Positions 1-64,000 of a stretch of DNA of 64,000 bases are shown one piece after another. Both the position numbers and the translations under genes were made by a program. The notes beneath the pieces were generated by a model. It did no database searches. It was given only the letters and a program-made list of their open reading frames with translations, and was not told the origin of the DNA. Within the stretch, counting starts at the first letter, position 1. The number at the start of each line of letters is the position of its first letter. The stretch comes from Spirochaetaceae bacterium (GTDB lineage: Bacteria; Spirochaetota; Spirochaetia; Treponematales; Treponemataceae). The DNA lies in NCBI GenBank assembly GCA_017614995.1, contig JAGAAX010000003.1, positions 1-64,000 on the forward strand, read 5' to 3'.

Positions 1-56
1 CATAAAGCAAGGTCTACTGCCGGAATGTTCAGACATTTTTTTTACAGTATTGTTGC

Positions 57-119
57 TTTCATGCTAAACAGGAACCTGGATTACTATAAAAATTATTTTA
101 GAATCCGTTTAGCATGAAA
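57..119. repeat. Short inverted-repeat element at the end of a broken gene
   Basis: Perfect 13-bp inverted repeats (TTTCATGCTAAAC at 57-69 and its complement at 107-119) enclose about 37 bp of AT-rich DNA. The element lies ten bases beyond the premature stop of the acyltransferase reading frame. It may be a small non-autonomous palindromic insertion. No similar copy is seen elsewhere in the window. Confidence 0.6.
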
Positions 120-128
120 ACTCGAATT

Positions 129-617
129 TCAGGCTACATAGCAAATTAATAGAACATTTATATACCAGCTTGAACCCATGAATGGATACTGTTCACTATT
201 CCAACCGTACGATGTCATTGAAAAAGCTTTGAGAATATTTGAAATACTAATTCGCTGTGCGGGATAAAATAAATATCTTCCCTGACATAAAATATAATTA
301 GCAGAAGTAACAAAAATAGCCAAAAATTCTGAACATAAGTAAGGTACGTATATACTTTTTAATCTTCTGCCAATAAATTGAGGAAAACTCAAATTATCAA
401 TGATGTTTCTGTAAGTATGTTCCATTAAAAAGCCGCTCAGGATAAAAAAGAATTCTACACCGAGCCAGCCATAAATGTAAATAAATTCAGAAAGCTTAGG
501 ACAATTGTTGATATTGCATCCACCTTCGTTACCCCAGTAATGATATAAAATAATCCATAACGCAAAAAATATTTTCAGTCCGTCAAGTTCATCAAAGCGC
601 TTTTTAGCTTCTTCCAT
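129..617 (-). pseudogene. Truncated acyltransferase family 3 membrane protein
   Basis: The 162-residue product resembles the N-terminal part of acyltransferase-3 (OafA/YrhL-like) integral membrane proteins, which O-acylate cell-surface sugars. Residues 10-28 hold the LDGLKIFFALWIILYHYWG helix with the family histidine near position 26, and residues 50-65 hold the GWLGVEFFFILSGFLM segment. Family members are usually over 330 residues with about ten membrane helices; this frame stops just after SSWYINVLLICYVA. The stop is followed at once by a palindromic element, so the gene is probably a remnant, or frameshifted with the rest outside the window. The start is ATG at 617 and the gene faces away from an XRE regulator. 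Confidence 0.7.
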
Positions 618-634
618 AAAAACCTCAAAAACAG

Positions 635-712
635 TGTAATTACAAATGAATAAGTATGTAATAGCATAGCATATTATATGTAATTACATGTAAATTCAAG
701 TTTCAATTACAT
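635..712. promoter_or_regulatory. Repeated palindromic operator TGTAATTACA
   Basis: The divergent intergenic space has two perfect TGTAATTACA palindromes at 635-644 and 679-688, exactly 44 bp apart, plus half-sites near 656-661 and 704-711. The spacing is close to four helical turns. The likely ligand is the adjacent XRE regulator at 734-1084, controlling itself and the acyltransferase. This is inferred from position. Confidence 0.55.
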
Positions 713-733
713 ATTTTGATTACCCTTTATGTT

Positions 734-1084
734 ATGGAAGATTTGGCAAAAGATTTTAAGCAGAGATTGTCTGATGAACTGAGTTACAGAGGTTTCGGTG
801 TAAAAGAATTTGCCGCAAAAGTCGGCATAAGCGTAAGTACATTGAATATGTACCTTTACCGTAATTCCATACCGGCTGCTGATGTTGCTGTAAGAATGGC
901 AAAAGTTTTAAATGTTACGACAGAATATCTGGTTACAGGTGAAGAAACTAAAACGGCAAGAGCTTCAACAGATTTACAAGCCATGCAGAAGCGAGAACTT
1001 TATTATTTGGTAGAAACATTTCGAGAAAAGCAGTTAGATTCTTTTTTAAAGATTGCCCGTGCTTACAAAGAAGCTACAGAATAA
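734..1084 (+). CDS. XRE-family helix-turn-helix regulator
   Basis: This 116-residue protein carries one lambda-repressor-like HTH domain at about residues 8-68: L..ELSYRGFGVKEFAAKVGISVSTLNMYLYR, followed by AVRMAKVLNVTTEYLVTG, the usual fifth helix. The remaining C-terminal part is short, helical and charged, and is not a recognised sensor domain. A TTG-initiated form would begin at 716; ATG 734 (MEDLAKDF) fits the family N-terminus better. It is a distant paralogue of the XRE protein at 7278-7589. Palindromic sites directly upstream suggest autoregulation. Confidence 0.8.
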   Translation: MEDLAKDFKQRLSDELSYRGFGVKEFAAKVGISVSTLNMYLYRNSIPAADVAVRMAKVLNVTTEYLVTGEETKTARASTDLQAMQKRELYYLVETFREKQLDSFLKIARAYKEATE

Positions 1085-1100
1085 ATAAAAAAAGCCTTTT
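1085..1100 (-). terminator. SRP RNA terminator arm
   Basis: On the minus strand, AAAAGGCTT at 1092-1100 pairs with AAGCCTTTT at 1211-1219 across the whole SRP RNA and is followed by seven Ts. The terminator stem is thus continuous with the RNA hairpin itself. Confidence 0.6.
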
Positions 1101-1210
1101 CTGAAGAGCTCAGGTACACTACGGCACAAGTGCCATCTTCCTGCCGCTGCTTCCTTCCGGATCTGACGGGGTTCAGAAGCGGTACCTTGCATAGGACCTG
1201 AACTCATCAC
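1101..1210 (-). ncRNA. ffs: Small SRP RNA (4.5S type)
   Basis: Read on the minus strand the segment contains the SRP RNA signature GTCAGATCCGGAAGGAAGCA with the GGAA tetraloop and the asymmetric internal loop that binds Ffh. The flanks GAGTTCAGGT and ACCTGAGCTC pair to close the long hairpin. It is the short bacterial form with no Alu domain. It acts with Ffh in co-translational targeting to the inner membrane. Outer arms at 1092-1100 and 1211-1219 extend the pairing and are followed by a T run, giving a factor-independent terminator. Confidence 0.93.
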
Positions 1211-1269
1211 AAAAGGCTTATAATTTCAAGCATGAAATAATGAAATAGACTTTAGATGGGATTAGTAAA

Positions 1270-1343
1270 TGAGACTGAGAGGAGTCGAACCTCCGACCTT
1301 CAGATCCGCAATCTGACGCTCTATCCAACTGAGCTACAATCTC
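1270..1343 (-). tRNA. tRNA-Arg, anticodon GCG
   Basis: A complete cloverleaf folds on the minus strand: acceptor GAGATTG with CAGTCTC, D stem GCTC/GAGC, anticodon stem TCAGA/TCTGA with loop TTGCGGA, and T loop TTCGACT. The anticodon GCG reads CGC and CGU. A20 and C35, the arginine identity bases, are present. The discriminator is A and CCA is not encoded. Most bacteria use ACG (inosine) here, so G34 is noteworthy. Confidence 0.92.
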
Positions 1344-1395
1344 AAAAGTATTACACTGTACGATGTGAAACCTTGAAACAAGATGTAATTCTGCT

Positions 1396-1483
1396 CGGAG
1401 CAGGGGGGATTCGAACCCCCGATATCCTTGTGGGATATAACTCCTTAGCAGGGAGCCACCTTCGGCCTCTCGGTCACCACTCC
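1396..1483 (-). tRNA. tRNA-Ser, anticodon GCT
   Basis: An 88-nt class II tRNA with a long variable arm on the minus strand. The acceptor begins GGAGTGG, the anticodon loop is CTGCTAA giving GCT (AGC/AGU codons), the T loop is TTCGAAT and the discriminator is G, as usual for serine. Confidence 0.93.
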
Positions 1484-1520
1484 AAATTCTGCCAAATGGC
1501 AAAAATGCCGTACTTATATT

Positions 1521-1605
1521 CGGAGCAGGGGGGATTCGAACCCCCGGATCCGTGAAGATCAACGGTTTTCAAGACCGCCGCTTTCGACCGCTCAGCCACC
1601 GCTCC
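1521..1605 (-). tRNA. tRNA-Ser, anticodon TGA
   Basis: A class II tRNA on the minus strand with acceptor GGAGCGG, anticodon loop CTTGAAA giving TGA (UCA family), a long variable arm, T loop TTCGAAT and discriminator G. It lies 37 bp from the GCT serine tRNA in the same orientation, so the two are probably co-transcribed. Confidence 0.93.
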
Positions 1606-1688
1606 ATAAGGACGATGACTATAATATGTAACTTTTAAACTTATGTCAAGTAGTTTTTCCATTATTATGAAAAAACTGCCTGCTGCGC

Positions 1689-3425
1689 TTAGCGTTTCGG
1701 TTTTGTGCGGCTCAACAGGTTGAATACGTCTTTGCGCTCAGGCACAGAGAAAATCGGTTCGCCTGTAGCTTCGTCGCTTCTGTAAGGCAGGTGAAGCTCT
1801 GTCTCGTAGGCAAAGCTCTTCGGGTTGTTCATCCACCAGTCCAAAACAGAGAAAACTTCGGAAATTGCTTTTACAAGCGAGGCGTTGGTTGTGCCCAAAG
1901 GCGAAGTTGTCTCTAAAATAGAAGTAAGCCTTGAAGACGAGATGTTTTCTATAGTAAAAGAGAATTTCTTCCATGGGTTTTCTATGCCGGCAACAAGTCC
2001 GCCCTGACTTCCGCTGTTGACCTTAATAGATTCATTGATATTGTCAGAAAGCCAGTCAAAATAATGGGCAAGCCGCGAAACCTTTTTGAAAACAGGCATA
2101 CTGCCGTAAGCAGTCTCGTTTGAGATGTAGCTTAAGTCAAATTTAAGGTGCGGAAAGAATTCGCTCTTTTGAAGCCACATAATCGAAGACAAAGTTTTTA
2201 TGGCATAAGGCGAAGTCTTGTAGTCGCTCTGGCTGTAAATGCGGTTCACATAGTCAAGCAGAGATGCGGCATATTCTTTTTCAAAGACGTTCATGCGCGA
2301 AAGGTACCAGTCGCTAAGAGTGCGCTCAATTTCTTCGGCTTTCATCTGAACAGGACAAGACGAATTTGTTGCAAGAAAGTCTATTGAGTGGCAGCCTGAC
2401 AGCAAATCTTCGATTATGCGCATCAAGATAACCGCAACCTGAAGCGGATTTTCGTTAGAGAGAACGTTGAAACCTTCTGTAAACGAGAACAAAGGCTGAT
2501 AATATGGGTACATATCAGGCTTTTCGTTTAGACGGAGCCAACCTGCTTCCGGGAACATTGCGTCAAGCAAAGTTAAACCGCTGTTTATAGACATATTTGC
2601 CTGTTTTACAGTCTCTGCGTAAGCAGAAAGCTTTGTTGCAGGAACTGCATCTGGCGTGTTAAGGTCAACAGTCTTAAACTCACCGGGAAGAATAATGTCC
2701 TCTTTTGCGAGTTTTAAAAATGCCATAAGGCGCGTAATGTTTGTGTCTAAAAATTCCTGCATACCTACGCAATAAGAAGAACAGATACGCATTAAAAGCG
2801 GATAAATGCCGGTTGAAACCGCCCGGACAATGTAGTTCCATTCAGACTTTGCTTCTTCTACAGTGCCATGCAACTGCGTAAGGTTTGCGTTTGTCTTGTC
2901 GTGAATTTCTGTAAAAGTTTTTTCAAGTATCTCGTTAAAATTGCTCTCGCCGAGAAAGAGCATCTGAAGAAGCGGCTTGTAAATCATATAGACAAATGGA
3001 ATCATCTTCTCGACAGTCATGTTTTTGGCGTTCATCTGAAGATTGTCCAGTTCGTCGTTCAATGCGGCAACTTTCCATGAGGCTGCGGCATTCAACATGC
3101 GGAGCTGAATATTCGGTGCGCGGCCGATTTTGTGCTGATAAGCGGCTGGCATTGCAGAGATAAATCTTTTGATTGCGGCTGTAAATTTCTGAATATGCAT
3201 GAAATAGTCGTTAAGCGTGTTTAAAATGAATAATTCGCTTACTTTATCAGCGTCCTCTACAGTTTTTTGTGCAAAAAGTTTGGCGTGGCGTGTAATGCCT
3301 GTAGAAGCAAAAAGCTTGTCAAAATTGTTTCTTTCCGCATTGTCGATTGCCGGCAGAACTTTTGGAAGCTGTTCAAGTTCCCAGAAAAGTGCAGAATCGT
3401 TTTGCTGTGCTGAATTATCAGTCAT
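1689..3425 (-). CDS. Uncharacterised 578-residue protein
   Basis: I do not recognise a family. The protein starts MTDNSAQQNDSALFWELEQLPKVLPA, has no signal peptide or clear membrane helix, and appears mostly alpha-helical with scattered aromatic residues, which suggests a soluble cytoplasmic protein. Its length and composition resemble another unassigned large cytoplasmic protein at 14280-15950, but I see no convincing alignment between them. It follows the DUF2804 protein on the same strand with a 40-bp gap, so they may share a transcript. Confidence 0.75.
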   Translation of the reverse strand: MTDNSAQQNDSALFWELEQLPKVLPAIDNAERNNFDKLFASTGITRHAKLFAQKTVEDADKVSELFILNTLNDYFMHIQKFTAAIKRFISAMPAAYQHKIGRAPNIQLRMLNAAASWKVAALNDELDNLQMNAKNMTVEKMIPFVYMIYKPLLQMLFLGESNFNEILEKTFTEIHDKTNANLTQLHGTVEEAKSEWNYIVRAVSTGIYPLLMRICSSYCVGMQEFLDTNITRLMAFLKLAKEDIILPGEFKTVDLNTPDAVPATKLSAYAETVKQANMSINSGLTLLDAMFPEAGWLRLNEKPDMYPYYQPLFSFTEGFNVLSNENPLQVAVILMRIIEDLLSGCHSIDFLATNSSCPVQMKAEEIERTLSDWYLSRMNVFEKEYAASLLDYVNRIYSQSDYKTSPYAIKTLSSIMWLQKSEFFPHLKFDLSYISNETAYGSMPVFKKVSRLAHYFDWLSDNINESIKVNSGSQGGLVAGIENPWKKFSFTIENISSSRLTSILETTSPLGTTNASLVKAISEVFSVLDWWMNNPKSFAYETELHLPYRSDEATGEPIFSVPERKDVFNLLSRTKPKR

Positions 3426-3465
3426 AATTTCCTCTTTTTTTCCGTCTTGCTGTTAGTCAGTAATA

Positions 3466-4524
3466 TTAGTATCGGAGCTGTATTTTTTTTCCTATACCGG
3501 AGAAGTCTTTAAGTGAAATAGATTCACCTTTGTTTGTAAGAAGCGTTCCTTCAAAGTTGCCGTAAAGCGTGTGGTAATTAGCGTGAAGAATAAGCAGGCT
3601 CAAAGTGCGGTGCGAATCTGATTCAGGATAAAAGATTAAATCGACCATGCTCTCTGTGTCCTGAATAACCCATGGACCTAAGATTCCTTTTGGGCGCGTA
3701 ATCTTCACCGGCGGAAGCAGCGTGGCTTCGCCGTCAACAAACAGAACATTCTCGTTGTAATGGTACGTGTCGTTTCCGTCTAAATTTGAGCTGCAAATTT
3801 TAAACGAGATTTTTTTGCCTTCAAAAATGCCAAGCCCATAAAGAGCATTTGCCTTTGTGCGGAGCGGATAATACGCGCGCCTCAACTCAAGCGTCATCAG
3901 GCCTTTTGTTGTGTATGTGCCCTGCTGTGTGCCTGTAAACACAATAGTGCCGGTCAAAGAGCCTGTCTTTAAGGCGCTTGCCGCGCATCTGCGGTTTATC
4001 TGGGCTGGTGTTACAGAGGCAATTTCTGCAAAGTCTTTTTGACTTCCGTCAACATCAAAGGCGGCTGCAATAGACGGTCTTGTACCGTCGCCTTTTAAGC
4101 TTATAAAAACTGAAATGCGCTTTGCTGTGCTGCTCCAGTTTATTCTTATATAGCGTCTTTTGCTGAACGAAATGCAGACAGACTGCTCTATAGAATTTGG
4201 TACAAGGCGTTTATGCAGACATAAAACGCGCCTGTACGGAAATTTCTTTCCAGTTTTTCTGTCCCAGATAATTGTTTCTACAAGGGCAAAAATTGTTGAG
4301 TCAAAAATATCGATTATGCCTGCGTATTCTTCTGTGACAAACGGACAGAACAGGTGCGCGCGTATCCGCAAATTTGTAATCCAATGCGGAATCGGCAGAT
4401 CGCCGAATGGTCTTGCAATATTGCGGATGTCAAGCTGCTTGAACGGCACTTTAAAAGTTCCAAAAATCGGCGCGCCGTTCTGTATTATTTTATCTGGTGT
4501 TTCAGAGAATAATCTTGTATACAC
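3466..4524 (-). CDS. DUF2804-like protein
   Basis: This 352-residue protein resembles the DUF2804 family: an N-terminal part containing a GTFKVPF motif, and a C-terminal beta-rich half ending NYHTLYGNFEGTLLTNKG, close to the family's typical glycine-rich end. The biochemical function of the family is unknown. There is no signal peptide or membrane segment. It lies between a GH5 glycanase (60 bp upstream) and a large unknown protein, all leftward, so a shared transcript is possible. The family assignment is from memory of the pattern. Confidence 0.6.
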   Translation of the reverse strand: MYTRLFSETPDKIIQNGAPIFGTFKVPFKQLDIRNIARPFGDLPIPHWITNLRIRAHLFCPFVTEEYAGIIDIFDSTIFALVETIIWDRKTGKKFPYRRVLCLHKRLVPNSIEQSVCISFSKRRYIRINWSSTAKRISVFISLKGDGTRPSIAAAFDVDGSQKDFAEIASVTPAQINRRCAASALKTGSLTGTIVFTGTQQGTYTTKGLMTLELRRAYYPLRTKANALYGLGIFEGKKISFKICSSNLDGNDTYHYNENVLFVDGEATLLPPVKITRPKGILGPWVIQDTESMVDLIFYPESDSHRTLSLLILHANYHTLYGNFEGTLLTNKGESISLKDFSGIGKKIQLRY

Positions 4525-4584
4525 AATAAACTCTATTTTGTGGAGTTTGATTAGTATAAACTATAAAGACTGTCTAAACAAGTG

Positions 4585-5625
4585 TTACAGATACTTGAGC
4601 AGTTCCTCTCTTGCACCGTCAAGGCGTTTGTCGCAAAGCCCAAAGTCCATCTCTTTGTAGTTCCATGCGGCGCGCCCTATTCCATGTTTGTTGAATGATG
4701 TTGAAATGAGTCTGTACCATTCAATTGTGTCTGGAATATTCACCCTGTCTATTACGCCGTATTCGCCACAATAAAGCCGCACGTTTCTAGAATCTGCAAC
4801 TTTAACTGCTTCGGCAAAGATTGTCTCAAAATATGCTTCGTCAACTGTTGCGTCAGGCGAAAAGCTGTCAAAAGAAGTGCCCGGCTGTCCGCATTTTTCT
4901 TCTGTCATTTTGATGTAGTCTGAAAATTTCGACTTTATCGGAAAGCGGAAGTCTGCGTTCATTTTCTTAATCCATGTTGCGCCCTGGTGCGTAAAAACAA
5001 GCGGGTCATAGCAGTGGAAGTTATAGACAATGTTCTCGTCATAAGGCGGGTCTAAGTCTTTTACAGAAGCAAGCGAGTTGTTCCAGTAGCTTCCGATAAG
5101 AATTTTGGTCGTCGGTGCAAATTTGCGTATGCGCTCAATGCATGTTTTCGCGATAGCGTTCCATTTTTTGCAGTAAGATTTGTCTGTTACTTCGTTCAAA
5201 ATCTCAAAGCAGATTTCGTTTTTTGTTCCGTCAAAAATATGTGCAAAACGCGAGGCAAAATTGTCCCAGAGTTTGTAGAAGCGGTCTTGAAGCTGCGGAT
5301 TCTCAAAGAAGCCGCTTTCATTGTGCCCTACATCAAATGAATAACCAGCCGTTTTGTGAAGGTCAAGAATCATGTTCAGGTTATATTTTTTGCACCATTT
5401 TGCCGCGGTTTCAATGCGCTTGTAGCCGGCTTCAATCGGTGTGCCGTCGCTTGTTTCAACAAGATTGTAATCAACCGGCAGCCTGATGTGGTCTAAGCCC
5501 CAGCCGCTTATTTTCTTAATGTCATCTTCTGTAATAAAAGTGTCGTAGCGCAATTGTGTGTGGTCACACTGCGAAAACCATCCGCCGAGGTTTACCCCGT
5601 GCATAAATCCGTCAAATCTTTTCAT
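4585..5625 (-). CDS. Cytoplasmic glycoside hydrolase family 5 enzyme
   Basis: This 346-residue single-domain GH5 (beta/alpha)8 enzyme hydrolyses beta-linked glycans such as glucan, xyloglucan or mannan oligosaccharides. Visible motifs are GVNLGGWF at the start, HIRLPVDY (about 46-53), the acid/base Glu145 in EILNEV, NFHCYDPLVFTHQG (about 202-215) and the nucleophile Glu288 in YCGEYGV. No signal peptide is present, which implies intracellular action on imported oligosaccharides. The THQGATW segment is shared with the secreted GH5 at 7797-9518, so the two are paralogues. Exact substrate is not decidable. Confidence 0.88.
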   Translation of the reverse strand: MKRFDGFMHGVNLGGWFSQCDHTQLRYDTFITEDDIKKISGWGLDHIRLPVDYNLVETSDGTPIEAGYKRIETAAKWCKKYNLNMILDLHKTAGYSFDVGHNESGFFENPQLQDRFYKLWDNFASRFAHIFDGTKNEICFEILNEVTDKSYCKKWNAIAKTCIERIRKFAPTTKILIGSYWNNSLASVKDLDPPYDENIVYNFHCYDPLVFTHQGATWIKKMNADFRFPIKSKFSDYIKMTEEKCGQPGTSFDSFSPDATVDEAYFETIFAEAVKVADSRNVRLYCGEYGVIDRVNIPDTIEWYRLISTSFNKHGIGRAAWNYKEMDFGLCDKRLDGAREELLKYL

Positions 5626-5759
5626 GCTTATATTATGGGCTGAAATCCGGGATTTTTCAATTTGTTCAGTGCTATGTTTGCGTATTTTCTTGCGGAAATT
5701 GAATTCTGGGATTAAACTTTTATGAGAATTTCTTAAATTTTTTAGCTCCGGAGGTTTTT

Positions 5760-7172
5760 ATGGCAATCAGTTTTTATTCTTTAGGTGCAGCAGAAGAAGT
5801 TACAGGCTCTAAACATGTTCTTGAGATTAACGGAAAGCCTCTCTTGATAGACTGCGGTGCGTTTCAGGGTACACGCGCTGAAGCAGACCGGAAAAACCGC
5901 GAATTTGATTTTGCAGCCGAAAAGCTTGAAACCGTTATTTTGACGCACGCCCACTATGACCATTGTGGTCTTTTGCCGGTGCTTACCAAAAAAGGCTTTA
6001 AGGGCAACATTTACGCCACTCCGGCAACACGCGACATTGCAAACCTTATAATGATGGATAGTGCCCACATTCAGGCACGCGATGCCGAATATCTGCGCAA
6101 ACAGGCTAAGAAAAAGGGCGAAAAATTCACATGGCAGCCGCTTTTTAATGAGGCTGATGTTGTAAAAGCCGCTGACCAGATGGTTTCTATTTCTTATAAC
6201 AGACCGATGTATATTGCGTCCGGCGTAAAACTTGAATTTTTTGACGCAGGGCACATTTTAGGCTCTTCTTTTGCACAGCTTGAAATTCAAGACGAAGGCA
6301 AAGAAGTGCGCGTGCTTTTTACCGGCGACTTAGGACGCAAAAGCAAGCCGATTATCCGCAATCCGTCTACCGACATAGAGCCGCCGGATTATATTGTGCT
6401 TGAAAGCACTTACGGCAACCGTCTGCACGAGCATGTAAGAGAAGCGCTCGATGAGCTTGCGGCTATCGTTCAGCGCATTGAGGACAAAAGGGGCAAGCTC
6501 ATTATTCCGTCTTTTGCAATTGAGCGCACCCAGGAATTGATTTATTACTTCCACCTGCTTGTAGATGACGGCAGAATTTCAGAAATTCCTATTTATGTTG
6601 ACTCGCCGATGGCTACAAACGCGACAAGTATTTTTCAGGTTCATCCTGAATGTTATGACGAATCGATTCATCAGGCGTTTCTTGATCACCACAAGAACCC
6701 GTTCGGTTTTAATGCGCTTTCTTTTGTTACAAGTGTAGATGAGTCAAAGGCTCTGAACAAAGAAAAAGGCCCGATGATTATCATAAGCGCGGACGGCATG
6801 TGCGAATTTGGACGCGTTGTTCATCATCTTGCAAACAATATTTCTAACCCGAATAATACGGTTCTGCTTGTCGGCTATATGGCGCAGAATACTCTCGGCC
6901 GCCGTCTTATGAACCGCGAGCCTGAAGTAAAGATTATGGGTGACTGGATGAAAGTAAAAGCTTCTATTGAAAACATAAATGCTTTTTCTGCCCATGCTGA
7001 CTACGAGGAAACGCTTGAATGGCTTAAGGCTATAGACACTTCACGTCTTAAAAAGATTTTCCTTGTGCATGGCGAACCAGATTCCCAGGCTTTTTTGCAG
7101 AATTACCTCAAAGAGAACGGCTTCCCAGAAATCGAAATCGTAAAATACGGCGCCACCTACGATTTGAGCTAA
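5760..7172 (+). CDS. Metallo-beta-lactamase/beta-CASP ribonuclease
   Basis: This 470-residue protein has the two-domain architecture of beta-CASP nucleases. The metal-binding motif HAHYDHCG is at residues 63-70, followed by GHILGSS, FTGDLGR, and the beta-CASP motifs SFAIERTQE, HHLANN and FSAHADYEE, with the last histidine in VHGEP. The family includes RNA-processing endo- and exonucleases related to CPSF73. A strong ribosome site GGAGG precedes ATG 5760. It is probably monocistronic, since a strong terminator follows. Confidence 0.88.
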   Translation: MAISFYSLGAAEEVTGSKHVLEINGKPLLIDCGAFQGTRAEADRKNREFDFAAEKLETVILTHAHYDHCGLLPVLTKKGFKGNIYATPATRDIANLIMMDSAHIQARDAEYLRKQAKKKGEKFTWQPLFNEADVVKAADQMVSISYNRPMYIASGVKLEFFDAGHILGSSFAQLEIQDEGKEVRVLFTGDLGRKSKPIIRNPSTDIEPPDYIVLESTYGNRLHEHVREALDELAAIVQRIEDKRGKLIIPSFAIERTQELIYYFHLLVDDGRISEIPIYVDSPMATNATSIFQVHPECYDESIHQAFLDHHKNPFGFNALSFVTSVDESKALNKEKGPMIIISADGMCEFGRVVHHLANNISNPNNTVLLVGYMAQNTLGRRLMNREPEVKIMGDWMKVKASIENINAFSAHADYEETLEWLKAIDTSRLKKIFLVHGEPDSQAFLQNYLKENGFPEIEIVKYGATYDLS

Positions 7173-7198
7173 ACGGTTTGTAAAGTATTTTTAATGGC

Positions 7199-7247
7199 AA
7201 AAGCGCTTTCTGTTTTTCAAGATTGAAAATAGAAAGCGCTTTTTTTA
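7199..7247 (+). terminator. Intrinsic terminator after the beta-CASP nuclease
   Basis: AAAAGCGCTTTCTGTTTTTC pairs with its near-perfect complement across a 3-base loop to make an about 20-bp stem ending in a run of seven Ts. It can also serve leftward, but no gene ends there in that orientation except the XRE gene at 7278. Confidence 0.9.
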
Positions 7248-7277
7248 CTTTTGCTTTTATTCATCAAAATTAAAATT

Positions 7278-7589
7278 TTAGTTCAGTTTGCTTACAATAC
7301 GGTTTACAAAGTCATAATCCCTGTCTGAAAGAGATTCAAGTTTTTTGTTTAGTTCTTGTATGTTCCTTTTCTTTTTGGGTGTTTCAAAATCTTTTCCAAG
7401 TACAAGGGATTCTACAGAAACATTGAGAGCTTGTGCAATTTTTACAGCCAGTTCAGCCTGTGGCTGGCTTCCATTTTTTGTAAGATAGTGGTCAATTGTA
7501 TGTTTGCTTATACCTGTCCTGTCTGATAATTCCTTTACGGTTATATCCTGATAAGTCAATTCATCTTTTAAGTTTTCTCTAAATCCCAT
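7278..7589 (-). CDS. XRE-family helix-turn-helix regulator
   Basis: A 103-residue protein with an N-terminal HTH (residues about 6-66): LKDELTYQDITVKELSDRTG, ISKHTIDHYL, then AVKIAQALNVSVESLVLG, and a short basic/helical C-terminus. It is similar in layout to the regulator at 734-1084. No ribosome site precedes ATG 7589; a TATTCT -10-like box ends 6 nt before the start, which would give a leaderless mRNA. A direct repeat overlapping that box suggests autorepression. It is divergent from the secreted GH5 gene, its likely second target. Confidence 0.83.
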   Translation of the reverse strand: MGFRENLKDELTYQDITVKELSDRTGISKHTIDHYLTKNGSQPQAELAVKIAQALNVSVESLVLGKDFETPKKKRNIQELNKKLESLSDRDYDFVNRIVSKLN

Positions 7590-7598
7590 ATCTATAGA

Positions 7599-7702
7599 AT
7601 ATTGAGATATGGATAATTTTAATGTTTAACTATTCAAAATTCAATGATAAAATATGTTTTATATTGAGATATGAATATTTCAAAAACCATAACTCAATAA
7701 TA
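7599..7702. promoter_or_regulatory. Triple operator between XRE regulator and GH5 gene
   Basis: The 13-bp word ATATTGAGATATG occurs at 7599-7611 and 7661-7673 in direct orientation, and a close variant in inverted orientation lies at 7688-7702. The first copy overlaps the probable -10 box of the leftward XRE gene. Binding by that regulator is an inference. Confidence 0.5.
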
Positions 7703-7796
7703 CATGTTAGGTTGATGCAGCAATACGCTGCACTTGCTGTTAGTAAGGTAAATCTTCCAACATTTTTTCATAATGAATAAAATCTGGGAGGATTTT

Positions 7797-9518
7797 ATGA
7801 AAAAAATTATTGCACTGGTTTTATTGTTAGCTGCTGCAACCTGCCTTTTTGCGGCTAAAGAAAAAGAAGTGCCCAAAGTGAATAAGGTTATGCCGTTTAC
7901 AAAAGGGCTTAACTTATCTTGGTGGCTTGAAGATCTTGGAAGAGGTAATTCTCGTTCACTCATGTTTAACAGACAGGATTTTGAGGATATAAAAAGTCTT
8001 GGTGTCGAAGTTATAAGAATTCCAATTTTCTTTGAGGAATTCAGTTCTGGTGAGCCTGACTATATAATAGAGGACTGGCTTTGGGAGAAGATAGACAATG
8101 CGGTTGAATGGTGTACCGAATTAAAAATGTACATGCTTATTGATTTTCATAATAATACAGCGTCAGCAGGGGCTGGAACAAAAACAAAGCCAGATGTTGA
8201 AGATATGCTTGTAAAAATTTGGAAGCAGATCGCAGAACATTACAAAGATTCCGGTGAATATGTTCTCTATGAAATAATGAATGAGCCGCATATGAAAAGC
8301 GGAAACATTGCAGCAGATGTTGCCAAATGGGGAAAATTACAGGGCAATGTCCTGAAGGAAATCCGCAAAATTGATAAGACGCATACTGTAATTGTCTGCG
8401 CTGAGGACTATTGTTCTGTAAAATATCTTTTAAAACTGCCGGATTACAAGGACGACAATCTTATTTACAATTTTCACGATTATACTCCTATGCTGTTCAC
8501 ACATCAGGGCGCTAGCTGGGTAGGATTGGAAAATGTCCGTCATATTCCTTTTCCATATTCAAAAGAGAAAATGCCTGAAAAACCTAAAAATCAAGAAAAG
8601 CAAGATTGGATAGACTCCATGTTTGAAAATTATAGAACAGAGGGAAGCGAAGCCTATCTTGTAAAACCGCTTGATGAAGCTGTTAAATTTGCAAACAAAC
8701 GCGGCGTTGCCCTTATGTGCAATGAATGGGGCGTTGTTATGGATTATGCAGACAATGCAGAACGCTGTAATTGGTACCGGCTTAAGGCAAAATGGATGGA
8801 AGAGAGAAATATCTGCCGTGTAAGTTGGGATTACAAGGATAAAAACGGTATTTTTACAAATGATTCACCGGATGCAAGATTCCCTGAAGATTTAAATACA
8901 GATCTTCTTAAAGCAATGGGCTTTAATGTTCCACAAGAGAAAACACGCGACCATACTTCTTGGTTTAAAAATGCCCAGAAAACTGGTGATTATACAATTT
9001 ATAAGAACGGTTTTGTAAAAGGTATCCTTCCAGGTGTTTGGAATATAACAAAATTTAGAATCAATAAAAAAGACTCTGATGCTGAACCAGCATATATAAA
9101 TGCTCCTAAGGCAACAGCTTATGCGTGTGTCCAGTGTCTGTTTGGTGAAGAATGTGACTTTTCTTCTCTAGTAAGCAACGGGAAATCGCTCGAATTTGAA
9201 GTCTGTTCTAATCAAAAAAACTTGAATCTGTCAGTTTACTTTATGGATAAAGAAATTAACGGCTCAGGCAAAGAAAACTATCCATGGAGATGCCAGACAA
9301 TAATAAATGATAAGCTTGTTCCTGCTGACGGCAAATGGCACAAAGTAAGCATTCCGCTTAAAGAATTTGCTGATGCCGGTGCATGGAGTGACTATGAGAA
9401 TAAATGGTTTAATCCAGAAGGCTTGTTCAGCTGGTCAAAAGTATATGAACTTAGGTTTGACTTCGGCGAAAGAGGCCTCCAAAACGACGTTTCAATCCGC
9501 AACATAGCTATACGCTAA
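7797..9518 (+). CDS. Secreted GH5 glycanase with C-terminal beta-sandwich domain
   Basis: The 573-residue product starts at ATG 7797, preceded by GGGAGG. Residues 1-20 are a signal peptide (MKKIIALVLLLAAATCLFA). The GH5 domain spans about 30-380: KGLNLSWW, VIRIPIFF, the acid/base Glu in YEIMNEPH, NFHDYTPMLFTHQG and the nucleophile Glu in MCNEWGVV. Residues about 390-573 form a separate beta-rich domain with the look of a carbohydrate-binding module. It probably attacks plant or dietary beta-glycans outside the cytoplasm, while the paralogue at 4585-5625 acts inside. Regulation by the divergent XRE protein is likely. Confidence 0.88.
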   Translation: MKKIIALVLLLAAATCLFAAKEKEVPKVNKVMPFTKGLNLSWWLEDLGRGNSRSLMFNRQDFEDIKSLGVEVIRIPIFFEEFSSGEPDYIIEDWLWEKIDNAVEWCTELKMYMLIDFHNNTASAGAGTKTKPDVEDMLVKIWKQIAEHYKDSGEYVLYEIMNEPHMKSGNIAADVAKWGKLQGNVLKEIRKIDKTHTVIVCAEDYCSVKYLLKLPDYKDDNLIYNFHDYTPMLFTHQGASWVGLENVRHIPFPYSKEKMPEKPKNQEKQDWIDSMFENYRTEGSEAYLVKPLDEAVKFANKRGVALMCNEWGVVMDYADNAERCNWYRLKAKWMEERNICRVSWDYKDKNGIFTNDSPDARFPEDLNTDLLKAMGFNVPQEKTRDHTSWFKNAQKTGDYTIYKNGFVKGILPGVWNITKFRINKKDSDAEPAYINAPKATAYACVQCLFGEECDFSSLVSNGKSLEFEVCSNQKNLNLSVYFMDKEINGSGKENYPWRCQTIINDKLVPADGKWHKVSIPLKEFADAGAWSDYENKWFNPEGLFSWSKVYELRFDFGERGLQNDVSIRNIAIR

Positions 9519-9525
9519 TAGACAG

Positions 9526-9548
9526 ATTACCCGGTCACGTCGGGTAAT
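9526..9548. repeat. Short hairpin after GH5 gene
   Basis: ATTACCCG and CGGGTAAT form an 8-bp stem with a 7-base loop, starting 7 bp after the GH5 stop. There is no T run, so it is more likely a stabilising 3' hairpin or repeat arm than a simple terminator. Confidence 0.5.
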
Positions 9549-9572
9549 GACGGTTTTGTGAAACAAAAGCGA

Positions 9573-9754
9573 CTCTTTTCGCCAAATAGACTTTATCCGT
9601 AGATTAATCTGCTGCGAAAAGAGTTTCGCCGGTTGGACTATATTTGTAGGATAATCTGCTGCCATGCGTTTCCAATGCCCTTGCAGTTTTCGTAAGAAAA
9701 CTGCGCCGTTTCGCTAGATAATACCCAAACTAAAGATTAATCTGTTGCGAAACG
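9573..9754. repeat. Cluster of TTTCGC palindromic repeat units (3 copies)
   Basis: Three related units lie in tandem: 9573-9623, about 9624-9664 (incomplete) and 9708-9754. Each begins near TTTCGC, contains a GGACT/AGACT-like core and an AGATTAATCT-like palindrome, and closes with GCGAAA. The last unit touches the stop codon of the ATPase gene. A nested hairpin GCAGTTTTC/GAAAACTGC lies between units. A fourth unit occurs at 11179-11225. Confidence 0.7.
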
Positions 9755-10954
9755 CTAGTGCGAAAAGTCGCACAGCCAGTTTGCAATATCGGCGATTATA
9801 ACTCCGTCGTATGTGTATTCTTCGTGTCTTGTGCGGGCAATTATCATTTTAGGGTACGCATCTTTTATGGCAAGCAGCGGCGATATTTCACGTTCAAAAG
9901 TTGATTCAGAAGAAATGTCGTCGCTTACTTGAATATAGATTTTTTCGCTCTGCCTGATTGCAACAAAATCGATTTCTTTTTTGTAGAGCACGCCGGTGTA
10001 GACTTCGTAACCGCGCCGTAAAAGCTCTATGGCAACTATATTTTCATATATTCTGCCGTAATCAATGTTTTTTGTTCCAAGTTCAGCATATTTGAATGAA
10101 TGGTCTGCAAGATAATACTTATCTTGCGAGGAAAGATATTTTTTTCCCCTTATGTCGTAGCGGCGGATTTTGTAAAAGGCAAACGCATTGCAGAGATAGT
10201 TAAGGTATGTGCCGACTGTTTTATTGTTTGTTTTTTCCTTGTTTGAAGTAAGCGTGTTTGCAACTGTATGCGTTGAAACTTCGCAAGAAATATTGTCCAA
10301 AAGAAAATTGCTGACCTTTTCTAAAAGTTCTGTATTTCTTATTTTGTATTTGTATTTTATGTCGCGGACAATCAGCGTATTAAAGACATCTTTTATGTAG
10401 CTGTATTTCTGCTGTTCTGTCATATAGGTGAATGAACCTGCCATGCCGCCTTCTTTTGTGAATTTATCAAAAGCTTCATCGGTGTTTGAATAGTTAAAAT
10501 ATGTCAAATATTCCCTGAACGAGAATGGAAAGACGTGAATTTCAAATGTGCGTCCTGTGAACAATGTTGCAAGATCGCTTGAAAGCAGAAAAGCGTTTGA
10601 GCCGGTTATATAAATGTGGAATTTCTGCGACGCATGAAGCGAATTTATTGTTTTTTCAAAACCCTTGCAAAGATGAACTTCGTCAATAAAGAGAAAATTT
10701 TCCATACCGGCGTTGTATTGTTCCATGACATACTGATTCAAAGCATGATATTCGCCAAGCGGTTCTGAATCCACATTGTTAAAGTCAATATGAATTATAT
10801 TTGCGTTTTTGATGTTCTTTTCTGCATAGTCCATGAAAATTTCGAGCAGCTTGGATTTGCCGGAACGCCGGATTCCTGTAATAACCTTTATGTCCGGCGT
10901 TTGAATTGTATCAATGAGAAGCTGTAAATATTGCGGTCTTTGAATGAGGTACAT
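9755..10954 (-). CDS. AAA ATPase with DUF4143 domain
   Basis: This 399-residue protein has the AAA_14 plus DUF4143 architecture. Walker A is GIRRSGKS (about residues 27-34), Walker B is FLFIDEVHL (about 88-96), and ITGSNAFLLSSDL follows as sensor region. The C-terminal half holds the DUF4143 nuclease-like fold segment, including EIDFVAIRQ. Members are common in accessory parts of anaerobe genomes and their role is unsettled; a toxin-like or defence role is often suspected. There is no signal peptide. The upstream region carries four copies of a TTTCTCAAAAT word, implying tight control. Confidence 0.85.
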   Translation of the reverse strand: MYLIQRPQYLQLLIDTIQTPDIKVITGIRRSGKSKLLEIFMDYAEKNIKNANIIHIDFNNVDSEPLGEYHALNQYVMEQYNAGMENFLFIDEVHLCKGFEKTINSLHASQKFHIYITGSNAFLLSSDLATLFTGRTFEIHVFPFSFREYLTYFNYSNTDEAFDKFTKEGGMAGSFTYMTEQQKYSYIKDVFNTLIVRDIKYKYKIRNTELLEKVSNFLLDNISCEVSTHTVANTLTSNKEKTNNKTVGTYLNYLCNAFAFYKIRRYDIRGKKYLSSQDKYYLADHSFKYAELGTKNIDYGRIYENIVAIELLRRGYEVYTGVLYKKEIDFVAIRQSEKIYIQVSDDISSESTFEREISPLLAIKDAYPKMIIARTRHEEYTYDGVIIADIANWLCDFSH

Positions 10955-10972
10955 GACTACAGTATACGCTTT

Positions 10973-11063
10973 CTATTTCTCAAAATCAAGAAAAATTCAT
11001 TTTTGAGAAATAGAAACAAAATCTATTTCTCAAAATCAAAATATTTTCAAAATTGAGAAATAG
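10973..11063. promoter_or_regulatory. Four-copy inverted/direct operator array
   Basis: The word CTATTTCTCAAAAT(C) occurs at 10973-10987 and 11023-11037 in one orientation, and its complement at about 11000-11014 and 11049-11063. The units form two hairpins 50 bp apart. The array sits 19-109 bp upstream of the AAA ATPase start. Either a repressor-binding array or two RNA hairpins is possible. Confidence 0.55.
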
Positions 11064-11178
11064 AAATGCACTAATAGATTGCTTCGCCTTCGGCTCGCAA
11101 AGACGGACGGTGTACATGAACTTATGAAGCGGCGGTGTGTACATTTGCCGTCTGTTTTTGCGCATGCAAAAACAGACA

Positions 11179-11225
11179 CTTTTCGCCGATTGGACTTCAA
11201 TATAAGATTAAGCTGTTGCGAAAAG
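11179..11225. repeat. TTTCGC palindromic repeat, fourth copy
   Basis: CTTTTCGCC and its complement GCGAAAAG bracket a GGACTTC core and an AAGATTAA-like centre, matching the three units at 9573-9754. It ends exactly at the parB stop codon. Just upstream (about 11099-11150) are two further imperfect stems, including TGTACA arms, so the whole 11070-11225 spacer is palindrome-rich and non-coding. Confidence 0.7.
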
Positions 11226-12143
11226 CTAATCTTCTTTTACAAAAATCTTGTAGAGGCGGTCTAAGTCTTGGCGTGAGAAATAGTCTATCTGGATTGTGCC
11301 TTTTTCGAGGTTGCCCTTCAAAGTGACTTTTGTGCCGAGCGCAATAAGAAACTGGTGCTCAATAAAATCAATGTCCGGGTCTTTGGGCTTTTCAGCCGGC
11401 TTTGCTTTTTTTGCGCTCTGCGGTTTTTCGCCGTTAAGTTCAGCCGCATATTGCTCGGCTTCTCTTACAGAAAGGTTTGAGCCTGTAATGCGTGCAAACA
11501 GAATACGCTGGTCTGACGGGTTTGAAACCGAAAGCAGTGCGCGTGCGTGTCCGGCTGAGATTGTGCCTGCCGCAACAGCATTCAGCATATCTTCAGGTAG
11601 TTTCAACAGGCGCAGTGCATTTGCAACCGTAGAGCGCTTTTTACCCACGCGGCGGGCGGCGTCTTCCTGGCTCAGGTTTGAAAGCTGCATAAGCTGCTGA
11701 TAAGCCCTGGCTTCTTCTATCGGGTTTAAGTTTTCGCGCTGAATATTTTCAATTAACGCAACTTCAAGCTTTTTTTCATCAGAAAAGGTCTGAAAAACAA
11801 CAGGAATTTCTTCAAGGCCTGCCATTTTGGCGGCTCTTGTTCTGCGCTCGCCTGCAATTATGTAATAAGTACCGTCACCGGCGTCTTCGACCAGAATCGG
11901 CTGAATTACACCATGAATGCGGATTGATTCTGCAAGCTCTTCGAGTGCTTCGTCATTGAATTCGGTGCGCGGCTGAAAAGGGTTCGGCTTTAATTTTGAG
12001 ACTTCAAGCATAACAGGAGTGCCTGCGCTGCGGTCTGCATTTGAAACAGGTGCTGAAGCTGCTTCAGCGCTGTTGTAATCATCAGCAGCATCTTCAAAAA
12101 GTGCGTCTAAGCCTTTTCCAAGCCTTGATTCCTGCTTAGCCAC
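11226..12143 (-). CDS. parB: Chromosome partitioning protein ParB
   Basis: The 305-residue protein starts MAKQESRLGKGLDALFED, the usual ParB N-terminus. The ParB/Srx CTP-binding region spans about 48-140 with PFQPRTEF and GERRTRAAK; the helix-turn-helix lies at LSQEDAARRVGKKRSTVANA (about 160-180), followed by LRLLKLP. The C-terminal dimerisation tail ends LDRLYKIFVKED. It binds parS and spreads to organise the origin region. Its start overlaps the parA stop by 8 bp, indicating translational coupling. No parS match is visible nearby. Confidence 0.95.
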   Translation of the reverse strand: MAKQESRLGKGLDALFEDAADDYNSAEAASAPVSNADRSAGTPVMLEVSKLKPNPFQPRTEFNDEALEELAESIRIHGVIQPILVEDAGDGTYYIIAGERRTRAAKMAGLEEIPVVFQTFSDEKKLEVALIENIQRENLNPIEEARAYQQLMQLSNLSQEDAARRVGKKRSTVANALRLLKLPEDMLNAVAAGTISAGHARALLSVSNPSDQRILFARITGSNLSVREAEQYAAELNGEKPQSAKKAKPAEKPKDPDIDFIEHQFLIALGTKVTLKGNLEKGTIQIDYFSRQDLDRLYKIFVKED

Positions 12144-12891
12144 GGTTTATCACCTCTTGTGCAAGCAGCTGATAGCTTCTTGCGCCGATACAGTCTGCGT
12201 CATATTGGCAGATTGGAACGCCATGCGACGGCGCTTCTGAAAGGCGGACGTTTCTCGGAATAATTGTAGAAAAAACTTTGTCCGCAAAATAAGTCTTAAC
12301 CTGCTGAACAACTTCTTGTGCAAGGCGTGTTCTTGAATCGTACATCGTAAAGAAGATGCCGCCTATTTTCAGATTTGGGTTAAATGACTTTTGAACGCGT
12401 TTTACTGTCTGCAACAACTGGGTAATTCCCTCAAGAGCAAAATATTCGCACTGCATAGGAATTAAAACTTCGTCTGCGGCGGTAAGTCCGTTTAAGGTGA
12501 GAATGCCGAGCGACGGCGGACAGTCTATAAGAATATAGTCGTATTTCGGTACAACTGGAGCTAATGCACGTTTTAAGAAAAACTCGCGGTGGTCTTCGCC
12601 GACAAGCTCAACTGCGGCACCAGACAAATCAATTGAAGCCGGAATTGCAGAAAGTCCCGGCACGACAGTTCTTTTTATTGTCTGTTCAGCTGTCGCGCGG
12701 TTCATTACAAGTTCGTAGACGGTAGGCTTGTCTTTTTCAATGCCGACGCCCGAAGACATATTGCCCTGAGAGTCAAAATCGACAAGCAGCACTTTTTTTC
12801 CGGCAAGAGCAATATATGCTCCGATATTGATTGCTGACGTTGTTTTGCCAACGCCGCCTTTTTGATTAACAAAAACGCAAATTTTTCCCAT
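12136..12891 (-). CDS. parA: Chromosome partitioning ATPase ParA (Soj)
   Basis: The 251-residue ParA-type ATPase has the deviant Walker A KGGVGKTT at residues 11-18, Walker A' VDFDSQGN, and Walker B YDYILIDCPPSLG. It drives segregation with ParB. No ribosome site precedes ATG 12891; a TATACT box at 12898-12903 ends 6 nt before the start, so the mRNA may be leaderless. It is divergent from the methyltransferase at 12940 with only 48 bp between. Confidence 0.95.
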   Translation of the reverse strand: MGKICVFVNQKGGVGKTTSAINIGAYIALAGKKVLLVDFDSQGNMSSGVGIEKDKPTVYELVMNRATAEQTIKRTVVPGLSAIPASIDLSGAAVELVGEDHREFFLKRALAPVVPKYDYILIDCPPSLGILTLNGLTAADEVLIPMQCEYFALEGITQLLQTVKRVQKSFNPNLKIGGIFFTMYDSRTRLAQEVVQQVKTYFADKVFSTIIPRNVRLSEAPSHGVPICQYDADCIGARSYQLLAQEVINRG

Positions 12892-12894
12892 AGT

Positions 12895-12932
12895 TAGAGT
12901 ATATCAATTTTTTTCCATTGAGTATATATTAT
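12895..12932. promoter_or_regulatory. Compact divergent promoter region
   Basis: In the 48-bp gap, TATACT (minus strand, 12898-12903) lies 6 nt from the parA ATG and TATTAT (plus strand, 12927-12932) lies 7 nt from the ATG at 12940. Neither gene has a Shine-Dalgarno sequence. Both placements predict transcription starting at or next to the start codon. Confidence 0.5.
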
Positions 12933-12939
12933 TTTTATT

Positions 12940-14151
12940 ATGTCTGACTTTTCTGTTATTAAAAAGCTCTTTTTTGAAGAAACTTCCGGCTTTTTAAGGG
13001 GAATTCTTTCAAATCCTTCAAAAAATGCAAAATATAAAAAGATACGCATAAGCCCGGTTAATGCAAAAGAGGGGCTGTGCTTTCATGTCGAGCAGTTTAC
13101 TGAAAAGCAGGCGTTTCATCTGAACATGACAAAAGAAGAGATTGCTGGCTTTATCGAAAGCGCGATTCCTGAAAACTATAAGCAGGCTGTTTTTGAAACT
13201 GAATCTGAAACCGTTTCTGTCCTTGCAAATAAAAAGGGCAAAATCTCGGTAATTAGAAAACCCGCGGCTCACAAGTCTTGCTCTGACGGCAGCTGCGCCC
13301 CAAAGTCTGAAAAGTCTGAAACAAATTCGCAGAACAGAAAGAAGCAGTACATTTTGAGCGAAGGCGTTCCTGTTCCGTTTTTAGTAGAGCTTGGCGTAAT
13401 GACAAAAGACGGCGCGGTTGTGGCACAAAAATACGACAAATTCCGCCAGATAAACAGATTTCTTGAATACATTGACGATGTGCTTGACAGCGCGCTTGTT
13501 CAGCCGGACGGCAGTCCGAAGTCTGAAATTTCGATAATCGATTTTGGCTGCGGAAAGTCTTATCTTACTTTTGCGGTCTATTACTATCTTACTGTGCTTA
13601 AAAAGCTACGCGCGCGCATTGTCGGCTTAGACTTAAAAACCGAAGTCATAGAGCACTGCAACGCTCTTGCTGAAAAGCTCGGCTATGACACGCTGAAATT
13701 TCAGACCGGCGACATTGCGCAGTTTGAAGAAAATTCGGGCTTTGACCTGATGATAACGCTTCATGCCTGCGACACAGCTACAGATTATGCGCTTGCGCGC
13801 GCCGTAAAGTGGAATATTCCGGTGATTCTGTCTGTGCCATGCTGCCAGCATGAATTGAACAAGAACATTGAAAAGCAGACCGCTGCGCCCGAATTTGCCG
13901 CGCTTTTGAAATACGGAATAATCAGAGAACGCTTTGCAAGTCTTGCTACAGACGCAATGCGCGCGGAGCTTTTGGAAAGTTCAGGTTATTCGGTTCAGCT
14001 GCTTGAGTTTATAGACATGGCGCACACACCAAAGAATATTCTAATTCGCGCCGTAAAAAAGCGCGGCGGTTCTAAAGGTACAGAGACGAAGGCTTTTTCA
14101 GACTTAAAAAAAGCACTGGGCACAGCCCCAGTTTTAGAGCAGCTTCTTTAG
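12940..14151 (+). CDS. GSTCD/METTL25-like SAM-dependent methyltransferase
   Basis: The 403-residue protein has an extra N-terminal domain (about 1-115) and a class I methyltransferase domain (about 120-400). Residues about 185-200 contain the SAM motif IIDFGCGKSYLTFA, followed by VGLDLKTEVI, LMITLHACDTATDY and the diagnostic SVPCCQHEL. The last motif places it with the Methyltransf_32 group (GSTCD/METTL25 relatives), whose substrates are uncertain, possibly RNA. A Cys/Ser-rich linker (KSCSDGSCAPKS) joins the domains. It lacks a ribosome site and may be leaderless. Confidence 0.8.
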   Translation: MSDFSVIKKLFFEETSGFLRGILSNPSKNAKYKKIRISPVNAKEGLCFHVEQFTEKQAFHLNMTKEEIAGFIESAIPENYKQAVFETESETVSVLANKKGKISVIRKPAAHKSCSDGSCAPKSEKSETNSQNRKKQYILSEGVPVPFLVELGVMTKDGAVVAQKYDKFRQINRFLEYIDDVLDSALVQPDGSPKSEISIIDFGCGKSYLTFAVYYYLTVLKKLRARIVGLDLKTEVIEHCNALAEKLGYDTLKFQTGDIAQFEENSGFDLMITLHACDTATDYALARAVKWNIPVILSVPCCQHELNKNIEKQTAAPEFAALLKYGIIRERFASLATDAMRAELLESSGYSVQLLEFIDMAHTPKNILIRAVKKRGGSKGTETKAFSDLKKALGTAPVLEQLL

Positions 14152-14279
14152 GTTTCTTCTATGCAACAAAGTTTCTGATTGACAGAGCTTCTTTGTTAAG
14201 TTAAAATTTGCAATGCTGTTAGAGGTGGCGATTATTTTTTCCAAATTAAAAGACTGCCACTTCACAAAAGGAATTAGCA

Positions 14280-15950
14280 ATGGATATTGAAGATCTTGAC
14301 CCGGATATTGCCGCACTTTTGAATTCCACTGAAATGGAAGATACAGAAACGAGCGGTGTAGCTGATATGGGTGATAATTTCCCTAGCCCTGACTACGATT
14401 TTTCATCAGGTGAAGAATCATCTGGCGGAGCGGGACAACAGGAAGGCAAGGTTGATTTAACTGTTACAAAATTTGCACCTATTGAAAAATTCTTTTCAGA
14501 TACGCCTCATAAAGTTTTTGATGACCCGAACTACTATAAGACTGCACTTTCTGGTGAATCTGAAATTGCAAACAGGCTTCATTCAACACTGTCAAAGTTT
14601 TTGAAAACAGATAATCCTCAGGACAGAACTGTTTACAGACAGCAGCTTTACGGCATCTATTATGAATTTATAAGATCTGTCGCGCCAAAGCTTGCTTCTC
14701 CGTCTGTTCCTCTGCCTAAGAAATATCTTGTGCGCTACGGCCTTGTTCTGCCTTCGCTTTTTACGCCGGAGCAGAAAGCGACTTTTGCGTCTGTAATTGA
14801 AGAGAACACATCAGGCGAGCCTGTCTATTACCTTGACGAATGGCTAAGCTATATTGCTACAGGCAAGCTTACACTTTCTGCAACTGATGAAGCCCGTCCG
14901 CAGAGAAGAGGCGGCGATGACATTCAGCGTCTTATGACTTTGCAGAACAAGGCTTCTGGCAAATTGCAGACGGCTGAAAACTACCTTAAGACAAAGGTAA
15001 ATCAGCGCGGTCTCCTTGAAATTGAGCTTAAGTCTAAAATCGACCAGATTTGTGACCATTCTCCGATGTCCGGTTTCCCTTCTTTGGGCGCACCTCTTAC
15101 AGACGGTCAGAAGCGCATGTTCAACGAAATCAACGAGAAGATGCACGACCTTTTGAAGATAGACAAAGAGATAAGCCAGAACTTAAACGCTTATCAGGAT
15201 GCGTCTTCTGAAACTGAAACTTTGCAGGAAAAGATGTCAATCGCTTCTGCAACAGTCGGCGTAAGCAATGCAGACTTGATGAAGGAAATTGATACAGTCC
15301 GCCAGATGGCAAAAATGACTGTAGGCCGCAAAGGAAACCACTTTCCGATTTTCTCAAGAGACTATTACCATTGTCTGCCGCGTGGCACAGGTTTTAGAGA
15401 GAACGTAATTGACGTTCTTGCTTGGGTTGAATCTATCGACCCGGGTGTTTTTGTGCGTATGCATAAAAGCAATGCAAACAGAATCGTTCCGTATGTTCTG
15501 CTTGTTCCGACTTACGGTGAAATGGGCTTCTGTTGGGAACCTTTCGACAAATACAACAAGGTTTCAAGCCGCGGCCGTATCGCTGTTCCAATGTATCCGA
15601 AGAGCCTTCAGATTGCAGTTCTTACAGCCTGTGCAGACTTGCGCTGGCAGGTTGCCAAAGAAAAGGCTTCTTACTACTGGATGGAAGAAGGTCTTACAGG
15701 TATGTACTACCAGTGGTTTGACCAGCAGAAACTTAAAGGCGATGTAAAAGACTACTTTATCCGCGACTACATTTTGTGGATGACTAAAGAGGCTGAAGGA
15801 GTTCAGCGTCTTGACAAAGAAGTCCGCGGCGTATTCTGGCGTTATATGCCGTTCCCGCAGGAACGCAAAGACATGCTCAAGATGCGCAGCCTTGTATATG
15901 CCGATTTGTGCCAGAAAGACGCAAACCGCGCAATGTCAGACGGATATTGA
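14280..15950 (+). CDS. Uncharacterised 556-residue cytoplasmic protein
   Basis: I do not recognise the family. The N-terminal 60 residues are acidic and low complexity (MDIEDLDPDIAALLNSTEME...). A mixed helical region follows, with probable coiled coil around residues 205-330, then a well-structured C-terminal part rich in Trp and Tyr (CWEPFDKY, RWQVAKEKASYYWMEEG, WMTKEAEGVQ). There is no signal or membrane segment. AAAGGAATT precedes ATG 14280. Codon use is even and biased to well-used codons in the second half, which suggests good expression. A terminator follows directly. Confidence 0.8.
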   Translation: MDIEDLDPDIAALLNSTEMEDTETSGVADMGDNFPSPDYDFSSGEESSGGAGQQEGKVDLTVTKFAPIEKFFSDTPHKVFDDPNYYKTALSGESEIANRLHSTLSKFLKTDNPQDRTVYRQQLYGIYYEFIRSVAPKLASPSVPLPKKYLVRYGLVLPSLFTPEQKATFASVIEENTSGEPVYYLDEWLSYIATGKLTLSATDEARPQRRGGDDIQRLMTLQNKASGKLQTAENYLKTKVNQRGLLEIELKSKIDQICDHSPMSGFPSLGAPLTDGQKRMFNEINEKMHDLLKIDKEISQNLNAYQDASSETETLQEKMSIASATVGVSNADLMKEIDTVRQMAKMTVGRKGNHFPIFSRDYYHCLPRGTGFRENVIDVLAWVESIDPGVFVRMHKSNANRIVPYVLLVPTYGEMGFCWEPFDKYNKVSSRGRIAVPMYPKSLQIAVLTACADLRWQVAKEKASYYWMEEGLTGMYYQWFDQQKLKGDVKDYFIRDYILWMTKEAEGVQRLDKEVRGVFWRYMPFPQERKDMLKMRSLVYADLCQKDANRAMSDGY

Positions 15951-15967
15951 TTTCAGTCTGAACAAAG

Positions 15968-16006
15968 AAAAAGCCCCTGCCAGTTGGTCAAGGGCTTTTT
16001 CTTTTT
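15968..16006 (+). terminator. Intrinsic terminator
   Basis: AAAAGCCC and GGGCTTTT form the stem of a hairpin with a 15-base loop, followed by a T-rich run. It ends the unknown-protein gene and lies 21 bp before the end of the convergent small membrane protein gene. Confidence 0.8.
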
Positions 16007-16026
16007 ATACGATTATCAGTTTTTTA

Positions 16027-16311
16027 TCAGTCTTTATTCTTTTTTCTGAATTTTTGCGGAATAAGCGGATCAAGCTTGTCTTCAAGCTTGAATTTGATGA
16101 TAGCCCAGGCGGCAAGCTTGTGATAGGCAAAAATGCCGCATACAAATCCGGCTGTCAGACAGATTGGCGAAACAATTTGGAGTGTCTCCGGTTTCCCTTT
16201 TGTTAAAAAAGCCGCAGCAATAAAAAGAATTAAAAAAAACAAAATTGACAGAAATACTTCAACCAATGTTCCGACTGCAATAAATAGAATTGTGTTTTGT
16301 TTTTTTGTCAT
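16027..16311 (-). CDS. Small membrane protein of the lspA operon
   Basis: A 94-residue protein with two predicted membrane helices (about 8-34 and 47-67) and a basic C-terminus ending KFRKKNKD. I do not recognise a family. It starts 9 bp after the lspA stop and is the last gene of the leftward operon with lspA, the Nif3-like gene and the 380-residue membrane protein. Confidence 0.75.
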   Translation of the reverse strand: MTKKQNTILFIAVGTLVEVFLSILFFLILFIAAAFLTKGKPETLQIVSPICLTAGFVCGIFAYHKLAAWAIIKFKLEDKLDPLIPQKFRKKNKD

Positions 16312-16320
16312 ATATTCCTC

Positions 16321-16851
16321 CTAAACCGAAGCCTTGTTTTTCTCTGAACCAGCCGGTATTGAAATGATAAACGAAATTACAAGCGCAATCTCGCAGACTA
16401 AAACAGCAGAATCTGCAATATTAAATGTAGGCCACCGCTCAAGTCCGAATAAACCGTAAAACTTGATGTCAATAAAGTCAACAACTCCAGCCGGTCTGAA
16501 AAATCTGTCTATCAGATTGCCGAAGCCGCCGCCAAGAATTCCGGCGACAAACCATCTTTGAACTTGCGAAAGCTCTTTTGCAACAAAAAAAGCAATAAGA
16601 ACAACAATAAGAACTGCCAGCGGTATTATGCAGAGCGAGATAAATCTCCATGCGCTGGAAAGACCGTTGCCGAGGCTGAACGCTGCGCCCAAATTTGTTA
16701 CGTGTATAATCTGTAGAAAGTCGCCGAAGAACGAAGCATAAACTGTTCCGAGCGGTATGTTCTTTACGACAAAGCTTTTTGTAAGCTGGTCTAATAAAAT
16801 GATGATAACGCTTAGAATTAAAGGCACTGTTCTTTTTATATTGTTTTGCAT
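16321..16851 (-). CDS. lspA: Lipoprotein signal peptidase (SPase II)
   Basis: The 176-residue protein has four membrane helices and the family motifs DQLTKSFV near residue 21, NLGAAFSL near 53, GNLIDRFFRPAGVVDFIDIK near 111 and FNIADSAV near 143, which contain the two catalytic aspartates. It cleaves the signal peptide of diacylglyceryl-modified prolipoproteins. Likely substrates encoded in this window are the M16 protease, ApbE and the FMN-binding reductase, each with a lipobox. Confidence 0.95.
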   Translation of the reverse strand: MQNNIKRTVPLILSVIIILLDQLTKSFVVKNIPLGTVYASFFGDFLQIIHVTNLGAAFSLGNGLSSAWRFISLCIIPLAVLIVVLIAFFVAKELSQVQRWFVAGILGGGFGNLIDRFFRPAGVVDFIDIKFYGLFGLERWPTFNIADSAVLVCEIALVISFIISIPAGSEKNKASV

Positions 16852-16862
16852 ATAAGCTCCTG

Positions 16863-17621
16863 TTATAGCCCTGTCGGCACGTCTATGAAAACTGTTTCTA
16901 TGTCCTTTTCTTTTGCAAGTTTTTCCGCAACAAGCTGAACCCCGACGGTTTCAGTCTGGTAATGACCGGCGGCAATTACATTAAAATGATTTTCAAGCAC
17001 TGCATGATAATCTTCGTGTGCGATTTCGCCTGTAATAAGAACGTCTGCGCCGGCTTTTACAGCTTCTTCCATGCAGTCTGCGCCGCCGCCTGAAATAACC
17101 GCGATTTTAGAGACTTTCTCTTTGCCGAAAGACAAAACAGTGTTCGGTTTTTCCCCGTTTGGAAAAGCTTTGATGACGAGCTGCTCCAAAGTGAGGGGCG
17201 CATCGACAAAACCGATTGTGCCCGCCATCATTCCGCGCCATTCGCCGAAAGGCTGCAAATCTTTCATATTAAGTCTTGCCGCAAGACCGTAGTTGTTGCC
17301 GCAAAGCTGATTTGCGTCTAACGGAATGTGGCACGCATAAAGCGCAATATCATTTTTGATTAAGCCTGCAATGCGCTTGTAGTGTATGCCTGTAATTGTC
17401 TGTTCATGTCCCCAAAAAAGACCGTGATGCACAAAAAGCATCTGTGCATTCCATTCGGCGGCGCGGCTTATACTTTCTTCACAGGCGTCAACCGCAAAAG
17501 CTACTTTTTTGATTTCTCTTCCGCTGTTTTCTACCTGAATTCCGTTTTTTGAAATGTCAGAAGAAAAATCCTCAATATTTAAAAAGCTTCTAAAATAATT
17601 GTCCAATTCGTGCTGGTTCAT
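16863..17621 (-). CDS. Nif3-like dinuclear metal protein
   Basis: This 252-residue member of the Nif3/YbgI (GTP cyclohydrolase I type 2-like) family shows VHHGLFWG, HIPLDAN, LITGEIAHEDYH and GHYQTE, whose His, Asp and Glu residues bind the two metals in a hexameric ring. The physiological role of the family is unresolved. It is tightly packed between the membrane protein gene (21 bp) and lspA (11 bp) in one leftward operon. Confidence 0.9.
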   Translation of the reverse strand: MNQHELDNYFRSFLNIEDFSSDISKNGIQVENSGREIKKVAFAVDACEESISRAAEWNAQMLFVHHGLFWGHEQTITGIHYKRIAGLIKNDIALYACHIPLDANQLCGNNYGLAARLNMKDLQPFGEWRGMMAGTIGFVDAPLTLEQLVIKAFPNGEKPNTVLSFGKEKVSKIAVISGGGADCMEEAVKAGADVLITGEIAHEDYHAVLENHFNVIAAGHYQTETVGVQLVAEKLAKEKDIETVFIDVPTGL

Positions 17622-17642
17622 ATTATAAAAAGGTAAGAATAC

Positions 17643-18785
17643 CTAAAATTCCTCCTCTGGTGAATCTGATGAATCTGAAGAAACCGAATCTTCTGCGGCG
17701 TCATTCTGTATCTGCACAAGCTTTGCTTTTTCTGCGCGCAATGCAATCTGCTGAGACTGAATCCAGCCGTCACTTGGTGCTTTTGCAACAAAAGTGTAGA
17801 CAGCCGGCTCATTCACCGCAAAATTGCCCATGCCGCTTATATAGCCCGGTATGTTTTCATTAAGCTCAAAAACCGGAATATCAAGGTTTTCAGCTTCGCA
17901 AAAGTCTTTTGCAGCTAAAGCTGCACCGCCGTCTGCAACAATGAGCGCAATTCTCTCAAAAAGACCGGCTTCTTTTGCGCGTTCAGCAATTATCTTGAGT
18001 TCAGATGACTTTATCTGCCGCCATCTGTCGAGCTGGTCTTGGTCTTGCGGGGCATTTTCGGCTTCATTTTTCAGTCTTTCCGCTTGCAGCACAAAAGAAC
18101 GGAAAACGCGGAAATCCCAGAAAGATTCAAGATACGCATTGTCTTTGGCGTAAAAATCCGCGCAGAGAACAATATTTCCTTTTCTTGTGATTGATTCAAT
18201 TGTAAGGCTGTTTTCGTTTACTGAAGTATAAACATCTGGAATAAACAGAACGACGGGCAGTTCGTTTTCATCCTGCTGATTTGAATAAACTGAATAAGGA
18301 ATGAATTTATACAAAACCGCGGTTACCGGCTCTTTTACGGAGCTTATCTGAGAAAACCCCTCTGTGAAAGAGCCTGTCTGATTTTTTTTGACAATTTCAA
18401 CGGCTTCGCAATCGCGGCTGTTCAAATGCCTGAAAGTTGAAACAGGATAAAATCTTATAATTAGGTAACCGGCGCCTGCAATCAGCAGAATGCCCAAAAG
18501 CGAGACAATGATAGCTCCTGCTGTGTATACGTCAGTTTTAAGCTGCTGAAAACAGCGTCCGAGACTTCTCAAATTGAAAATGAAAATAAAAAGGCAGGGT
18601 ATTGCAACCGCAATAACAGAAAAAGACAATCCCTTTGCAAGAGTCAACAGAACTAAAACGATAAAAGCAAATAGCGAGAAAATAACCGGGGTGTCAACTT
18701 TATTGCGCTTTTTTATGAATGTTCTGAAAACAACGGGCAGAAGCAGAAAAAGCACAAATAATTCGCCTAAAAAGAGAACTCTCAT
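17643..18785 (-). CDS. Uncharacterised membrane protein
   Basis: The 380-residue protein has membrane helices at about 5-22, 33-50, 55-75 and 88-112, followed by a 260-residue domain that is probably outside the membrane. The domain contains a lysine/glutamate-rich helix and segments such as NELPVVLFIPDVYTS and IALIVADGGAALAAK that hint at an alpha/beta fold, but I cannot assign a family. The acidic Ser/Asp tail ends SPEEEF. It heads the operon with nif3-like, lspA and the small membrane protein. Confidence 0.75.
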   Translation of the reverse strand: MRVLFLGELFVLFLLLPVVFRTFIKKRNKVDTPVIFSLFAFIVLVLLTLAKGLSFSVIAVAIPCLFIFIFNLRSLGRCFQQLKTDVYTAGAIIVSLLGILLIAGAGYLIIRFYPVSTFRHLNSRDCEAVEIVKKNQTGSFTEGFSQISSVKEPVTAVLYKFIPYSVYSNQQDENELPVVLFIPDVYTSVNENSLTIESITRKGNIVLCADFYAKDNAYLESFWDFRVFRSFVLQAERLKNEAENAPQDQDQLDRWRQIKSSELKIIAERAKEAGLFERIALIVADGGAALAAKDFCEAENLDIPVFELNENIPGYISGMGNFAVNEPAVYTFVAKAPSDGWIQSQQIALRAEKAKLVQIQNDAAEDSVSSDSSDSPEEEF

Positions 18786-18867
18786 GGCTTTATATGATAA
18801 AGAAAAAACAGTGACGGCTCAAGCCCCGGAATGAGGACTGCGCTTAGATACAGAGTGCCTGTTTTTT

Positions 18868-18899
18868 TGCATCTTACCTGCCTAAAAATGCAACTTACC
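18868..18899 (+). promoter_or_regulatory. Direct repeat upstream of flavoprotein operon
   Basis: TGCATCTTACC (18868-18878) and TGCAACTTACC (18889-18899) are direct repeats spaced 21 bp, two helical turns, about 70 bp before the first flavodoxin-like gene. This arrangement suits a dimeric regulator bound on one DNA face. Confidence 0.4.
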
Positions 18900-18965
18900 G
18901 TTTCAGCGGTTCTGCCAATGGGCTATGTGTGCTACAGTTAACACAACGAAACAGGAGAAAATAAT

Positions 18966-19502
18966 ATGAATCTGCTTTTACATGACATAAAAGACGGAAC
19001 ATTTTCCGGGGCTGAACTGACTGAACCTGATTCTTGGAAAATCATCAATACGAACGTAAATGCTGTGCCCTGCCGCGGCTGTTTTGACTGCTGGCTTAAA
19101 AACAAGGGCTACTGCTTTTACAAAGACATATTCCGCTGTGCAGGCAGAGAGCTTGCCACAGCAGAGCACCGCTTTGTTATAAGCGAAATGACATACGGCG
19201 GTTTGAGCGCGCCTGTAAAGCGCTTTTTCGACAGAAGCATTTCAGGCTCGCTGCCGTTTTTCAAGTTTTCAAAGGGTGAAGTCCACCACATGAGAAGGTA
19301 CAAGATAAAGCAGAGCTTTACTTTCTGTATTTACGGTCAGACTACAGAACTTGAAAAAGAGACGCTAAAAGCTTATGTAAAAAGGCTTTGTGTGAACGGC
19401 GGTTCAGAGCTTAAAGACATTTTGTTTGCAGAAGACGCCCAGAGCGCGAAAAACATGTTTCTGCATTTTATAAACGAAGAAAAACTCAAAGAGGCAGAAT
19501 AA
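18966..19502 (+). CDS. Flavodoxin-like/NADPH-FMN reductase family protein
   Basis: The 178-residue protein resembles the flavodoxin-fold reductases of anaerobes. It contains a cysteine cluster C-R-G-C-F-D-C-x-L-K-N-K-G-Y-C at about residues 36-51, similar to the iron-sulfur flavoprotein group, then EMTYGGLSAPVKRFFDRS with the FMN-pocket YGG. The first beta strand and phosphate loop are short, so the N-terminus is reduced compared with typical members. ACAGGAG precedes ATG 18966. The gene is 2 bp from the next flavoprotein gene, which shows coupled expression. Electron partner unknown. Confidence 0.7.
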   Translation: MNLLLHDIKDGTFSGAELTEPDSWKIINTNVNAVPCRGCFDCWLKNKGYCFYKDIFRCAGRELATAEHRFVISEMTYGGLSAPVKRFFDRSISGSLPFFKFSKGEVHHMRRYKIKQSFTFCIYGQTTELEKETLKAYVKRLCVNGGSELKDILFAEDAQSAKNMFLHFINEEKLKEAE

Positions 19503-19504
19503 TT

Positions 19505-20251
19505 ATGAAGGTTTTGATTTTAAACGGAAGCCCGCGGGCTAAGGGCAGCGTATCAGGCTGCATTGCAAAAAAACTTAAGCGGCTGCTTTTTGGCTGCACT
19601 ACAGAAATCTGCCAGATAAAAGCCGGTTCCGAGCAGGAAATTTTGGAAAAATTCAAGTCAATTGATGCGCTGGTTTTTGCGCTGCCGCTTTATGTAGACG
19701 GAATGCCGTCTCACGTTATTGAATTCCTTAAAAAAGCAGAAGCTTTCTGCAAAGAGAACAACTGCCGTTTTAATGTTTATACGCTTTCTAACAACGGGTT
19801 TATCGAAGGCAGGCAGAACGCTGTACATTTGGAACAGTTCCGCTGCTGGTGCGCTCGCGCCGGCGTAGAATGGGCAGGTGGTCTCGGTATCGGTGGCGGC
19901 GAAATGCTCCGCGTGCTTACGCTCATTTATCCGTGGATTATTCTTCTGGATTTTTGTCTTTCCATTTTCTGGCTTATAAAAGGCGCGGAGCTTAACCTCA
20001 AGCTTTTTGAGTCTCCGCTTAGAGATATAGGCATTTTCTCGTTTTTCTGCTTTCATTTTTGGTTCAGTTTAATTGCCGTTTCGCGTGACATAAGAAAAAA
20101 CCGCAAGGCGAAGAAAAACAGATTTACCAGAATAATTGTTCCGGCTGCAATTTTTATTGTTTTTGCTGATATTTTCATGGTTTTATCTTCGCTTTTCAAA
20201 GGCAGGATAATCTTTACACTTCTTGGGAAATGCAAGGAACCCGAAAAATAA
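19505..20251 (+). CDS. Flavodoxin-like protein with membrane-helix C-terminus
   Basis: Residues 1-130 form a flavodoxin-type domain: MKVLILNGSPRAKGSVSGC (FMN phosphate loop), FALPLYVDGMPSHVIEFLKK and NNGFIEGRQN. The C-terminal 110 residues carry membrane helices around 140-160, 177-192 and 205-225, so the flavin domain is tethered to the membrane. It overlaps closely with the preceding flavoprotein gene, and the two may form one electron-transfer unit. The membrane fusion is unusual for this family. Confidence 0.7.
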   Translation: MKVLILNGSPRAKGSVSGCIAKKLKRLLFGCTTEICQIKAGSEQEILEKFKSIDALVFALPLYVDGMPSHVIEFLKKAEAFCKENNCRFNVYTLSNNGFIEGRQNAVHLEQFRCWCARAGVEWAGGLGIGGGEMLRVLTLIYPWIILLDFCLSIFWLIKGAELNLKLFESPLRDIGIFSFFCFHFWFSLIAVSRDIRKNRKAKKNRFTRIIVPAAIFIVFADIFMVLSSLFKGRIIFTLLGKCKEPEK

Positions 20252-20369
20252 GGCTTTAGAGGTTCTCATAATTCAGCCTTTGTTGTTTTACACTGATTTT
20301 ACTTGTGAAAATGGAATGTGATAGTAAAATTAGTTGATTAATGTACCTGCATTTTTAAGAAGGTGGCTA

Positions 20370-20744
20370 ATGGCTAGAATTATGATTTGTGATGATGCAG
20401 CATTTATGCTTAAATCTTTATCGCTGTCTGTCAGCAAAATGGGACACGAAGTTGTTGCGGAAACAGAAGACGGGCAGGATGCTGTAAAAGCCTATATAAA
20501 AGAAAAACCTGACCTGGTGCTTATGGACATTTCAATGCCTGTCAAAGACGGAATTCAAACACTTAAAGAAATAATGAAAATAGACCCTGACGCAAAAGTA
20601 ATTATCGTGTCAGGCATGGGCTATCAGGAAAAAGTTATTCAGGCTGTCAAAGAAGGCGCAAAAGAATTTCTTGTTAAGCCTGTAACTTACCCGGATCTTG
20701 AAAGGTGCATTCACAAATATGTACCTGCGCCGGAATATGTGTGA
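20370..20744 (+). CDS. CheY-like single-domain response regulator
   Basis: A 124-residue receiver domain: acidic pair in ICDDAAF, phospho-acceptor Asp in LVLMDISMP, conserved Ser in IIVSGMG and Lys in EFLVKPV. No output domain. ATG 20370 is chosen because AAGAAGGTGG stands directly before it and the receiver begins at once; an upstream TTG would add 12 unrelated residues. The next gene encodes an ATPase-like/HDOD protein 55 bp downstream, a probable signalling partner. Confidence 0.9.
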   Translation: MARIMICDDAAFMLKSLSLSVSKMGHEVVAETEDGQDAVKAYIKEKPDLVLMDISMPVKDGIQTLKEIMKIDPDAKVIIVSGMGYQEKVIQAVKEGAKEFLVKPVTYPDLERCIHKYVPAPEYV

Positions 20745-20799
20745 GAATTTTTAGTTCTTCTTGTTTTACAGTGTTTTCTGTGATAACATAAAAAGTGCT

Positions 20800-22305
20800 A
20801 TGGCTGAAGAAAAACGGTTTAAAGTAGATTCTGAAAAAATTAAGAAAGCTGCGCTTGCAGGTGTTCCTTTATCTCTTACGACATACGTTCTGCCGCATGA
20901 AATGGAACTGTACATGAGCGATGTATTGTCCTGCTTTTTGGAAAGTCTCGGTCAGTCTCACATGACAGATTATCTGGTTTATTGTTTGAACGAGCTTGCA
21001 ACAAACGCAAAGAAGGCGAATACCAAGCGCATCTATTTTTTGGAAAAAAATCTGGATATAAATAATCCCGCTGATTACGAAGAAGGCATGAAAACTTTCA
21101 AGAAAGACATGCTCGAAAAGCTCACCTATTATCTTGAAAAGCAGCGTGATGCAGGTCTTTATATCAAAGTTATTTTTTCAGCCCGAAACAACAACATAAA
21201 GCTTGAAGTTAGAAACAACAGTGAACTTACTGTTTTTGAATACAAACGCATTCATGACAAAATCTGCCGAGCCCACACATATTCAAATATGAATGAAGCG
21301 CTGGACAAGATTGTTGATGATACTGAAGGCGCAGGTCTCGGTCTTATTCTGATGATTCTGATGCTAAAGAAGATTGGGCTTACAGACGAGTCTTATCAGA
21401 TTCTTGTTGAAAACGGCGAAACTGTTGTGCGCGTGGAGCTTCCGTTTCTTGACAAGCGTTCTAAAGAATTCGACATCGTTTCTCAAGAACTGCTCAACCT
21501 CATCGAAGATTTGCCGCCATTCCCAGAAAATATTGTTGAGATTAACCGCCTGATTGCAGACCCAGATTCTGATATGGCTGAAATTGCCATGTTCATAAAC
21601 AACGACGTTGCTCTGGCGGCAGACCTGATTAAAATGGTCAATTCAGCGGCGTTCAGACCGGTAAATCCTATTCAGAATGTTTATAGCGCTGTAAAAATGG
21701 TCGGTCTTGACGGCTTGCGTAATCTGCTGTTTTCTTTGGGTACTTTCAAGCTTTTGGGCGAAAACACTGAAGAAAAACGCCAGATGTGGGTTCATGCTTA
21801 CAAAGTTGCGTTCTTCTCGCATAATATTGCCTGCTCTTTCTGTGCAAACGACAAGGCTGTTATGGCAGATGCCTATGTATGCGGTCTGCTTCATGACATC
21901 GGCAAAGTGATTTTTACAACAACACATAACGATACAATGCGCCATCTTATTGCGGTTACTCAGCAGAAAAAAATACCGCTACAGGTAATTGAGCAGATGA
22001 TTTCAGGCACAAACCATGAAATTCTCGGTGCGCGCATAGCTGAAAAATGGAATTTCCCTGAATCGATTATTGTGTCAATCAAATATCATCATTCTCCGGA
22101 AGAAGCCCCGGAACAGTACAAAAAGCTTGCCGCTCTTATTGCCCTTGCCAACCAGATTTGTAATTACCTCGATGGCAAAGACACATTCCAGCAGATTTCG
22201 CATAGCTGCAAAGAAATGTTCGGCTTGAACAACGAGATGCAGTTCCGTTCTCTGGCAGAAAAGCTTAATATGCTGTTTCAGCGCGCAGAAGAGAAAATAA
22301 ACTGA
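20800..22305 (+). CDS. HATPase-like plus HDOD signalling protein
   Basis: The 501-residue protein starts MAEEKRFKVDSEK. The N-terminal part (about 25-215) resembles a GHKL ATPase: CLNELATNAKKANTKRIYF as N box and EGAGLGLILMILMLKK as G box. The C-terminal part (about 230-490) is an HDOD domain with LPPFPENIVEINRLI, AAFRPVNPIQNVYSAVKMVG and CGLLHDIGKVIF, a preserved HD pair. HDOD proteins are usually non-enzymatic output modules. It follows a CheY-like gene, so the receiver may act on it. The combination is seen in spirochaetes as far as I recall. Confidence 0.8.
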   Translation: MAEEKRFKVDSEKIKKAALAGVPLSLTTYVLPHEMELYMSDVLSCFLESLGQSHMTDYLVYCLNELATNAKKANTKRIYFLEKNLDINNPADYEEGMKTFKKDMLEKLTYYLEKQRDAGLYIKVIFSARNNNIKLEVRNNSELTVFEYKRIHDKICRAHTYSNMNEALDKIVDDTEGAGLGLILMILMLKKIGLTDESYQILVENGETVVRVELPFLDKRSKEFDIVSQELLNLIEDLPPFPENIVEINRLIADPDSDMAEIAMFINNDVALAADLIKMVNSAAFRPVNPIQNVYSAVKMVGLDGLRNLLFSLGTFKLLGENTEEKRQMWVHAYKVAFFSHNIACSFCANDKAVMADAYVCGLLHDIGKVIFTTTHNDTMRHLIAVTQQKKIPLQVIEQMISGTNHEILGARIAEKWNFPESIIVSIKYHHSPEEAPEQYKKLAALIALANQICNYLDGKDTFQQISHSCKEMFGLNNEMQFRSLAEKLNMLFQRAEEKIN

Positions 22306-22408
22306 ACCTCGTGACCTTGTCCGGCTTAAGCGGGCGGCCTTGCAAAATATTTTTACACTGAAAAATTGAAAGCTTGCGCGCTGCAAGTTTCAATGTTATG
22401 CTTTTTGT

Positions 22409-23461
22409 ATGAACTGTATTTTTCTATTAGGGCAGAATCCCCAAAAGAATGAGCTTCTGGATTTTGTGTTCAGAAAAGATTTTTCTGTCTCAACAAAAAG
22501 CTCCTCAAAAGAAGCCCTTGAAAGCTTTTTAAGTGAAAAACCTGTTCTTGTAATTGCTGACGCTTCTTTGACAGAAGAAACAAAATCTTTTTTAGCCGGC
22601 ATAAAAAAATTAGATGTATATCCATCTGTTCCAGTTCTTCTTATTGTGTCTACAGAGTCTGCTGAATTTGCCGGAGATTTTCTGCTGCCCGGCATCTCAG
22701 ACATAATTGAATTTCCTTTTAATGCGGTCATAATGCGTCGCCGTGCTGAAAACCTGATTTCCGAATATTATTGCAGAAAAAACATTGAGGCGGAGGCAGC
22801 AAAAAAAGCAAGGCTGACGCTTCTGCAAAAAAACGAAAAGCTTGCAGTTTCAGAAACGCTTTTGGACAACTTCATAGAAATTGCTGTAAACAACGAATTT
22901 CTGGTTGGAACGCACGCCGCAAGAATGCGCAAGTGCGTGCGCATATTTTTGCAGAACTATGCTGAGATTTTTCCGCAGGAGGAATTGTCAACCCAAAAAA
23001 TAGAAGATATAGCCTATGCTTCTGTTTTTCATGATATGGGAAAAATTCTTGTTCCAAAAGAGATTCTGCTTAAAAGCTCTGCCCTGAGCGGAGATGAATA
23101 TTCTGCTGTAAGGCAGCACACCGTTTTAGGCACAAAGCTTTTGCGTGGCGTGCAGCTTGTGTACCAGAAAGGGCTTTATAAGCTTTGCCAGGAAATCTGT
23201 AAGCATCATCATGAGCGCTGGAATGGCGAAGGCTACCCGGACGGCTTGAAAGGCGGAGAAATTTCGCTTGCGGCTCAGGCTGTTGGCATAATCGAAGCTT
23301 ATATTGCGCTTCAAGAAAACCGCCCGTACAGAAAACCTTTTTCTGAGCCGGAAGCCTTCGGAAAGATTATGAACGGCAGCTGCGGTTCTTTCTCTAATAA
23401 TATTATTCAGGTTTTTGAAAAGAGCCGCACCGCGCTCGAAGAAGCTTTTTCAAGTTTTTAA
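22409..23461 (+). CDS. HD-GYP protein with degenerate receiver domain
   Basis: The 350-residue protein has an N-terminal receiver-like fold (1-115) lacking the usual acidic pair (FLLGQNPQ), then a helical linker and an HD-GYP domain (about 145-345). Catalytic motifs are FHDMGK, QHTVLGTKLL, KHHHERWNGEGYPDGLKG. The GYP motif is intact, so c-di-GMP phosphodiesterase activity is expected. It is close to the CheY/HDOD genes, with which it may act. ATG 22409 has no strong ribosome site. Confidence 0.85.
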   Translation: MNCIFLLGQNPQKNELLDFVFRKDFSVSTKSSSKEALESFLSEKPVLVIADASLTEETKSFLAGIKKLDVYPSVPVLLIVSTESAEFAGDFLLPGISDIIEFPFNAVIMRRRAENLISEYYCRKNIEAEAAKKARLTLLQKNEKLAVSETLLDNFIEIAVNNEFLVGTHAARMRKCVRIFLQNYAEIFPQEELSTQKIEDIAYASVFHDMGKILVPKEILLKSSALSGDEYSAVRQHTVLGTKLLRGVQLVYQKGLYKLCQEICKHHHERWNGEGYPDGLKGGEISLAAQAVGIIEAYIALQENRPYRKPFSEPEAFGKIMNGSCGSFSNNIIQVFEKSRTALEEAFSSF

Positions 23462-23495
23462 GGTTTCGCCCTGGAGTTAAGGCAGACTGTGTCGC

Positions 23496-24140
23496 TTAGG
23501 CGTCTTTTTTGCTTTCAGCAAAAGCTTTGTATGCGTAAATTATAGAGCTTAGCAGGCAGAAAACGGCACAGACTATAAAGCCAGACCCAAGCACGTAAAA
23601 GAAATTGTAGAATCCATGAAAAACACACGCCAGTACAAACCAGAAGATTTTTGGCGGCTGCTTTGTCTTTATGTTATAGACCGTAACAGCCGAACATACG
23701 CTGCATGCTGCGTGCAATATTTCAGCAGTAAAAAAACGTACAAAAAGGTTCTTAGAGCCGTTTATCATATAAATTACAGTCTCAAAACTGCCAAAGCTTA
23801 AGCCGGCAACCAGCGCAAGCATAAGAAAATGTGCAAAGCTGATTTTTTTAGAAGAAAGAAAAAAAAGACAGCCGGCTTTTGAAGCTTCTTCAATAAAGCC
23901 GTTAATCAACAATGAAGAAATTAAAAAAACAAAAAGGGAACTTTGTAAGTGCCGGCTGAACAATGGCAGTTTTAATGCCATTGTCTGTATTAACGTTGCC
24001 GGTATAAGGGCAAGAAGCCCTAAAAGCACTGCCCCTTGAAGCAAAAGTGCAAAATCTTTTTTACAGCGGATAAGCAGAATAATTTCAACTGTTAAAAGCG
24101 GCACAAAGCAAAAAACAATGTACCAAAGGGGCAGCGTCAT
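23496..24140 (-). CDS. PrsW-like intramembrane protease
   Basis: A 214-residue protein with about seven membrane helices. It shows the PrsW/CPBP-type metalloprotease signature: the EE pair in NGFIEEASK (about 82-90), GLSFGSFE (about 117-124), a His in EILHAACS and the final HGFYNFFY. PrsW enzymes cleave membrane substrates such as anti-sigma factors. It starts 9 bp after the slyD stop and is probably the last gene of the nifU-slyD-prsW transcript. Confidence 0.8.
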   Translation of the reverse strand: MTLPLWYIVFCFVPLLTVEIILLIRCKKDFALLLQGAVLLGLLALIPATLIQTMALKLPLFSRHLQSSLFVFLISSLLINGFIEEASKAGCLFFLSSKKISFAHFLMLALVAGLSFGSFETVIYMINGSKNLFVRFFTAEILHAACSVCSAVTVYNIKTKQPPKIFWFVLACVFHGFYNFFYVLGSGFIVCAVFCLLSSIIYAYKAFAESKKDA

Positions 24141-24149
24141 AAGAACAGC

Positions 24150-24695
24150 TTAGCAGCCGCAACCGCCGCTTCCGCAGCCGCCGCAAGAACCGCCGCCACA
24201 GCCTCCGCTGCCGCATCCGCCACAACCGCCGCCGCAGCCCGCTTTGGAAGCTGCAATTTCTTCCGGAGTCTGGTCGCGCACGTCAACAACAGACACATCA
24301 AAAAATAGCTTCTGCCCTGCAAGAGGATGGTTTGCGTCTACAGTTATGGTTTTTTCTTGAATAGATTTTACAGTGACAATATTTGAGCCGCCCGGACCGG
24401 CTGCTTCAAACTGCATACCTTCTTTAATCTCAATATCTTCGGGGAAGTGTTCGCGCGGAATTTCAAGAATCAAATCGTCCTGCCGCTCGCCGTAGCCTTC
24501 AGCCGGTTCAATTTCAGCATGAAAAGAATCGCCGGTCTTTTTGCCTTCAAGCTGTTTTTCAAGACCTGTAATGAGCATTCCGTTGCCGTGAACATAGCTC
24601 AAAGGCCCGCCGCCTTTTGATTCGTCAATTATATCACCGGCAGCATTCTTTAAAGTATAGTCAATGCTGACAACTTTATCTTTTTCAATAATCAT
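24150..24695 (-). CDS. slyD: FKBP-type peptidyl-prolyl isomerase SlyD
   Basis: The 181-residue protein has the FKBP domain with IF insert: VVSIDYTLKNAAGDIIDES, GPLSYVHGNGMLITGLEKQLEGKK, and VDANHPLAGQKLFFDVSVVDV. It acts as prolyl isomerase and chaperone. The C-terminal tail (about 153-181) has eight cysteines in Gly/Ser only, without the histidines common in nickel-handling SlyD tails. It lies 21 bp after the NifU-domain gene. The hydrogenase in this window is [FeFe], not [NiFe]. Confidence 0.9.
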   Translation of the reverse strand: MIIEKDKVVSIDYTLKNAAGDIIDESKGGGPLSYVHGNGMLITGLEKQLEGKKTGDSFHAEIEPAEGYGERQDDLILEIPREHFPEDIEIKEGMQFEAAGPGGSNIVTVKSIQEKTITVDANHPLAGQKLFFDVSVVDVRDQTPEEIAASKAGCGGGCGGCGSGGCGGGSCGGCGSGGCGC

Positions 24696-24716
24696 GTATA
24701 TTCCTTAAAAAAATAA

Positions 24717-24947
24717 CTAGAAAGCCTGAATTACTTCTGTTACTTCAGGTATGGTATCTTTCAAAAAGCGTTCTACGCCCTGTTTCAGCGTCATTGTAGC
24801 CATAGGACAGTTGCCGCAGGCTCCTGTAAGTTTTACGTGCACTTTGCCGCCGTCTTCAAGTTTTATGAATTCCAGATCGCCGCCGTCAGCCTGAAGCTGC
24901 GGTCTCATTTTTTCAAGTGCTTCTTTTACTTGCTCTTCTAAAGTCAT
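24717..24947 (-). CDS. NifU C-terminal-domain iron-sulfur scaffold
   Basis: This 76-residue protein is a stand-alone NifU C-terminal (NfuA-type) domain: EQVKEALEKMRPQLQADGGD and the cluster-binding CGNCPMA. It carries [4Fe-4S] clusters to apo-proteins. ATG 24947 is used because CAGGAGAT precedes it; the longer upstream reading has no support. The gene is divergent from the hydrogenase operon, whose subunits need many Fe-S clusters. Confidence 0.9.
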   Translation of the reverse strand: MTLEEQVKEALEKMRPQLQADGGDLEFIKLEDGGKVHVKLTGACGNCPMATMTLKQGVERFLKDTIPEVTEVIQAF

Positions 24948-25089
24948 TTTGTATCTCCTGTTTAATTTGAATTGCAAAGTGCCTTTGGTTATTTTGCAGC
25001 TTGCAGATTTACGCGGTTTCTTCCATAAAAATACACACAAGTGCGCCAAAAGGCAAGTATTACTGCCATAATATTTCTGCTGCAATCAT

Positions 25090-25118
25090 TTGCAAAAGCA
25101 TTGTTTATAGTGTATAAT
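25090..25118 (+). promoter_or_regulatory. Promoter of the hydrogenase operon
   Basis: TTGCAA and TATAAT separated by 17 bp form a near-consensus vegetative promoter. The start lies about 47 bp upstream of the hydC-type ATG, which is preceded by TGGAGGG. Confidence 0.75.
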
Positions 25119-25165
25119 TTACCGAATTATTCCTATAAAATTGCATAAATGACTGGAGGGTCAAT

Positions 25166-25645
25166 ATGTCAGCAGCGCAAGCGGCAAAGTTCAGCAAAGA
25201 ACTTTTGTCATTTATCGATGCATGGAAATCTAAACCTGGAAATCTTATTATGATTCTTCACAGAGTTCAGGAAGAACAGGGCTATATTTCCAAAGAAGCG
25301 GCAAAGGCTGTAGCCGAATTAACCGGTACACATCTTGCTCGTGTTTACGGCGTTATGTCGTTTTATCACTTTTTCAAAACACAAAAACCTGGAAAATACA
25401 AAATCAGTGTTTGTCTTGGTACAGCTTGTTATTTGAAAGGCGGCCAGGATCTTTATGATGAAAGCCGCTCTTTGTTGGGGCTTTCAGGAGATATGATCTC
25501 TACAGAAGACGGATTGTTCTCTGTTGAACCTGTTCGTTGTATCGGATGCTGTGGTCTTGCTCCGGTTCTTTCTGTTAATGGTGATGTTTACGGAAAGCTT
25601 ACCAAGAGCCAGATTCCTGGAATTCTTGACAAATACAGAAAATAA
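25166..25645 (+). CDS. hydC: [FeFe] hydrogenase NuoE-like subunit
   Basis: The 159-residue thioredoxin-fold subunit carries a [2Fe-2S] cluster bound by Cys in VCLGTACYLKGG and CIGCCGLAP. It transfers electrons between the NAD(P)H-binding subunit and the catalytic subunit in electron-bifurcating hydrogenase (HydABC/Hnd type). A good promoter and TGGAGGG ribosome site precede it. Genes follow in order HydC, HydB, HydA with 21 and 12 bp gaps. Confidence 0.93.
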   Translation: MSAAQAAKFSKELLSFIDAWKSKPGNLIMILHRVQEEQGYISKEAAKAVAELTGTHLARVYGVMSFYHFFKTQKPGKYKISVCLGTACYLKGGQDLYDESRSLLGLSGDMISTEDGLFSVEPVRCIGCCGLAPVLSVNGDVYGKLTKSQIPGILDKYRK

Positions 25646-25666
25646 GGTTTGCGGAGGAAAACATAA

Positions 25667-27547
25667 ATGGAAAAAATCACTCGTGAAAAACTGAATGCTC
25701 TCCGTGAGTCAAAAAAGCTTGAACTTCGCAAAAAAGAAGTTGAAGGAAAAGTTATCCTTGTTTGTGGCGGTACAGGCTGTGTTTCATCAAACTCTGAAAA
25801 GATTTATGAAAACCTCGTTGCTGCTCTCAAAAAATTCGGTTTTGAAGATAAAGTTACTGTAAAAAAGACAGGTTGTTTCGGTTTCTGTGAAAAAGGCCCA
25901 ATCGTTAAGATTTTGCCTGAAGATGCTTTCTATGTAGAAGTAAAGCCTGAAGATGCACAGGAAATCGTTGAATCACACATCGTAAAAGGTGTAGAAGTTG
26001 ACCGCCTTCTTTACAAAGAGAATGGTCAGAAACCTGCTGAAGGCGAAGACATCAACTTCTATAAGAAACAGAAGCGCATTGTTCTTAGAAACTGCGGTCT
26101 CATCAATCCAGAAGACATTACAGAATACATTGCACATGACGGTTATCTTGCTCTTGAGAAAGTTCTCTTTGAGATGAAACCTGAGGAAGTAATCGAAGAA
26201 TTGAAGAAATCTGGTCTCCGCGGACGCGGTGGTGCAGGTTTCCCAACCGGCTTGAAATGGGAAGCCGGTATGAAAGCTACAGGCGATGTAAAATACGTTG
26301 TTTGTAACGCTGACGAAGGCGACCCAGGTGCTTACATGGACCGCTCTACAATCGAAGGCGACCCTAACTCAATCCTTGAAGCAATGACAATTTGTGGTAA
26401 GGCAATCGGTGCAAACAAAGGTTTCATCTACATCCGTGCAGAATATCCTCTCGCTGTTGAACGCCTTAAGGTTGCAATGGCTCAGTCTAAAGAAATGGGC
26501 CTTCTCGGCGACGACATTCTCGGTTCAGGCTTCAGCTTTGATATTGAAATCCGTCTTGGTGCCGGTGCTTTCGTTTGTGGTGAAGAGACAGCTCTTCTCC
26601 GCTCTATCGAGGGCTTGCGCGGTATGCCTACACCAAAACCACCGTTCCCAGCACAGAGCGGTCTTTGGGGTAAACCGACAGTTATCAACAATGTTGAAAC
26701 TTGGGCAAACATTCCTGTAATTATTACAAAGGGCGCAGACTGGTTCAACAAAATCGGTACAGACGATTCTAAGGGAACAAAAGTTTTCGCACTTACTGGT
26801 AAAATCAATAACTCTGGTCTTGTTGAAGTTCCAATGGGAACAACACTCCGCGACATCATCTTTGAGATTGGCGGCGGCATCAAGAACGGAAAGAAATTCA
26901 AGGGCGTTCAGACTGGTGGTCCGTCAGGCGGTATCATCTGCGAAAACGAGCTTGATACACCAATCGATTTCGGTTCTTTGGTAAGACTCGGCTCTATGAT
27001 GGGTTCGGGCGGTATGATCGTTATGGACGAAGACGACTGTGTTGTTGACGTTTCTAAGTTCTACATGGAATTCTGTGTTGACGAGTCTTGCGGTAAGTGT
27101 TCACCATGCCGTATCGGTACACGTCAGATGCACACAATTCTTGACAAAATCGCCAACGGTAAGGGCGAAATGGAAGACTTGCAGAAGCTTAAGGACATCG
27201 GTCAGGCAATGAAATCTTGTTCATTGTGCGCACTCGGTCAGTCAGCTCCTAACCCGACTCTTTCAACAATCAAGAAGTTTGAACAGGAATACATCGATCA
27301 CATTCAGAACAAGAAATGTGCCGCAGGTAAGTGTAAGCATCTCTTGCAGTTCATTATTGACGAGAACAAGTGTATCGGCTGTGGTCTTTGTGCAAAGAAC
27401 TGTCCTGCAAACGCTATTGTCAACAACCCGAAAAACGAGGTTAAGGAAGGCAAGAAGCTTGCATGGAAGACAATTGACCAGAGCAAGTGTCTGAAATGCG
27501 GTGCTTGTATGGCTAACTGTAAATTTAGTGCAATTATCAAGAAATAA
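25667..27547 (+). CDS. hydB: [FeFe] hydrogenase NuoF-like flavoprotein subunit
   Basis: The 626-residue protein has an N-terminal thioredoxin-like [2Fe-2S] domain (about 25-120), then the NuoF core with GRGGAGFPTGLKWE and CNADEGDPGAY for FMN and NAD(H), the [4Fe-4S] site ESCGKCSPCRIGT, and a C-terminal two-cluster ferredoxin (CIGCGLCAKNC, CLKCGACMANC). This matches HydB of bifurcating hydrogenases, which couples NADH and reduced ferredoxin oxidation to H2 formation or the reverse. Codon use suggests high expression. Confidence 0.93.
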   Translation: MEKITREKLNALRESKKLELRKKEVEGKVILVCGGTGCVSSNSEKIYENLVAALKKFGFEDKVTVKKTGCFGFCEKGPIVKILPEDAFYVEVKPEDAQEIVESHIVKGVEVDRLLYKENGQKPAEGEDINFYKKQKRIVLRNCGLINPEDITEYIAHDGYLALEKVLFEMKPEEVIEELKKSGLRGRGGAGFPTGLKWEAGMKATGDVKYVVCNADEGDPGAYMDRSTIEGDPNSILEAMTICGKAIGANKGFIYIRAEYPLAVERLKVAMAQSKEMGLLGDDILGSGFSFDIEIRLGAGAFVCGEETALLRSIEGLRGMPTPKPPFPAQSGLWGKPTVINNVETWANIPVIITKGADWFNKIGTDDSKGTKVFALTGKINNSGLVEVPMGTTLRDIIFEIGGGIKNGKKFKGVQTGGPSGGIICENELDTPIDFGSLVRLGSMMGSGGMIVMDEDDCVVDVSKFYMEFCVDESCGKCSPCRIGTRQMHTILDKIANGKGEMEDLQKLKDIGQAMKSCSLCALGQSAPNPTLSTIKKFEQEYIDHIQNKKCAAGKCKHLLQFIIDENKCIGCGLCAKNCPANAIVNNPKNEVKEGKKLAWKTIDQSKCLKCGACMANCKFSAIIKK

Positions 27548-27559
27548 GGGGAAGCATCA

Positions 27560-29317
27560 ATGATTGACCTTACTATTAACGGCAAGCCTGTTTCTGTAGA
27601 AGAAGGAACAACCATTCTGCAGGCTGCTGAAAAGTTAAATATAAAGATTCCTTCACTTTGTTATAACAAAGACTTGCCGGCATGGGCATCTTGCGGTATC
27701 TGCGTTATCAAAAACGTAGACCCAAGAACTGGCCGCGCCCGTATGGCACGCGCCTGTTGTACAGCATGTACACCCGGCATGAATATTGTAACAAATGACC
27801 TTGAGCTTACAAAAGCTCGCAGAACTGTTCTTGAACTGATTCTCGCCAACCACCCAGATGATTGTCTTAAATGCAACAGAAGCGGTCAGTGTGAATTGCA
27901 GAAACTTGCTGCAGATTTCGGTCTCCGCAAGAACAGCTTCACAAAGATTATCAGAGAACAGCCGACAGACGATTCTTACGAAGCAGTTGTTTTTGACCGC
28001 AAGAAGTGTATCAGCTGCGGCCGCTGTGTTGAAACTTGTCAGATTATGCAGAACGTATGGGCACTTGAATATACAGGCCGCGGTGACAAGACTGTTATCG
28101 GACCTGTTGCCGGTGTTGATTTGGCTCACAGCCCGTGTATCCGCTGTGGTCAGTGTGCTGCACATTGTCCTACAGGTGCAATCACATACCACACACCAGT
28201 TGAAAGCGTATTCAACAAGGTTGCAGACCCGGCAATTACAGCCGTTGCTTCAATTGCTCCTTCTGTACGCGCAGCTCTCGGCGAAGAATTCGGTATGCCT
28301 GTTGGTTCTTTGACAACTGGAAAGATTTACACAGCTCTTAGAATGCTCGGCTTCAAATACATCTTTGATACAAACTTTGCTGCCGACCTTACAATCATGG
28401 AAGAAGGCACAGAGCTTGTTACACGCCTTACAAAGGGCGGAGTTCTTCCGATGTTTACAAGCTGCTGTCCTGGTTGGGTTGACTATGCAGAAAAGAACTA
28501 CCACGACTTGCTGCCGAACCTTTCTACAGCAAAATCACCTCAGCAGATGCAGGGTGCTGTAACAAAGACTTACTGGGCAGAACAGGTTGGTCTCAAACCT
28601 GAGCAGATTTTCCACCTTTCAATTATGCCATGTACTGCAAAAGCTTACGAAGCACGCAGAAACGACGACATGAAATCATCAGGCGCACCTGATGTTGATA
28701 TGGTTCTTACAACACGCGAATTTGCAACACTTATCAGACAGGCCGGCATCGACTTTGTAAATCTTGAAGATTCAGAAGCTGATAACCCAATCGGACCATA
28801 CACTGGCGCAGGCACAATTTTTGGTGCAACAGGCGGTGTTATGGAAGCTGCTGTCCGCACAGCATACAAGCTTGTTACTGGCAAAGAGCTCGGCGATGTA
28901 AACTACACACCAGTCCGCGGTCTTGAAGGCGTAAAGAAAGCTGTTGTTGACTTGAACGGAACAAAAGTTAAGCTTGCTGTAATTCATCAGATGGGCAATG
29001 TTGACGCTGTTGTTCAGGAAATCCGCAAAGCTGCTGCTGAAGGCAAAGAAAGACCTTATGACTTCATCGAAGTTATGGCTTGTAAAGGCGGTTGTGTAAC
29101 TGGCGGCGGTCAGCCTTATGGGCACTGCGACGAACTCCGCGAAAAACGTGCTGCTGCATTGTACAAAGACGATGAAACACACGAAATCCGCTGTTCACAC
29201 CAGAACCCGCTTATTACACAGATTTACGACAAATATTTTGGCAAACCAAACAGTGAAAAAGCACATCACCTGCTTCATACTCACTACACACCAAGAGATT
29301 TGTATACAAGCAATTAA
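27560..29317 (+). CDS. hydA: [FeFe] hydrogenase catalytic subunit
   Basis: The 585-residue catalytic subunit has a [2Fe-2S] ferredoxin domain (about 30-75), a His-Cys3 cluster (HPDDCLKCNRSGQCELQ), two [4Fe-4S] sites (CISCGRCVETC, CIRCGQCAAHC) and an H-cluster domain with signatures TSCCPGW, MPCTAKAYE and MACKGGCVTGGGQP. All H-cluster cysteines are present. It ends with the small-subunit-like region and KYFGKPNS. It catalyses H2 oxidation or evolution in fermentation. A terminator follows. Confidence 0.95.
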   Translation: MIDLTINGKPVSVEEGTTILQAAEKLNIKIPSLCYNKDLPAWASCGICVIKNVDPRTGRARMARACCTACTPGMNIVTNDLELTKARRTVLELILANHPDDCLKCNRSGQCELQKLAADFGLRKNSFTKIIREQPTDDSYEAVVFDRKKCISCGRCVETCQIMQNVWALEYTGRGDKTVIGPVAGVDLAHSPCIRCGQCAAHCPTGAITYHTPVESVFNKVADPAITAVASIAPSVRAALGEEFGMPVGSLTTGKIYTALRMLGFKYIFDTNFAADLTIMEEGTELVTRLTKGGVLPMFTSCCPGWVDYAEKNYHDLLPNLSTAKSPQQMQGAVTKTYWAEQVGLKPEQIFHLSIMPCTAKAYEARRNDDMKSSGAPDVDMVLTTREFATLIRQAGIDFVNLEDSEADNPIGPYTGAGTIFGATGGVMEAAVRTAYKLVTGKELGDVNYTPVRGLEGVKKAVVDLNGTKVKLAVIHQMGNVDAVVQEIRKAAAEGKERPYDFIEVMACKGGCVTGGGQPYGHCDELREKRAAALYKDDETHEIRCSHQNPLITQIYDKYFGKPNSEKAHHLLHTHYTPRDLYTSN

Positions 29318-29335
29318 GCCAGTTCATAATTGAAC

Positions 29336-29368
29336 AAAAGCCCCGAACCAAAAGTCCGGGGCTTTTTT
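29336..29368 (+). terminator. Terminator after hydABC
   Basis: AAAAGCCCCG pairs with CGGGGCTTTT around a 10-base loop, followed by a T run. It stands directly before the ribosome site of the MFS gene, so that gene may depend partly on read-through or an internal start. Confidence 0.9.
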
Positions 29369-29381
29369 CTTGGAGGGATTT

Positions 29382-30551
29382 ATGAGAGACGTTGCTCTTA
29401 ATATAAAAAAACTGGCATTGTTTAATTTTTTTACAGAAGTAAAGTTTTATTCCCCTATTATTGTTATTGTCTTTAATGCTTTTCTAGGAAATTACACAAC
29501 ATCAATGTCGGTTCTTTCGGTAATGTCTCTGGCTGTAATTGTTATGGAATTTCCGACCGGAATTTTAGGCGATTTAGCCGGCAAAAAAACGGCGGCTATT
29601 TTGGGCGCAATGTGCAATTTTGTCGGCATAAGTTTGTGGGCTTTATTTCCTGTTTACTGGAGCTTTTTAACCGGTGCGTTTTTCCTTGGAACAGCGACGG
29701 CATTTTTTTCAGGCAATAACGAAGCCCTTTTGTACGATTCCTTGAGAGAGAAAAAACTACAGGAAGAATTTCATGCTTATTTAGGCAAAACAAACTATAC
29801 AATGCAGTTTGCGCTTGTTTTTACCGCCGTTTTGTCAGCGGTTCTTGCAAAGTATTCAATGCGCCTTGTACTGATTCTTTCGGTATTTCCGCAAATTATA
29901 AGCGTTATTATTGCATTTACGTTTGTAGAGACAGGCTATAAACCACAGCTAAAAAATCCGTTTAAGCACGTAGCGGCAGCCTTTAAAAAAATTGCAGGAA
30001 ACCCGAAATTAATCGGCTTGATATTGGCAAAATCTTTGCAGGAAGGTCTTTCATCTTCTTCTTATCAGATTCAGGCGGCATATTTTAACAGCTTGTGTCC
30101 GCTTTGGTTTATCGGTATTTTACGTGGTTTGTCCAATGTGCTTGGCGCGCTGAGCTTTTATTTTTCAGATAAAATCTTTAAGAGATTTTCAAAACGTATT
30201 TGCCTAATCGTTTCTAATTTGTACGGACGTTTATCAAGTTTGCTGGCGCTGTTTATCAATTCAGTTGTTTCGCCGTTTTTGTTTATTTCTTCATCAGCAT
30301 TTTTCGGCGTTTCAACAGTTGCCAACAGCGCATTAATGCAGGCCGAATTTTCTGATGAAGAAAGGTCAACGATGGGTTCAATAACGTCGTTTATCGGCTC
30401 AATTGTTGTTGCACTTTTTTCGGTTTTAGTCGGCTATCTTGCAGACATGCTTTCTGTAAGACACAGCCTTTTTATTATTCAGTTATTTATGTTTATACCG
30501 CTTTTTATTTATTGGAGAACTTTATGGAACAAGAAACCAACGGCCGTCTGA
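29382..30551 (+). CDS. MFS transporter
   Basis: A 389-residue major facilitator with about 12 helices. The motif FPTGILGDLAGKKTAAILGA (residues about 52-71) matches the DxxGRK loop between helices 2 and 3. Substrate is not predictable; such proteins next to ABC exporters often act in efflux. ATG 29382 is chosen since TTGGAGGG precedes it. The last 28 bp overlap the slyX-like gene. Confidence 0.85.
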   Translation: MRDVALNIKKLALFNFFTEVKFYSPIIVIVFNAFLGNYTTSMSVLSVMSLAVIVMEFPTGILGDLAGKKTAAILGAMCNFVGISLWALFPVYWSFLTGAFFLGTATAFFSGNNEALLYDSLREKKLQEEFHAYLGKTNYTMQFALVFTAVLSAVLAKYSMRLVLILSVFPQIISVIIAFTFVETGYKPQLKNPFKHVAAAFKKIAGNPKLIGLILAKSLQEGLSSSSYQIQAAYFNSLCPLWFIGILRGLSNVLGALSFYFSDKIFKRFSKRICLIVSNLYGRLSSLLALFINSVVSPFLFISSSAFFGVSTVANSALMQAEFSDEERSTMGSITSFIGSIVVALFSVLVGYLADMLSVRHSLFIIQLFMFIPLFIYWRTLWNKKPTAV

Positions 30552-30736
30552 CCGAAATCGAGATAAAACTTTCTTATTTAGAAGATTTTATGAATAAGAT
30601 TCAGAAAATCACAGTGGAACATACCGAAACGATAGACCGCCTCAAAGCCGAAAACCGCGCCCTAAAAGCAAAACTTTCCGAGCTTATTGAATCTCAAGAA
30701 GACGAAATCCCGAACCAGAAGCCGCCACATTATTAA
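30524..30736 (+). CDS. slyX: SlyX-family small coiled-coil protein
   Basis: A 70-residue protein that is nearly all coiled coil (EIKLSYLEDFMNKIQKITVEH... LKAENRALKAKLSEL), with the SlyX C-terminal PPHY ending. The role of SlyX is unknown. ATG 30524 follows TTTTATTTATTGGAGAACTT, giving a good ribosome site (GGAGA). It overlaps the 3' end of the MFS gene, suggesting coupling. Confidence 0.85.
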   Translation: MEQETNGRLTEIEIKLSYLEDFMNKIQKITVEHTETIDRLKAENRALKAKLSELIESQEDEIPNQKPPHY

Positions 30737-30755
30737 TAATCATAGGAGAGATAAA

Positions 30756-32429
30756 ATGTTTAAACAAATCTATCTGTTTTTCAAGAAAACAATTGGCAAA
30801 AAGCTTTTCTTTACGATTGTTGTGCTTGCAGCTTTATGCGAATTGATAAAATCATGCACACTGATTCTGCCTTTTCTTGTTGAGAAATTCATAAACCAGA
30901 TTCAAGACGGCGTTTTTTCGCTTTTTTACCCGAAAGTGGGTTTATGCGCTTATCTTGCAATTTTCGTTATTCAGTCAATCATTGTGTGGCTTTACGGCAA
31001 AAAGCAGGTTGCTTCAAAAGTAAAATTGCAGCTTGCTATTTTTGACAATCTGCTAAAGACAAACCCGAATGAATTGAAAAAACGCGGAGAAGGATTCTTT
31101 ACATCTCTTATGGAAAATTCTGTTGAGACGCTGCTGAATTTTTTAACGCCGGTTTCCTTTTCAGCTTTTTTCAATGTAGCACAGATTTTCATAATTCTTG
31201 CAGTTTTATATTACAAAAATGTGTTTATCGGGCTTGTCAGCTCTTTTTTATTGCTCTTGTATTTTATTGCGTTTATGTTGAACAACAGGCTGTTTTCAAG
31301 CATTTTAATGGACTACATAGAAAAGAACAGCGTCAGCATTGCAAAAATATATGACTTTATAAAAGGCAACAAAGTCTTAATTGCAAATTCTGAATATCAG
31401 CAGTTTGCGCATAAAAAAGTTCAGAGGATTCTGATAAAAGTTCAGGCAATTGAATTTAAACTGCAATATTTCTTTGAGCTGATTTTTTCCAGCTTGAGCA
31501 ATTTAATTCAGCCATGTACAAATCTTATAATAATTGTGATTCTTGGCAAAAACGTAATAGACGGAATAATGCCATTCGGCAGTTTTGTTCTGGTGCTTAC
31601 TTATTACAATCTGCTTCAGAATAAATTTGAAAGCTTTCAGAAAATAACCGACTTGATGTTTCACACATCAGGTGCATTGAAAGGGCTTAAGGATTTTATA
31701 GACGAGGAGCATTTTATAAATCCTGCAAAAATCGAAAATGACGGAAATTATTTTCTGCATTTTGAAAATGTCTGCCTTGCTATAGACGGTAAAACATTAT
31801 TGCAGAATGTAAATATCAAGATTCCAAGTAATTATAATTACGGGATTGTTGGTTCTTCTGGAACTGGAAAATCTTTTTTCATAAGTCTTATTTTAGGATT
31901 ATCCAAGCCAGATTCTGGTAAAATAACTTTTATAAAAGACTTGCAGAATTGTTCAGACGTTTTTGCCATGCAGAGCTTTGCATATTTGTCGCAGACAGAA
32001 GAGATTTTCAATCTGCCGCTTCAGGACAATATATTTTTGTCAGAAAAATACAATGATGCTGAATTTCAAGATCTAGTTGAAAAATTTGAATTGAAAGAAC
32101 TGGCAGGCAGGAATCTTGGTTCAGATGGAAGTACAATTTCTGGTGGTGAAAAACAGAAAGTTTTACTGGCGCGTTTTGCGCATCAAATTAAACAGAAAAG
32201 TTATTATATTCTAGACGAACCTTTTACCGGCATGGATATTGTGACTAAGAAGGATATGCTAGAAAAGCTCAAACCATATTTGCAAAACAAAACAGGATTG
32301 TGCATAACGCATGACCAGCTTGTTTTAGATTCATTGTGCAATAAAGTGTTATTCTTAAACGGAAATCATGAAATTGTTCTTTGCAATAAACCAAAGTGCA
32401 ATATAGAAGAGCTTTTATTGTCTGATTAA
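30756..32429 (+). CDS. ABC transporter, fused permease and ATPase
   Basis: The 557-residue half-transporter has a six-helix type IV (exporter) membrane domain (about 1-310) and a C-terminal ATPase: Walker A GSSGTGKS at about 366-373, signature ISGGEKQKV at about 461, Walker B YYILDEPF at about 484 and the H-loop in CITHDQ. It probably works as a homodimer; the substrate is unknown. ATG 30756 is chosen because AGGAGAG precedes it. Confidence 0.87.
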   Translation: MFKQIYLFFKKTIGKKLFFTIVVLAALCELIKSCTLILPFLVEKFINQIQDGVFSLFYPKVGLCAYLAIFVIQSIIVWLYGKKQVASKVKLQLAIFDNLLKTNPNELKKRGEGFFTSLMENSVETLLNFLTPVSFSAFFNVAQIFIILAVLYYKNVFIGLVSSFLLLLYFIAFMLNNRLFSSILMDYIEKNSVSIAKIYDFIKGNKVLIANSEYQQFAHKKVQRILIKVQAIEFKLQYFFELIFSSLSNLIQPCTNLIIIVILGKNVIDGIMPFGSFVLVLTYYNLLQNKFESFQKITDLMFHTSGALKGLKDFIDEEHFINPAKIENDGNYFLHFENVCLAIDGKTLLQNVNIKIPSNYNYGIVGSSGTGKSFFISLILGLSKPDSGKITFIKDLQNCSDVFAMQSFAYLSQTEEIFNLPLQDNIFLSEKYNDAEFQDLVEKFELKELAGRNLGSDGSTISGGEKQKVLLARFAHQIKQKSYYILDEPFTGMDIVTKKDMLEKLKPYLQNKTGLCITHDQLVLDSLCNKVLFLNGNHEIVLCNKPKCNIEELLLSD

Positions 32430-32435
32430 ATTGAT

Positions 32436-32480
32436 AAAAAAGCCCGGCAGAAGCGATCGAGCTATCGCCGGGCTTTTGTT
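32436..32480 (+). terminator. Terminator after the ABC transporter
   Basis: AAAAGCCCGGC pairs with GCCGGGCTTTT across a loop that itself contains a GCGATCGAGCTATCGC-like stem. The T run follows. The convergent mscS-type gene ends 20 bp later. Confidence 0.88.
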
Positions 32481-32499
32481 TTATGCGCTATTACTTCAA

Positions 32500-33306
32500 T
32501 TAAGCATTTGCTGGCTTATCAAAGTGTACGTCGAGCTGCGGGAACGGAATTTCGATGCCGGCTTCTTTCAAGCCTTTATGTACGCTCTTGATAAGATTGT
32601 TTTTCATGCTGAGGAAGTCTTCTTTTTTGCACCAGGCGGCAAGCGTAAGATTTATAGATGAATTATTAAAAGAATTGAATAAAACTCTTGGAGCAGGCTC
32701 TGCAATTACAAGCGGTGTCTCGGCTGCAATCTTCAAAAGTGTGTCCTCAACCTGCTGCAAGTCACTGTTATAAGACACATCAACTACAAGAGAAAATCTG
32801 CGTTCTGTGTTGTAAGACACGTTTATAAGGTTAGTCTGAATTACAGTTTCATTCGGAATGCGGACAAGCTGATTATCAGGCGTTTTCAGCTTTACAGAAA
32901 GCAAATCGATTGTATAAACTGTACCGCTGATGTCGTTTACTGTGATATAGTCGCCGATTTGGAACGCGTGTTCGCTTAAAACAAAGAAGCCGCTGATAAT
33001 ATTGCTGACAGAAGTTTGGGCAGCAAAACCGACTGCGATACCGGCAATTCCGGCTGCGCCCAACAGGGCAGAAAGGTTAATTCCGAAAAGATTCAGCACA
33101 TAAAGAATTACACAGACAGTAAAAATGTATTTTATGCCTTTTTCGATAATCATTACGGTCTGCGGCTTTAATTTCTTAAAAACAGTCCGCTTGAGATATT
33201 TGCGTAAAATTTTGTAAGCCAAAGAAAATACAAATAATGCAACGACAACGCCAAAAAGATTTATAACAACGTCAATCGTAAGATTTTTCTCAATCCATTC
33301 TTTCAT
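32500..33306 (-). CDS. mscS: MscS-type mechanosensitive channel
   Basis: The 268-residue protein has three N-terminal helices and the pore helix GAAGIAGIAVGFAAQ (about 87-101), then the beta domain with FQIGDYITVNDISGTV, VRIPNETVIQTNLIN. It releases osmolytes on hypo-osmotic shock. ATG 33306 (MKEWIEK) follows AAAGGAAC. The C-terminal part is short, as in the basic MscS type. Confidence 0.92.
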   Translation of the reverse strand: MKEWIEKNLTIDVVINLFGVVVALFVFSLAYKILRKYLKRTVFKKLKPQTVMIIEKGIKYIFTVCVILYVLNLFGINLSALLGAAGIAGIAVGFAAQTSVSNIISGFFVLSEHAFQIGDYITVNDISGTVYTIDLLSVKLKTPDNQLVRIPNETVIQTNLINVSYNTERRFSLVVDVSYNSDLQQVEDTLLKIAAETPLVIAEPAPRVLFNSFNNSSINLTLAAWCKKEDFLSMKNNLIKSVHKGLKEAGIEIPFPQLDVHFDKPANA

Positions 33307-33370
33307 AAAAGTTCCTTTCAAGCTGAAAAAATACTGACATAAGATACCAAAATTCAGGTTGTTTTACAAT

Positions 33371-34045
33371 CTAGTCCATGTTTTTGGGGCATATACTGCC
33401 GAGAATACATTCTGCGCACTTGGGGTTTCTCGCTGTGCAGACGTAACGCCCATGAAGAATAAGCCAGTGGTGGGCGTCCTGCAAATATTTTTCAGGAATC
33501 TTTTCGAGCAAATCTTGCTCTACACCTTCGGGCGTTTTTGCCGAAGAAAGTCCGAGACGCGGTGCAAGACGCAGCAGGTGCGTGTCCACAGGCATTACAG
33601 GCTGATGATATAGCACGTTAAGCATTACATTTGCGGTTTTTCGTCCGACGCCGGGCAGCTCCATAAATTCGTCGCGTGTGCGCGGAAACGGATTTGCTGA
33701 AATTTCGTCAAAGCTGCATGTGCCGGCATCTTTTCCGTATTTTTCGGCGATGATTTCAGAAAGTGCCTTGACGTGCGCCGCCTTGCTTTTGTAAAGCCCG
33801 ATGCTCTTAATGTGGGCTTCAAGCTCTTCAAGCGGAAGCTGCGATATTTTATAGGGCGAATCTGCAACTTTGTACAGGCTTTCAGTGGCTTTGTTTACAC
33901 TTTTGTCAGTCGCCTGCGCACTCAGCACTACAGAAACAAGCAGTGTAAACGGGTTCGGCGCAATAAGCTCGGTTTTGGGGTTCGGGTTGTCTTTTTTGAA
34001 ACGCCGGAATATCTCGTCAATTTGTCCGGCTGATAAAAAGGTCAT
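33371..34045 (-). CDS. nth: Endonuclease III
   Basis: The 224-residue glycosylase/AP lyase has the helix-hairpin-helix LPGVGRKTANV with the catalytic Lys, the catalytic Asp in VDTHLLRLAPRLG, and the C-x6-C-x2-C-x5-C cluster in CTARNPKCAECILGSIC. It removes oxidised pyrimidines in base excision repair. It is followed on the same strand by mscS 64 bp downstream and separated from metK by a terminator. Confidence 0.95.
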   Translation of the reverse strand: MTFLSAGQIDEIFRRFKKDNPNPKTELIAPNPFTLLVSVVLSAQATDKSVNKATESLYKVADSPYKISQLPLEELEAHIKSIGLYKSKAAHVKALSEIIAEKYGKDAGTCSFDEISANPFPRTRDEFMELPGVGRKTANVMLNVLYHQPVMPVDTHLLRLAPRLGLSSAKTPEGVEQDLLEKIPEKYLQDAHHWLILHGRYVCTARNPKCAECILGSICPKNMD

Positions 34046-34100
34046 GTTCAGAATATAGCTTTTTTACGCTGTTTTTCATAGTGCGGAAGTGTGCAAAGAC

Positions 34101-34138
34101 AAAAAAAGGCTGCCTGACAATTTTCAAGCAGCCTTTTC
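34101..34138 (-). terminator. Terminator of metK
   Basis: On the minus strand, AAAAGGCTGCTTG pairs with CAGGCAGCCTTTT around a short loop, followed by seven Ts. It lies 15 bp after the metK stop. Confidence 0.88.
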
Positions 34139-34152
34139 CGTTACAGACTGAA

Positions 34153-35334
34153 TTATTTTACAGCTTTCTTCAATGCGTCAAGCTTGTCGAGCTTTTCCCA
34201 TGAGAATTCGTTTCTGCCAAAGTGGCCGTAAGCTGCTGTTGCCTGATAAACAGGTTTCTTCAAGTCGAGTGTCTTGATGATTCCGGCCGGTGAGCAGTCG
34301 AAAACCTCTTTGATTGCTTTTGAGAGAGATTCTTCGCTTACTGTGCCTGTTCCGAATGTATCAACCATGATTGAAACAGGATAAGGAACACCGATAGCAT
34401 AAGCAAGCTGAACTTCGCATCGTTCGGCAAAACCGGCGGCAACAACATGCTTTGCGATGTAGCGTGCCATGTATGCAGCAGAGCGGTCAACTTTAGACGG
34501 GTCTTTGCCAGAGAAAGCGCCGCCGCCGTGGCGTCCCATTCCGCCGTAAGTATCAACGATGATTTTGCGTCCTGTAAGACCAGTGTCGCCAAAAGGACCG
34601 CCTACAACAAAACGTCCTGTCGGGTTAATGTAGAATTTTGTGTTTTTGTCGATTAAGCCTGTCGGTTCTAGAACAGGAAGAATAATCTTGTTGATTACAG
34701 TCTCTTTGATTTCGCCGTATTCAACTTCAGGGTTGTGCTGGTGCGAAATAACAACGGTGTCGATTCTCTTAGGCTTGTTGCCTTCGTATTCGATTGTTAC
34801 CTGGCTTTTTGCGTCCGGTCTGAGCCAGCCGATTGTGCCGCCTTTGCGCAAGTCTGTAGCTTTGTGCAGAAGCTTGTGTGCATACATGATTGGAGCCGGC
34901 ATCAGTTCTGGTGTTTCAGAACAGGCAAAACCGAACATCATGCCCTGGTCGCCTGCGCCCTGCTGACCTTCAAATTCTTTAAGACCTGTACCAACAACAC
35001 CCTGGTTAATATCCGGTGACTGTGAGTGAATCATGTTGAGAACAGCCATAGAGTCGCAGTCAAGACCAAAATCAGAGTCTGTGTAGCCAATCTGGCGTGC
35101 AACGTTGCGTGCCAAAGTCTGTACATCAACATAAGTGTTTGTTGTAATTTCGCCGCCAACCATTACAAGTGCTGTAGAAGCAAATGTTTCGCAAGCAACG
35201 TGGCTTTCCGGGTCGTCTTTAAGACAAGCGTCAAGAATAGCATCAGAAATCTGATCACAGAGTTTATCAGGGTGACCTTCACCAACTGATTCAGATGTAA
35301 AAAGGTAATGTTTGTTAGATAAGACAGAACTCAT
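34153..35334 (-). CDS. metK: S-adenosylmethionine synthetase
   Basis: The 393-residue enzyme makes SAM from methionine and ATP. Motifs are [21 protein letters not shown] at the N-terminus, [12 protein letters not shown] (ATP loop) near 126, and [19 protein letters not shown] near 266. AGGAGG precedes ATG 35334. The 5' leader carries a SAM-II-type riboswitch whose 3' arm lies beside the ribosome site, so end-product repression is expected. It belongs with metA and metY in this window. Confidence 0.97.
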
Positions 35335-35341
35335 TTAAGAG

Positions 35342-35412
35342 CCTCCTATTTAGCAAGTTTAAGCTCCGCTATGGGAACTTTTTCCGCCTGCAATTTGGAT
35401 AAATCAGCGGAT
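35342..35412 (-). promoter_or_regulatory. SAM-II-type riboswitch upstream of metK
   Basis: On the minus strand the leader contains CCGCTGATTTATCC, ATTGCAGGCGG and, further on, TTGCTAAATAGGAGG. These match the SAM-II core (CGCTGATTTA, ATTGCA-AGCG, GCTAAA) in order. P1 is TCCGC/GCGGA. An inserted 7-bp hairpin (35361-35380) separates P1 from the 3' GCTAAA arm. That insert contains a second AGCGGA able to pair with the 5' P1 strand. The ribosome site AGGAGG directly follows GCTAAA, so SAM binding should block translation. Confidence 0.85.
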
Positions 35413-35427
35413 AGATAAGTTAATGCG

Positions 35428-35456
35428 ATTATAGAAGATTCATATATTTAAAACAA
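35428..35456 (-). promoter_or_regulatory. metK promoter
   Basis: On the minus strand, TTGTTT and TATAAT are separated by 17 bp. Transcription would begin near 35421 and give a leader of about 87 nt that fully contains the riboswitch. Confidence 0.75.
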
Positions 35457-35525
35457 GTGAGATATTATGAATTTTCTAAAATTTCAGCATTAGCCATAAA
35501 AAAATAACGAAATTTTAAGATTTTC

Positions 35526-35554
35526 TTCACAAAATAATCTTATTGTAGTATAAT
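35526..35554 (+). promoter_or_regulatory. Promoter of the CBM48 gene
   Basis: TTCACA and TATAAT with a 17-bp spacer, about 66 bp before the start codon of the CBM48 protein. Confidence 0.65.
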
Positions 35555-35620
35555 ACTCGCATAAGATATGCAGACATGGTTTGTGTCTGTTATTCATAAA
35601 TCTGTTTTTAGGGAAAAATA

Positions 35621-35929
35621 ATGGCTTTATACAAGAATTACTTAAAAACTCAAAAGAAATGTAAGGTAACATTTGAGTTGAGCGCAGAAGCAGCCAATGG
35701 CGCAGAGAAAGTTTGGCTTGCTGGAGATTTTAATAGTTGGAGCAGCCTTGATACTCCTATGAAAAAGAACAAGGACGGAAGCTTTACTGTCACATTGACA
35801 TTAGAAGCTGGAAACGAATATCAGTTCCGTTATTTGCTTGACGGCAAAAAATGGGAAAATGACTGGAATGCAGACAAATACATTCCGGCACCATTTTCTA
35901 ACACAGATAACTCTGTAGTTATTGTCTAA
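35621..35929 (+). CDS. Stand-alone CBM48/AMPK-like glycogen-binding domain
   Basis: A 102-residue protein made of one beta-sandwich of the CBM48/AMPK-beta type: VTFEL, KVWLAGDFNSWS, PMKKNKDGSFTVTLTLEAGNEYQFRYLLDGKKWENDW, ADKYIPAPFSNTDNSVV. The two Trp and the Lys of the glucan-binding face are present. There is no enzyme domain and no signal, so it probably binds intracellular glycogen or alpha-glucan, or regulates its enzymes. No glycogen genes are adjacent. Confidence 0.88.
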   Translation: MALYKNYLKTQKKCKVTFELSAEAANGAEKVWLAGDFNSWSSLDTPMKKNKDGSFTVTLTLEAGNEYQFRYLLDGKKWENDWNADKYIPAPFSNTDNSVVIV

Positions 35930-35960
35930 ATTAGTTTAAGAAATTTACGCTGTTTGTTGT

Positions 35961-36000
35961 GGCTGAAAGGCAGGAGGAGCTTTTCAGCCTTTCTTTTTTT
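35961..36000 (+). terminator. Terminator after the CBM48 gene
   Basis: GGCTGAAAG and CTTTTCAGCC pair around an 11-base loop, followed by TTTCTTTTTTT. Confidence 0.8.
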
Positions 36001-36036
36001 AAAAGGAAACGCTCCGCGGTCACATTCCTTTGGATA

Positions 36037-36068
36037 TAAAAAAGGCTGCCACATTTGCGGCAGCCTCA
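36037..36068 (-). terminator. Terminator downstream of aspS
   Basis: On the minus strand, GAGGCTGCC pairs with GGCAGCCTTTTTT across an 8-base loop. It lies beyond the 118-nt element, so the element would be part of the aspS mRNA 3' region. Confidence 0.8.
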
Positions 36069-36076
36069 GAAAATTA

Positions 36077-36194
36077 GACGTTTTCGGAAATTTCAACTTT
36101 CCGAAAACGAACTTTAGTAAATCGCAATTTTGCAAGGCTTTAGCCTGAAAAATTGCTGACCTGTTTGAAAACTAACCGAGTTTTCAAACAGGTC
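36077..36194 (-). repeat. 118-nt three-hairpin element, copy 1
   Basis: Listed on the minus strand, the same sense as aspS. A perfect 16-bp stem with a 5-base loop (36158-36194) is followed by a bulged hairpin (36124-36156) and an 11-bp stem (36080-36108). Identity to copy 2 (48694-48811) is 111/118. Differences at 36082/36106, 36091/36096 and 36166/36186 are compensatory pairs; the seventh, 36133, is in an internal loop. It may be flanked by ATTA on both sides. Confidence 0.9.
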
Positions 36195-36195
36195 A

Positions 36196-36264
36196 TTAGC
36201 CTTTTATAGTAATGTGCAGTTCGTCGAGCTGCTTTTGGTCAACTTCGCTCGGACAACCGGCGAC
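36196..36264 (-). pseudogene. Second aspS C-terminal tail after the stop codon
   Basis: Directly after the aspS TAA, and in the same frame, 22 codons read V-A-G-C-P-S-E-V-D-Q-K-Q-L-D-E-L-H-I-T-I-K-G and then stop. This matches the tail just before the stop (ECPSVVDQQQLNDLHL) and resembles the usual AspRS C-terminus. It is a remnant tail, probably left by recombination at the gene end. Confidence 0.8.
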
Positions 36265-38100
36265 TTAGTCTTTCTCAACCTCAGTGCACTTCAAATGCAA
36301 GTCATTAAGCTGCTGTTGGTCAACAACTGATGGGCACTCGTCCATTGGAGAAGCGGCGAGGTTGTTCTTCGGGAACGCGATAACTTCGTGGATTGATTCC
36401 TCGTGGCGCATGAGCATTACGAGACGGTCAAGTCCCGGTGCGATGCCGCCATGTGGAGGAGCGCCGAACTTGAATGCCTGAACGAGGAAGCCGAACGCTT
36501 TTTCGGCGCGCTCGCGGCTGTAACCGACAATTTCAAAAATGCGCTCCTGCAAAGCCGGGTCATTGATACGCATAGAGCCAGAAGCAAGCTCATAGCCGTT
36601 CAAAACGAGGTCGTACAAGTCGCCTTTAACCGAACCCGGGTCAGATTCCAGAGTATCCCAGTATTTTTTCTGCGGAAGAGTGAACATGTGATGTTCAGTT
36701 TCCCAGTGATTTTCTTCTTCGTTCCATGCAAAGTACGGGAAGTCGATAATCCAAGCGAAATGGAATTCATCTTTTGGGTTGTAGAGGTTCAAGTCTTTTC
36801 CAAGCTGTTTTCGCACCGCTCCCAAAGCAACGCAGGCTGTCTGCCATTTTTCATCGCTTACAAAGAGGAGAAGGTCGTTCTTTTCTGCGCCAAGCTTAGA
36901 GCAGACTTCAGCTTCTTTTCCGGCAAAGAATTTTGAGATTCCGCCTTCAAATTTGCCTTCTGCGTCAACTTTCATCCATGCAAGACCTTTTGCGTGGTTG
37001 ATTTTTGCAACGCTTTCAAGTGTCTCAACCATTTTGCGGCTGTATTTGTCAGCAACATTTTTGACGACGAGGGCTTTGAGACCGCTCCGCTTGTGCCGCT
37101 CGATTTCTTTAGAAGCATTTGCAGCACCCGCTTTGAATGCGTTGAAGTCGCTCAAATCAGCCATGAAAGCCGCATCTTGCATCTTGAGGTCAAAACGCAA
37201 ATCCGGCTTGTCGCTTCCGTAAAGGTCAAAAGCGTCTTCCCATGCAATCCGGTCGAATTTTGCAGGCAGATCGTAGTTCATCGTTTTTTTGAAGATGTAC
37301 TGCATCAAGCCTTCTGTTGTTTCAAGAACTTCCTCGCGGTTTGTGAAGCTCATTTCCATATCAATCTGTGTAAATTCCGGCTGACGGTCGCCGCGTGCGT
37401 CTTCATCGCGGTAGCAGCGTGCAATCTGAAAATATTTGTCAAAGCCTGAAACCATTAAAAGCTGTTTGTAAAGCTGCGGAGACTGCGGCAATGAGTAGAA
37501 TTTTCCAGGGTGAACGCGTGAAGGAACGAGATAGTCGCGTGCGCCCTCTGGAGTTGACTTGATGAAAGTCGGAGTTTCAATCTCCAAAAAGCCTTTGCCG
37601 GTCAAATATTCGCGTGTAGCAAAAGTGACCTGTGAGCGCAAAATGATGTTTTTCTGCATCGGTTCGCGGCGCAAGTCAAGATAGCGGTACTTCAAGCGCA
37701 AATCTTCGTTTGGAAGAACGATTGTGCCGTCCTTCTGGCGTACTTCCTCGATTGAGAAAGGCAATTCCTGTGAAGTGGTGAAAATTTCGATTTCTTTTGC
37801 TTCAACTTCGATTTCACCGGTTGCCATGTCTTTGTTTACGTCTTTATCGGCGCGGGCACTAACTGTACCTGCAACTGCGATACAATATTCGCTTTTGAGT
37901 GAAGATGCAATTTTTTTAACTTCATCGCTTGCACCGTCACCGACCATAACCTGGGTAATTCCGTAGCGGTCGCGGAGCTGAATAAAAACAAGACCGCCCA
38001 AATCCCGTGAACGTGAAACCCAGCCGTTCAATACAACTGTCTTACCGACATCGCCCTTGCGCAATTCGCCGCAAGTGACCGTTCGTTTAGAAGATTCCAT
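36265..38100 (-). CDS. aspS: Aspartyl-tRNA synthetase
   Basis: The 611-residue class II synthetase has the N-terminal OB fold (VVLNGWVSRSRDLGGLVFIQLRDRYG), motif 2 with FQIARCYRDEDARGDRQPEFTQID, the bacterial-type GAD insertion (about 290-420) and motif 3 GIAPGLDRLVML. It charges tRNA-Asp. ATG 38100 follows TTTGAGGTG; an upstream extension lacks support. The last 20 residues differ from the usual tail, and a second tail follows in frame after the stop. The ending of this gene may have been exchanged by recombination. Confidence 0.95.
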   Translation of the reverse strand: MESSKRTVTCGELRKGDVGKTVVLNGWVSRSRDLGGLVFIQLRDRYGITQVMVGDGASDEVKKIASSLKSEYCIAVAGTVSARADKDVNKDMATGEIEVEAKEIEIFTTSQELPFSIEEVRQKDGTIVLPNEDLRLKYRYLDLRREPMQKNIILRSQVTFATREYLTGKGFLEIETPTFIKSTPEGARDYLVPSRVHPGKFYSLPQSPQLYKQLLMVSGFDKYFQIARCYRDEDARGDRQPEFTQIDMEMSFTNREEVLETTEGLMQYIFKKTMNYDLPAKFDRIAWEDAFDLYGSDKPDLRFDLKMQDAAFMADLSDFNAFKAGAANASKEIERHKRSGLKALVVKNVADKYSRKMVETLESVAKINHAKGLAWMKVDAEGKFEGGISKFFAGKEAEVCSKLGAEKNDLLLFVSDEKWQTACVALGAVRKQLGKDLNLYNPKDEFHFAWIIDFPYFAWNEEENHWETEHHMFTLPQKKYWDTLESDPGSVKGDLYDLVLNGYELASGSMRINDPALQERIFEIVGYSRERAEKAFGFLVQAFKFGAPPHGGIAPGLDRLVMLMRHEESIHEVIAFPKNNLAASPMDECPSVVDQQQLNDLHLKCTEVEKD

Positions 38101-38243
38101 CTTAAACACCTCAAATTGCGGCAAGGATGCCGCTGCCCAAAAAGCAAATAAAACCTGCAAGGAAACTTGTTTTCTTGTCAGGAACGGAAATTACATCCGT
38201 GTGATTTTTGTTCCATATATTTTAGTGAGAATGAGCCTCTGGT

Positions 38244-38912
38244 TCAAGACAAAAACTCAGGAATTATCACCAGATTGCGTTCGCGCTCTTCTTTGCCCGA
38301 ACCTAAAAACGGCACGTCAAGCTGCTTCATGCTCCAGGATGGAACAAGCTTTGATATGGCAGCCATTTCGGCCTTTATTTTGTCAGCTCTTGCTTTATAA
38401 GCCGCGATATAACCCTTTTCGGCGGGCAGCTTGAGTATGGTTTTGGTCATTTTTTCGTCTAATGGTCTGAAAGCCCTGAAAACTACAAGGTCAAAAGCTT
38501 TTTGCGGTGCTTTTTCGGCTTCTGTGTTAAGCACTTCTACATTTTTTAAGCCGAGCGTAAGCACACAGTTTTCAAGAAATGTGCACCGTTTGCTCATTCT
38601 TTCGATTAGCGTAAAACGTGCGTCTGGAAACGCAATGGCAAGCGGAATGCCCGGAAGCCCGCCGCCAGAACCAACGTCTGCAATGCGCGGCTTTTCTGGG
38701 TTTCCGGTTTTTGCGATAAGCTGCTTTAGAAGCGGTACGGCAGCAAGACTGTCAAGAATGTGTTTTGTCAGAATGTCTTCGACAGAATCTGCCCCGACTA
38801 AATCATAAGCCGAATTGAATAAATTCAGTTCGGCGGCGTATTTTTCAAACAGCGGGGCTTTTTCTGCATCAATACCAAAAGCAGACAAGTTTCCGGCAAA
38901 AGTTCCGTTCAT
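38244..38912 (-). CDS. rsmG: 16S rRNA m7G527 methyltransferase RsmG
   Basis: The 222-residue protein (GidB) has NLFNSAYDLVG, ILDSLAAVPLL, the SAM motif IADVGSGGGLPGIPLAIAFP and RAFRPL. It methylates 16S rRNA. It follows the M16 protease gene by 2 bp and is probably co-transcribed. In many bacteria gidB sits near parAB and the origin; here parAB lies about 26 kb away. Confidence 0.94.
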   Translation of the reverse strand: MNGTFAGNLSAFGIDAEKAPLFEKYAAELNLFNSAYDLVGADSVEDILTKHILDSLAAVPLLKQLIAKTGNPEKPRIADVGSGGGLPGIPLAIAFPDARFTLIERMSKRCTFLENCVLTLGLKNVEVLNTEAEKAPQKAFDLVVFRAFRPLDEKMTKTILKLPAEKGYIAAYKARADKIKAEMAAISKLVPSWSMKQLDVPFLGSGKEERERNLVIIPEFLS

Positions 38913-38914
38913 TG

Positions 38915-41900
38915 TTACTTCTCTTCTTTTGTAAGGTCTATAACTTCGTCAAATGAAACGTCGGCAGTTCTTAAAGTAGATTCATTTGCCAGAACAGCAT
39001 AACATTCTCCGGCATTGATATTTCTTATTGCAGCCTCAACTTCCATTACTGTGGTGTTTTTTGTCTTTTCAAGATTTGCCTTCATGTCGTCAACGCTGTA
39101 ATTTCTAATGTAGTTTACGGCGTTGACAAAAGCCTGTGTATAAAGTCCGAGCGGGGCGGTTTCCATTCCGTAGCGGGCAATTATATATGGTGCAAGTGTT
39201 TCTTTTTTAAGACCGAAATCTGCGTTTTTTGCGCGTTTGTGAATTTCAAGCGTACGCATCGGGTTCGGGTCTCTTGAAGAATAAGCCGCAAAATATACGC
39301 GGTCTGTAATTGAACTTGCGCCGTAAGCACCGCCTTCAAGACGAATTTTCGGAATGTAGTATTCGTTTGCGAGAATGTCTGAAGCAAGCGTAAAAGTCTG
39401 AAGCTTGTCAACCGGAATAGGCTGTGCAGAGGCGGCGTAGCTTACAGAGTCTTTGATTACAAATGCTGTCTTTTTTGCTGGCTGGCTGATTGCAGTATAA
39501 TTTGTGTTTGACTTTCCATTATAGCTGCCGAGCCGCTTTGTGATTACTTTGCCTGCGTTTGAAGCTTCTTCTGAATTAATGCCGGCTGTAATAATTATTG
39601 GCGAATTTGCTACAAGCATTTTTTCTCTTACAGCGAGCATTTTTTCGATTATAACAGAAGGATTTTTGCTTACTTCTTTATAGGCTTTTTGAATAAACTG
39701 ATAATATGGAATGCCTGCAAGGTGGTCATAAAGCGTGTAACTTTGGGCACATGCCGCACCGGCTCTGCTTAAAGCGTAATAAACCGCGTTTGTCTGCAAA
39801 TTTCTGTCAGCCCTTGCCTTTTCCATTGAAATAAGAACCTTTATGCGCGATGGGTCAAGAATTGTGTCGTAGAGAATCGTCGAAACAAGCTGCTCGGCTT
39901 TTCTTGCGTTTTTAAGCTCAGAGTACCAGCTTAAATTCATAACCGGGTACGAATTCTTTCTGTCGTAGCTTGTATAGAACGGCTCAACAGTTGTGTTCAA
40001 GCCCAAAACAAGCATACTAAGCTGATAGTCAACCTGTTCTTCTGTCATTGTGCCTGCGCCAAGCTCGCCTGTCAAAGTCATGTAAAGGCTTGCATAGTGC
40101 AGCTCTTCCGGCGTCAGGTCAGATAGATTCAGATAAAAAGTTGTGCGCAGTGCCGGGCCTTTTACATAAGAGTGAATGTGGCGTACATTGTCCCAAGTTT
40201 CTTCTTTTATTCTGGCAGGTTCAATGTCTGTATCAAGATTTTCCGGCGTAAGCACCTGAAGCTTCTTGACGCTTTCCTGTCCTTTTTTGTCTTCGCTCTT
40301 AAGCCAAGAATTGAATGCCGAAGTCTGTGTTACAAGCGCATTGATCTCTGAGGCTGACATAGATGCCTTAAGCTTTGCAAGTCTGTCGCGCTCTGCTTTT
40401 TCCTGTTCTTCGGCGAAACCGGGCTTCGGGTCAACAATTACAAGCACGCTGTGGTTGTTGTTTACAAGAAAGCGGTCAACCATCTTTGAAATGTGCTGCA
40501 TTGTTACGTTCTGCACATCGTAATTAGAGGTAGCAATAGCATATTTAGAACCGATTGACATTTCGCCTACAGCCATGCTTTCAAGAATATCAAGTCCGAT
40601 TTGTGTGTTTTCTCTTGCAAGCACCGCACCGGCATAAAAGTCAGCCTTAACTGAATTGAACAAATCAGGAGCAACACCTTCTGAGGCAATCTGCTTTAAT
40701 GCCTTAACAACGATATGCTCAAAAGTGCTTGCCTTTTCAGGCGCAATATTCTGTGCCGTAATTTCAAACTGCGGCTGGCGTGTAGCCATAGACACGTTGA
40801 TAAAATAGTGGTCTGCAAGATTAGACTCATCAAGTGCCTTCATCAGCGGAGAATTGTCGTTATTGAGGATGTTAATCAAAAGCATAAGAGACGGCATCTC
40901 TTTGTCGCCGACGCCTGTAAGTGCATAGCCTTTTGAAATTACAGCCCTGCCGCCAGCATTAGATGATGCTGTTACAGGAAAATTTCTGTATACAGATTTT
41001 GGCTTAGAAAACGGCTTCTGTTCAGGTATCTTTGCGAGCGGAATTGATTTTTCGTATTTTGAAAGCCAGCTCTTGTCAAGGAATTCTAAGAAAGAGGCAA
41101 TGTCTAAGTCGCCGTAAATGCCAATAATCGAATTTGACGGCACGAAATATGTTTTGTGGTATTTTCTTATGTCTTCTACAGTTAAAGTCGGTATTGTCTC
41201 GGTTTTTCCGGCAGAATCGTTCTTTACCACTGTGTCCGGAAAAAGCGACTCACGCATTACAGAATTTGCCTGTCTTAAGATGTTGGCGTTTGCGCCTTTC
41301 ATCTCGTTGTAGACAATTCCGTTTATTGTAAGCGGAGAATCTTTTGTCGGCAGCTCATAGCGGAAGCCTTCGCGCATAAAGATAAAGTCGTCGAGTGTAG
41401 GCTCATAAACTGCCGAAAGGTAATAATCTGCAAGCTGCTTGTACTGGCGCTCGTCAGTTGTCGAAAACGGAAACTGAATGTATGTTGCGGCAGTCTGTGC
41501 GTTCATGTATGTGTTCAGCGTTGTGTTTGAAGCTCCGAAGAACACTTCTTTGCCCGGGTAAGAACGTGTAGACGACAGCGTCATGTGTTCAAGAACATGG
41601 TTTGCGCCGTTGTCTGTTTCTGGCGGGGTAGAAACTGAAATGGTAAAGCTTAAGTTTTTGTCATCATTGTCAATGTAATAGACTTGTGCACCGCTTTTGA
41701 TGTGTTCAAGAATATATGCAGTGCCGCTAATCATTTCAATCTGTTTTTGTTCCACAAGTCTGAAACCGTACTGGCTGAAAATTGCCGACGATATGTGCTT
41801 TTTCTGCGTGCCCTGCGTTTTTTTGTCGCCAGAAGATGTTGTCGCGCAGCCAATAATCATAAAAATTGAGAGAAAAATTAAAACTGCCTGAAGGGCAGCT

Positions 41901-41926
41901 TTCTTTGCAGAATTGAAATGCGTCAT
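38915..41926 (-). CDS. M16 (PreP-type) metalloprotease lipoprotein
   Basis: The 1003-residue protein has a lipoprotein signal ending IIGC27. The inverted zinc motif H109-V-L-E-H113 and a downstream Glu in YNEMKGAN are present. Length and the C-terminal half, rich in helices and without a second active site, match the presequence-protease (M16C) type clamshell rather than the shorter M16B. It probably degrades peptides at the cell envelope, anchored by lipid. It is the first gene of a two-gene unit with rsmG. Confidence 0.9.
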   Translation of the reverse strand: MTHFNSAKKAALQAVLIFLSIFMIIGCATTSSGDKKTQGTQKKHISSAIFSQYGFRLVEQKQIEMISGTAYILEHIKSGAQVYYIDNDDKNLSFTISVSTPPETDNGANHVLEHMTLSSTRSYPGKEVFFGASNTTLNTYMNAQTAATYIQFPFSTTDERQYKQLADYYLSAVYEPTLDDFIFMREGFRYELPTKDSPLTINGIVYNEMKGANANILRQANSVMRESLFPDTVVKNDSAGKTETIPTLTVEDIRKYHKTYFVPSNSIIGIYGDLDIASFLEFLDKSWLSKYEKSIPLAKIPEQKPFSKPKSVYRNFPVTASSNAGGRAVISKGYALTGVGDKEMPSLMLLINILNNDNSPLMKALDESNLADHYFINVSMATRQPQFEITAQNIAPEKASTFEHIVVKALKQIASEGVAPDLFNSVKADFYAGAVLARENTQIGLDILESMAVGEMSIGSKYAIATSNYDVQNVTMQHISKMVDRFLVNNNHSVLVIVDPKPGFAEEQEKAERDRLAKLKASMSASEINALVTQTSAFNSWLKSEDKKGQESVKKLQVLTPENLDTDIEPARIKEETWDNVRHIHSYVKGPALRTTFYLNLSDLTPEELHYASLYMTLTGELGAGTMTEEQVDYQLSMLVLGLNTTVEPFYTSYDRKNSYPVMNLSWYSELKNARKAEQLVSTILYDTILDPSRIKVLISMEKARADRNLQTNAVYYALSRAGAACAQSYTLYDHLAGIPYYQFIQKAYKEVSKNPSVIIEKMLAVREKMLVANSPIIITAGINSEEASNAGKVITKRLGSYNGKSNTNYTAISQPAKKTAFVIKDSVSYAASAQPIPVDKLQTFTLASDILANEYYIPKIRLEGGAYGASSITDRVYFAAYSSRDPNPMRTLEIHKRAKNADFGLKKETLAPYIIARYGMETAPLGLYTQAFVNAVNYIRNYSVDDMKANLEKTKNTTVMEVEAAIRNINAGECYAVLANESTLRTADVSFDEVIDLTKEEK

Positions 41927-42019
41927 AAGAATAATAGTCCTTGTCTGTTGTATTTTGCGGTTATATTTACTTTTAAAGAATCGGAAAATTCAGCCTGTTA
42001 TGTAAGGGTAAAACTGAAT

Positions 42020-42051
42020 AAAAAAGGCCGCCCTTTTTCGGACAGCCTTTT
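42020..42051 (-). terminator. Terminator of metY
   Basis: On the minus strand AAAAGGCTGTCC pairs with GGGCGGCCTTTT around a short A-rich loop, followed by Ts. It lies 8 bp after the metY stop. Confidence 0.85.
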
Positions 42052-42058
42052 GTCAGCG

Positions 42059-43339
42059 TTAAATGGCAGCCAAGCCGCGGTCAATGTCTTTTAGAATATC
42101 TTCAAGATTTTCAAGACCGCAAGAGAAGCGCACCATTCCGCCGTCAATGCCGGCTGCCTTAAGCTGCTCGTCTGTAAGCTGTCTGTGTGTCGCGCTTGCA
42201 GGGTGAAGAACGCAGGTTCTTATGTCTGCAACATGCACTTCGTCAGAAGCAAGCTTCAGCGCGTCCATAAAGCGCACAGCGGCACTTCTTCCGCCTTTTA
42301 TGCTGATTGAAACTACACCGCAGCAGCCGTCCGGCAGGTATTTCTTGGCGCGCTCGTAGAATTTGTCGCCTTTCATGCCGGGGTAGCTTACGCTTTCAAT
42401 TTTGTCTGATTTTGCAAAATATTCTGCGACGGCAAGACCTGTCTTGCACACTCTTTCCATTCTAAGCGGAAGCGTCTCAAGACCCAGATTCAGGTAGAAT
42501 GCGCTCTGTGCAGAAGGGTAGCAGCCGAAGTCGCGCATAAGCTGGCATCTTGCCTTGATGATGTATGCCATTTTTCCGTATTTTTCAACATATTTAAGAC
42601 CATGGTAGCTCTCGTCAGGTTCTACAAAATCAGCGAAATTGCCGGTCTCTTTGTAGACTTTTGCCCAGTCAAAGTTGCCGGAATCTACAATTGCGCCGCC
42701 GCCCTGAACAGCGTGGCCGTCCATGTATTTTGTGGTTGAGTGCACGACAATGTCTGCGCCCCATTCAAACGGGCGGCACAGAACTGGTGTCGCAAATGTG
42801 TTGTCGATTATGAGCGGAACTTTTTTGGTGTGTGCGGCTTTTGCCCATTTCTCAAAGTCAAAGACTGTAAGAGCCGGGTTTGCAATTGTTTCGCCAAAAA
42901 CGCATTTTGTGTTCGGTTTGAATTTTGAGAGAATCTCTTCGTAGCCTGCTTCGGGGTCAACCCAGATACATTCGATCCCAAGCTTTTTTAAGGTAAAGCC
43001 GAAAAGGTTTATTGTGCCGCCGTAAATGCTGGTTGAAGCTATAAAGCTGTCGCCTGCACAGCAGAGATTCAGCACAGAAAGAAGGCTTGCAGCCTGTCCG
43101 CTTGATGTAAGCATACAGCCGATTCCGCCTTCCATGTCGGCTATTTTCTTTTCAACAGCGTCGCATGTCGGGTTATAGAAGCGGGAATAGATAGCACCCA
43201 GAGTTGGGTCGTCAAAAATATCTGCAACCGCATTGCACGAGTGATAACGGTATGTTGTGCTCTGTACGATTGGAATTGTGCATGGTTCACCATCTTTTGG
43301 TGTGTAGCCTGAATGAAGGCATTTTGTATCGATTTTCAT
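42059..43339 (-). CDS. metY: O-acetylhomoserine sulfhydrylase
   Basis: The 426-residue PLP enzyme of the Cys/Met metabolism family contains SRFYNPTCDAVEKKIADMEGG, SIYGGTINLF and the Schiff-base lysine in STTKYMDGH. Size and the H-x-V-Q-G-G-G sequence fit O-acetylhomoserine aminocarboxypropyltransferase, which makes homocysteine from O-acetylhomoserine and sulfide. It fits with the acetyl-specific metA at 48833. ATG 43339 has no ribosome site; its leader has a weak SAM-II/V-like arrangement. Confidence 0.92.
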   Translation of the reverse strand: MKIDTKCLHSGYTPKDGEPCTIPIVQSTTYRYHSCNAVADIFDDPTLGAIYSRFYNPTCDAVEKKIADMEGGIGCMLTSSGQAASLLSVLNLCCAGDSFIASTSIYGGTINLFGFTLKKLGIECIWVDPEAGYEEILSKFKPNTKCVFGETIANPALTVFDFEKWAKAAHTKKVPLIIDNTFATPVLCRPFEWGADIVVHSTTKYMDGHAVQGGGAIVDSGNFDWAKVYKETGNFADFVEPDESYHGLKYVEKYGKMAYIIKARCQLMRDFGCYPSAQSAFYLNLGLETLPLRMERVCKTGLAVAEYFAKSDKIESVSYPGMKGDKFYERAKKYLPDGCCGVVSISIKGGRSAAVRFMDALKLASDEVHVADIRTCVLHPASATHRQLTDEQLKAAGIDGGMVRFSCGLENLEDILKDIDRGLAAI

Positions 43340-43432
43340 GTGCTGATTTTAGCAAAACGCCTGATATTAAACAAGCGTAAGGCAGACTGTGAAAAAATTG
43401 TGTTTCGCTTAAAAAATTAGAATCGCATTAGA

Positions 43433-43495
43433 AAATTGCATATTTGCAATAAAAAAATTGCATATTTACCAAAAGGTGTTAGAATTAATTAAGTT
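43433..43495 (+). promoter_or_regulatory. Direct repeats and extended -10 box
   Basis: AAATTGCATATTT occurs at 43433-43445 and 43455-43467, 22 bp apart. The extended -10 TGTTAGAAT is at 43487-43495. A TTAATTAA-containing palindrome follows before AGGAGGA and the ATG at 43524. Confidence 0.5.
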
Positions 43496-43523
43496 ATTTA
43501 ATTAATCGTAGGAGGATTATTAA

Positions 43524-44546
43524 ATGAAAAAATTAATTAAAGTTTCTGTTGCTGTTTTGTTGATGGTTGCAATGGTTGCAACTGCTTTTGCAGCACCGAA
43601 AAAGAAAGACAAAGGCAAGGCAAAAAAAGATGCTGCTCCTGTTGAGCCTTCTTACTATGTTCTTGACGTTGTAGACGCCTGTACAGAAATCAAGATTGTT
43701 CCAAATCAGTACGCCGAAGCAGGCAAAACTGATTTCCAGGCAGTTGCAGACTGGACACCGCTTGTAAAGACAAACAAGCCTAAGAAAGGTGATGTTATCG
43801 ATGTTTATTTAAAGATTATTTCACCGATCGACATTGATTCTTTGATGATGAACATTGTTGATACTAGTGCTGCTGCAAGCTACTGGACAATTCTTCAGGA
43901 AGAAAAAGACTGGACTCTTACAGATATTAAAGCAAATGTTCCAAAAGAAGCTCATTTCCAGGGTGTTCTTAAGAATCCTATGAGAGGAAACCTCGGTCTT
44001 CAGCTTGCTTATGGTAAAGCAAACAAAACAGGAACTACAGTTAAGTTTGAGCGCGTAAAGCAGTCTGTAACTGGTGCAAAACCTGTTGAAATAAGAAAGA
44101 CACCAAAGAAATTCGACTTTGACATTTCTAAAGACGCAGCATTTGTTCAGATTGAAGCAGAATACCCATGGGTAAACGGCGTTCAGGACAGACAGGCTGA
44201 CCCGACATGTTTCCAGAAAATCGTAGATATCACCAAGCTTTTCGGTGACGACCTTCCAATCGTAGGTGATGAAATCCACATGAAGTGGAAGTGTTCAGCT
44301 GACAAAGACGTTTCAAAGCTTCTTATCCGTGCAGTTGAAAACACACAGGTTGTAAACTGGTGGGCAGAAATTGATGCAGCCGGAACAGAAGGTACATTGC
44401 TCGGCGAAAACATCAAAGCCGGTGCTACAAACACCTTCGATTTCACAATCAAAATCAGCCAGGCTTGTAAAGAGGGTATCTCGCTTGTTGTCTGGTACGA
44501 TGTAGGTGATGCTGACGGTTCTGTTTTGCTGAAATATGTAAAATAA
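43524..44546 (+). CDS. Secreted protein with two similar beta domains
   Basis: The 340-residue protein has a signal peptide (residues 1-23, ending AFA) and a lysine-rich linker. Two similar beta-sandwich-like domains follow, about 45-190 and 195-340, each with a G-D-V/E-I core then YLKIISP.DIDSLMMNI or MKWKCSADKDVSKLLIR and a Trp-containing strand. This internal duplication suggests a binding protein, perhaps for carbohydrate. I do not recognise a named family. TAGGAGGATT precedes ATG 43524. Codon use is biased, so expression is probably high. Confidence 0.8.
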   Translation: MKKLIKVSVAVLLMVAMVATAFAAPKKKDKGKAKKDAAPVEPSYYVLDVVDACTEIKIVPNQYAEAGKTDFQAVADWTPLVKTNKPKKGDVIDVYLKIISPIDIDSLMMNIVDTSAAASYWTILQEEKDWTLTDIKANVPKEAHFQGVLKNPMRGNLGLQLAYGKANKTGTTVKFERVKQSVTGAKPVEIRKTPKKFDFDISKDAAFVQIEAEYPWVNGVQDRQADPTCFQKIVDITKLFGDDLPIVGDEIHMKWKCSADKDVSKLLIRAVENTQVVNWWAEIDAAGTEGTLLGENIKAGATNTFDFTIKISQACKEGISLVVWYDVGDADGSVLLKYVK

Positions 44547-44561
44547 GCTTTTTATAGCAAC

Positions 44562-44632
44562 GTCATTCCGAATTTATTTCGGAATCTCTGCACCATAAAC
44601 ATAGCAGATGCTGAACCAAGTTCAGCATGACA
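44562..44632. repeat. GTCATTCCGA palindromic repeat, copy 1
   Basis: TTCCGAA/TTCGGAA and GATGCTGAAC/GTTCAGCATG hairpins lie in one unit bounded by GTCAT and ATGAC. The second copy is at 46131-46187 in the same orientation. The unit precedes the AlbA_2 gene. Confidence 0.75.
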
Positions 44633-44642
44633 TTGCAGCAAA

Positions 44643-44672
44643 GGCCGGTTCATTTTGAGCCGGTCTTTTTTT
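44643..44672 (+). terminator. Terminator after the repeat
   Basis: GGCCGGTTCA pairs with TGAGCCGGTC around TTT and is followed by seven Ts. Confidence 0.8.
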
Positions 44673-44707
44673 GTTTATAACTTTTGCATGAAAATATGTT
44701 TAAATAC

Positions 44708-44735
44708 TTGTTTTTGATTAAATATGTGTTAGAAT
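44708..44735 (+). promoter_or_regulatory. Promoter of the AlbA_2 gene
   Basis: TTGTTT, 16 bp and extended -10 TGTTAGAAT end 11 nt before ATG 44747. The predicted leader is about 5 nt, with no ribosome site. Confidence 0.55.
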
Positions 44736-44746
44736 AATGTCAGATT

Positions 44747-46117
44747 ATGAACATAAACGAAAGCGCAAATCTTGAGCTTAAACGGCAGTTTACAGATGAA
44801 ATCAAAAAAGAAGTCGTTGCATTCGCAAATACAGCCGGCGGAATAATTTACGTCGGTGTAAATGACGACGGCTCTGTCTGCGGTGTCGAGAATGTCGATG
44901 ATGAGATGCTCCGTCTTTCAAGCTCTATCCGCCAGTCCATAAAGCCTGACATAACAATGTTTGTCTCTTACATGACTGAAGTGGTTGAAGACAAAAACGT
45001 GATTAAGATTACCGTACAGCGCGGAAATGCCCGCCCTTATTATCTTGCAAACAAGGGTATGCGCTCTGCCGGTGTCTATGTACGACATGGCTCTGAATCG
45101 GTAATGGCTTCTGAAGCTGCCATTTTTAAAATGACACAGGAAAAGAGCGGCGAGCGTTATGAGGAGCAGCGCTCTACAAACCAGAAGCTTACTTTTGTTG
45201 AATTGTCGCGGCAGTTTGCCGCGCGGAACATTGCATTTGAGGGGCGCGACAAAAAAAGGCTGGGCTTAATTACAGAAGAAGGACAGTACACAAATCTTGC
45301 GCTTCTGCTCTCTGACCAGTGCACACACACAATAAAGGCCGCGCTTTTTGAAGGTACAGACACAACCTCGTTTAAAGACCGGCGCGAATTCGGCGGCTCT
45401 CTTTTGACGCAGCTTCAGGATGTCTACAATTGGATTGACTTTCACAATTGTACAAGCTCCAGCTTTAAAGGGCTTTACCGCACAGATTTAAGAGATTTTC
45501 CGCCTGTCGCGGTGCGCGAGGCTCTGCTTAACGCCATTGTCCACCGGGATTACAGCCTGAGCGCCAGCATTCTTATTCATGTTTTTAAAGACCGCTTCGA
45601 GATAATTTCTGTCGGCGGTTTGATAGAAGGTCTTAGGCGCGACGACATTATGCTTGGCGTGTCGGCTGCGAGAAACACCAACCTCTCAAAAGTGTTTTAC
45701 AGGCTCATGCTTGTAGAAGCTTACGGTTCAGGTTTGCCGCGCATTTTTGCAAGCTATAAAGATGAGGCAGCAAAAGAAACCGCCGGAATCGGCAGACAGC
45801 CTTCGCCTGAGATTTCGGTAAGCGACAATGCCTTTAAGCTTGTTCTGCCGAATCTGAACGAATGGCATAAGAAAAACTCTGCTTCAATGGAAATAACGCC
45901 GGTTCAGGCTAAGCACAGAGAAGCTGTTATAGATTTTGCCGCAAAAAAAGGGTATCTTACCCGTCGGGATTTGCAGAACGGCTTTAAGTTTTCTCAAAGT
46001 CTTGCGCTGCGGCTTTTGCGCGATTTGACAAAAGAAGGCGTTTTAACTTCTATCGGGAAAGGCCCTGCGACGCGCTATTTTTTGTCTGCAAACATGCGGA
46101 AAAACGAACCGCAATAG
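44747..46117 (+). CDS. AlbA_2-domain ATP-binding regulator
   Basis: The 456-residue protein has an N-terminal AlbA_2 (Schlafen/AAA_4-like) domain (1-115: NLELKRQF, EVVAFANTAGGIIYVGVNDDG), a middle region, a HATPase-like domain (about 255-375: VREALLNAIVHRDYS), and a C-terminal winged-helix segment (about 385-450). Such proteins are putative transcriptional regulators related to RecG-like helicase fragments. The gene is bracketed by two direct copies of a palindromic repeat and has almost no mRNA leader. Confidence 0.85.
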   Translation: MNINESANLELKRQFTDEIKKEVVAFANTAGGIIYVGVNDDGSVCGVENVDDEMLRLSSSIRQSIKPDITMFVSYMTEVVEDKNVIKITVQRGNARPYYLANKGMRSAGVYVRHGSESVMASEAAIFKMTQEKSGERYEEQRSTNQKLTFVELSRQFAARNIAFEGRDKKRLGLITEEGQYTNLALLLSDQCTHTIKAALFEGTDTTSFKDRREFGGSLLTQLQDVYNWIDFHNCTSSSFKGLYRTDLRDFPPVAVREALLNAIVHRDYSLSASILIHVFKDRFEIISVGGLIEGLRRDDIMLGVSAARNTNLSKVFYRLMLVEAYGSGLPRIFASYKDEAAKETAGIGRQPSPEISVSDNAFKLVLPNLNEWHKKNSASMEITPVQAKHREAVIDFAAKKGYLTRRDLQNGFKFSQSLALRLLRDLTKEGVLTSIGKGPATRYFLSANMRKNEPQ

Positions 46118-46130
46118 ACTATCACACAAT

Positions 46131-46187
46131 GTCATTCCGAACTTGTTTCGGAATCTTAAGCAGATGCTGAACCAAGTTCAGCATGAC
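46131..46187. repeat. GTCATTCCGA palindromic repeat, copy 2
   Basis: Same orientation and both hairpins as the copy at 44562-44632, with a shorter spacer. It starts 14 bp after the AlbA_2 gene stop. Confidence 0.75.
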
Positions 46188-46213
46188 GACGAACCGGAGA
46201 TTTTCTATAAATT

Positions 46214-48631
46214 ATGGCAGAAAATGACGCACATTTCTTAGACAGGCAGATTAAGCTCAATGCAGCAGAAAAATTCAGCAATCTGCCGGTTTTTGAACAT
46301 CTCGGAAAAATAACAGAAACGCTGAAAAAGTCTGAAACGCGTACGCTTGTGCTGACAGCCGAGACCGGCGCGGGAAAGTCTACGGCAGTTCCTTTTGCGC
46401 TTGCAAATTCATTTGACGGCAAGGTTCTGCTGCTTGAGCCGCGCCGTCTTGCAGTTCTTTCGCTTGCAAAATACGCTTCTGAAATTGTAGAAGAGCCGCT
46501 GGGGCAGTTTGCCGGTTACAGAATGCACCTCGACTCAATGGTGAGCAAAACCACAAAACTTGAAGTTGTAACTGAGGCAGTCGCGCTAAGGCTTATTCAG
46601 AGCGACCCCGCGCTTGAAGGCTTTTCTGTCATCATAATCGATGAATTCCACGAGCGGTCGGTTTATGCAGATACGTTCCTGGCTTTTCTCAAAGAGACAA
46701 TGCAGCTGCGCGGCGACCTTTTTCTGGTTGTAATGTCAGCGACAATTGACGCTAAAAAGCTTTGCGCCTTTCTTGACTGTCCGCATTATTCTGTGCCGGG
46801 CAGACTTTTCCCTGTAGAAATTGAATATGCGCCCACAAAACCCGAAAATGCTGTCATAAGAGAACTTGACCGCAGCGGCGGCTCAATTCTTGTTTTTCTG
46901 CCCGGAATAAGAGATATACGCCGCGCAGAAGAAAATCTTAAGAACTTGCTTGAAGCGCGCCAAAATATTGAAATTTGCATACTTCACAGCTCTATTTCTT
47001 TAGAAGAGCAGCGGCACGTTTTGTCTCCGCCTGAAAAGGGCGTGCGCAGAATCATTTTATCTTCAAGCATTGCTGAAACTTCGTTGACGCTGCCGGACAT
47101 AACAAGCGTAATAGATTCTGGGCTTGCGCGCATAAGCCGCTTTGACGCGCGCACAGGCATGAACCGCCTTGTAACGGAAAATGAATCTGAATTTTCTGCG
47201 GCGCAGAGAGCCGGCCGCGCAGGACGCACTCAAAAAGGCCGCTGCGTCCGTCTTTGGGATAAAAACGACTTAAGACAGCAGAATCTTGCTGTAGAAATTT
47301 TGCGCTCTGATATAATGTCTGTTATTTTGGAATGTGCCTGTTGGGGCGCGTTAAGCCGCACTTCGCTAGACTGGCTTGATCTGCCGCCGCAGGGTGCATG
47401 GTGCCAGGCTGTAGAATTTCTTGAAAAAGCGGAACTTCTTGAGCATGGCAGCGGCGATCCGGACAAAATCGGCTCAATTACAGCTTTGGGCAAATTCGTG
47501 CTTTCTTTGGGTATTCATCCGCGTCTTGCAATTGTGGCGGCTTCTTCAGCCTGGAACGGTGATGTGCAGAACGCCTTGGGCTATGTGGCAAAATACAGCG
47601 GCGAATCTTCGCCGGAACGTGCAAAAAAGCTTTGCGCCAACATCGCGAACAAACTGAAAACTTTCAAGCCGGAAAAGCAGGCGCATGTAAAGCTAAAAAA
47701 CGCTGATATTCTGCTTGAAGGCTTTTTTGACCGCGTTGCAAAATACGAGGGCAATAGAATTTATCAGCTTTATTCAGGCAGAAAGGCAAAACTTTGCGCA
47801 GATTTTCAGACCAACATGGCGGACTCCGCTCTGCCGGAATACATAATCGCGGTCAATGCTGACGCCGGCGGTGACTGCGGCACAATCTACGAAGCAGAGC
47901 CGCTCTCTGATATTTCAGCATGGCTTGAAGCGCACAGCAAAGAAGATGTGCAGGTCTTTTTTGAGGACACAAAAAGCGGCAGAAAGGTGCGCAAAGTGCG
48001 CAGCCTGCTTTACGGCAAAATCTGTCTTAAACAGGAACAGCTTAAAACTGAAAAAGACGATATTGCGCGTGCTTATCTCTCATATTTCAGACAGAACGGC
48101 ATTAAGTCTCTGCCCTGGAACAAGGTTTCTGCAAACTTTTTTGAGAGGGCGCGCTTTTTTGCGGCACATTCTGAAAATGCAGAGGCTGCTGACGGAACAG
48201 ACGAAGCAAAACTGCTTGAAACGCTTGAGGACTGGCTGCTTCCGTTTTGGGGAAATTCGGCAGAGCTTTCAGAAGAAGCTTTTTTAGAAGCCTTGCGCTA
48301 TAAATTTGACGGACGCGCTGTTGACAAGGCTGTGCCGCTCAGGTTCAAGCTTGAAAACGGCAAAGAAGTTTCAGTCAAATATGAAGAACTCGACAAAAAC
48401 GAAGGCCCTGTGCCCGTAATTGAGATTATAATTCAGCAGATTTTCGGCTGCAAAAAGACGCCCAAAGTCTGCGGTGTGCCTGTGCTGTTAAGGCTTCTTT
48501 CGCCTGCCCGCCGTCCGCTTCAAGTAACGCGCGACCTTGAAGGATTCTGGAAAAACACATGGCCGGAAATCTGCAAGGAGATGAAAGGCCGCTATCCGAA
48601 GCACAACTGGGATGCAGAAAGACCGGAATGA
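46214..48631 (+). CDS. hrpB: ATP-dependent RNA helicase HrpB
   Basis: The 805-residue DExH helicase has Walker A TAETGAGKST (48-57), the DEFH box (143-146), SATIDAKKLCAFL, QRAGRAGR and a C-terminal HrpB-specific region (GVPVLLRLLSPARRPLQVTRDLEGFW). Length matches HrpB (about 800), shorter than HrpA. Role: ATP-dependent RNA helicase of uncertain substrate. The gene is preceded by a palindromic repeat. Confidence 0.9.
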   Translation: MAENDAHFLDRQIKLNAAEKFSNLPVFEHLGKITETLKKSETRTLVLTAETGAGKSTAVPFALANSFDGKVLLLEPRRLAVLSLAKYASEIVEEPLGQFAGYRMHLDSMVSKTTKLEVVTEAVALRLIQSDPALEGFSVIIIDEFHERSVYADTFLAFLKETMQLRGDLFLVVMSATIDAKKLCAFLDCPHYSVPGRLFPVEIEYAPTKPENAVIRELDRSGGSILVFLPGIRDIRRAEENLKNLLEARQNIEICILHSSISLEEQRHVLSPPEKGVRRIILSSSIAETSLTLPDITSVIDSGLARISRFDARTGMNRLVTENESEFSAAQRAGRAGRTQKGRCVRLWDKNDLRQQNLAVEILRSDIMSVILECACWGALSRTSLDWLDLPPQGAWCQAVEFLEKAELLEHGSGDPDKIGSITALGKFVLSLGIHPRLAIVAASSAWNGDVQNALGYVAKYSGESSPERAKKLCANIANKLKTFKPEKQAHVKLKNADILLEGFFDRVAKYEGNRIYQLYSGRKAKLCADFQTNMADSALPEYIIAVNADAGGDCGTIYEAEPLSDISAWLEAHSKEDVQVFFEDTKSGRKVRKVRSLLYGKICLKQEQLKTEKDDIARAYLSYFRQNGIKSLPWNKVSANFFERARFFAAHSENAEAADGTDEAKLLETLEDWLLPFWGNSAELSEEAFLEALRYKFDGRAVDKAVPLRFKLENGKEVSVKYEELDKNEGPVPVIEIIIQQIFGCKKTPKVCGVPVLLRLLSPARRPLQVTRDLEGFWKNTWPEICKEMKGRYPKHNWDAERPE

Positions 48632-48638
48632 TTACATA

Positions 48639-48665
48639 AAAAGTGCCGCAACAGGCGACTTTTTC
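48639..48665 (+). terminator. Terminator after hrpB
   Basis: AAAAAGTGCC and GGCGACTTTTT pair around a 6-base loop, separating hrpB from metA. Confidence 0.75.
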
Positions 48666-48674
48666 ATTTAATAA

Positions 48675-48683
48675 TGATATAAT
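48675..48683 (+). promoter_or_regulatory. Probable metA promoter
   Basis: Extended -10 TGATATAAT; no good -35. The start would fall near 48690, a few bases before the 118-nt element. Confidence 0.5.
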
Positions 48684-48693
48684 CAATAAACTC

Positions 48694-48811
48694 GACCTGT
48701 TCGAAAACTCGGTTAGTTTTCGAACAGGTCAGCAATTTTTCAGGCTAAAGCCTTACAAAATTGCGATTTACTAAAGTTCGTGTTCGGAAAGCTGAAGTTT
48801 CCGAACACGTC
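48694..48811 (+). repeat. 118-nt three-hairpin element, copy 2
   Basis: Listed on the plus strand. A perfect 16-bp stem with a 5-base loop (48694-48730), a bulged hairpin (48732-48764) and an 11-bp stem (48780-48808) match copy 1. It occupies nearly the entire predicted metA leader, ending 21 bp before ATG. Confidence 0.9.
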
Positions 48812-48832
48812 TACTAATTATCGGACTAGTAT

Positions 48833-49747
48833 ATGCCAATAAAAATTCAGTCAGATTTGCCGGCAAGGGCCATACTTGAATCAGAAAATATATTCGTTAT
48901 GACGGAGCAGCGCGCCGCCTTGCAGGACATACGTCCGCTGCATATTGCCATAGTCAATCTGATGCCGACTAAAATTGCGACAGAAACACAGCTTTTAAGG
49001 CTTCTCGGCAACACGCCGCTTCAGGTTGAAATTTCGCTTGTCCACATGTCTACGCATGAATCAAAGAACACAGGCGCGGAACATCTTGAGCGGTTTTATG
49101 TAACGCCGAAAGAAATATTTGACAAAAAATACGACGGAATGATTATAACAGGCGCGCCTGTTGAGCAGCTTCCGTTTGAAGAAGTTGATTACTGGAACGA
49201 GCTGACAACCATAATGGATTTTGCCTCAAAAAACGTATTTTCTACGCTTTATATCTGCTGGGGCGCGCAGGCAGGGCTTTATTATCACTATGGAATTCCA
49301 AAATACAATCTCGAAAAGAAAATGTTCGGCATTTTTCAGAATACACGCAAAGTCAAGAATGACCCGCTTATGCGCGGCTTTGACGACCGGTTCCCGTCTC
49401 CGCAGTCGCGCCATACTGAAATAAGAAGCGAAGACATTCTTAAAGTGCCGGATTTGCAGATTCTTGCGGAATCTCAGCGTTCGGGTGTGCTGCTTGTAAA
49501 ATCTAAAGACAACCGGCGTGTTTTTATGACCGGGCATCTCGAATATGACACAGAAACGCTCGGCGCAGAATATTTCCGCGATATAAGTCAACACAAACCG
49601 ATAGAAATGCCTTACAATTATTTTCCGGATGATAATCCTGAAAACAGACCTGTTTCAACATGGCGGAGTCATGCGCATTTGTTTTATTCAAACTGGCTTA
49701 ACTACTATGTTTATCAGGAAACTCCTTTTGAATTGGAAAGTATTTGA
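48833..49747 (+). CDS. metA: Homoserine O-acetyltransferase (MetA family)
   Basis: The 304-residue enzyme has the catalytic Cys142 in YICWGAQAG, and [17 protein letters not shown]. Residue 111 is Glu, the position known to select acetyl-CoA (Gly selects succinyl-CoA), so O-acetylhomoserine is the expected product, feeding MetY. The 3' end overlaps the next gene by one base. No strong ribosome site is visible; the 118-nt element forms most of the leader. Confidence 0.94.
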
Positions 49748-52170
49748 TGGGAAACAAGAAACTAAAGTGGCAGAAATTTTTCTCATTTTTTGACAACTCG
49801 TACATGATAGCGGTTGTGCTTTGTCTTGCCGTTTTTTTGTGTCTGGTTTCCATGGCATTTGTCTTTACTTATAAAAATGTCCGCCATTCAAGCACAAAGG
49901 CAATGGTTGAAGAGCTTAGGCTTTATACAGACGAAATCGGCACAGCTCTGCATGAGGCAGAACTTCAGCTTACAAAACTTGCGGCAGAACCGCAGCTTGT
50001 AGAATTTCTTGAAAACGAAGCGGACTGTTCTTCTGAACTTGCTGAAAAGATAATGTGGCAGACAAACGTAATAAAAACTGCCCTTCCTGTAATTGATTCA
50101 ATTGAATATTTTACAAAAGCCGGTGAGCCAATTATTCTAGAAACTGGAGCCGGCGAAGCTTCACTTTTAAAAGATATAGTTTCATGGATGTTTTTGAATA
50201 CTATGTCTGACGGGCAGCCGCTTTTTTTGACACTGCCCGACAACGCCTCGAATATCTCGTATTTTATTGTGCCTGTTCTGCATGAGGGGGAAATCTGCGG
50301 CTTTATAGTTTCAAAGACTTCGCGCGTCTATTTTTACAATTACCTTGACCGCCAGTCTTTTGGCAGAAGCGGTGCTCTTTATATTTTTGACAATCACCTT
50401 AATATGCTTTGCGGCGCTCTTTCTTCTTCGGAATGGGCTGATGTTCTTCTGGAAAATCCGGGTTTGGCTGAAAAAATACTGCCGAAAACAGGTGAAGAAA
50501 CAAATGAAATAGTCTTCCGCATTGCAGATTTACCTGAACGCATTGCGGTAACAACAATAAACAGCGAATTCGATATTGTTTTGTGTGCTTCTGTAAACCG
50601 CATGGAACTTGCCGTAAATGCCTTTGCTTCGTTGCGGCTTCTGCTTGTTACTTCTCTGTTCATGTTTGTTTCTGCGGTCTGTGTAAACATTCTTTTGTAC
50701 AAGCGTCTTGATACGCCGCTTGAAAAGATGGTTGCAATCTGCATGAAAATCAAAAAAGGCAACCAGGACGTCCGTTTTGAGAAATACCGCGATAAGAACC
50801 TGAACATTCTGTCTGAAACCTTGAACGAGACAATCTCTTCTATGTCTGCCTATCAGGCAAACCTTGAGGTTATGGCGTTTACAGACCCGCTTCTTGGGAT
50901 CGGCAACAGAAGCGCATTAATCCGCGCACTTGAAGAATTTATTCATACTGAAAGAAAAGATTTTTCAATTTTTATGATAGACGTAGTTGATTTTGACCAT
51001 TTCAACGAGCTTTTCTCTGTAAAGACAGGCGACATGCTTTTGCGCAAAACGGCCGCCATGCTCGATACTGTCTCGCAGTCAAATGTCTACCGTTATAACG
51101 GCGATACATTCGTAATTATTACACCGAATGCAGACGGCGCAAAATGCGCTAACGTTATCCGCGAAATCAAAGATTATTTTACAAATCCTGTGGATATTCC
51201 GGCCGGAAAGTACAAAATCAGCATGAACGCGGGGCGCGCCGATTACCCTGACCATGGAACAACGCCGCTTGAGCTTTTGCGCAGTTGTAAAACCGCTTTG
51301 AAGTATTCCAAAACTTTAACCGAGCGCAATCTCTGCATTGTTTACAGCAGCATTATCAACGACGCTGTAGGCAGAGGCAACGTAATAAAAGACATTGTCC
51401 TTGATGCAATTCACAACCAGTCAGACATAGAAGTTGTCTATCAGCCTGTCTATTCAATAAAAGACGGAAAATTCACGCGCCTTGAAGCTCTGCTCCGTAT
51501 AAAAAACAGCCAGTATGTCATCGGACCGGAAGAAGCTATTGCAGTAGCCGAGGCAAACGGCTTCATCAATGACTTGGGCGATATTATTATCAAAAAGGTG
51601 TGCGAATTTGCAAAGCTGATGCAGAACAGGCAGACTTATATAGACACAATTTCTATCAACCTCTCTATTGTTCAGCTTTTGCAGCATGGCTTTTTCGACA
51701 GGGTAAAAAAGATTTTTACAGATTCGCAGATTCCTTTGTCTTTTTTCGAATTTGAAATTACAGAATCAGTGCTTATAAATTCGTTTGAGTCAGTTAAAGA
51801 AAAAATTGCCCAGCTTAAATCTCTTGGTATCCGCATTGCTTTGGACGATTTTGGCGCAGGCTACAGCGGCATAAACTATCTTGCGAATCTTCCTGTGGAT
51901 ACACTGAAACTTGACCGGCAGATTGTGTTCCAGCTTGGGCTTTCTAAGCGCCAGGACGTGCTTGTTAAGTCTATAATTGACGCATGTAAGAGCTTTGACT
52001 TGAATATCATCACAGAGGGCGTTGAAACGCAGGACGTATTAAACAAGGCAATAGAACTTGGTGCTGATTATATTCAGGGCTTCTTTTATGCTATGCCGAT
52101 GACAGGTACACGTCTTTTGAGTTTTCTTGAAGAAGCCCGTCTTGTAGCAGATTTTCAGAAAATAAAATAA
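49747..52170 (+). CDS. Membrane GGDEF/EAL protein with defective GGDEF
   Basis: The 808-residue protein has a helix at about 18-40, a periplasmic sensor domain, a second helix at about 295-320 and HAMP-like region, then GGDEF (about 370-540) and EAL (about 560-805) domains. The GGDEF motif is N451-G-D-T-F455, so cyclase activity is doubtful. The EAL domain has E580-A-L, DDFGAGYSGINYL and EGVETQ, so c-di-GMP phosphodiesterase activity is likely. It overlaps the metA stop by one base, giving translational coupling. Confidence 0.9.
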   Translation: MGNKKLKWQKFFSFFDNSYMIAVVLCLAVFLCLVSMAFVFTYKNVRHSSTKAMVEELRLYTDEIGTALHEAELQLTKLAAEPQLVEFLENEADCSSELAEKIMWQTNVIKTALPVIDSIEYFTKAGEPIILETGAGEASLLKDIVSWMFLNTMSDGQPLFLTLPDNASNISYFIVPVLHEGEICGFIVSKTSRVYFYNYLDRQSFGRSGALYIFDNHLNMLCGALSSSEWADVLLENPGLAEKILPKTGEETNEIVFRIADLPERIAVTTINSEFDIVLCASVNRMELAVNAFASLRLLLVTSLFMFVSAVCVNILLYKRLDTPLEKMVAICMKIKKGNQDVRFEKYRDKNLNILSETLNETISSMSAYQANLEVMAFTDPLLGIGNRSALIRALEEFIHTERKDFSIFMIDVVDFDHFNELFSVKTGDMLLRKTAAMLDTVSQSNVYRYNGDTFVIITPNADGAKCANVIREIKDYFTNPVDIPAGKYKISMNAGRADYPDHGTTPLELLRSCKTALKYSKTLTERNLCIVYSSIINDAVGRGNVIKDIVLDAIHNQSDIEVVYQPVYSIKDGKFTRLEALLRIKNSQYVIGPEEAIAVAEANGFINDLGDIIIKKVCEFAKLMQNRQTYIDTISINLSIVQLLQHGFFDRVKKIFTDSQIPLSFFEFEITESVLINSFESVKEKIAQLKSLGIRIALDDFGAGYSGINYLANLPVDTLKLDRQIVFQLGLSKRQDVLVKSIIDACKSFDLNIITEGVETQDVLNKAIELGADYIQGFFYAMPMTGTRLLSFLEEARLVADFQKIK

Positions 52171-52206
52171 AAAAGCAGAAGAGCTTGAAGCATCAAACCC
52201 TTCTGC
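52169..52206 (-). terminator. Terminator downstream of cheX
   Basis: On the minus strand, GCAGAAGG pairs with CTTCTGC across about 17 bases, then TTTTTT. It could also work rightward, but its T run is stronger leftward. Confidence 0.65.
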
Positions 52207-52232
52207 CTTCTTAGTTTTGTAGGAATAAAAGG

Positions 52233-52694
52233 CTATTTGAAGCAGACGTCTACTTCGTATGCGCCGTATTTTGTTACGAAAGGAATTGCGATAACCGGAT
52301 AGTTTTTCGGCCACGAAATTGAATGGTTTCTGCCCGAAATTGTTACAGGCGGAGAAACTTTCAGATTTGTGTCAGTAAGCGCAGAAATAGCGTTGCCCGA
52401 TACGACGTTTGTGAATTCTGCGACGAGCTGCTTTGCCATCTCGTCTTTTTCGTCTTCTTTAATGTCGCCCATGCCCGAAAGTTCAAGCATCTTGTAGGCG
52501 AGTGTGCGTCCAAGTCTGAATGCGACAATGCCGCTGCAGTCGCCTGTAACGCCCAATAAACCTGAAATTTCCCATGGATGACCCATGTTTACGTCAAGCA
52601 AGAAAGGTTCTTTGTTTGTTGAGCCTAAATTGAACATTGTTTCAAATACTGATAAACCTGCTGATAAAAAAGGATTGATGATTTTAGCATCCAT
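52233..52694 (-). CDS. cheX: CheX chemotaxis phosphatase
   Basis: The 153-residue protein resembles CheX, the CheY-P phosphatase of spirochaetes. The catalytic Glu and Asn are in EFTNVVSGNA (about 93-102), with a second MGDIKEDEKDEMAKQ region before it. It dephosphorylates CheY-P to reset flagellar rotation. AGGAGC precedes ATG 52694. Being single and distant from other che genes, it may be expressed alone. Confidence 0.88.
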   Translation of the reverse strand: MDAKIINPFLSAGLSVFETMFNLGSTNKEPFLLDVNMGHPWEISGLLGVTGDCSGIVAFRLGRTLAYKMLELSGMGDIKEDEKDEMAKQLVAEFTNVVSGNAISALTDTNLKVSPPVTISGRNHSISWPKNYPVIAIPFVTKYGAYEVDVCFK

Positions 52695-52783
52695 AACAAA
52701 AAGCTCCTATGTTTATAACGGTATTATAACACAGAATTTAAATAAAAAATATCCAAAATATGAATTATTTTTAAATTATGCCC

Positions 52784-53752
52784 TTATGCCTGTGCAGAAC
52801 CTTTGTGAAGCCATGTAAGTTCATGCTTATTATAATTTAGGTGAATAACTCTGCTGTCAGGCAGTGCCGCAAAAGCCTTTATGGTTTCCCAGTTGGTTTC
52901 GCCCTGCATTTTAATAGTACAAATCATGTTGGGAACTTTTGGTCTTGCAAGCCACATTTTGACCCATTCAAGCAGCCGCTCGGGGTAGCAGATTACGTCA
53001 GAGAAAACCCAGTCAACAGGCTCTATGTCCTCGCATTTCAGAGTAAAAGCGTCGTGCGCTAGAAATTTCACTTTTGGGTTCTGCATAAGGCTGTCGGCAA
53101 GCGGGCTTCTGTCAACGGCAAAGACCGAACAGCCGAGCTGTACGAGAACATAAGTCCAGCCTCCGGGACACGCGCCTGCCTCAAAGCAATGCTGCCCTTC
53201 ACGCGGAAAGTCTCCGAAAAAAGCCTGAAAGTGTACAAGTGCTTCCTGAATTTTTAAATAGGCGCGGCTCGGCGGGTTTTCATGGTCCTCTACAAACTCG
53301 ATTCTTCCGCAAGGCAGAAAGCTTGACGTGCGCCCGGAAGCAAAAATTGTGTGTTCGTCTATAAGTGTCCACGCCCCGATTTGTGTCTGCGGAACTGAAT
53401 ACGGAAAATTGCGCGGCTTTAAGTTTATGTAAGGCAGTTTGTCTTGAATAAGCGAAGCGCGCCTGAAAAGCGTAAACTGGTACGGCGCCCAGTTACGCTG
53501 AATCTGCTTTAATGCGGCAGCCGCTTCAGAAACAGACTGAAACTCAAGGGTAAAAGGCTCAAAATAGACTGTGCTGCACCAAAAAGGTTTTATTTCTTCA
53601 GCGGGGGCATTTTTCCAGTAGATTAAACTGCCGTAAAAGTCAAGCTCTGATTTGTCTGCGCCAAAACACGTGCAGAGTTCGTCAACAAGCCAGTCCTGCT
53701 TTTCTTCAAAAGCCAGAAATGCGGAACCTTTAAGCTGTGTAATTAAAGGCAT
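52784..53752 (-). CDS. FtsJ/RlmM-like RNA 2'-O-methyltransferase
   Basis: The 322-residue protein has an N-terminal RNA-binding region and a C-terminal FtsJ-like methyltransferase domain: ACPGGWTYVLVQLG (SAM loop), VDWVFSDVICYP, IKMQGETNWET and a final YNKHELTWL, giving the K-D-K-E type catalytic series of RlmM. RlmM methylates C2498 of 23S rRNA. It overlaps the PilZ gene by 10 bp. The target rRNA position is inferred from similarity. Confidence 0.78.
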   Translation of the reverse strand: MPLITQLKGSAFLAFEEKQDWLVDELCTCFGADKSELDFYGSLIYWKNAPAEEIKPFWCSTVYFEPFTLEFQSVSEAAAALKQIQRNWAPYQFTLFRRASLIQDKLPYINLKPRNFPYSVPQTQIGAWTLIDEHTIFASGRTSSFLPCGRIEFVEDHENPPSRAYLKIQEALVHFQAFFGDFPREGQHCFEAGACPGGWTYVLVQLGCSVFAVDRSPLADSLMQNPKVKFLAHDAFTLKCEDIEPVDWVFSDVICYPERLLEWVKMWLARPKVPNMICTIKMQGETNWETIKAFAALPDSRVIHLNYNKHELTWLHKGSAQA

Positions 53753-54117
53753 AATTCTTGAAGGAGAAGCTCGTCAGAATCAACTGTAGCTTCGTGAAGT
53801 ACATCGAGATAGTTTGAGAGGCGGCGGAAATCCGATGAGCCGACAATAGAGAAACCTGCCTCGTTGTTGTCGTCAGATTCGTCTGCCCAAACTGGTTTTA
53901 CCGTAAGAGAAAAAGGTTTAAGCCCCTGCTTGCAGGACGGCTGAATGTTCAGCTCACATTCGTCTTCTTTATTGATGTTTACTGGTACCGGAAATTTGAC
54001 ACGGCAGCCGTTTCTGCTGATATCCAGCAGCATACCCGGTAGAACACATAAGTCAGGTGCGTCTATACGGGCAAAATCTTTGTAGCGGCCGTCGTTCCGC
54101 TTCTCTGATAATTTCAC
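53743..54117 (-). CDS. PilZ-domain c-di-GMP-binding protein
   Basis: The 124-residue PilZ protein shows R-N-D-G-R at the N-terminus as the RxxxR-type motif and LDISRNGCRV, the D/NxSxxG motif. It binds c-di-GMP and probably regulates motility or surface processes. It is co-transcribed with the RlmM-like gene. The HD-GYP gene at 54289 is divergent, 171 bp away. Confidence 0.83.
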   Translation of the reverse strand: MKLSEKRNDGRYKDFARIDAPDLCVLPGMLLDISRNGCRVKFPVPVNINKEDECELNIQPSCKQGLKPFSLTVKPVWADESDDNNEAGFSIVGSSDFRRLSNYLDVLHEATVDSDELLLQELCL

Positions 54118-54214
54118 GTGTTTAGACTGTCTTTTTTTTTGATTATTGTCAACAAGAAAAATGCCGATAATGGTTATTTTACACGCTTTTACATTTTTTG
54201 GAGAAAACAGGGTG

Positions 54215-54220
54215 TATACT
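54215..54220 (+). promoter_or_regulatory. -10-like box upstream of HD-GYP gene
   Basis: TATACT lies 69 bp from the start codon; TTTACA at 54188 is 21 bp upstream, longer than ideal. Confidence 0.3.
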
Positions 54221-54271
54221 TACTTTGTAACAAATTTCTTGAAGAATCCTTCTGATACTGTGAATAGTAAT

Positions 54272-54280
54272 GGGGGGGGG
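54272..54280 (+). repeat. Homopolymeric G9 tract
   Basis: Nine G residues lie 8 bp before the TTG start of the HD-GYP gene, where a Shine-Dalgarno sequence is expected. Such tracts vary in length by slippage in Treponema. Confidence 0.8.
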
Positions 54281-54288
54281 TATAGGCA

Positions 54289-55530
54289 TTGTCAGACAAC
54301 GAGATTGATACACTAGAAAAAACTTTTTTAGACAATCACACTGCAAAGATGAATTTACTCGTTGTTAAAGTTTATGCCGTAACTTGTCTTGTGCCTGTTG
54401 CCATTTTTCTAGGCTGTGCCGCCGGGCTTTATAATTATTCACTGTTAAAGGCGGGCGGTTCAATTGCGCTCTCTTTAGTTTTTCTTGCGGCAATGATCTT
54501 TTATTACAAGAAAAAGCCGAATTCACGCCGCTTTAAATACTTTGCCGCAGTAACCATTCAATGTATAGTTTTTTCGCTTTCTTTAGACCCAAACCTAAAA
54601 GTCACTGTGTCTTATTCAGTTATGCCGCTGATTACGTTTCTTTATTTTGACCCGAAATTCTCTTTCTGGGCGTGTGTAATATGCTTTATCAGCGCATTTT
54701 CAGCGTTTTTCTTAACAAGCGAAGAAACAATCAGATTCTACTCATTCAATATCTCAAGGAGTTTTTACCTCATAACTTCAGGTTCGGCGCTGCTTATTGA
54801 ATTTACCGCGATGACAACGCTTCTGTGCATTTCTGCGGTGCAGACCAATAAATTCAAGATGTCGCTTATAGAGCACAACATAAAAATGCGCGATATGCAG
54901 ACACGCATTTTGTACAGCTTTGCAGATTTAATTGAACTGCGCGACGGAACAACAGGCGAGCATGTAAAGCGCACAAGCATGATTGTTGCGCACATGGTCA
55001 ATTACATGATTAAAAAGAAAATTTACACAGACCGCATTTCGGTAGAAGATTTGCATTATGCAGTAATGGCAGCTCCTCTGCATGACATAGGCAAAATGAA
55101 AGTGCCTGATGAAATTCTTATAAAGCCTGCGCGTTTAACGCCTGAAGAATACGCAATAATAAAGAAACACCCGGTTGAAAGCGAGCGCATTATAAAGCGC
55201 ACACTAAAAAATGTAGAAGACAACAAATTTGTAAACATTGCATCCGAAGTCTGCCTTTATCACCACGAAAAATGGGACGGTACAGGCTACCCTGAACAGC
55301 TTAAAGGCGAAGAAATTCCGATTTCTGCGAGAATTATGGCAATTGCTGACGTTTTTGACGCTCTGTGCAGCGAACGCCCGTATAAAGAAGCTTTTTCTGT
55401 AGATGAGGCTTTTGACATTCTTGAAGAATCAAGAGGAAAGCATTTTGACCCAACTCTTGTAGACGTTATGGTTGCTATGCGCCCCTTCCTTGAGAGCATG
55501 TACGAAAAACCAGAGATTCTTGCCTACTAA
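54289..55530 (+). CDS. Membrane HD-GYP c-di-GMP phosphodiesterase
   Basis: The 413-residue protein has about six membrane helices (residues 28-175) and an HD-GYP domain (about 205-405): RDGTTGEHVKRTS, PLHDIGKMKVPDEIL, YHHEKWDGTGYPEQLKGEEI. All catalytic motifs are intact. Start is TTG 54289; an in-frame TAG sits two codons upstream, so it cannot start earlier. A later ATG at residue 21 is possible. A G9 tract lies in the ribosome-site position. Confidence 0.87.
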   Translation: MSDNEIDTLEKTFLDNHTAKMNLLVVKVYAVTCLVPVAIFLGCAAGLYNYSLLKAGGSIALSLVFLAAMIFYYKKKPNSRRFKYFAAVTIQCIVFSLSLDPNLKVTVSYSVMPLITFLYFDPKFSFWACVICFISAFSAFFLTSEETIRFYSFNISRSFYLITSGSALLIEFTAMTTLLCISAVQTNKFKMSLIEHNIKMRDMQTRILYSFADLIELRDGTTGEHVKRTSMIVAHMVNYMIKKKIYTDRISVEDLHYAVMAAPLHDIGKMKVPDEILIKPARLTPEEYAIIKKHPVESERIIKRTLKNVEDNKFVNIASEVCLYHHEKWDGTGYPEQLKGEEIPISARIMAIADVFDALCSERPYKEAFSVDEAFDILEESRGKHFDPTLVDVMVAMRPFLESMYEKPEILAY

Positions 55531-55617
55531 GATTCTAAAAAAATTGCGGAAAACTACTTGCCAGACCTTTGAAAGTCATCTAACCTAAAAAAAATTATCT
55601 TTCGGGGTTTTTGTTAA

Positions 55618-55971
55618 TTGAAAAAACTGAATCTGGGTTTTAAAATTCTAGATATTTTTATATTTGCGGCAATTCTTGCTGCTGGAATTTACCTCTCTAA
55701 GAATTCTCTTACAAAAAGAGGAAGCACTGTAAGAGTTCTGGCAGACGGCAAAGAATATGAATTTCAGATGAAAAACGGCACTTACGAAGTCGAAGGTGCT
55801 ATTGGAATTACCACTTTTCAAATTGAAGACGGAAAAGTTCACATTATTGATTCACCATGCCCGAATAAAACCTGCGTTGAGCAGGGCTGGACAAGCCCTT
55901 TAATCTGCCTTCCGAATAAAGTCATTATTACTGTTGAAAATTATGGAGATTTTGATGCTGTCGCAGAATAA
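55618..55971 (+). CDS. NusG domain II-like envelope protein
   Basis: The 117-residue protein has one N-terminal helix (about 9-26) and a NusG_II-type domain: VRVLADGKEYEF, IEDGKVHIIDSPCPNKTC and GWTSPLICLPNKVIITV. Such proteins occur beside Gx transporters and ApbE in flavinylation-linked clusters. The start is probably TTG 55618, without a clear ribosome site. The 3' end overlaps the transporter gene. Confidence 0.83.
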   Translation: MKKLNLGFKILDIFIFAAILAAGIYLSKNSLTKRGSTVRVLADGKEYEFQMKNGTYEVEGAIGITTFQIEDGKVHIIDSPCPNKTCVEQGWTSPLICLPNKVIITVENYGDFDAVAE

Positions 55972-56950
55972 AAAACGCATTGCCTATTTGTCTGCACTTA
56001 CGCTGCTGTTTTCTTATGCCGAGCTTTTTATTCCGCGTTTTATACCGTTTTTCAGGTTCGGGCTTGGCAATGTAGCCGTTCTTCTATCATTTTCTCTTGA
56101 TCCGTTAAGCTTTATTCTTCTTACTGTCATTAAGTCTGTCGCAAGCTGCCTGATGTCCGGTACTTTATTCTCGCCGTTCTTTTTGATTTCTTTTGTTCAG
56201 TCTGTAGTAAGCGGCCTGTTTATGTACGGAATTGTCAAATTGTTCCGCGGAAGGCTGATAAGTGTTTATGGCGTTTCAATGCTTGGCTCTGCCTGTAGTG
56301 CGGTGATTCAAATTTGGCTGAGCAGCCTTTATCTCGGAGAGGGAACAAATGCTCTTCTTGGCCCGATGATTTTATTCAGTTTGTTAAGCGGAATTGTTAC
56401 AGCCTGGCTCAGCCGGATTCTTCACATACCGGAAGAAGTGCCGGAATTGATAAAGCAGCAAAAAGCGGAAATGAGCACTGAAATTGAAAAAAAGCAGAAG
56501 ACAAAGACAGTCTGCATGATTCTGGCAATTTTGGCTGCGTCTGTTGTCATTATGATGCTGAAAAATATCTATATATTGCTTGTGGCTTTGGCATTGTCTT
56601 TTGCGGCGCAGATTTTATCAAAACGAAAAATTAAAATTATGCCGCATATTTCGATATGGCTTTTTGTGATTATTTCTACATTATTGATGCCGCAGGGAAA
56701 GGTTCTTTATTCTTTTGCAGGCTGGAATATTACAAACGGCGCTCTGCTCTCTGGTATTGAAAAAGCCATAAAGCTTTCTGCTTTGTCTGCATTAAGCCAG
56801 TGCCTTGCAAGTGTCCGCCCGACCGGAGAAGGAATTTTGTCGGTAGCTTTGTCTTATTTTGGCGGGCTTTGCAAAATCCTGAACGGTTCAGAGGGCAATT
56901 TACTTAAAAGAACACGCTCTGCATTGAGTGCAGAGACTATTTACGAATGA
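55955..56950 (+). CDS. Gx transporter family membrane protein
   Basis: The 331-residue protein has about nine helices. Residues 1-165 resemble the Gx transporter/HepS-like family (SALTLLFSYAELFIPRFIPFFRFGLGNV, LLSFSLDPLSFILLTVIKSVASCLMSGTLFSP); the C-terminal part holds more helices of unassigned type. ATG 55955 is preferred since TATGGAGAT precedes it. The gene overlaps the NusG_II gene by 17 bp and the convergent apbE 3' end by 14 bp. Presumably it works with NusG_II, ApbE and the FMN protein at 58395 in redox transport. Confidence 0.8.
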   Translation: MLSQNKKRIAYLSALTLLFSYAELFIPRFIPFFRFGLGNVAVLLSFSLDPLSFILLTVIKSVASCLMSGTLFSPFFLISFVQSVVSGLFMYGIVKLFRGRLISVYGVSMLGSACSAVIQIWLSSLYLGEGTNALLGPMILFSLLSGIVTAWLSRILHIPEEVPELIKQQKAEMSTEIEKKQKTKTVCMILAILAASVVIMMLKNIYILLVALALSFAAQILSKRKIKIMPHISIWLFVIISTLLMPQGKVLYSFAGWNITNGALLSGIEKAIKLSALSALSQCLASVRPTGEGILSVALSYFGGLCKILNGSEGNLLKRTRSALSAETIYE

Positions 56951-57941
56951 CATTTACAGAAGAAAAATCTGCAAAAAGCTTTAATTTTTCTTCAAGCCCT
57001 TCTGTGTAATATAAGTCCTGATTTTCTGTAAAGATAATCATTTCAAAATCTGAATTGTGTCGCCAATAAGACGCGGCATCTTCAAGCCCCATTACAAACA
57101 TGGTTGTGCTCAGAGCGTCGGCATATAAGCCTGATTCTGTAATTATTGTTACGCCCGCAATTCCGTTATCAACGGGCTTTCCGGTTTTGCTGTCAAAAAT
57201 GTGGATATAGTTATGACCGTCATCGGCTGTAAAAAAGCGCTCGTAGCCGCCGCTTGTAATAACAGCTTTGTCCGCAATTTTAATTGCTGCGGCTGCTTTG
57301 CCTGTCCAAGGGCTTTTTATTCCGATAGTCCATTCTGTGCCGTCAGCTTTTTTGCCGAGAGCCTGAATGTTTCCGCCTAAATCTAAAAGTGCTGACTTAA
57401 TGCCGTTGTCTTTCAAAAGCCTGATGACTTCATCGCCGGTGTAGCCTTTGCCTATTGCACCAAAATCCAATGCCATGCCATGTTCCATGTTTATGTAAGT
57501 GCCGTCAATCTGAATTTTTGAGTAATCTGTCAGCGGAAGCAGTTCATTTATCTGATTTTGAGAAGGCACTTTATAATCGCCTGTTGTAAAGCCCCATGCA
57601 GAAGTAATAGGATACAATGCCGGATTAAAAACGCCGTCAGTCTGTTTTGCAAAATCCAGACCGTATTTTGTCAGCGTCAGAGTATCAGTGCTTACAGAAA
57701 TCTTTTCGCTGTGGTTTAGTCTGTATACATCAGAGGCTTTATTTGTAGTCGAAATGTTCCGTTCAATCTGATAGATGCGCTCTTTGGTTTTTTCCAGTGC
57801 TGCATCCGGCTTTTTCCCATAAACTTGAATTGTCATAAAGGTGTCCATGGCATTCAGTGAAGTTGAAGCTTTTTTTTCACCGCAGGAAATAAATAAAAAG
57901 GCGGCTAAAATAATTGCAGAAAGAAGCACGTATTTATTCAT
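56937..57941 (-). CDS. apbE: FAD:protein FMN transferase ApbE (lipoprotein)
   Basis: The 334-residue protein has a lipobox FISC and the ApbE motifs: NAMDTFMTIQVYG, ALDFGAIGKGYTGD, LLDLGGNIQALGKK, and ALSTTMFVMG. It transfers FMN from FAD to Thr in SGAT motifs of exported proteins. The FMN-binding protein at 58395-60926 carries two such motifs and is the obvious substrate. Its 3' end overlaps the Gx transporter gene by 14 bp. Confidence 0.92.
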   Translation of the reverse strand: MNKYVLLSAIILAAFLFISCGEKKASTSLNAMDTFMTIQVYGKKPDAALEKTKERIYQIERNISTTNKASDVYRLNHSEKISVSTDTLTLTKYGLDFAKQTDGVFNPALYPITSAWGFTTGDYKVPSQNQINELLPLTDYSKIQIDGTYINMEHGMALDFGAIGKGYTGDEVIRLLKDNGIKSALLDLGGNIQALGKKADGTEWTIGIKSPWTGKAAAAIKIADKAVITSGGYERFFTADDGHNYIHIFDSKTGKPVDNGIAGVTIITESGLYADALSTTMFVMGLEDAASYWRHNSDFEMIIFTENQDLYYTEGLEEKLKLFADFSSVNVIRK

Positions 57942-58011
57942 AATGCGAGCATAGCATATAAAATTAAAAAAATCTTCTCTTTGTTTTCAGCATGAAAGGT
58001 TTTAGAATGTG

Positions 58012-58114
58012 ATTTTTTCTGGCGGAAATCCGTTTTTTGCGTCCGACGTTCTGCTCGCATGGCAAGCCATGAGGCAGAACGCGTCCGCAATTCACTACTT
58101 TCCGCCAGAAAAAT
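58012..58114. repeat. Long nested palindrome A
   Basis: Outer arms TTTTTCTGGCGGAAA and TTTCCGCCAGAAAAA enclose an inner GACG..TTCTGC and GCAGAA..CGTC stem with a CATGGC/GCCATG tip. No other copy is present in the window. Confidence 0.7.
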
Positions 58115-58139
58115 GCAATCTATAGCAATATGCACCAAC

Positions 58140-58237
58140 AAGAACCTGCGTAGGCGGATTTTGGCGCGCAAAAAATTCTGCAGGCACGAAGTGCCGAAGC
58201 CTTTTTGCGTGACGGAATTCGCCGAGAGCAGGTTCTT
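58140..58237. repeat. Long nested palindrome B
   Basis: Outer arms AAGAACCTGC and GCAGGTTCTT enclose GGCG/CGCC, CGCAAAAA/TTTTTGCG and GGCAC/GTGCC stems. It is unlike palindrome A in sequence but similar in design. Confidence 0.7.
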
Positions 58238-58240
58238 ACA

Positions 58241-58249
58241 TGGTATAAT
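58241..58249 (+). promoter_or_regulatory. Probable promoter of the FMN-binding reductase
   Basis: Extended -10 TGGTATAAT, directly after palindrome B. A -35 is not obvious. Confidence 0.45.
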
Positions 58250-58394
58250 TTCTAGATTGGTTTTTCACGCTGAAGTTGTGCCTTGAAAGACTATCATTGT
58301 AAATTATTGAATTTTTTATCGATTTAGGATTCTCATTTGATTGTTTTTATGATAAAATTATATAGTTTATATACTTAATATAAAGGGTTTACTT

Positions 58395-60926
58395 ATGGCA
58401 AAGTCTAATTTATTTAAGATTATTGCAGGCATTTCTGCTTTTGCAATGCTTTGGGTAATGGTTTCTTGTGGCGGTGCTAAATATGCTGACGGCACATACA
58501 CAGGAACTGCTGCTGGCCGTAACGGAGATGTTGTTGTTTCTGTTACTGTTACTAACGGTAAAATTGCTTCTGTTGATATTGTTCAGCATGAAGAAACAGC
58601 CGGTCTTAGCGATGCTGCAATTAAAGAAGTACCTGCTGCTATCGTAAAGAAGAATTCTACAAAGGTAGATGCAGTTTCTGGTGCAACAGTTACATCTAAA
58701 GCTATCATGGCTGCTGTTGATGCTGCTCTTGCTAATGCTGGTGGAAGCGCTTCTAGCGGAAAGGCTGAAAAAGCCCGTAAAAATGCTGCTGTTACATATA
58801 CGGCCGGTACATACGAAGGTACAGCAATGGGCATGAACGGCCCGCTTACTTTGGAAGTAACTTTCTCTAAAGATGCTATCACTGACATTCAGGTAAAGTC
58901 TTCTAAAGAAACAGGCCATGTCGGCGACCCGGCATTCCCAATCATGTTCAAAGATGCTATTGAAGCAAACGGTTCTGGCATTGATGCAGTTTCTGGTGCT
59001 ACATTCACTTCAATTGCTGTTAAAAATGCTTTGAACGATGCTGCTGCAAAAGCTAATGCTTCTAAAATGGAAGATTTTAAAAAGAACACAGTTAAACACA
59101 CAGCTCAGAAACCAATTGATGAAACATTCGATGTTATCGTTGTTGGTGCTGGTGGTGCTGGTATCGCTGCTGCTGCTCAGTCAGTTCAGAACGGATACTC
59201 TGTTCTTATTATTGAAAAGAACGCAGAAGTTGGTGGTAACACTGTAGTTTCTGGCGGTCAGTTCCAGTCTGTAATGCCTTACCTCGTTTGGGAAAAAGAC
59301 AGACCTAATGCAGAAGAAGGCGTTTGTCCTCAGGATGGAAAAACATACAAGAAAGTTAAGATGGCTAACGGTAACATCGCTGTTCTTAAGACAATCCTTA
59401 ACTGGAGTGAAAAGCCGTTTGACCCGTCAGGTGCTTCTGAATGGTTTGAAGCCGGTGATATCGAAAGACTTTCAACACATGGTGTTCATCAGGAATATCT
59501 GCCTGTTTTGAAAGAACTTAAACAGGAAATCAAAGACTACCTCGCTTGGGCTCAGCCAAAACTTGACAAAGGCCTTAACGAAGGTGCTCTTACACTGTTC
59601 TCAACAGTTAATCTCCATATTTTCCAGACATACTACGGCGGACTCCGTCCAAACGCAGATTTCTCATCATGGATTTATGGTAACTACGACCTCGTATGCC
59701 AGTTCATCAGAGACGGTCAGGAACTCAAAGACTGGCTCGTTGACCAGGGTTCAGCTTTTGACAACGCTACACAGCCTACAATCGTTGGTGCTTTGTGGCA
59801 GCGCGAAAACGACTACCTCAAGAAAGGTCCTACAGCTTTCCAGTGGGGAACATACTTCCAGCCGCCGCTCAACACAATTAACGAAGCTGCCGGCAAGAAC
59901 AAGATTCTCCGCCGTACAGAAGCTAAAGAACTTATCGTAGAAAACGGCAAAGTTACAGGTGTTAAGGCTGTTATGTACGATGGTACACAGGTTACAGCAC
60001 ATGCAACAAAAGGCGTTGTTCTTGCAACAGGTGGTTACGCAGCTAACGTAGCTAAGGTTATCGAAACAAACGAATACTGGAAGAAAGACAAGATTACAAG
60101 CCGCACTCAGACAACAAACCGCTCTTCTATGCAGGGTGACGGTATCAAGATGGGACAGGCTGCAGGTGCTGATGTAACAGGACTTGAGTATACACAGCTT
60201 ATGCCTATTTCTTGGATTGACAACGGACAGCTTGCATTCGGCGGCGGAAACTACACAGTTTACATCAATCCTACAACAGGTAAGCGTTTCGTAAACGAAA
60301 CAAGTGAGCGTGACGTTCTTTCTCTTAAAGAGTTCGAGAACGGTATTGAGCGCAACAAAGTTCAGGGTGTATTCATCGAAATCGCAAACAGCAAGCAGCC
60401 TATCCAGGGTCCATATCCTTATGGAACACCGGGAACAGACGCTTGGAAGACCGATGTTGAATGGAGACAGTATGAGCGTACAATTGACCAGCTCGGTGAT
60501 TTGTTCAAAGAGCTTGGAATTAAAGCTGATGCAGCTGTCGTAAAACAGGAAATTATCGATTACGATAAGGCTCTTATCACAGGCAAAGAAAGCAGCCTGC
60601 CAATCAACAAGACTGGTTGGACAGCTCTTATCGGTGATGCAGAAAAGAAAGCAGACGGTTCTTATGACCTTTCTACTTACAAGCTTGAAGGCGTTCCTCT
60701 CAAGATCAGAATTATGGCTCCGTCAACACACCACACAATGGGTGGTCTTAAAGTTGACACAAGCCGCCATGTTCTTGACAAGAACGGCAACGTAATCAAG
60801 GGTCTTTATGCAGCCGGTGAAGTTACTGGTGGTATCCACGCCGGTAACCGTCTTGGCGGTAACGCTATCGTTGAGATTTTCGTATCTGGACGTACTGCTG
60901 CTAACGCAATTGCTAAAGACAACTAA
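58395..60926 (+). CDS. Flavoprotein reductase with two FMN-binding domains
   Basis: The 843-residue lipoprotein (lipobox VSC25) has two FMN_bind domains (about 30-115 and 135-215) with flavinylation sites DAVSGATVTS (Thr98) and DAVSGATFTS (Thr203), then a FAD-binding reductase of the fumarate/urocanate reductase type (about 230-840): VIVVGAGGAGIAAA, EVGGNTVVSGGQ, APSTHHTMGGL and GNRLGGNAIVEIFVSGR. The family reduces fumarate or similar acids as terminal acceptors; substrate is not certain. AAAGGG precedes ATG 58395. Codon bias suggests very high expression. Confidence 0.92.
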   Translation: MAKSNLFKIIAGISAFAMLWVMVSCGGAKYADGTYTGTAAGRNGDVVVSVTVTNGKIASVDIVQHEETAGLSDAAIKEVPAAIVKKNSTKVDAVSGATVTSKAIMAAVDAALANAGGSASSGKAEKARKNAAVTYTAGTYEGTAMGMNGPLTLEVTFSKDAITDIQVKSSKETGHVGDPAFPIMFKDAIEANGSGIDAVSGATFTSIAVKNALNDAAAKANASKMEDFKKNTVKHTAQKPIDETFDVIVVGAGGAGIAAAAQSVQNGYSVLIIEKNAEVGGNTVVSGGQFQSVMPYLVWEKDRPNAEEGVCPQDGKTYKKVKMANGNIAVLKTILNWSEKPFDPSGASEWFEAGDIERLSTHGVHQEYLPVLKELKQEIKDYLAWAQPKLDKGLNEGALTLFSTVNLHIFQTYYGGLRPNADFSSWIYGNYDLVCQFIRDGQELKDWLVDQGSAFDNATQPTIVGALWQRENDYLKKGPTAFQWGTYFQPPLNTINEAAGKNKILRRTEAKELIVENGKVTGVKAVMYDGTQVTAHATKGVVLATGGYAANVAKVIETNEYWKKDKITSRTQTTNRSSMQGDGIKMGQAAGADVTGLEYTQLMPISWIDNGQLAFGGGNYTVYINPTTGKRFVNETSERDVLSLKEFENGIERNKVQGVFIEIANSKQPIQGPYPYGTPGTDAWKTDVEWRQYERTIDQLGDLFKELGIKADAAVVKQEIIDYDKALITGKESSLPINKTGWTALIGDAEKKADGSYDLSTYKLEGVPLKIRIMAPSTHHTMGGLKVDTSRHVLDKNGNVIKGLYAAGEVTGGIHAGNRLGGNAIVEIFVSGRTAANAIAKDN

Positions 60927-60947
60927 TTCTAATTAGGATTTGTTAAT

Positions 60948-60981
60948 AAAAAAGGCTGTCCGTTTTGGGCAGCCTTTTTTT
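60948..60981 (+). terminator. Terminator of the reductase gene
   Basis: AAAAAAGGCTG pairs with CAGCCTTTTTT around a short loop, followed by a T run. Confidence 0.88.
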
Positions 60982-61005
60982 GTTTGTGTCTATTAGATTG
61001 CTATG

Positions 61006-61069
61006 GTCACTGAGCGAAGTCGAAGTGACATCGAGCTAAATGTGGTTGCTTCGACTACGCTCAGCAACC
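61006..61069. repeat. Double palindrome with TGAGCGAAG core
   Basis: GTCACTGAGCGAAGTCGAAGTGAC-type and GGTTGC...GCAACC stems (61006-61029, 61044-61069) lie in tandem. The two units can also pair with each other (14 of 15 bases). It resembles repeats found in many bacterial genomes. Confidence 0.65.
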
Positions 61070-61078
61070 AGTTCGGCT

Positions 61079-61681
61079 CTATTTCTTTTTGATTCCTTCT
61101 ATTGCAAGGTCAATCGCGGCGTGCATTTCTTTTATGTCTTTCTGGTTCAATATTGCAAGTCTGAAGATAGACGATTCAATCATTGCATAAAGCATTTCAT
61201 CTGTTGTAGAAATGTCGCTTACTGTAATGCCCAATTCGCCTTTGTTGATTCCTTCAATAAGAATATTGCACAAAAGATGTCGTAAGCGGACTATGCGGCG
61301 TCTTACCATTGTTCCCGGATTTTTGCCGGTTTTCTGAACTTGAAGCAGATAATTCAGAATAACAGTGAAAAGCTTTGGGTTTTCGCGGCATGCATCAAGA
61401 ATTTGGTGTAGAACCTGTTTGAGTTTTTCGTCTGAAGTAAGTTTGTTGTCATGCATTACGTCAAGCAGGCTCAATTCAATGTTTGTTGTGAGCTGTCTGA
61501 TGCTGCTTATGAATATTTCACGCTTGTTTCTGAAGTACAAGTAAAGAGTGGTACGCGTAATTCCGCATCTGTCTGCAATTTTCTGAAAAGTTGCATCCTC
61601 ATAGCCTTCGTCAACAAACACATCAAGGGCTTTGTCAAGAATAGTGTGTTTCCGTTTGTCATGTTCAACAATAATTGCCAT
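61079..61681 (-). CDS. TetR-family transcriptional regulator
   Basis: The 200-residue protein has an N-terminal TetR HTH (about 10-58): ILDKALDVFVDEGYEDATFQKIADRCGITRTTLYLYFRNKREIF. The C-terminal helical ligand domain gives no ligand. It starts 15 bp after the RlmL-like gene, on the same strand, and is likely co-transcribed. Confidence 0.9.
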   Translation of the reverse strand: MAIIVEHDKRKHTILDKALDVFVDEGYEDATFQKIADRCGITRTTLYLYFRNKREIFISSIRQLTTNIELSLLDVMHDNKLTSDEKLKQVLHQILDACRENPKLFTVILNYLLQVQKTGKNPGTMVRRRIVRLRHLLCNILIEGINKGELGITVSDISTTDEMLYAMIESSIFRLAILNQKDIKEMHAAIDLAIEGIKKK

Positions 61682-61696
61682 ATACTTTCTGCCTTT

Positions 61697-62854
61697 TTAT
61701 AGATATGAATAAAAAACCGTATCAAGATTGCCGCATTTAAAATTTTTGGTTTTTGTGGCTTTCCGTCCGATTGCTTTTTCAAAATTGGGGTGCGACGTAA
61801 TAACGCCCATCTGCCAGCCTGGAAAAGACTGAAAAAGCAGAGACATATCTTTGTAAAGCTGCTCTGCTTCTGCACTTGTTCCAAGACGCTCGCCGTAAGG
61901 CGGGTTTGCAATCAAAAGCCCCGACTCAAAAGGCGCAGCAATTGAATCAAAGCCTGCTTCTATAAAGTCCGGTCTTTGAATGCGCATGTCGCTGCCTATA
62001 AGCTGAAGGGCACGCCCTGCCGTAACACAGGCGTGCTCGGCATTTATTCTTGCCCTTTCAACTGCTTTAGGGTCAATGTCGCTGCCGGTAATTCTTGCCG
62101 TACATTCGGGGCGGATTTTCTCTGCTTCGCTCTGCTTTATGCGCAGTGCGGCTTTTTCGTCATAAATTGCGAGATTTTCTAGAGCAAAATGCCGCCCGAA
62201 ACCGGGTGCAACATTGTATGCGTAAAGTGCTGCTTCTATAGGAAATGTACCTGAACCGCAGAAAGGATCGTGCAGCGGTGTTTTGCGCCGCCAGCACATC
62301 TGCTGAAGCAGTGTAGCCGCCAGAGTTTCTCTTATAGGCGCGTCTCCGCCATGTGTGCGGTAGCCTCTTTTATTAAGCGGCTCTCCGCTCAAGTCTAGAA
62401 GCACCTGTACGTTGTCGTTTTCAATATAAATGCGGACTGTGGCTTCTTCGCCGCTTTCCGGCAGAACAGATATATGCCATGTTTCGCCGAGTTTGGTGTA
62501 AACTGCTTTATGCGCCATCGACTGGATTGTATGTTCCGAAGAAAGCCTGCTTTTATGCGTGCGCACTTTATCAATTGTAAGATGAACGTCTTTTTTGAAA
62601 TAATCCTGCCAATTGACAGCTTTAATTCCGTCAAAAAGTGAATCAAAATTGTCAGCATGAAACGAAGCCAATTGCAGATAAACCCTGTCAGCCGTGCGCA
62701 GACAGAGATTGGCTCTAAAAAGTGCGTCTGAATTATCTGAGGTAAAAACAACGCGGCCCGGTGCATTTGAAACAGGAGAAAACCTGAGCTGTTTTAGCTC
62801 TAGTGAAAGTGTCTTTTCGGCACCAACTGCGCATAATGCCACCAATGTATACAT
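61697..62854 (-). CDS. RlmL-type 23S rRNA m2G methyltransferase
   Basis: The 385-residue protein has an N-terminal THUMP-like domain and a methyltransferase domain: DPFCGSGTFPIEAA (about 200-213), GSDIDPKAVERARINAEHA and NPPYGERLG. This is the RlmL N-terminal/YpsC group, which makes N2-methylguanosine. ATG 62854 has a promoter 6 nt upstream and no ribosome site, so the mRNA may be leaderless. Confidence 0.9.
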   Translation of the reverse strand: MYTLVALCAVGAEKTLSLELKQLRFSPVSNAPGRVVFTSDNSDALFRANLCLRTADRVYLQLASFHADNFDSLFDGIKAVNWQDYFKKDVHLTIDKVRTHKSRLSSEHTIQSMAHKAVYTKLGETWHISVLPESGEEATVRIYIENDNVQVLLDLSGEPLNKRGYRTHGGDAPIRETLAATLLQQMCWRRKTPLHDPFCGSGTFPIEAALYAYNVAPGFGRHFALENLAIYDEKAALRIKQSEAEKIRPECTARITGSDIDPKAVERARINAEHACVTAGRALQLIGSDMRIQRPDFIEAGFDSIAAPFESGLLIANPPYGERLGTSAEAEQLYKDMSLLFQSFPGWQMGVITSHPNFEKAIGRKATKTKNFKCGNLDTVFYSYL

Positions 62855-62860
62855 AGATTA

Positions 62861-62889
62861 AGAATAACATTTTTTTAAATAATGTACAA
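62861..62889 (-). promoter_or_regulatory. Promoter of the RlmL-like gene
   Basis: On the minus strand TTGTAC, 17 bp and extended -10 TGTTATTCT end 6 nt before the ATG at 62854. Confidence 0.6.
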
Positions 62890-63014
62890 CAAAGATATTC
62901 AATTCACGTTCTGGTAGCAGGTATGATTCCTGACGGCCATTCTTATGCGGAATTAATGCGCATCGATTTAGAAATTTTTGACATTTATGCTTCGCTTTGG
63001 TATACTAAACCACT

Positions 63015-63941
63015 ATGCCGGCTGTTGACAGGCGTTCTGCGCTAAAAAAGTTAAAGTATTTAGTTTTTACCTCACGAACAGATCTGACAAAATTCAGAAA
63101 ACGAATAGAAGCTCAATTTGCACATGGAGTGTTGCCGAATTATGTAGACTGCCGCTCTGTCACTGTGCATGGTATTGCAAGCGATATGCTTATTCCGCAG
63201 ATTTCATCTAACAGAAAGATGATTCTTTATGTTCACGGCGGATCTTTTATGGGCGGTTCAAGAGCCTCCTGGCGCAATTTCTGCGCGTCTTTGGCAAACG
63301 AAGCTTCTGCAAGGGTGCTTCTGCCTGATTTCAGACTTGCCCCAGAATACGCTTTTCCTGCCGCCATTGAGGATATTCTTGCCGTATATAAGCGCATGTG
63401 CGACCACCATGTTGATATCGTTTTTGCGGCAGACGGTTCTGGCGCGGCAATTGCGCTTGCGGCGGCTTTGAGCCTTCCTAAAGATATACGGAAATACTTT
63501 AAAGGCATGGTGCTTTTTTCGCCCTGGCTGGATCTTTCACCTGATTCGCTTATTTATTCAGTTAAGACAAAAGACCCGCTTTTTTCTCAAGACGCGCTGC
63601 GCTTTTGCGGAACGTACTACACTTACGAGGCAAATCTTGAAAATCCGCTGGTTTCGCCGTTAAGAGCAGATGCTTCGCATTTTGAGAACTTTCCGCCGGT
63701 TTATATTCAGGCAGGCTCGGACGAACTGATGGTTCCATGTATGAAAAAATTTGAAAGCAAGCTGAAAGAAGCCGACGTTGAGTGCACGCTTGAAATTTTT
63801 GACGGGCTTTTCCACTTTTTTCAGTTTGACCACGAGGACGTTCCGCAGACGCATCTTGCGGTGGAAAAAATCGGCAAGTTTATAAAAAATCTCGGCAACC
63901 TTGAAAATGACGGTTTAGATGGAGACGATTTATGGAGTTAG
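63015..63941 (+). CDS. Alpha/beta hydrolase, HSL-like, altered nucleophile
   Basis: The 308-residue protein resembles hormone-sensitive-lipase-type hydrolases: oxyanion HGGSF (74-78), PDFRLAPEYAFP, an Asp in SDELMV and His in GLFHFF. The nucleophile motif, usually GDSAG, reads A139-D-G-S-G143, so the usual serine is Gly141 and Ser142 is shifted by one. It may be inactive or altered. The 3' end overlaps the U32 peptidase gene by 10 bp. Confidence 0.83.
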   Translation: MPAVDRRSALKKLKYLVFTSRTDLTKFRKRIEAQFAHGVLPNYVDCRSVTVHGIASDMLIPQISSNRKMILYVHGGSFMGGSRASWRNFCASLANEASARVLLPDFRLAPEYAFPAAIEDILAVYKRMCDHHVDIVFAADGSGAAIALAAALSLPKDIRKYFKGMVLFSPWLDLSPDSLIYSVKTKDPLFSQDALRFCGTYYTYEANLENPLVSPLRADASHFENFPPVYIQAGSDELMVPCMKKFESKLKEADVECTLEIFDGLFHFFQFDHEDVPQTHLAVEKIGKFIKNLGNLENDGLDGDDLWS

Positions 63942-64000
63942 TCTCACCGGCTGGAAATATTGAAAAACTTCGCTATGCCTACGAATACGGAGCTGATACG
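63932..64000 (+). CDS. U32-family peptidase, N-terminus only
   Basis: The 23 codons before the window edge read MELVSPAGNIEKLRYAYEYGADT, the usual U32 start. GGAGACGATTT precedes ATG 63932, which overlaps the hydrolase stop. The rest is outside the window. U32 proteins are collagenase-like or tRNA hydroxylation enzymes; the type is not decidable here. Confidence 0.8.
   Translation, partial: MELVSPAGNIEKLRYAYEYGADT

Follow-up and report, generated by a model that had tools for sequence, protein, structure and literature searches.

SAM-II riboswitches have been described from Proteobacteria, Bacteroidetes and marine samples, and riboswitches have been called rare in spirochetes (PMC2258182). 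A crystal structure with bound SAM exists for the metX type of SAM-II, which is described as translational and has a P2a of 2 bp (PMC6061858). Here we analyse a spirochaete element that carries the same core upstream of metK, in a 64,000-nt stretch of contig JAGAAX010000003.1 (positions 1–64,000 of the forward strand) that we refer to as the window.

The metK leader and its comparative support

A complete SAM-II-type pseudoknot occupies positions 35342–35413 of the minus strand; 7 nt separate the end of this 72-nt RNA from the start codon of metK. The SAM-II core blocks, predicted to lie in order below a promoter with a 17-bp spacer, are all present in the sequence on this strand, as the following features of the window show.

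35428–35456, minus strand: putative promoter, with a 17-nt spacer between the -35-like TTGTTT and the -10 TATAAT
35456–35451, minus strand: -35-like TTGTTT, weak (3 of 6 positions of TTGACA)
35433–35428, minus strand: -10 TATAAT, perfect
35406–35411, minus strand: P1 5′ strand UCCGCU, pairing with 35383–35388
35405–35389, minus strand: segment between the P1 strands, GAUUUAUCCAAAUUGCA, read in the sequence
35400–35405, minus strand: GAUUUA, putative third strand of the SAM-binding triplex, a role assigned from SAM-II and SAM-V (PMC6061858)
35397–35399, minus strand: P2a 5′ strand UCC, complementary to GGA within the Shine-Dalgarno sequence
35390–35393, minus strand: P2 pseudoknot 5′ strand UUGC, at least 90% conserved and the same in metX-type SAM-II
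35383–35388, minus strand: P1 3′ strand GGCGGA, pairing with UCCGCU
35361–35380, minus strand: P3, an inserted 7-bp hairpin of AAGUUCC (35380–35374), loop CAUAGC and GGAGCUU (35367–35361)
35365–35370, minus strand: second AGCGGA, the proposed competitor, considered either a chance occurrence or limited to close relatives
35354–35342, minus strand: 3′ end block GCUAAAUAGGAGG, from the GCUAAA arm through the Shine-Dalgarno sequence
35349–35354, minus strand: P2 pseudoknot 3′ strand GCUAAA, invariant in 31 aligned members
35342–35347, minus strand: Shine-Dalgarno AGGAGG, overlapping the P2a 3′ strand GGA (35346–35344)
34153–35334, minus strand: metK, S-adenosylmethionine synthetase, the predicted regulated gene (393 aa, ATG at 35334)

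Read along the minus strand, the leader runs UCCGCU-GAUUUAUCC-AAA-UUGCA-GGCGGA, continues through the hairpin AAGUUCC-CAUAGC-GGAGCUU into AAACUU-GCUAAAU-AGGAGG and, after 7 nt, reaches the metK AUG. The MetK protein carries all three S-AdoMet_synt Pfam domains (PF00438, PF02772 and PF02773). The transcript would start about 10 nt upstream of P1, and -10-like sites with at least five of six matches occur upstream of 65 of 77 elements, compared with about 41 expected from shuffles. No intrinsic terminator was found downstream of the aptamer, and there is no room for one. On the plus strand, a divergent gene (35621–35929) codes for a protein of 102 aa with a stand-alone glycogen-binding domain (CBM48/AMPK1_CBM).

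Trained on 13 other treponeme genomes but not on the window, a covariance model scores the element at 62.4 bits (E = 2.2 × 10−12 in 331 kb), and a search of the element's own genome with this model returns it as the sole match (E = 2.1 × 10−11). Minimum-free-energy folding of the window sequence alone is unremarkable (z = −0.92); folding energy by itself is not significant, and the case for the element rests on comparative evidence. The presence of the element is confirmed as real and beyond chance.

Covariation was assessed in 75 distinct aligned members, using an alignment that is fitted to the structure and so favours it; fixed-sequence anchors flank both sides, and rebuilt hairpins are already seen among members of the genus alone. 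Five of the six P1 pairs change on both sides (97.5% of cells paired), as do all six modelled P3 pairs (93.9%). For P1 and P3 combined, 95.8% of cells are paired compared with 72% after shuffling, and both-side changes occur in 11 of 12 pairs. The combined covariation score is 0.666 (shuffled, 0.227; slid controls, 0.076–0.155), a value reached by none of 500 shuffles. The P2/P2a pseudoknot lies beyond the reach of covariation because its bases are nearly invariant; the CC of the P2a 5′ strand is invariant in 31 aligned members. GAUUUA hardly varies across the aligned members and is identical in the metX-type SAM-II of Pelagibacter and SAR86. A natural P2a variant, with CUC/GAG replacing UCC/GGA, occurs at three loci (L107–L109).

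Distribution and gene context

A simple core pattern is present in 5 of 8 genomes from the genus and in 108 of 274 from the family. The covariance model matches 140 of the 274 family genomes (a handful weakly) and 47 of 393 genomes in a sample spanning the phylum. About half of the family genomes have no model match, a figure that includes some incomplete genomes and comes from large searches with strict filters. Nearly all members that were read precede metK, with the start codon 7–11 nt past the core AGG at the metK loci that were read; among the first 35 pattern loci, 33 lie directly before MetK, the exceptions being one in front of another gene (L016) and one chance match (L042). Reading of distant matches confirmed 12 members in three other families (L073–L084), of which six precede metK, four ahcY and one an AAA ATPase gene, with one context unclear. 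We rejected four pattern matches without P1 as chance (L042, L128, L158 and L187), as well as four weak model matches (L085, L086, L088 and L089). The leaders of 17 MetK genes, taken from genomes with no match or a weak one, contain no such element. These include G005, a genome of the same genus, in which an intact metK (L232) has a different leader and the MetK protein is sister to the clade of the window. Convincing elements also precede genes for small proteins without a Pfam match at three loci (L016, L087 and L091); the products at L016 and L087 are cysteine-rich and zinc-ribbon-like.

A literature search with partial coverage for SAM-II in spirochaetes or Treponema found nothing relevant. 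The original prediction had called a spirochaete version unusual, which holds for Rfam and for the literature searched, but the element is common in treponemes. A metK switch in about half of the genomes of the treponeme family, missed by all three relevant Rfam models, extends the SAM-II class to another phylum.

It is almost certainly wrong to regard the element as a chance resemblance, or as a protein-binding leader that has no ligand: the missing Rfam match at the window and the modest folding energy would fit such a reading, but the match to an independently built model, the wide conservation with covariation and the constant gene context all argue against it. The proposal of a SAM-II-type aptamer before metK draws support from the identity of its core, the pseudoknot, the gene context and its conservation.

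The four ahcY-associated elements (L074, L076, L079 and L081), all from other families of the order, precede a short leader reading frame of 18–35 aa. These frames begin with GTG or TTG at Shine-Dalgarno distance and stop close to the ahcY start, on it or beyond it (TAGTATG in L079). This arrangement suggests that ahcY is translationally coupled to the switch through the leader reading frame. A leader with the SAM-II fold that binds a ligand other than SAM, such as SAH or another derivative, could account for the placement of some members before ahcY and for the differing ahcY-type cores (UUUGAACC and CAGCUAAA). We consider it very unlikely, as the metK members hardly differ in their core from SAM-binding metX SAM-II, and SAM riboswitches are classically found in control of metK (PMC2864571). 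SAM sensing fits the gene context, which is metK plus ahcY at four loci.

At L107–L109, a sigma-70 region 2 gene is preceded by a variant element (AACTCTACTTGC..GCTAAAAGGAG) with a short reading frame. Immediately in front of the gene stands an identical 35-nt block, TATAGCACCTACTTAGCAGCCATAAAAAATAAAGG, which occurs in 4 of 274 family genomes, is pseudoknot-like and has no Rfam match. The element or the block may be part of a mobile element.

The inserted hairpin and the proposed mode of control

The inserted hairpin, put forward as an extra element of the window, is real and supported by covariation, but it is optional, and a P3 at the same place is known from SAM-V (PMC6061858). About ten family members lack it (their matches span only 48–54 nt and are hairpin-less where read), as do several members of other families, whereas longer versions occur in L100–L103 and two hairpins in L077. 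On a MetK tree the P3 state switches several times; the tree is quick and its length label rough (L041 and L043 are mislabelled as long), which precludes finer claims. P3 is an optional, variable peripheral hairpin in the position of the SAM-V P3. The natural series with no, normal or long P3 makes its role directly testable.

The original prediction also assigned the hairpin a switching function, in which its AGCGGA pairs with the P1 5′ strand UCCGCU, so that a SAM-II aptamer carries an added alternative fold competing with P1. In the window itself the complement amounts to 6–7 bp (shuffle P = 0.02). However, only 3 of 74 relatives have at least six complementary bases, a pair of them (the window and L105) being nearly identical, and the median shuffle P across relatives is 0.77. 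At −12.3 kcal/mol against −18.6 kcal/mol, the competing fold falls 6.3 kcal/mol short of the normal one, a relative in the same genus (L010) keeps the hairpin but has rebuilt it with other bases and lost AGCGGA, and hairpin-less relatives exist. We therefore set this reading aside as highly improbable.

The reading that we favour, with a probability of about 0.9, is that the element works as a riboswitch of the SAM-II type (H-type pseudoknot) and switches metK OFF at translation, with SAM as the inferred ligand. P1 and P3 would fold with or without ligand. When SAM is plentiful, it would bind in a triplex that GAUUUA and the P2 pseudoknot (UUGC/GCUAAA) form together. If metX SAM-II and SAM-V are a guide, bound SAM would stabilise P2/P2a and hide the metK ribosome-binding site; when SAM is low, the 3′ strand would be free and metK translated. 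Control would have to act at translation, given the location of the Shine-Dalgarno sequence inside the pseudoknot strand and the distance of only 7 nt to the AUG, and SAM-dependent occlusion of the ribosome-binding site is the most likely mechanism. P3 probably belongs to the strand running across the minor groove of P1, as a peripheral part and not as a competing switch helix.

Comparison with known SAM riboswitch classes

Scans with Rfam models covered the window and 12 to 16 relatives. The Rfam SAM-II and SAM-V models, a significant hit to which the original prediction had named as support, give no match at the window element, even at E = 10. RF01826 and RF01726 match none of the elements tested, and the weak RF00521, RF01726 and RF01826 matches seen in these genomes fall at places other than the elements. 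RF00521 matches six spirochaete members without the hairpin over their full length and precisely at the element, with 17–24.5 bits (its threshold is 36), a result independent of our own selection of loci; the listed E value of 0.1 refers to 4227 families and corresponds to about 2 × 10−5 for one family. No member tested reaches the gathering score of any Rfam model. Applied to two Pelagibacter metX-type elements (L113 and L117), RF00521 yields 27.8 bits for one and leaves the other unreported. A score below the RF00521 threshold is weak evidence against membership, because metX-type elements of Pelagibacter are also under-scored or missed, and Rfam under-detects translational metX-type SAM-II.

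The spirochaete elements contain the SAM-II feature set in order (P1, then GAUUUA..CC..UUGC, and GCUAAA downstream) and are placed before genes of methionine and SAM metabolism (metK and ahcY). Pelagibacteraceae and SAR86 share this core, which stands there mainly in front of metX-like genes and also of other sulfur genes. The treponeme model finds nine of these elements with E values of 3 × 10−9 to 9 × 10−5, which are partly circular, as the loci were picked by a pattern containing the core.

The metX subtype of SAM-II (RF00521, SAM_alpha; Pelagibacter and Sargasso Sea metX) shares with the spirochaete element the P1 length, the GAUUUAnCC..UUGC core, the GCUAAAnAGG strand, the short P2a and the translational arrangement (PMC6061858). 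The spirochaete element differs in its hosts, in preceding metK or ahcY and not metX, in its optional P3, in the full AGGAGG Shine-Dalgarno sequence held by the aptamer end and in scoring below the RF00521 threshold. SAM-II is stated to be without P3 (PMC6061858), whereas the window and most relatives have one and others do not. SAM-V (RF01826) likewise forms an H-type pseudoknot with a P3 between P1 and P2, a P2a over the Shine-Dalgarno sequence and a translational OFF model (PMC6061858), but its P3 is general and of 3 bp, whereas the spirochaete P3 is optional and of about 7 bp.

Calling the element SAM-V, on the grounds that it would be translational and has a P3 as well as a short P2a that overlaps the Shine-Dalgarno sequence, seems unlikely to be the better choice. 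The P3 and the Shine-Dalgarno overlap are indeed SAM-V traits (PMC6061858); however, P1 has 6–7 bp (6 in the window) and not 4, RF01826 is blind to the spirochaete element, hairpin-less members match RF00521 instead, and the core spacing agrees with metX-type SAM-II. The SAM-II variant with long loops (RF01726), from Bacteroidetes and marine samples (PMC2864571), is a further relative, but its model gives no match at the spirochaete elements. The SAM/SAH riboswitch also precedes metK and is a small pseudoknot (PMC2864571, PMC7367207); RF01727 is restricted to Rhodobacterales, and no Rfam model matches the spirochaete element. Judged by sequence, the element belongs to the known class SAM-II/SAM-V as a new variant in a new lineage, and would bind SAM. 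A bolder view, which we hold only tentatively and think doubtful, is that the spirochaete elements are a separate branch bridging SAM-II (in the core) and SAM-V (in P3 and the Shine-Dalgarno overlap), which in some families may have turned to ahcY by way of a short, coupled leader frame and may have changed its ligand preference.
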